From contig JAEELK010000047.1 in assembly GCA_016282655.1 (NCBI GenBank), positions 1 through 11,150 on the forward strand: DNA of 11,150 bases, written 5' to 3'. Origin of the DNA: Bacillota bacterium. GTDB taxonomy: Bacteria > Bacillota > Clostridia > Peptostreptococcales > Anaerovoracaceae. Positions 1 to 11,150 of the stretch are shown one piece after another. Position numbers and translations under genes: made by a program. How positions within the stretch are numbered: position 1 is the first letter of the stretch; every line of letters starts with the position of its first letter. Below the pieces are notes generated by a model. It ran no database searches, was not told the origin of the DNA, and worked only from the letters and a program-made list of their open reading frames with translations.

Positions 1-426
1 CGCCAGCCCCGCGAAGTGCAGGATGTCCTGGACGATGAGCGCGTAGACGGTGTCCGCCATGAATTCCCCTTCGATCAGGCCGTCGGCCAGCGCGTAGATC
101 CCATAGCGGAAGAAATTGAGGACGTAGGCCAGAAGGAAGATCCGAACGCCTCTGCGGACGAGCGCGGCGGGCGTGTTATGTCTGGAGAAGACCATGCCGA
201 AGCCCATGGCGAACATGAAAGCGTGCGCCACGGCGAGATAGTCCCCGAAAAAAACGTCTCCGATCAGGTAGGGCAGGGCCTGTTCATATCCGGGGAGATG
301 CAGGGAAAGGCGTATGACCGGGTGGCAGATGACCATGCTGATGATGGCCAGCGCCTTCAGCAGTTCCAATTCATAGTGCCGGGGCGTCTGCGCCGGGTCT
401 TTCGTCGGGATCTGAGCTTGCGGCAT
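1..426 (-). CDS. Acyltransferase-like polytopic membrane protein, N-terminal part (cut by window edge)
   Basis: Reading the minus strand from an ATG at 424-426 gives an open frame of 142 codons to the window edge. The protein starts MPQAQIPTKDPAQ and then has the charged-then-hydrophobic stretch HYELELLKALAIISMVICHP, residues 17-36. This is typical of the first membrane helix of acyltransferase-3 or HGSNAT/DUF1624-type membrane acyltransferases. Further hydrophobic segments follow near residues 52-80 (with MFAMGFGMVFSR) and 94-112 (RRGVRIFLLAYVLNFFR), which resembles the basic loop and helix of that superfamily. The likely role is transfer of an acyl group to a cell-surface glycan, but no catalytic residue can be assigned from the fragment. 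The start codon sits only about 20 bases past the tRNA-Glu terminator hairpin, with a weak GTGGAA ribosome site. The family call is from overall pattern, not from a search. Confidence 0.6.
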   Translation of the reverse strand, partial: MPQAQIPTKDPAQTPRHYELELLKALAIISMVICHPVIRLSLHLPGYEQALPYLIGDVFFGDYLAVAHAFMFAMGFGMVFSRHNTPAALVRRGVRIFLLAYVLNFFRYGIYALADGLIEGEFMADTVYALIVQDILHFAGLA

Positions 427-442
427 AACGTTCCACTTGAAG

Positions 443-468
443 CAAAAGCCCCTGCGTGCGCAGGGGCT
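443..468 (-). terminator. Rho-independent terminator after tRNA-Glu
   Basis: A near-perfect inverted repeat, 447-456 (AGCCCCTGCG) with 459-468, forms a GC-rich stem. On the minus strand it is followed by UUUU (446-443). It lies 7 bases past the CCA end of tRNA-Glu, so it fits as its terminator. On the plus strand the hairpin is followed by the T-rich CTTCTTTT, so it may work both ways. Confidence 0.8.
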
Positions 469-475
469 CTTCTTT

Positions 476-550
476 TGGTACCGCCATGGGGAATCGAACC
501 CCAGATTCAGCCGTGAGAGGGCTGCGTCTTGACCGCTTGACCATGGCGGC
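476..550 (-). tRNA. tRNA-Glu (anticodon CUC), CCA encoded
   Basis: The minus strand reads as a full cloverleaf of 75 nt. The acceptor stem GCCGCCA pairs with TGGCGGT, including one G-U, followed by discriminator A and a genomically encoded CCA (476-478). The anticodon stem CAGCC/GGCTG encloses the loop CTCTCAC, giving anticodon CTC (bases 515-517 on the plus strand), which reads GAG glutamate codons. The T arm contains GGTTCGATTCC. It is transcribed divergently from gltX, whose product charges it. Confidence 0.96.
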
Positions 551-566
551 TCATCGGTGCTTGATT

Positions 567-595
567 ATTCTACAATAATCGCCCTGGACGGTCAA
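567..595 (-). promoter_or_regulatory. Sigma-A-type promoter of tRNA-Glu
   Basis: On the minus strand a -35 TTGACC (590-595) and a -10 TAGAAT (567-572) are separated by exactly 17 bases (573-589). The expected transcription start falls about 10 bases before the 5' end of the tRNA, leaving a short precursor leader. Confidence 0.8.
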
Positions 596-602
596 GAAGT
601 TT

Positions 603-631
603 TTGAAAGTCTATGCCGCCTATGTTACAAT
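603..631 (+). promoter_or_regulatory. Sigma-A-type promoter of gltX
   Basis: TTGAAA (603-608), a 17-base spacer, and TACAAT (626-631) preceded by TGT, an extended -10 signature. The expected start is near 638. The -35 boxes of this promoter and of the tRNA-Glu promoter are only 7 bases apart, back to back. Confidence 0.75.
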
Positions 632-666
632 AAACTGTCAGACAAATGGAAAGGCACGGTCATTTT

Positions 667-2352
667 ATGAATCATGAACAGTTGGCGGAGCTTCTGTTCC
701 CCCACATTAACAAAAGCAGAGAAGACTACGAGGCGCAGTTTCCGCCGCGGAAGCTGCCGGAGGGCGCACGGGTCACGCGGCTCGGGCCGAGCCCCACGGG
801 CTTCATCCACCTGGGCAACCTCTACGGCGCCTTCGTGGACGAGCGCCTGGCGCATCAGAGCGGCGGCGTCTTCTTCCTGCGCATAGAGGACACGGATGAA
901 AAACGCGAGGTGGAGGGTGCTGTGGAAGCGGTCATCACTTCGCTCGACTATTTCGGCGTGCATTTCGACGAGGGCGCGCTCCTGGAAGGCGAGAAGGGCG
1001 CCTACGGCCCCTACTTCCAGCGGCAGCGCGCGGAGATCTACCAGTGCTTCGCCAAGTGGCTGGTCCGGCAGGGCATGGCCTATCCCTGCTTCTGCAGCGA
1101 GGCGGAGATCCAGAGCATGCGCGAGCGCCAGGAGGCGGAGAAGGCCAATCCGGGCTACTACGGCGCCTGGGCCCCTTGCAGAGGCCTTACGCTGGAGCAG
1201 ATCGAAGAGAAGCTGGCCGCGGGCCTGCCCTTCGTGCTGCGCTTCCGCGCGCCGGAGGGCGCGGCGGAGAGCGGCGAGAGCTTTGAGATCGAAGACGCCA
1301 TCCGCGGCAGGCTCTCCATGCCGGTGAACTTCCAGGACACGGTCCTGCTGAAGCAGAACGGCATCCCGACCTACCATTTCGCGCACGTGGTGGACGACCA
1401 TCTCATGCGCACCACGCACGTGGTCCGCGGCGAGGAATGGCTCTCCTCTCTCCCCATCCACGTGGCGCTCTTCGAGGCGCTGGGCTGGGAGAAGCCGGTC
1501 TATTGCCACACCACCGTCCTCATGAAGATGGACGGCGAGAACAAGCGCAAGCTCTCCAAGCGCAAGGACCCGGAGCTCGGGCTCAGCTACTACCGCCGAC
1601 AGGGCTATCACCCTGCCGCGGTCCGAGAGTACCTGCTCACCATCCTGAACTCCAACTACGAGGAGTGGCGCCTGGCCAACCCGGACGCGCCGGCGGAGGA
1701 CTTCCCCTTCACCACGGAGAAGATGAGCGCCTCCGGCACGCTCTTCGACCTGGACAAGCTCAACGACGTCTGCAAGGACACGCTGGTGAAGATGCCCTCC
1801 GCGGAGATCTACGACTTCCTGCTCGCCTGGGCGAAGGACTATCAGAACGGACAGCCGCCCGAAGAGGAGGGCGTCCGCTGCATCGGCGACCTCTACAGCC
1901 TCTTCTCGGAGAATAAAGAGAAGATGCTGCGCATCCTGGACATGGACCGCACGGGTCCGAAGCCCCGGAAAGACCTGGTCTACTGCGAGCAGATCTTCGA
2001 CTATATCAGCTACTTTTTCGACGACTACTACCGGCCGGAAGAGAGCTTCCCGGAGAACGTGCCGGCGGAGGACCGGCAGAAGATCCTCGCGGGCTATCTG
2101 GAAACGTACTGCCAGACAGACGAGCAGTCCGTCTGGTTCGACAAGATCCGCGCGCTGGCGGTCTCGCTCGGCTACGCGGCCAAGCCCAAGGAATACCAGA
2201 AGGCGCCCGAACAGTACAAGGGCCACGTGGGCGACGTCAGCACCGTCATCCGCGTGGCGCTCATGGGGCGCAGGAGCTCGCCGAACCTCTGGGAGATCCA
2301 GCAGATCATGGGAGAAGCGCAGGTCCGCGGCCGGATCTCCGCCTGTTTATAA
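667..2352 (+). CDS. gltX: Glutamyl-tRNA synthetase
   Basis: Class I aminoacyl-tRNA synthetase that joins glutamate to tRNA-Glu in the cytoplasm. Numbered from the ATG at 667 the protein has 561 residues. It shows the HIGH-type motif in GPSPTGFIHLGNL (HLGN at residues 48-51) and the KMSKS-type motif KLSKR at 295-299. Cysteines 141, 143 and 171 sit where some GluRS enzymes bind zinc, though a fourth ligand is not obvious. At about 560 residues it is longer than the usual 470-500, with roughly 35 residues before the catalytic core. I prefer the ATG at 667 because GGAAAGG (648-654) lies upstream, although at a long 12-base spacing. An ATG at 646 in the same frame has no ribosome site and would leave a leader of only about 8 bases. 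The TAA stop overlaps the ribosome site of typA, which suggests cotranscription. Confidence 0.95.
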   Translation: MNHEQLAELLFPHINKSREDYEAQFPPRKLPEGARVTRLGPSPTGFIHLGNLYGAFVDERLAHQSGGVFFLRIEDTDEKREVEGAVEAVITSLDYFGVHFDEGALLEGEKGAYGPYFQRQRAEIYQCFAKWLVRQGMAYPCFCSEAEIQSMRERQEAEKANPGYYGAWAPCRGLTLEQIEEKLAAGLPFVLRFRAPEGAAESGESFEIEDAIRGRLSMPVNFQDTVLLKQNGIPTYHFAHVVDDHLMRTTHVVRGEEWLSSLPIHVALFEALGWEKPVYCHTTVLMKMDGENKRKLSKRKDPELGLSYYRRQGYHPAAVREYLLTILNSNYEEWRLANPDAPAEDFPFTTEKMSASGTLFDLDKLNDVCKDTLVKMPSAEIYDFLLAWAKDYQNGQPPEEEGVRCIGDLYSLFSENKEKMLRILDMDRTGPKPRKDLVYCEQIFDYISYFFDDYYRPEESFPENVPAEDRQKILAGYLETYCQTDEQSVWFDKIRALAVSLGYAAKPKEYQKAPEQYKGHVGDVSTVIRVALMGRRSSPNLWEIQQIMGEAQVRGRISACL

Positions 2353-2367
2353 AAGGAACCGCAGTTT

Positions 2368-4245
2368 ATGAGTGAAAAACAGAAGATCATCAACATCGCC
2401 GTGATCGCCCACGTGGACGCCGGCAAATCCACCCTGGTGGACGCCTTCCTGAACCAGAGCGGCGTTTTCCGCGCCAATCAGGAGGTGGCGGAATGCGTCA
2501 TGGACAGCGACGACATCGAGCGCGAGCGCGGCATCACCATCTATTCCAAGAACTGCTCCGTCATGCACGGAGACGTGAAGATCAACATCGTGGACACCCC
2601 GGGCCACGCGGATTTCTCCTCCGAGGTGGAGCGCATCATGAAGACCGTGGACACGGTCATCCTGCTGGTGGACTCCAGCGAGGGCCCCATGCCGCAGACC
2701 CGCTTCGTGCTGCAGAAATCCCTGGAGCAGGGCCTGAACCCCATCCTGCTCATCAACAAGATCGACAAGAAGGACGCCCGCATCGACGAGGTGGTGGACG
2801 AGGTCTACGAGCTCTTTATGGAGCTGGACGCCAACGACAAGCAGCTCGATTTCCCCATCCTCTACGGCATCGCCAGACAGGGCATCGTGGTGCGCGATCC
2901 CGCGGACGCCATGGGCGTGGAAGTGATGACGGAGCAGGGCGTGAAGGTCTCCAAGAACACCGCCGGCGGACAGCGCGGTCTGGACATCACCCCCCTCTTC
3001 GAGACCATCATCGAGCACTGCGAGGCCTATCCGGACCGGCGAAACGAGCCGCTGCAGATGCAGGTCAGCACCCTCGGCTACGACGATTACATCGGCCGGC
3101 TGGGCATCGGCCGCATCACCCGCGGCTGCGTCCACAAGGGGGAGACCGTCTCCGTGACCAAGGCGGACGGCAGCGTGGTGAAGCGCAAGGTCAACCAGGT
3201 CTTCGTCTACCGCGGCATGAAGCGCAGCGAGGTCGATGAGGCCGAGTGCGGAGACATCGTGGTGCTGGCGGGGATCCCGGACATCTTCATCGGCGAGACC
3301 GTCTGCGCGGAGGACGCGCCGGAGGCCATGGAGATGATCCACATCGAAGAGCCGACGCTCTCCATGAACTTCATGGTCAACAAATCGCCCTTTGCCGGCA
3401 AGGTGGGAAAATACGTCACCTCGCGCCACATCCGCGAGCGGCTCCGCAAGGAGCTGGAGGTCAACGTGGGCCTCACGGTGGAAGAGACGGAGAGCACGGA
3501 CAGCTTCAAGGTCTCCGGACGCGGCGAGCTGCACCTCTCCATCCTCATCGAGAACATGCGCCGCGAGGGCTACGAGCTGGCGGTCTCCCGGCCGGAGGTC
3601 ATCTACCGCAGGGACGAGGCGGGCCGCAAGCTGGAGCCGGTGGAGCAGGTGATCATCAGCGTGCCGGATCAGTACAGCGGCGCGGTCATCAACGACATGA
3701 ACCTGCGCAAGGGCAGCATGGTCGCCATGCAGAGCAAGGACGGCTACACCCGCCTGGAGTATCTGGCGCCCACGCGCGGCCTCATGGGCTACCGCAGCGA
3801 GTTCATCAACGAGACCCGGGGCGAGGGCACCATGGTGCGCCGCTTCGACCGTTTCGAACCTTATAAGGGAGAGATCCCGCAGCGCACGAACGGCGTGGCG
3901 ATCGCGCAGGAGGAAGGCGTGGCGACGCCCTACGCGCTCTTCAACATCGGCGAGCGCGTGCAGATGTTCGTGGAGCCGGGCACGCGGGTCTACGAGGGCA
4001 TGATCGTCGGCATGAACAGCCGTGACAACGACATGGTGGTCAATCCCTGCAAGGAGAAGAAGGCCTCCAACATGCGGGCCGCCGGCAGCGACGAGGCCAT
4101 CCGCCTCTCGCCCGCGCGCACGTTCACGCTGGAGGAGGCGCTGGAGTTCATCAACGACGACGAGCTGGTGGAAGTGGTGCCGGACGACATCCGTCTGCGC
4201 AAGAAGCTCCTGAAGGAGCTGGACCGCAGAAGGGCCGGCAGGTAA
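2368..4245 (+). CDS. typA: Ribosome-associated translational GTPase TypA/BipA
   Basis: A 625-residue translation-factor GTPase close to the usual TypA length of about 610. All G motifs are visible: the G1 P-loop AHVDAGKST (residues 14-22), G2 with RGIT (54-57), G3 DTPGH (76-80) and G4 NKID (130-133). Elongation-factor-like domains follow, with a TypA-type C-terminal region including RGEGTMVRRFDRF and NSRDNDMVVNP. The family binds 70S ribosomes in competition with EF-4-like factors and supports ribosome assembly and stress adaptation. The ribosome site AAAGGA (2352-2357) begins at the last base of the gltX stop codon, 10 bases before the ATG, so this gene is probably the second of a gltX-typA operon. 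Nothing is missing or broken. The distinction from EF-G and LepA rests on length and the C-terminal motifs. Confidence 0.95.
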   Translation: MSEKQKIINIAVIAHVDAGKSTLVDAFLNQSGVFRANQEVAECVMDSDDIERERGITIYSKNCSVMHGDVKINIVDTPGHADFSSEVERIMKTVDTVILLVDSSEGPMPQTRFVLQKSLEQGLNPILLINKIDKKDARIDEVVDEVYELFMELDANDKQLDFPILYGIARQGIVVRDPADAMGVEVMTEQGVKVSKNTAGGQRGLDITPLFETIIEHCEAYPDRRNEPLQMQVSTLGYDDYIGRLGIGRITRGCVHKGETVSVTKADGSVVKRKVNQVFVYRGMKRSEVDEAECGDIVVLAGIPDIFIGETVCAEDAPEAMEMIHIEEPTLSMNFMVNKSPFAGKVGKYVTSRHIRERLRKELEVNVGLTVEETESTDSFKVSGRGELHLSILIENMRREGYELAVSRPEVIYRRDEAGRKLEPVEQVIISVPDQYSGAVINDMNLRKGSMVAMQSKDGYTRLEYLAPTRGLMGYRSEFINETRGEGTMVRRFDRFEPYKGEIPQRTNGVAIAQEEGVATPYALFNIGERVQMFVEPGTRVYEGMIVGMNSRDNDMVVNPCKEKKASNMRAAGSDEAIRLSPARTFTLEEALEFINDDELVEVVPDDIRLRKKLLKELDRRRAGR

Positions 4246-4270
4246 GAGAGATCTCAGGGGGAAAGGGAGC

Positions 4271-4864
4271 ATGAGCCGAAGCGAAAAGAAGCAGAAGGAG
4301 CAGACGCCGCGCGAGGAAGGCAGATTCATCGGCGGGCTGCGCGACATTTTATACGATAAGAACGACCTTCTGGTCTGTCTCCTCATCGTATTCGTGGCAC
4401 TCGTGGTCATCTGGGGACGCATGGGCGTCATCCTGCACTATCCGGAGGTCCTGGCCGCGGAGCAGCGGGAGAGCCGCGAGAGCCAGACGCAGAGCTACGT
4501 GGACCCGAACATCGATCTGGAGATCGGCGGCGGCACGGAAGGCGAAGGCGAAGGGGAGCTCACCTCGGATGCGGCCATCGGCGCCGAAGGCGAAGGCGAA
4601 ACGCCGCCCGCGGACGCGCAGCAGGGCCAGACGGCCGTCACGACGCCGCCCGCGGGCAGCGAAGTCACGGTGGTCATCGATCCCGGCTCCAGCGGGGAGA
4701 AGATCGCGAAGAAGCTGGTGGAAGCCGGGCTCGTGGAGAGCGAGAGCAGCTTCCTGAACGCGGTCACGGCCGCCGGCGCGGACACGAAGCTGCAGGCCGG
4801 AACGTTCAAGGTCCCGGCGGGCGCTTCCATGGAGCAGATCATCACCATCATCACAGGGCACTAA
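4271..4864 (+). CDS. Single-pass membrane protein with MltG/YceG-like C-terminal region, no catalytic domain
   Basis: A 197-residue protein. Its N-terminus is cytoplasmic and highly charged (about residues 1-31), followed by one membrane helix of about 18 residues (LLVCLLIVFVALVVIW, about 33-48). An acidic, low-complexity linker holds two EGEGE-type runs (about 90-110), followed by a Thr/Pro/Ala-rich stretch. The final 65 residues have the pattern of the LysM-like N-domain of the endolytic transglycosylase MltG/YceG: GSSGEKIAKKLVEAGLV, then a LQAGTFKVPAGASMEQIITII ending. The catalytic lytic transglycosylase domain of MltG is absent. It could be a peptidoglycan-binding or regulatory relative facing the outside. 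AGGGGG (4256-4261) lies 9 bases before the ATG. It starts 25 bases after typA, so it is probably in the same operon. The domain assignment is by eye. Confidence 0.75.
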   Translation: MSRSEKKQKEQTPREEGRFIGGLRDILYDKNDLLVCLLIVFVALVVIWGRMGVILHYPEVLAAEQRESRESQTQSYVDPNIDLEIGGGTEGEGEGELTSDAAIGAEGEGETPPADAQQGQTAVTTPPAGSEVTVVIDPGSSGEKIAKKLVEAGLVESESSFLNAVTAAGADTKLQAGTFKVPAGASMEQIITIITGH

Positions 4865-4928
4865 TTGGAAAGACATAAATAAATAAAAGAAACCATCATC
4901 AGCGGAACAGGCAAAAGGAGGTTATGCT

Positions 4929-5858
4929 ATGGCACTCGTCACATCCAAGGAAATGTTCGCGAAGGCGCTGACAAAGGACTACGCCGTGGGCGCGTTCAAC
5001 GTGAACAACATGGAGATCATCCAGGGCATCGTGGACGCCGCGCAGGAAGAGAACGCGCCTCTGATCCTGCAGGTCTCCGCAGGCGCCAGAAAATATGCCA
5101 GAGGGGCCTATCTGCGCCACCTGGTGGACGCCGCCGTGGAGGACACGGGACTGGACATCGTGCTGCACCTGGATCACGGAGAGGACTTCGAGATCTGCAA
5201 GAAGTGTGTGGACGACGGCTTTACGTCCGTCATGATCGACGGCTCCCGCTTTGAGCTGCCGGAGAACATCCGCGTCACCAAGGAAGTGGTGGACTACGCG
5301 CATGAGCGCGGCGTGGTCGTCGAGGCGGAGCTCGGCAAGCTCGCGGGCATCGAGGACGCGGTGAAGGTGGACGCCCGCTCCGCGACCTTTACCGATCCGG
5401 AGGAAGCCGCGGAATTCGTGGAAAAGACCGGCGTGGACTCTCTGGCCATCGCGATCGGCACCAGCCACGGCGCCTTCAAGTTCAAGGGAGATCCCTATCT
5501 GGACTTCGAGCGTCTGCAGGCCATCCATAAGCTCATCCCGGACACGCCGCTGGTGCTGCACGGCGCCTCCACGGTGCTGCCGGAGTTCGTGGCGCTCTGC
5601 AACCAGTACGGCGGGGAGATCCCCGGCGCGCAGGGCGTGCCCGAGGACATGATCCGCACGGCGGCCAAGTACGGCGTCTGCAAGGTCAACATCGATACGG
5701 ACCTGCGTCTGGCCATGACGGCGGAGATCCGCCGCCACTTCGTGGAGCATCCGGCGGACTTCGACCCCAGAAAGTATCTGGGACCAGCGCGGGCGGCGAT
5801 CAAGGACATGGTAAAGCACAAGATCCACGACGTCCTGCTCTGCAGCGGTCAGAGATAA
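4929..5858 (+). CDS. fba: Class II fructose-bisphosphate aldolase
   Basis: A 309-residue zinc-dependent aldolase that cleaves fructose-1,6-bisphosphate to dihydroxyacetone phosphate and glyceraldehyde-3-phosphate in glycolysis. The N-terminus YAVGAFNVNNMEIIQGIVDAA is typical. HLDHG (residues 80-84) carries catalytic Asp82 and zinc ligand His83. GTSHGAFKFKG and LHGAS carry the other zinc histidines and phosphate-binding glycines. NIDTDLR near residue 255 is the usual substrate-binding segment. A near-perfect ribosome site AAAAGGAGG (4914-4922) lies 6 bases before the ATG. The 64-base gap after the preceding gene is A-rich. I see no convincing promoter or terminator in it, so read-through from the gltX operon is possible. 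A tagatose-bisphosphate or other ketose-bisphosphate specificity cannot be excluded from sequence alone. Confidence 0.93.
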   Translation: MALVTSKEMFAKALTKDYAVGAFNVNNMEIIQGIVDAAQEENAPLILQVSAGARKYARGAYLRHLVDAAVEDTGLDIVLHLDHGEDFEICKKCVDDGFTSVMIDGSRFELPENIRVTKEVVDYAHERGVVVEAELGKLAGIEDAVKVDARSATFTDPEEAAEFVEKTGVDSLAIAIGTSHGAFKFKGDPYLDFERLQAIHKLIPDTPLVLHGASTVLPEFVALCNQYGGEIPGAQGVPEDMIRTAAKYGVCKVNIDTDLRLAMTAEIRRHFVEHPADFDPRKYLGPARAAIKDMVKHKIHDVLLCSGQR

Positions 5859-5878
5859 AGCAGGCGGTGTTGATGAGC

Positions 5879-6027
5879 GCCGCGGGGAGGCGGTATGCCT
5901 TCGCCGGGACGCTCGCGCTAACGCTGAGACGCAGCGGTACTAAGCTCTGCCTGCGCCTGCGGCTTGGCAATCGCTAAGGACCGGCGTCTCAGAGTTCCCT
6001 GTCAAAGGCATACCGCCTCCCCGCGGC
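5879..6027. repeat. 149-base structured element closed by a perfect 23-bp inverted repeat
   Basis: Bases 5879-5901 are the exact reverse complement of 6005-6027. Inside is a second perfect 9-bp pairing (5924-5932 with 5984-5992, CTGAGACGC/GCGTCTCAG). It is followed by CGGT/ACCG (5935-5938 with 5980-5983) and more broken pairing towards a GC-rich tip. The whole can fold as one long rod. There is no open frame of interest. It lies between convergent genes, 20 bases after the fba stop. It could be a MITE or REP-type mobile repeat, or a structured RNA in the fba 3' region. I cannot tell which. Confidence 0.8.
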
Positions 6028-6070
6028 AGGACCCACTTGTTGTTTCGATACGATGCGGCGGGTGACGTGA

Positions 6071-6138
6071 GGCGGGTCCCCTCAAGCGAGGAGCACCTGC
6101 ACCGCAGCGAAGAGGGAGACCGAACGGCAGGACCCGCC
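6071..6138. repeat. Secondary 9-bp inverted repeat, plus a nearby 11-bp direct repeat
   Basis: GGCGGGTCC (6071-6079) pairs perfectly with GGACCCGCC (6130-6138). In addition CGGCAGGACCC occurs twice, at 6024-6034 and 6125-6135, the first copy abutting the 149-base element. The second part lies within the 3' end of the minus-strand prepilin peptidase gene. Possibly the remains of a repeat insertion; weak evidence. Confidence 0.4.
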
Positions 6139-6780
6139 GCAATACAATAGAAAAGCGAGATAGAGGAACGGAGCGAAGGCGAAAGCCTCGCTCCGTTTTT
6201 TTCGTCCCGTGAGCAGGAGCAGGCCGCCGGCGAAGCCGGAGAGCAGGAAGGCGGCGGCCAGCGTGAAGGGGCACTGCCGGCCCAGGAAGAGGCCCAGCGC
6301 GGCGAAGAGCTTGGCGTCCCCGAAGCCGAGCAGGCCGAAGAGGGCCGGCAGCAGGCCGGGGAGCAGCGAGAAGGCGAAGCCCAGGAGGGCGCCGCGCCAG
6401 TCCGCCTGCCCGCAGCAGAGCTGCAGCAGGGCAAGGAAGGCCAGCGCCAGGGAGCACTGGTCCGGAATGATCCGCCTGGCGCCGTCCACGGTGGCCGCGA
6501 GCTGCAGCACGAGGAGGGCGCAGCAGGGGAGAGGGCGCCCCAGCAGCCCGCCGCCCAGGGCGGGAAGCAGGAACCAGTAGAGCAGGAAGCGCAGCTTCCC
6601 GCCCCGGCCGCCGCAGGCCGCGGCGAGCGGCGGCCAGGGGCTGGCGGAGCGCGCGTCCTCCGGCTCCGCCAGCCAGGCGGCGGGCATCCGGCGCAAAAAA
6701 ACGGCGGCCAAAAGGCCGCCGGACCCTGTTAAAAGGAATGATATGATCGTCGAAAGTAAGCGGATCCGCGCCGCTTCCAA
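6082..6780 (-). CDS. A24-family (prepilin-peptidase-like) membrane aspartic protease
   Basis: A 232-residue, very hydrophobic protein with about six membrane segments. It carries the two aspartates of the type IV prepilin peptidase family: Asp99 in VDGARRIIPD (the D-x5-IP pattern) and Asp155 in GFGDAKLFAALGLFLG (the GxGD motif). The C-terminal FAFAPFLYLAFLL matches the usual PFGPFLALG segment, so the frame is real to its end despite the terminator on the other strand. The family cleaves the leader of type IV pilin-like precursors at the inner membrane face. The N-methylation domain with its four cysteines is not evident, and no pilin or assembly gene is nearby. I chose the TTG at 6778-6780 because GGGGAGGAGA lies 6-7 bases upstream. 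It begins 16 bases after the GNAT gene stop, so the two are probably cotranscribed. Confidence 0.8.
   Translation of the reverse strand: MEAARIRLLSTIISFLLTGSGGLLAAVFLRRMPAAWLAEPEDARSASPWPPLAAACGGRGGKLRFLLYWFLLPALGGGLLGRPLPCCALLVLQLAATVDGARRIIPDQCSLALAFLALLQLCCGQADWRGALLGFAFSLLPGLLPALFGLLGFGDAKLFAALGLFLGRQCPFTLAAAFLLSGFAGGLLLLTGRKKRSEAFAFAPFLYLAFLLYCGGSCRSVSLFAAVQVLLA
6168..6202 (+). terminator. Strong intrinsic terminator on the plus strand, inside the opposing gene
   Basis: Bases 6168-6176 pair with 6088-style complement at 6188-6196, and 6178-6180 with 6185-6187, around a GAAA tetraloop (6181-6184). One adenine (6177) is bulged. The 12-bp stem is followed by seven T (6196-6202). This is a canonical intrinsic terminator for plus-strand transcripts coming from fba. 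It lies antisense within the C-terminal coding part of the prepilin-peptidase-like gene. Confidence 0.8.
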
Positions 6781-6796
6781 AGGCCTCTCCTCCCCG

Positions 6797-7549
6797 CTAG
6801 GAATCCCTTTCCTGATAGCTCTCTTCCCGGTCGTCCGTGCGGAAGAGCCACCAGACCGGGCTCGCCGCGAAGCGCAGCCCCATCTTGCGCTGCAGCGCTT
6901 CCGAGGCTTCGTTTCCGAAGATGACGTTGCCGTAGGGCGTCCAGCCCCATTCGCGCTGGATGCGGAAGAGATAAGTCTCTAAGGCGCTGCCGATGCCGCG
7001 GCGCCGGTAGGCCGGCAGCACCTCCAGCATGCCGGTGCTGCCCTCCGAATGGATGCCCATGAAGCCGGCCAGCTCGCCGTCCGCGAAGGCGCCGAAGAGC
7101 ATGCCGGCGTTGATGCGCTCCCGGACGTACTCGATCCGGCCGTAGTAGTGAGAAGCCGCCAGCGCCGCGTGGCAGGGCTGCAGCGGCCGGAATTCCAGGC
7201 CCTCCGGCAGCGGCCGGTCCGCGTCCTCGTACAGGCACTGGTAGCACTTGTTCTCGCCGTCCAGGCGGAAACGCTCTTTTGTGATCTCCGCCGCGAAGTC
7301 CTGGTGTACGGTGAAGAGAAGGTAGGGCTCGTCCTCCCGGACCAGATCCAGGAGTTCGGACGCGCGCTCCGGCGTGTCGGCGGAAAGCTGATAGGTGGCG
7401 CCGCCGTCCACGGTGGGGACCCGCAGCAGGACGCCGCTCGGCGATGCCGCGAGCAGCTCCGCGCTCCCCCTGCGCAGCGCTTCCAGCATATCGATGTTCA
7501 GCAGGCGGTCCCGCAGCAGATACTGCTTTGCAACTTTGTTCTTATCCAT
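6797..7549 (-). CDS. GNAT-family N-acetyltransferase
   Basis: A 250-residue protein. The C-terminal half (about residue 115 on) shows the acetyl-CoA-binding GNAT motif A, LEVLPAYRRRGIGSALETYL, with the Q/R-x-x-G-x-G/A loop as RRRGIG. It is preceded by GELAGFMGIHSEGSTGM and followed by GNEASEALQRKMGLRF, as usual for the fold. The N-terminal half is less conserved and may set substrate choice. The substrate is unknown. The start ATG at 7547-7549 has no ribosome site. A TATAGT -10 box sits 6 bases upstream, suggesting a leaderless message. It ends in TAG 16 bases before the prepilin-peptidase-like gene and is divergent from the selenoprotein array. Confidence 0.85.
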   Translation of the reverse strand: MDKNKVAKQYLLRDRLLNIDMLEALRRGSAELLAASPSGVLLRVPTVDGGATYQLSADTPERASELLDLVREDEPYLLFTVHQDFAAEITKERFRLDGENKCYQCLYEDADRPLPEGLEFRPLQPCHAALAASHYYGRIEYVRERINAGMLFGAFADGELAGFMGIHSEGSTGMLEVLPAYRRRGIGSALETYLFRIQREWGWTPYGNVIFGNEASEALQRKMGLRFAASPVWWLFRTDDREESYQERDS

Positions 7550-7555
7550 AGGAAA

Positions 7556-7584
7556 ACTATACCACAGATCCCGCCGTCTGTGCA
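7556..7584 (-). promoter_or_regulatory. Promoter of the GNAT gene, implying a leaderless mRNA
   Basis: On the minus strand, TGCACA (7579-7584, four of six matches to the -35 consensus) and TATAGT (7556-7561, five of six matches) are 17 bases apart. Only six bases separate the -10 box from the A of the start codon, so the predicted transcript starts at or next to the ATG. Confidence 0.55.
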
Positions 7585-7599
7585 GGAAAAATTTTCCTG
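7583..7599. promoter_or_regulatory. 17-bp perfect palindrome between divergent promoters (possible operator)
   Basis: CAGGAAAA-A-TTTTCCTG is perfectly symmetrical about base 7591. It overlaps the -35 of the GNAT promoter by two bases and ends about 30 bases upstream of the -35 of the array promoter. A dimeric repressor or activator site is plausible. A weak hairpin followed by TTTT is the alternative. Confidence 0.4.
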
Positions 7600-7629
7600 T
7601 TTTGACGCTCCGCGCCGCTGAAAAAATGC

Positions 7630-7658
7630 TTGATAGAAAAAAAGTATGGTGATATAAT
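7630..7658 (+). promoter_or_regulatory. Strong sigma-A-type promoter of the paralog/selenoprotein array
   Basis: TTGATA (7630-7635), a spacer of exactly 17 bases with an A run, and the consensus TATAAT (7653-7658) preceded by TGA, an extended -10. The predicted start is near 7665, giving a leader of about 47 bases before the first array gene. It is the best-matched promoter in the window, and I see no comparable one further into the array. Confidence 0.85.
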
Positions 7659-7670
7659 GAATTCGGGAAA

Positions 7671-7685
7671 TAGGAATCATTATCA
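7671..7685. promoter_or_regulatory. Possible Fur-family half-site just downstream of the promoter
   Basis: Compared with the 7-1-7 Fur/Zur/PerR-type box TGATAAT-n-ATTATCA, the right half ATTATCA (7679-7685) is perfect. The left half (7671-7677, TAGGAAT) matches four of seven. The site would cover the first bases of the transcript. This is a pattern match only. Confidence 0.25.
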
Positions 7686-7711
7686 CTTTTGACTGATACC
7701 GGGTACGGACG

Positions 7712-8056
7712 ATGAAATTAGATACGCTGAAGCAGGAAGACATCAAGATCGAATACACCCAGCGCTTTACGGACTACGTCCGGAAAAAGGGGATCAAAAA
7801 CATCTCGATCCGCGGTGTAGAGCGCGGTTCCGAGATGGAATGCAAGGTCCTGGAAGTCCATGCGCTGAAAGAAAAGGAGATCCCGGTCTTCGAGAATTCC
7901 AAGTACTTCCGCTTTACGGACGGCCCCTGCCGCGTCTTCCTGAGTCCCGACCTGATCTTAACGGCAGAGGCGATCACGCTGGATGTCCGCCGCCTGTTGG
8001 GCGTCATTCCGGATCTGAAAGCGATCGGTCTCGAAGTGCCGAACATCTTCTACTGA
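7712..8056 (+). CDS. Array paralog 1: small CC/Se-family-like protein without the Sec/Cys pair
   Basis: A 114-residue protein, the most diverged member of the six-gene array. It keeps the scaffold: an N-terminal strand and helix (KIEYTQRFTDYVRKKGIK), then SKYFRFTDGPCRVFLSPDL (compare SKYHRFSDGPYRLFVSLEL in the fifth gene), then TLDVRRLLGVIPDLKAIGL near the C-terminus. Where the last two genes have the Sec/Cys pair it reads RGVERGSEMECKVLEV, with a lone cysteine and no vicinal pair. It has about ten extra N-terminal residues relative to its paralogs and no Gly-rich tail. The ATG at 7712 has only a weak ribosome site, and no better start exists at the position where the paralogs begin. It is the first gene after the strong promoter at 7630-7658. 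No function is known to me. Confidence 0.8.
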   Translation: MKLDTLKQEDIKIEYTQRFTDYVRKKGIKNISIRGVERGSEMECKVLEVHALKEKEIPVFENSKYFRFTDGPCRVFLSPDLILTAEAITLDVRRLLGVIPDLKAIGLEVPNIFY

Positions 8057-8103
8057 TCCATGCGGCTGCTTGCGCAGAGCTCCCGCAGTGAAAGGAAGCC
8101 TCC

Positions 8104-8514
8104 GTGCAGCCCCTGAACGTCAAAGTCCGTTTTTCCGAACGCCTGAAAGCGTATATGCACAAAAAGGGCTTCTTCGATCTGGCGGCAGGCACCGTCTTCA
8201 TCCCCATAATGGGCGGCGTGGAGATCCTGGTGAAGCCGCTCATGAAGCCGGAAGAAATTGCGAGATACGAAGCCTCCCGCTACGTCCCTTACCACGAGGA
8301 AGAGTTCCGCCTTTTCGTCAGTCAGGAACTGACACCGGTGCGAAAAGTGGTCACCGTCGACATGAAGCGCTTTTTGGGCATGCCGGACTTCCGGGTGAGC
8401 GGCCTGGCCGTCGTCGACGAGGACGACGGCTCCGGCGGAGGCGGCGGAGGACACAAAGAAAAAGCAAAGACGCGCCGTGAGTCCGCGGCGTCGCCGCTCC
8501 CAGAGGGCATATAA
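8104..8514 (+). CDS. Array paralog 2: scaffold protein with poly-Gly/HKEK tail, no Sec or Cys
   Basis: A 136-residue protein that starts at GTG, with AAAGGAA (8091-8097) 6 bases upstream. It follows the array pattern: NVKVRFSERLKAYMHKKG, then SRYVPYHEEEFRLFVSQEL, then VTVDMKRFLGMPDFRVSGLAVV. In place of the Sec/Cys pair it has AGTVFIPIMGGVEILVKPL. The protein has no cysteine at all, so it cannot do thiol or selenol chemistry. After the core (about residue 105) comes an acidic DEDDGS, six glycines, HKEK, a basic segment and a PLPEGI end. The frame shows even GC-rich codon use like its neighbours. Likely cotranscribed with the genes on both sides. A structural or substrate-binding partner of the selenoproteins is one possible role, but that is inference. 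Confidence 0.85.
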   Translation: MQPLNVKVRFSERLKAYMHKKGFFDLAAGTVFIPIMGGVEILVKPLMKPEEIARYEASRYVPYHEEEFRLFVSQELTPVRKVVTVDMKRFLGMPDFRVSGLAVVDEDDGSGGGGGGHKEKAKTRRESAASPLPEGI

Positions 8515-8527
8515 AAGGGCATATAAA
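8504..8527 (+). repeat. Perfect 12-bp tandem duplication at the paralog 2/paralog 3 junction
   Basis: AGGGCATATAAA occurs twice in a row (8504-8515 and 8516-8527). The first copy holds the last codons and TAA stop of paralog 2. The second copy lies in the gap and runs directly into the ribosome site of paralog 3. It looks like a recent slippage duplication that lengthened the spacer. Confidence 0.8.
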
Positions 8528-8542
8528 GGAAGGAGTCCGAAC

Positions 8543-8959
8543 TTGCCGGCAGCTCTGAACGTAAAAGTCAAGTTCTCCGATCGGGTGAAAGCCTATATGG
8601 AGCGCAAACATTTCACGGATTTTGCCGTAGGACTGTTTACGCTGCTCATCATGACCAGCGATGATCTTACCGTCAAAGCGCTCATCCGCAAGGAAGACGT
8701 GTCCCGCTACGAATCCTCCAAATACGATTGTTATTATGAAGGCGATTACCGCCTTTTCGTCAGTCAGGATCTCACGCCGGTGCGCAGCGTGATCACCGTG
8801 GACATGAAGCGCTTTTTGGGCGTGCCGGAGTTCACGGTCAACGGGCTGGCAGTCGTCTTCAAGGACGACGGCTCCGGCGGCGGAGGCGGCGGCGGCCACA
8901 AAGAAAAGGCCCGCCGCAAGCCGAAGGGCGCGACAGCGCCGGTCCCGGAAGGCATCTAG
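8543..8959 (+). CDS. Array paralog 3: scaffold protein with poly-Gly/HKEK tail, no Sec/Cys pair
   Basis: A 138-residue protein. I place the start at the TTG 8543-8545 because AAGGAAGGAG (8526-8535) lies 7 bases upstream and the protein then begins like its paralogs (PAALNVKVKFSDRVKAYMER). A longer in-frame GTG at 8477 would overlap paralog 2 and has no ribosome site. The core continues SKYDCYYEGDYRLFVSQDL and VITVDMKRFLGVPEFTVNGL. The segment aligned with the Sec/Cys pair reads GLFTLLIMTSDDLTVKALI, with no cysteine or selenocysteine. The only cysteine lies in the SKYDCYY segment. The tail is DDGS, seven glycines, HKEKARRK, and a PVPEGI end nearly identical in form to paralog 2. Paralogs 2 and 3 are each other's closest match, which suggests a recent duplication. 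Confidence 0.85.
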   Translation: MPAALNVKVKFSDRVKAYMERKHFTDFAVGLFTLLIMTSDDLTVKALIRKEDVSRYESSKYDCYYEGDYRLFVSQDLTPVRSVITVDMKRFLGVPEFTVNGLAVVFKDDGSGGGGGGGHKEKARRKPKGATAPVPEGI

Positions 8960-8978
8960 CGCGAGAAAGGAGTTCCCC

Positions 8979-9392
8979 ATGCTTCCGCTGGCAGCAAAAG
9001 TGCAGTTCAGTGAAAAACTGAAAGCCTATATGGATAAAAAAGACATCCACGACATGGTGACCAGCGTCTATCCCATGGAGCGCGCGAACAGCGGCGCGGA
9101 GATCTGGACCCGCCCGCTCATCAAGGAAAAAGAGATCGAACGCTACGAAAGATCCAAGTATCAGCGCTTTCTGGACGGCGAGTACCGGCTCTTCGTCAGC
9201 CTGGACCTCGTTCCGGTGGACAAGATCATCAAGGTCGATCTGCGCAGGTTCCTGGGCGCGCCGGACTTCAAGGTGGACGGCCTGGCGCTCATCTTTTCCG
9301 CCGGCGGCGGAGGAGGCGGCGGCGGCGGCCACAAGGAGAAGGTACACAGGCAGCGTCAGGGCGCTGCAGATCCTCTGAGGCAGGGCGTCTGA
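8979..9392 (+). CDS. Array paralog 4: close relative of the selenoproteins with Ala-Asn replacing the pair
   Basis: A 137-residue protein with ATG start and AAAGGAG (8966-8972) 6 bases upstream. The core is very like the fifth gene: VQFSEKLKAYMDKKDIHDMVTSVYPMER, then SKYQRFLDGEYRLFVSLDL, then DLRRFLGAPDFKVDGL. At the key site it reads ER-A36-N37-SGAE where the fifth gene reads ER-U31-C32-GSAE. The Sec/Cys pair has thus been replaced by Ala-Asn (codons GCG AAC) with little other change. The protein has no cysteine. The tail has nine glycines followed by HKEKVHRQRQ and ends ADPLRQGV. It ends in TGA at 9390-9392, read here as a normal stop. It is an apparent redox-dead version of the neighbouring selenoprotein. 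Confidence 0.87.
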   Translation: MLPLAAKVQFSEKLKAYMDKKDIHDMVTSVYPMERANSGAEIWTRPLIKEKEIERYERSKYQRFLDGEYRLFVSLDLVPVDKIIKVDLRRFLGAPDFKVDGLALIFSAGGGGGGGGGHKEKVHRQRQGAADPLRQGV

Positions 9393-9406
9393 TCAGAGAG
9401 AAAGAT

Positions 9407-9430
9407 CCGGCAGAGAGAGATCCCTGCCGG
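9407..9430 (+). other. Intergenic hairpin before the first selenoprotein gene
   Basis: CCGGCAG (9407-9413) pairs perfectly with CTGCCGG (9424-9430) around a 10-base loop. It lies in the largest gap of the array (85 bases), between the Sec-less and Sec-containing genes, and is not followed by a T run. It may be an mRNA-processing or stability element; function unknown. Confidence 0.45.
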
Positions 9431-9477
9431 CGGCAGATCGTTAACCCTCTGTTTTGACGGTGAAAGGAGGAGAGAGG

Positions 9478-9873
9478 ATGAAAGTGGTCTTTTCCGAAAA
9501 ACTGAAGGACTACATGGAGCGCAAGGGCATCCGCGATCTCGTGACCTGCGTCTATTCCAGCGAGCGTTGATGCGGCAGCGCGGAAGTGTTGACGCGTGTC
9601 GTCAAGAAGAATGAGATCGAAAAATACGAAAAGTCCAAATACCATCGCTTTAGCGACGGTCCCTACCGTCTCTTCGTGAGCCTGGAGCTCGAGGCGGAGT
9701 CTGAGGTCGTGCACGTGGAGATGAAGAGGTTCCTGGGCGCGCCGGACTTCAAGGTCTTCGGGCTGATCCCGGCCGTGTTCTCGCGCGGCATGGACGCCGG
9801 CCCCGGCGGCGGGCTCGGCGCCCGCGCGAACGAGGCGGAGCGCCCCGTTGGAGCGCCCGTCGCGGAAGTCTGA
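9478..9873 (+). CDS. Array paralog 5: selenoprotein with vicinal Sec31-Cys32 (CC/Se-motif-like), TGA at 9568-9570 read as Sec
   Basis: A 131-residue protein, with ATG start and a very strong ribosome site AAAGGAGG (9463-9470) 7 bases upstream. The frame is open except for one TGA at codon 31 and continues with full paralog similarity after it. It begins KVVFSEKLKDYMERKG, then SSER-U31-C32-GSAEVLTR, SKYHRFSDGPYRLFVSLEL and EMKRFLGAPDFKVFGL. The TGA stands between Arg30 and Cys32, precisely where paralog 4 has Ala36-Asn37, and a stem-loop starts two bases after it. Together this argues for selenocysteine rather than a broken gene. Cys24 is a third possible thiol. The tail is Gly-rich but lacks HKEK. 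I recall a CC/Se motif (seleno)protein family of this kind, and the U-C-G-S site recalls the first conserved Cys of IscA/HesB proteins. Biochemical role unknown; a redox or metal/Fe-S role is inference. Confidence 0.85.
9572..9602 (+). promoter_or_regulatory. Candidate bacterial SECIS element for the Sec31 codon of paralog 5
   Basis: Directly after the TGA, 9572-9577 pair with 9597-9602 and 9579-9582 with 9593-9596, with G9578 bulged. This gives a 10-bp stem with two G-U pairs. The 10-base apical loop is GAAGUGUUGA with a leading G, as bacterial SECIS loops need. The loop begins 15 bases after the first base of the UGA, at the short edge of the usual range. The fold is by eye, not computed. 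Confidence 0.6.
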
Positions 9874-9932
9874 TCATGCTGGCATAAGTTCGTTGTCTAA
9901 TATGTTGTAAGGGAAGAAGAGGAGATGATATC

Positions 9933-10388
9933 ATGCAGGTCACGATGAGCGATAAGCTGAAGAACTACATGACGAAAAAGAAGATGAAAGGCATCAGCGT
10001 CAGCCTTCAGGCGGTGCGCTGCTGATCGGGCGCGCCCGCGGAGGTGTTGGCGAGTTTCGTCACGAAGGAAGAAGAGTTACAGGAACTGGAAGGCTCCAAG
10101 TGGGCCAAATTCACGGTCGACGGCTTCAGGGTATTCCTGAACCCGGCGCTGCACGTGGACAAGGATACCGTCGCGCTCGACATGCGCTACATCCTGTTCG
10201 TCGCGGACATCATCGTAAAAGGCCTCAGCGTGCAGAGCATGTTCTCCATGCCGACCTACTATAAGAAGGACGGCAACGACATGACCGGTCAGAAGGTGGA
10301 TCCCGTCGGCATGGAAGGCATCGCCGGCCAGATCGAAGAGAAGGTCTTCGCAAGCCCGGCGGACCCTGCGGCGACCGCTGCGGAATAA
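9933..10388 (+). CDS. Array paralog 6: selenoprotein with vicinal Cys30-Sec31 (CC/Se-motif-like), TGA at 10023-10025 read as Sec
   Basis: A 151-residue protein with ATG start and GAGGAG (9919-9924) 8 bases upstream. It opens VTMSDKLKNYMTKKKMKGI, like its paralogs. It meets one TGA at codon 31, immediately after the TGC of Cys30, and continues S-G-A-P-A-EVLASFVTKEEEL, SKWAKFTVDGFRVFLNPAL and VALDMRYILFVADIIVKGL. The site is thus R29-C30-U31-S-G, the reverse order of the U-C pair in paralog 5, and closer to the C-S-G of IscA/HesB proteins. The C-terminal 35 residues are unlike the other paralogs: no poly-Gly and no HKEK, but a Met/Lys-rich then acidic segment ending AATAAE. It is the last gene of the array, and a strong terminator starts 17 bases past its TAA. 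The exact catalytic or metal-binding role is unknown. Confidence 0.85.
10029..10061 (+). promoter_or_regulatory. Candidate bacterial SECIS element for the Sec31 codon of paralog 6
   Basis: Downstream of the TGA, 10037-10039 pair with 10050-10052, C10036 with G10054, and 10029-10032 with 10058-10061. Two mismatches lie between. The loop GGAGGUGUUG (10040-10049) closely matches the loop of the paralog 5 candidate, starts with GG, and begins 17 bases after the UGA. Part of the likeness is explained by the shared Ala-Glu-Val-Leu codons. The lower stem is weaker than in paralog 5. Confidence 0.5.
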
Positions 10389-10404
10389 TAGTCTAAGAGA
10401 GCTG

Positions 10405-10440
10405 AAAAAAGGCTGAAGGGAAGATCCCTTCAGCCTTTTT
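10405..10440. terminator. Bidirectional intrinsic terminator between the array and the TrpB-like gene
   Basis: GGCTGAAGGGA (10411-10421) pairs perfectly with 10425-10435 around a 3-base loop. The stem is flanked by six A (10405-10410) and five T (10436-10440). It can end the array transcript on the plus strand and the convergent TrpB-like transcript on the minus strand. Confidence 0.92.
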
Positions 10441-10463
10441 CTTGTTTCCTGTTCCGGACGCCC

Positions 10464-10488
10464 CCGCGCGTCCGCGAAAGCGGCGCGG
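10464..10488. other. GC-rich hairpin with GAAA tetraloop in the convergent intergenic region
   Basis: CCGCG (10464-10468) pairs with CGCGG (10484-10488), and CCGC (10472-10475) with GCGG (10480-10483), around GAAA with a 3-base bulge. It lies in the 3' region of the minus-strand TrpB-like gene ahead of the shared terminator and may stabilise that message. Confidence 0.4.
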
Positions 10489-10507
10489 CGGCGTTCCCGC
10501 ATGCGGG

Positions 10508-11150
10508 CTAATCCACCTTCGGCAGTCTCGCGCGGAACTGCGCAAGCTCTTCGTCCGTGGGGATGTAGTCGTCCATCTGGCCGTTGTGGAACTTCTCATA
10601 GGCGACCATGTCGAAGTAACCGGTGCCGGTGAGGCCGAAGACGATGGTCTTCTCTTCGCCGGTCTCCTTGCATTTCAGCGCCTCGTCCAGCGCCACGCGG
10701 ATGGCGTGAGCGCTCTCCGGCGCGGGCAGGATGCCTTCCACGCGGGCAAAGGCCTCGGCGGCTTCGAAGACGTCGGTCTGGATGACGCTTCTGGCTTCCA
10801 TCAGCCCCTGGTGATAGAGCTCGGAAAGGGTGGAGCTCATGCCGTGGTAACGCAGACCGCCGGCGTGGTTGGCGGAGGGGATGAAGTCGCTGCCGAGCGT
10901 ATACATCTTGGCCAGCGGGCAGACCATGCCCGTGTCGCAGAAGTCGTAGGCGTAGACGCCGCGGGTGAAGCTGGGGCAGGAGGCGGGCTCGACCGCGATG
11001 ATCCGGTAATCCGCTTCGCCGCGCAGCTTCTCGCCCATGAAGGGGGCGATGAGGCCGCCCAGGTTGGAGCCGCCGCCGGCGCAGCCGATGATCATGTCCG
11101 GCTTGATGCCGTACTTGTCCAGCGCGGCCTTGGTCTCCAGGCCGATGACG
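10508..11150 (-). CDS. TrpB2-type tryptophan synthase beta-like PLP enzyme, C-terminal part (cut by window edge)
   Basis: The minus strand is open from the window edge (first full codon at 11149) to TAG at 10508-10510, giving the last 213 residues. It shows the PLP phosphate-binding glycine loop GCAGGGSNLGGL, then AVEPASCPSFTRGVYAYDFCDTGM and LGSDFIPSANHAGGLRYHGM. This is the arrangement of the TrpB2 (TrpB-like) subgroup rather than classical TrpB1. ILPAPESAHAI and GLTGTGYFDM complete the C-terminal part with the usual substrate and cofactor contacts. The family makes tryptophan from indole and serine or acts as a TrpA-independent relative, and is often found without trpA. The catalytic lysine lies outside the window. 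It is convergent with the array and shares the terminator at 10405-10440. Confidence 0.88.
   Translation of the reverse strand, partial: VIGLETKAALDKYGIKPDMIIGCAGGGSNLGGLIAPFMGEKLRGEADYRIIAVEPASCPSFTRGVYAYDFCDTGMVCPLAKMYTLGSDFIPSANHAGGLRYHGMSSTLSELYHQGLMEARSVIQTDVFEAAEAFARVEGILPAPESAHAIRVALDEALKCKETGEEKTIVFGLTGTGYFDMVAYEKFHNGQMDDYIPTDEELAQFRARLPKVD

Follow-up and report, generated by a model that had tools for sequence, protein, structure and literature searches.

IscA A-type carriers have three cysteine ligands with a C-terminal CxC motif. DsrR (2k4z), going by the title of its paper, is reportedly an IscA-like protein without Fe-S binding, and we know of no selenoprotein paralogs beside it. 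Among selenocysteine (Sec) proteins, the HesB-like selenoproteins (TIGR01911 / NF038090, PF01521) have the motif UxGP, and the CC/Se motif proteins are entered as hypothetical protein among the prokaryotic selenoproteins (both in PMC13188914, Table 1). The latter are represented by NCBIfam NF041239, an uncharacterised 'CC/Se motif family (seleno)protein', and no work on their function was found in open-licence papers. Otherwise unrelated selenoprotein genes are adjacent in the SAO operon (six genes) and in Tso (three genes), and in the available portion of the paper describing them the word 'tandem' occurs solely in a reference title (PMC13188914). The locus described here lies in a window of 11,150 nucleotides, which is the whole stretch of DNA that was analysed. 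It resembles SAO and Tso in having several selenoprotein genes together but differs in that all six genes are paralogs and only two carry Sec. A comparable mixed array of Sec and Sec-less copies was not found in open-licence papers. The first-pass annotation knew of no described system of this make-up; its constituents, however, have kin in NF041239 and in the IscA/HesB fold.

Six same-strand ORFs, the paralogs A to F, fill positions 7712-10388, and the tandem array proposed earlier is therefore real (Table 1). A further copy, itself without Sec, was found on a separate contig (G000:C119:5180-5479). Purine-rich sequences resembling ribosome sites are located just 5' of genes B to F, with none before A. 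Promoter-like sites occur four times where 0.8 are expected in shuffles, and terminator-like hairpins seven times against 4.0 expected. The array had been described as bracketed by one promoter and one terminator; both flanking sites are present, but a second, weaker promoter-like site (9/12) was observed at 9905-9934, ahead of F, and a single promoter is therefore not certain.

Table 1. Positions of the array genes and associated signals in the window
Feature	Position	Strand	Basis or remark
Promoter-like site, sigma-70-type, TTGATA-17-TATAAT	7630..7658	+	11/12 consensus, TG before -10
Gene A, 114 aa, without Sec, Cys pair or Gly-rich tail	7712..8056	+	ORF, alignment, array clade
Gene B, 136 aa, GTG start, Sec-less, no Cys, Gly-rich HKEK tail	8104..8514	+	ORF, AlphaFold model
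Gene C, 138 aa, TTG start, Sec-less, Gly-rich HKEK tail	8543..8959	+	ORF, alignment
Gene D, 137 aa, Sec-less, no Cys, ERANSG at motif place, Gly-rich HKEK tail	8979..9392	+	
Gene E, 131 aa, selenoprotein candidate, motif ERUCGS	9478..9873	+	ORF, AlphaFold model
In-frame TGA, Sec31 of E	9568..9570	+	Opposite Sec/Cys column of HesB-like proteins
SECIS-type hairpin of E, TTGACG / CGTGT / CGTCAA	9589..9605	+	Comparison across relatives
Gene F, 151 aa, selenoprotein candidate, motif RCUSG, C-terminal tail unlike others	9933..10388	+	ORF, tree
In-frame TGA, Sec31 of F	10023..10025	+	
SECIS-type hairpin of F, TGGCGA / GTT / TCGTCA	10048..10062	+	Comparison across relatives
Intrinsic-terminator-like hairpin, 16 pairs + T tail	10406..10440	+	

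Our alignments show that the blocks FSxxxKxYM, RLFVS and RFLGxPxFxVxGL are common to B-E, where 35 columns are invariant. Genes A and F lie further off, all six having just 10 invariant columns in common, so that the blocks, earlier taken to be shared by the whole set, are unevenly preserved. The Sec/Cys pair was found in E and F only, as had been noted, with adjacent U-C in E (ERUCGS) and adjacent C-U in F (RCUSG). The corresponding place reads ERANSG in D, LIMTSD in C, PIMGGV in B and GSEMEC in A. Cysteine is absent from B and D, occurs once in C and twice in A, and is nowhere paired in these four. The Gly-rich HKEK tails of B-D gave the only three matches to a genome-wide pattern search and are absent from A and F.

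That E and F bear the marks of Sec-decoded genes is well supported by sequence comparison, and they are treated here as selenoprotein candidates. A selB gene was found in the same genome (367.7 bits against a cut-off of 242.25, which 2 of 14 control genomes also pass), together with two tRNA-Sec matches, one on the same contig (C6) scoring 71.5 bits against a gathering score of 47 and the other, of 51.0 bits, on C71. The tRNA-Sec evidence is weak when taken alone, since five of the 14 controls also reach the gathering score. Among tested genomes, selB is present in 24 of the 25 with a TGA inside a family match and in none of the 15 without. The hairpin keeps its place among relatives, shows covariation and has one loop G that never varies; Cys homologs can be aligned to the frame on either side of the TGA. 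It is highly improbable, given these observations, that the TGAs are real stops and both genes broken, although some results do point that way. Single-sequence folding after the TGAs was not clearly better than shuffles (z-scores -1.75 to 1.41, the second window starting one base inside the TGA of F), and the SECIS hairpin was therefore judged by comparison. The codon-shuffle value of the hairpin was 0.023 for E and 0.167 for F, and some non-Sec rows reach equal hairpin scores (G052, 17.4; G285a, 15).

On sequence grounds, the array proteins are divergent relatives of NF041239. The NF041239 model itself (curated cut-off 40 bits) matched none of the six at an E-value up to 1, but homology to its members was found by profile. 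Searching with the array profile recovers copies in several genomes, G039, G033 and G026 among them, and proteins of these three pass the NF041239 cut-off, with two residues assumed at the start of the G039 row. The model was also matched by 28 of the 45 rows of alignment A4 at an E-value up to 0.01, gene E not being among them. The likeness extends to size, fold-level alignment, the Cys/Sec pair of E and F and the SECIS-type hairpin, whereas the array differs in that four members miss the pair, B-D have Gly-rich tails, F has a long tail and six genes stand in tandem. None of the six has the CxxU motif given for the CC/Se family in Table 1 of PMC13188914; adjacent C and U are frequent in relatives too, among the rows inspected. 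At an E-value up to 1, none of the six could be assigned to a Pfam family, PF01521 included, and PF01521 has no match anywhere in the genome. A match of A to NF006426 (E-value 0.033; 13.1 of 295 bits) was rejected as chance-level. No relative was found in the PDB by sequence, where two matches only were returned (E-values 0.32 and 0.66). A database of 5.8 billion proteins yielded four clusters at an E-value up to 1e-3, namely those of A and B, a near-copy of C, and the stretch of F that follows the TGA, neither D nor E being listed. No relative was confirmed in scans of genome_contigs and viral_contigs with profile A3, nor did phage records hold one for C; records of the same genome are possibly excluded from these.

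AlphaFold models of E and B, the two members that were modelled, both match the IscA/SufA/HesB fold, so that the Sec-bearing and the Sec-less copy are predicted to share one fold. The best solved-structure matches of both are IscA/SufA A-type Fe-S carriers, although identity to the four IscA/SufA chains is 9-17%. Tails were modelled with low confidence. The Sec of E aligns with that of HesB-like selenoproteins, which are thus alike in predicted fold and Sec place but have UxGP where E reads UCGS and F reads CUSG. The C-terminal CxC of the IscA/SufA carriers is missing from all six. Through these predicted structures, the window ties the CC/Se family to the IscA/HesB fold. DsrR was a fold match for E and B alike; like A-D it has lost ligand residues and kept the scaffold, but it belongs to other bacteria and another gene context.

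In our tree A-F group as a single clade, (F,(A,(E,(D,(B,C))))), with F branching first, which indicates that the array grew through local duplication. The best explanation is that a protein of the IscA/HesB fold, related to NF041239, has expanded in tandem within this lineage. It is well supported that Sec, the Cys pair and the hairpin disappeared from A-D, which share an ancestor with E and F. The motif was lost more than once, and B, C and D diverged after the inferred Sec loss. The Sec-less copies, described earlier as having good frames and looking functional, do not appear to be decaying. Protein identity of the pairs B-C, B-D, C-D and A-D exceeds all 2000 neutral simulations, and protein-level selection on B-D at least is well supported by these sequence comparisons. 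The frames of A-D are all open where about three stops are expected, but 63-109 of the 2000 simulations for these pairs are also stop-free, and the open frames by themselves are therefore moderate evidence. Quite improbable is the view that A-D are redundant duplicates being lost, retained merely because loss is slow: repeated motif loss and the missing of the whole set from G001 would fit it, but not the simulations, the open frames or a divergence of 32-46% of sites, which is not recent. It also draws on dN/dS, which was taken between paralogs as strain orthologs were not found in database scans, and which is higher among array members than in other family pairs. As the Sec-less copies look kept by selection, the scaffold itself probably has a job.

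Whether Sec and Sec-less copies co-occur in fixed numbers had been put forward as a check, and such co-occurrence was not borne out. Among the matches listed, other genomes have 0-5 copies and other tandem sets two or three, these counts being lower bounds (at most 12-14 candidates scored per genome) that leave room for further sets; Sec-less relatives also occur in genomes where neither selB nor a Sec copy was found. G001 (88% complete) yielded neither the array nor its GNAT neighbour. Neighbours of 24 loci (up to two ORFs per side, named by eye) revealed no common partner. Apart from neighbours common to close kin, the only suggestive repeats were selA- and selB-like genes adjoining the G157/G158 copies and a CstA-like transporter adjoining those of G285 and G295. 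A clade without Sec or Cys pair comprises six sampled rows (100/99) from six genomes, none with a selB match (two being only 76% and 83% complete), which indicates a Sec-independent use of the scaffold. Together with the fold match to DsrR, this makes it quite possible, if doubtful, that A-D are independent of E and F, being ligand-less IscA folds turned into binding or regulatory proteins and merely co-transcribed. However, A-D share one short apparent transcription unit with E/F, and the selB-less clade stands apart from that of the array, so that it shows independent use to be possible and is not evidence for this array.

The reading that we tentatively favour, and consider fairly plausible while short of probable, is that E and F are IscA-type carriers and A-D their non-ligating partner or regulatory paralogs; we infer both the partnership and the ligand. 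E and F would work as A-type (IscA/SufA/HesB) carriers, where the Cys/Sec pair at the HesB-like Sec place would hold a soft ligand, perhaps iron, as such or in an Fe-S cluster, a different soft metal, or a sulfur or selenium species. A-D, unable to hold the ligand there, would most likely join E and F as the other half of hetero-dimers or tetramers, both kinds being produced together from one transcript, and the HKEK tails of B-D may serve as flexible contact arms. These tails, together with acidic loops, could otherwise make the A-D scaffold a soft metal or metalloid buffer or sink, with E and F as high-affinity Sec sites. Within the genome the tails are unique to the array, and Sec is described as a possible metal ligand in SaoB, SaoC and UXX-star (PMC13188914). 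We nevertheless regard a buffer as improbable, as the tails are missing from A and F and poorly modelled and cysteine is lacking in B and D. A more specific form of the partner reading, in which two subunits with Sec, catalytic or carrier in role, and four paralogous subunits without it, all from one operon, form defined mixed oligomers, the partners having arisen via Sec loss, is somewhat unlikely. To our knowledge no heteromeric selenoprotein assembly is built only from paralogs of one small IscA-like fold, and none was found in open-licence papers.

The window shows a scaffold that is worth keeping without selenium, and a case of selenocysteine being lost outright, not replaced by Cys, in genes still under selection. 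In addition, the array holds natural Sec-less controls in the same apparent operon, and therefore the role of the Cys/Sec pair is directly testable. If the mixed-oligomer reading is true, outright Sec loss after duplication would have made structural or regulatory partners.

Six paralogous genes (A-F), separated by gaps of 19-85 bases, form an array in the window which is flanked by a strong promoter-like site and a terminator-like hairpin, with a second, weaker promoter-like site 5' of F. E and F each contain one in-frame TGA next to a Cys, while A-D contain neither a TGA nor a Cys pair. B, C and D end in HKEK tails after a Gly-rich linker, and a pattern search of the genome (G000) found no further occurrence of their coding pattern. 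The window is the 11,150-base contig C88 of an assembly with 247 contigs (1.4 Mb, completeness 88.6%). The array is unlikely to be an assembly oddity, since in the protein database B is present on five contigs and a form of C differing at one residue (position 131) has as its longest contig another one, of 1212 bases. Elsewhere in the window, a 197-aa ORF is short for the YceG family because its match, just below cut-off, is limited to the first 62 of 275 positions.

Coordinates of the array, of neighbouring window features and of family copies in other contigs and genomes
Feature	Sequence	Positions	Strand	Basis
Genes A-F	window	7712-10388	one strand	window ORFs
Strong promoter-like site	window	7630-7658		
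Terminator-like hairpin	window	10406-10440		
Gly-rich linker and HKEK tail of B	window	8419-8511		
Gly-rich linker and HKEK tail of C	window	8861-8956		
Gly-rich linker and HKEK tail of D	window	9297-9389		
197-aa ORF	window	4271-4864		partial YceG match
Type IV leader peptidase-like gene, adjoining the next	window	6082-6780	-	
GNAT acetyltransferase gene	window	6797-7549	-	
Seventh copy	L078 (G000:C119)	5174-5521		
Sec copies of G157	L060	4927-5785		
Sec copy of G158	L061	4446-4769		
Tandem triple of G285	L059	5450-6612		
Tail-to-tail pair of G466	L111	1022-1670		

None of A-F matched Pfam at E values up to 1 or NF041239, the CC/Se motif (seleno)protein family. A profile built from the six found relatives in nine of 41 genomes, including G000. 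Six relatives' proteins were tested against NF041239, of which three passed the cut-off (G039, G033 and G026), one fell just below it (G008), the seventh G000 copy was weak and that of G009 gave no match. NF041239 also matched 28 of the 45 rows of the family alignment A4 at E up to 0.01; the IscA, SufA, HesB-like and IscA_HesB_Se models touched one or two rows, and one row matches an unrelated model. Table 1 of the review PMC13188914 enters NF041239 as a selenoprotein family, with a prediction in Moorella thermoacetica and the protein described as hypothetical. PF01521 (IscA/HesB) had no match in G000 and was present in eight of 40 relatives' genomes (nine matches, seven with an in-frame TGA; five genomes above the Pfam cut-off).

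Selenocysteine decoding was assessed from selB, which is above cut-off in G000, and tRNA-Sec, matched at 71.5 bits on the same contig; five of 14 control genomes passed the tRNA-Sec model and two passed selB. Among 48 genomes of our choosing, 25 have a family match that contains a TGA, and selB was found in 24 of them; the exception, G276, is 89% complete, and the motif itself was read in all of the 25 but eight (G044, G084, G089, G241, G243, G245, G254 and G315). selB was found in none of the 15 whose copies have no motif TGA, where the motif was read in all but G130 and G135 and where G052 was included with a TGA that is the final codon of its match, and in two of the eight without a family copy. 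The Sec copies in G157 and G158 lie directly 3' of selB and a selA-like gene (selA by eye), which suggests a link to selenium metabolism.

A hairpin scan 3' of the site covered 42 of the 45 A4 rows; the mean score was 16.7 for the 22 Sec rows and 10.5 for the 20 without Sec (p = 1.5e-6), with overlap between high non-Sec rows (G052, 17.4; G285a, 15) and low Sec rows (G031, 11; G039, 13). Fourteen rows were stacked, namely 13 of the 22 Sec rows (E and F included) and G339, in all of which the loop starts 27-34 bases from the TGA's first base; 93.2% of cells are paired and the loop G is invariant, in what is a set selected for the hairpin because nine rows with their best hairpin elsewhere (G008, G341, G340, G156, G155, G247, G106, G031 and G039) were excluded. 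Covariation in this stack scored 0.745 versus 0.332 in shuffles (0/500) and at most 0.185 when slid, while double-sided pair changes and the number of pair types were no better than shuffles. Taken individually, the hairpin of E is marginal (0.023) and that of F is not significant (0.167). The scan found no four-pair stem in D and weaker stems at other positions in A, B and C.

In a tree of the 45 rows, with sequences cut at 118 residues, A-F were monophyletic (95/89) in the order (F,(A,(E,(D,(B,C))))), the inner forks being starred. The simplest reading of this branching is a Sec-bearing ancestor followed by stepwise local duplication, with Sec lost at least twice (in A and in the ancestor of B, C and D). 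The seventh copy, Sec-less and without the Cys pair, was unplaced (joining to the array supported 10/0); it is flanked by M20-type peptidase-like and pyrH-like ORFs, as judged by eye. A distinct Sec-less clade (100/99) holds six rows from six genomes in three genera, with selB matches in none of the six. Given this clade and the losses in the array, the Cys/Sec pair seems to have disappeared outright on several occasions.

The first-pass annotation took the retained scaffold and reading frames of the Sec-less copies to suggest that they are functional, and the simulations support selection on them. B, C and D, which split after the inferred Sec loss, show 131, 156 and 159 pairwise differences over roughly 405 bases; their protein identity of 47-59%, against a neutral mean of 33-42% at these differences, was reached by none of 2000 neutral simulations, with or without motif and tail. 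Identity in full-length D-E, A-D, B-E and E-F was likewise beyond all 2000, the weaker cases being A-F (reached by 3, or 25 for the scaffold only) and the E-F scaffold (13). Simulated B-C, B-D and C-D copies acquired about three stops on average, with none in 63-109 of 2000. A-D do not look to be decaying. The dN/dS was 0.37-0.48 for the B/C/D pairs and 0.37-0.86 across 13 unsaturated array pairs, compared with 0.15-0.28 in eleven unsaturated non-array pairs, one based on almost no changes; two array pairs and five from elsewhere were saturated, and dS is uncertain because of codon bias (GC3 0.73-0.83). As judged from sequence, selection on the array is real yet looser than elsewhere in the family, since array dN/dS exceeds that of the other pairs.

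A fixed make-up of the array, which the first-pass annotation proposed to test for, is contradicted by copy numbers and tandem sets that vary across genomes. At least one copy was found in 47 of 349 genomes in the family (A2 profile); the A4 profile found copies in 134 genomes among 393 from the order and in 36 among 391 from the class, the latter two being drawn samples that include G000. The most copies were seen in G000 (at least seven), followed by genomes with at least five and at least four; in large genomes, part of the candidates were scored. In G001, the sole other genome of the genus, selB was found and a family copy was not. Two Sec copies in tandem occur in both G157 and G276. G285 holds an independent triple, without a selB match in the genome, in which the last copy has CC and the other two have one motif Cys; by eye, it lies 3' of a CstA-like transporter. 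The tail-to-tail pair in G466 joins one CC copy with one lacking Cys at the motif, and in G868 two CC copies are separated by about 2 kb. The 3'-most copy retains the pair both in G285 and in the window.

The fold, Sec-decoding signals, duplication, pair loss and retained constraint are supported. E and F may act like A-type carriers in which the Cys/Sec pair would hold a soft ligand, and A-D would be non-ligating partners. IscA-type proteins form dimers or tetramers and eukaryotic ISCA1 and ISCA2 are a hetero-pair of paralogs, and by this analogy we favor the partner role. A close second is that A-D may be independent regulators resembling DsrR, which has an IscA-like fold without Fe-S ligands. 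The family is of a known kind, as are paralog arrays. We found no description in open-licence papers of a six-gene array with four apparently conserved members that have lost Sec and the Cys pair.
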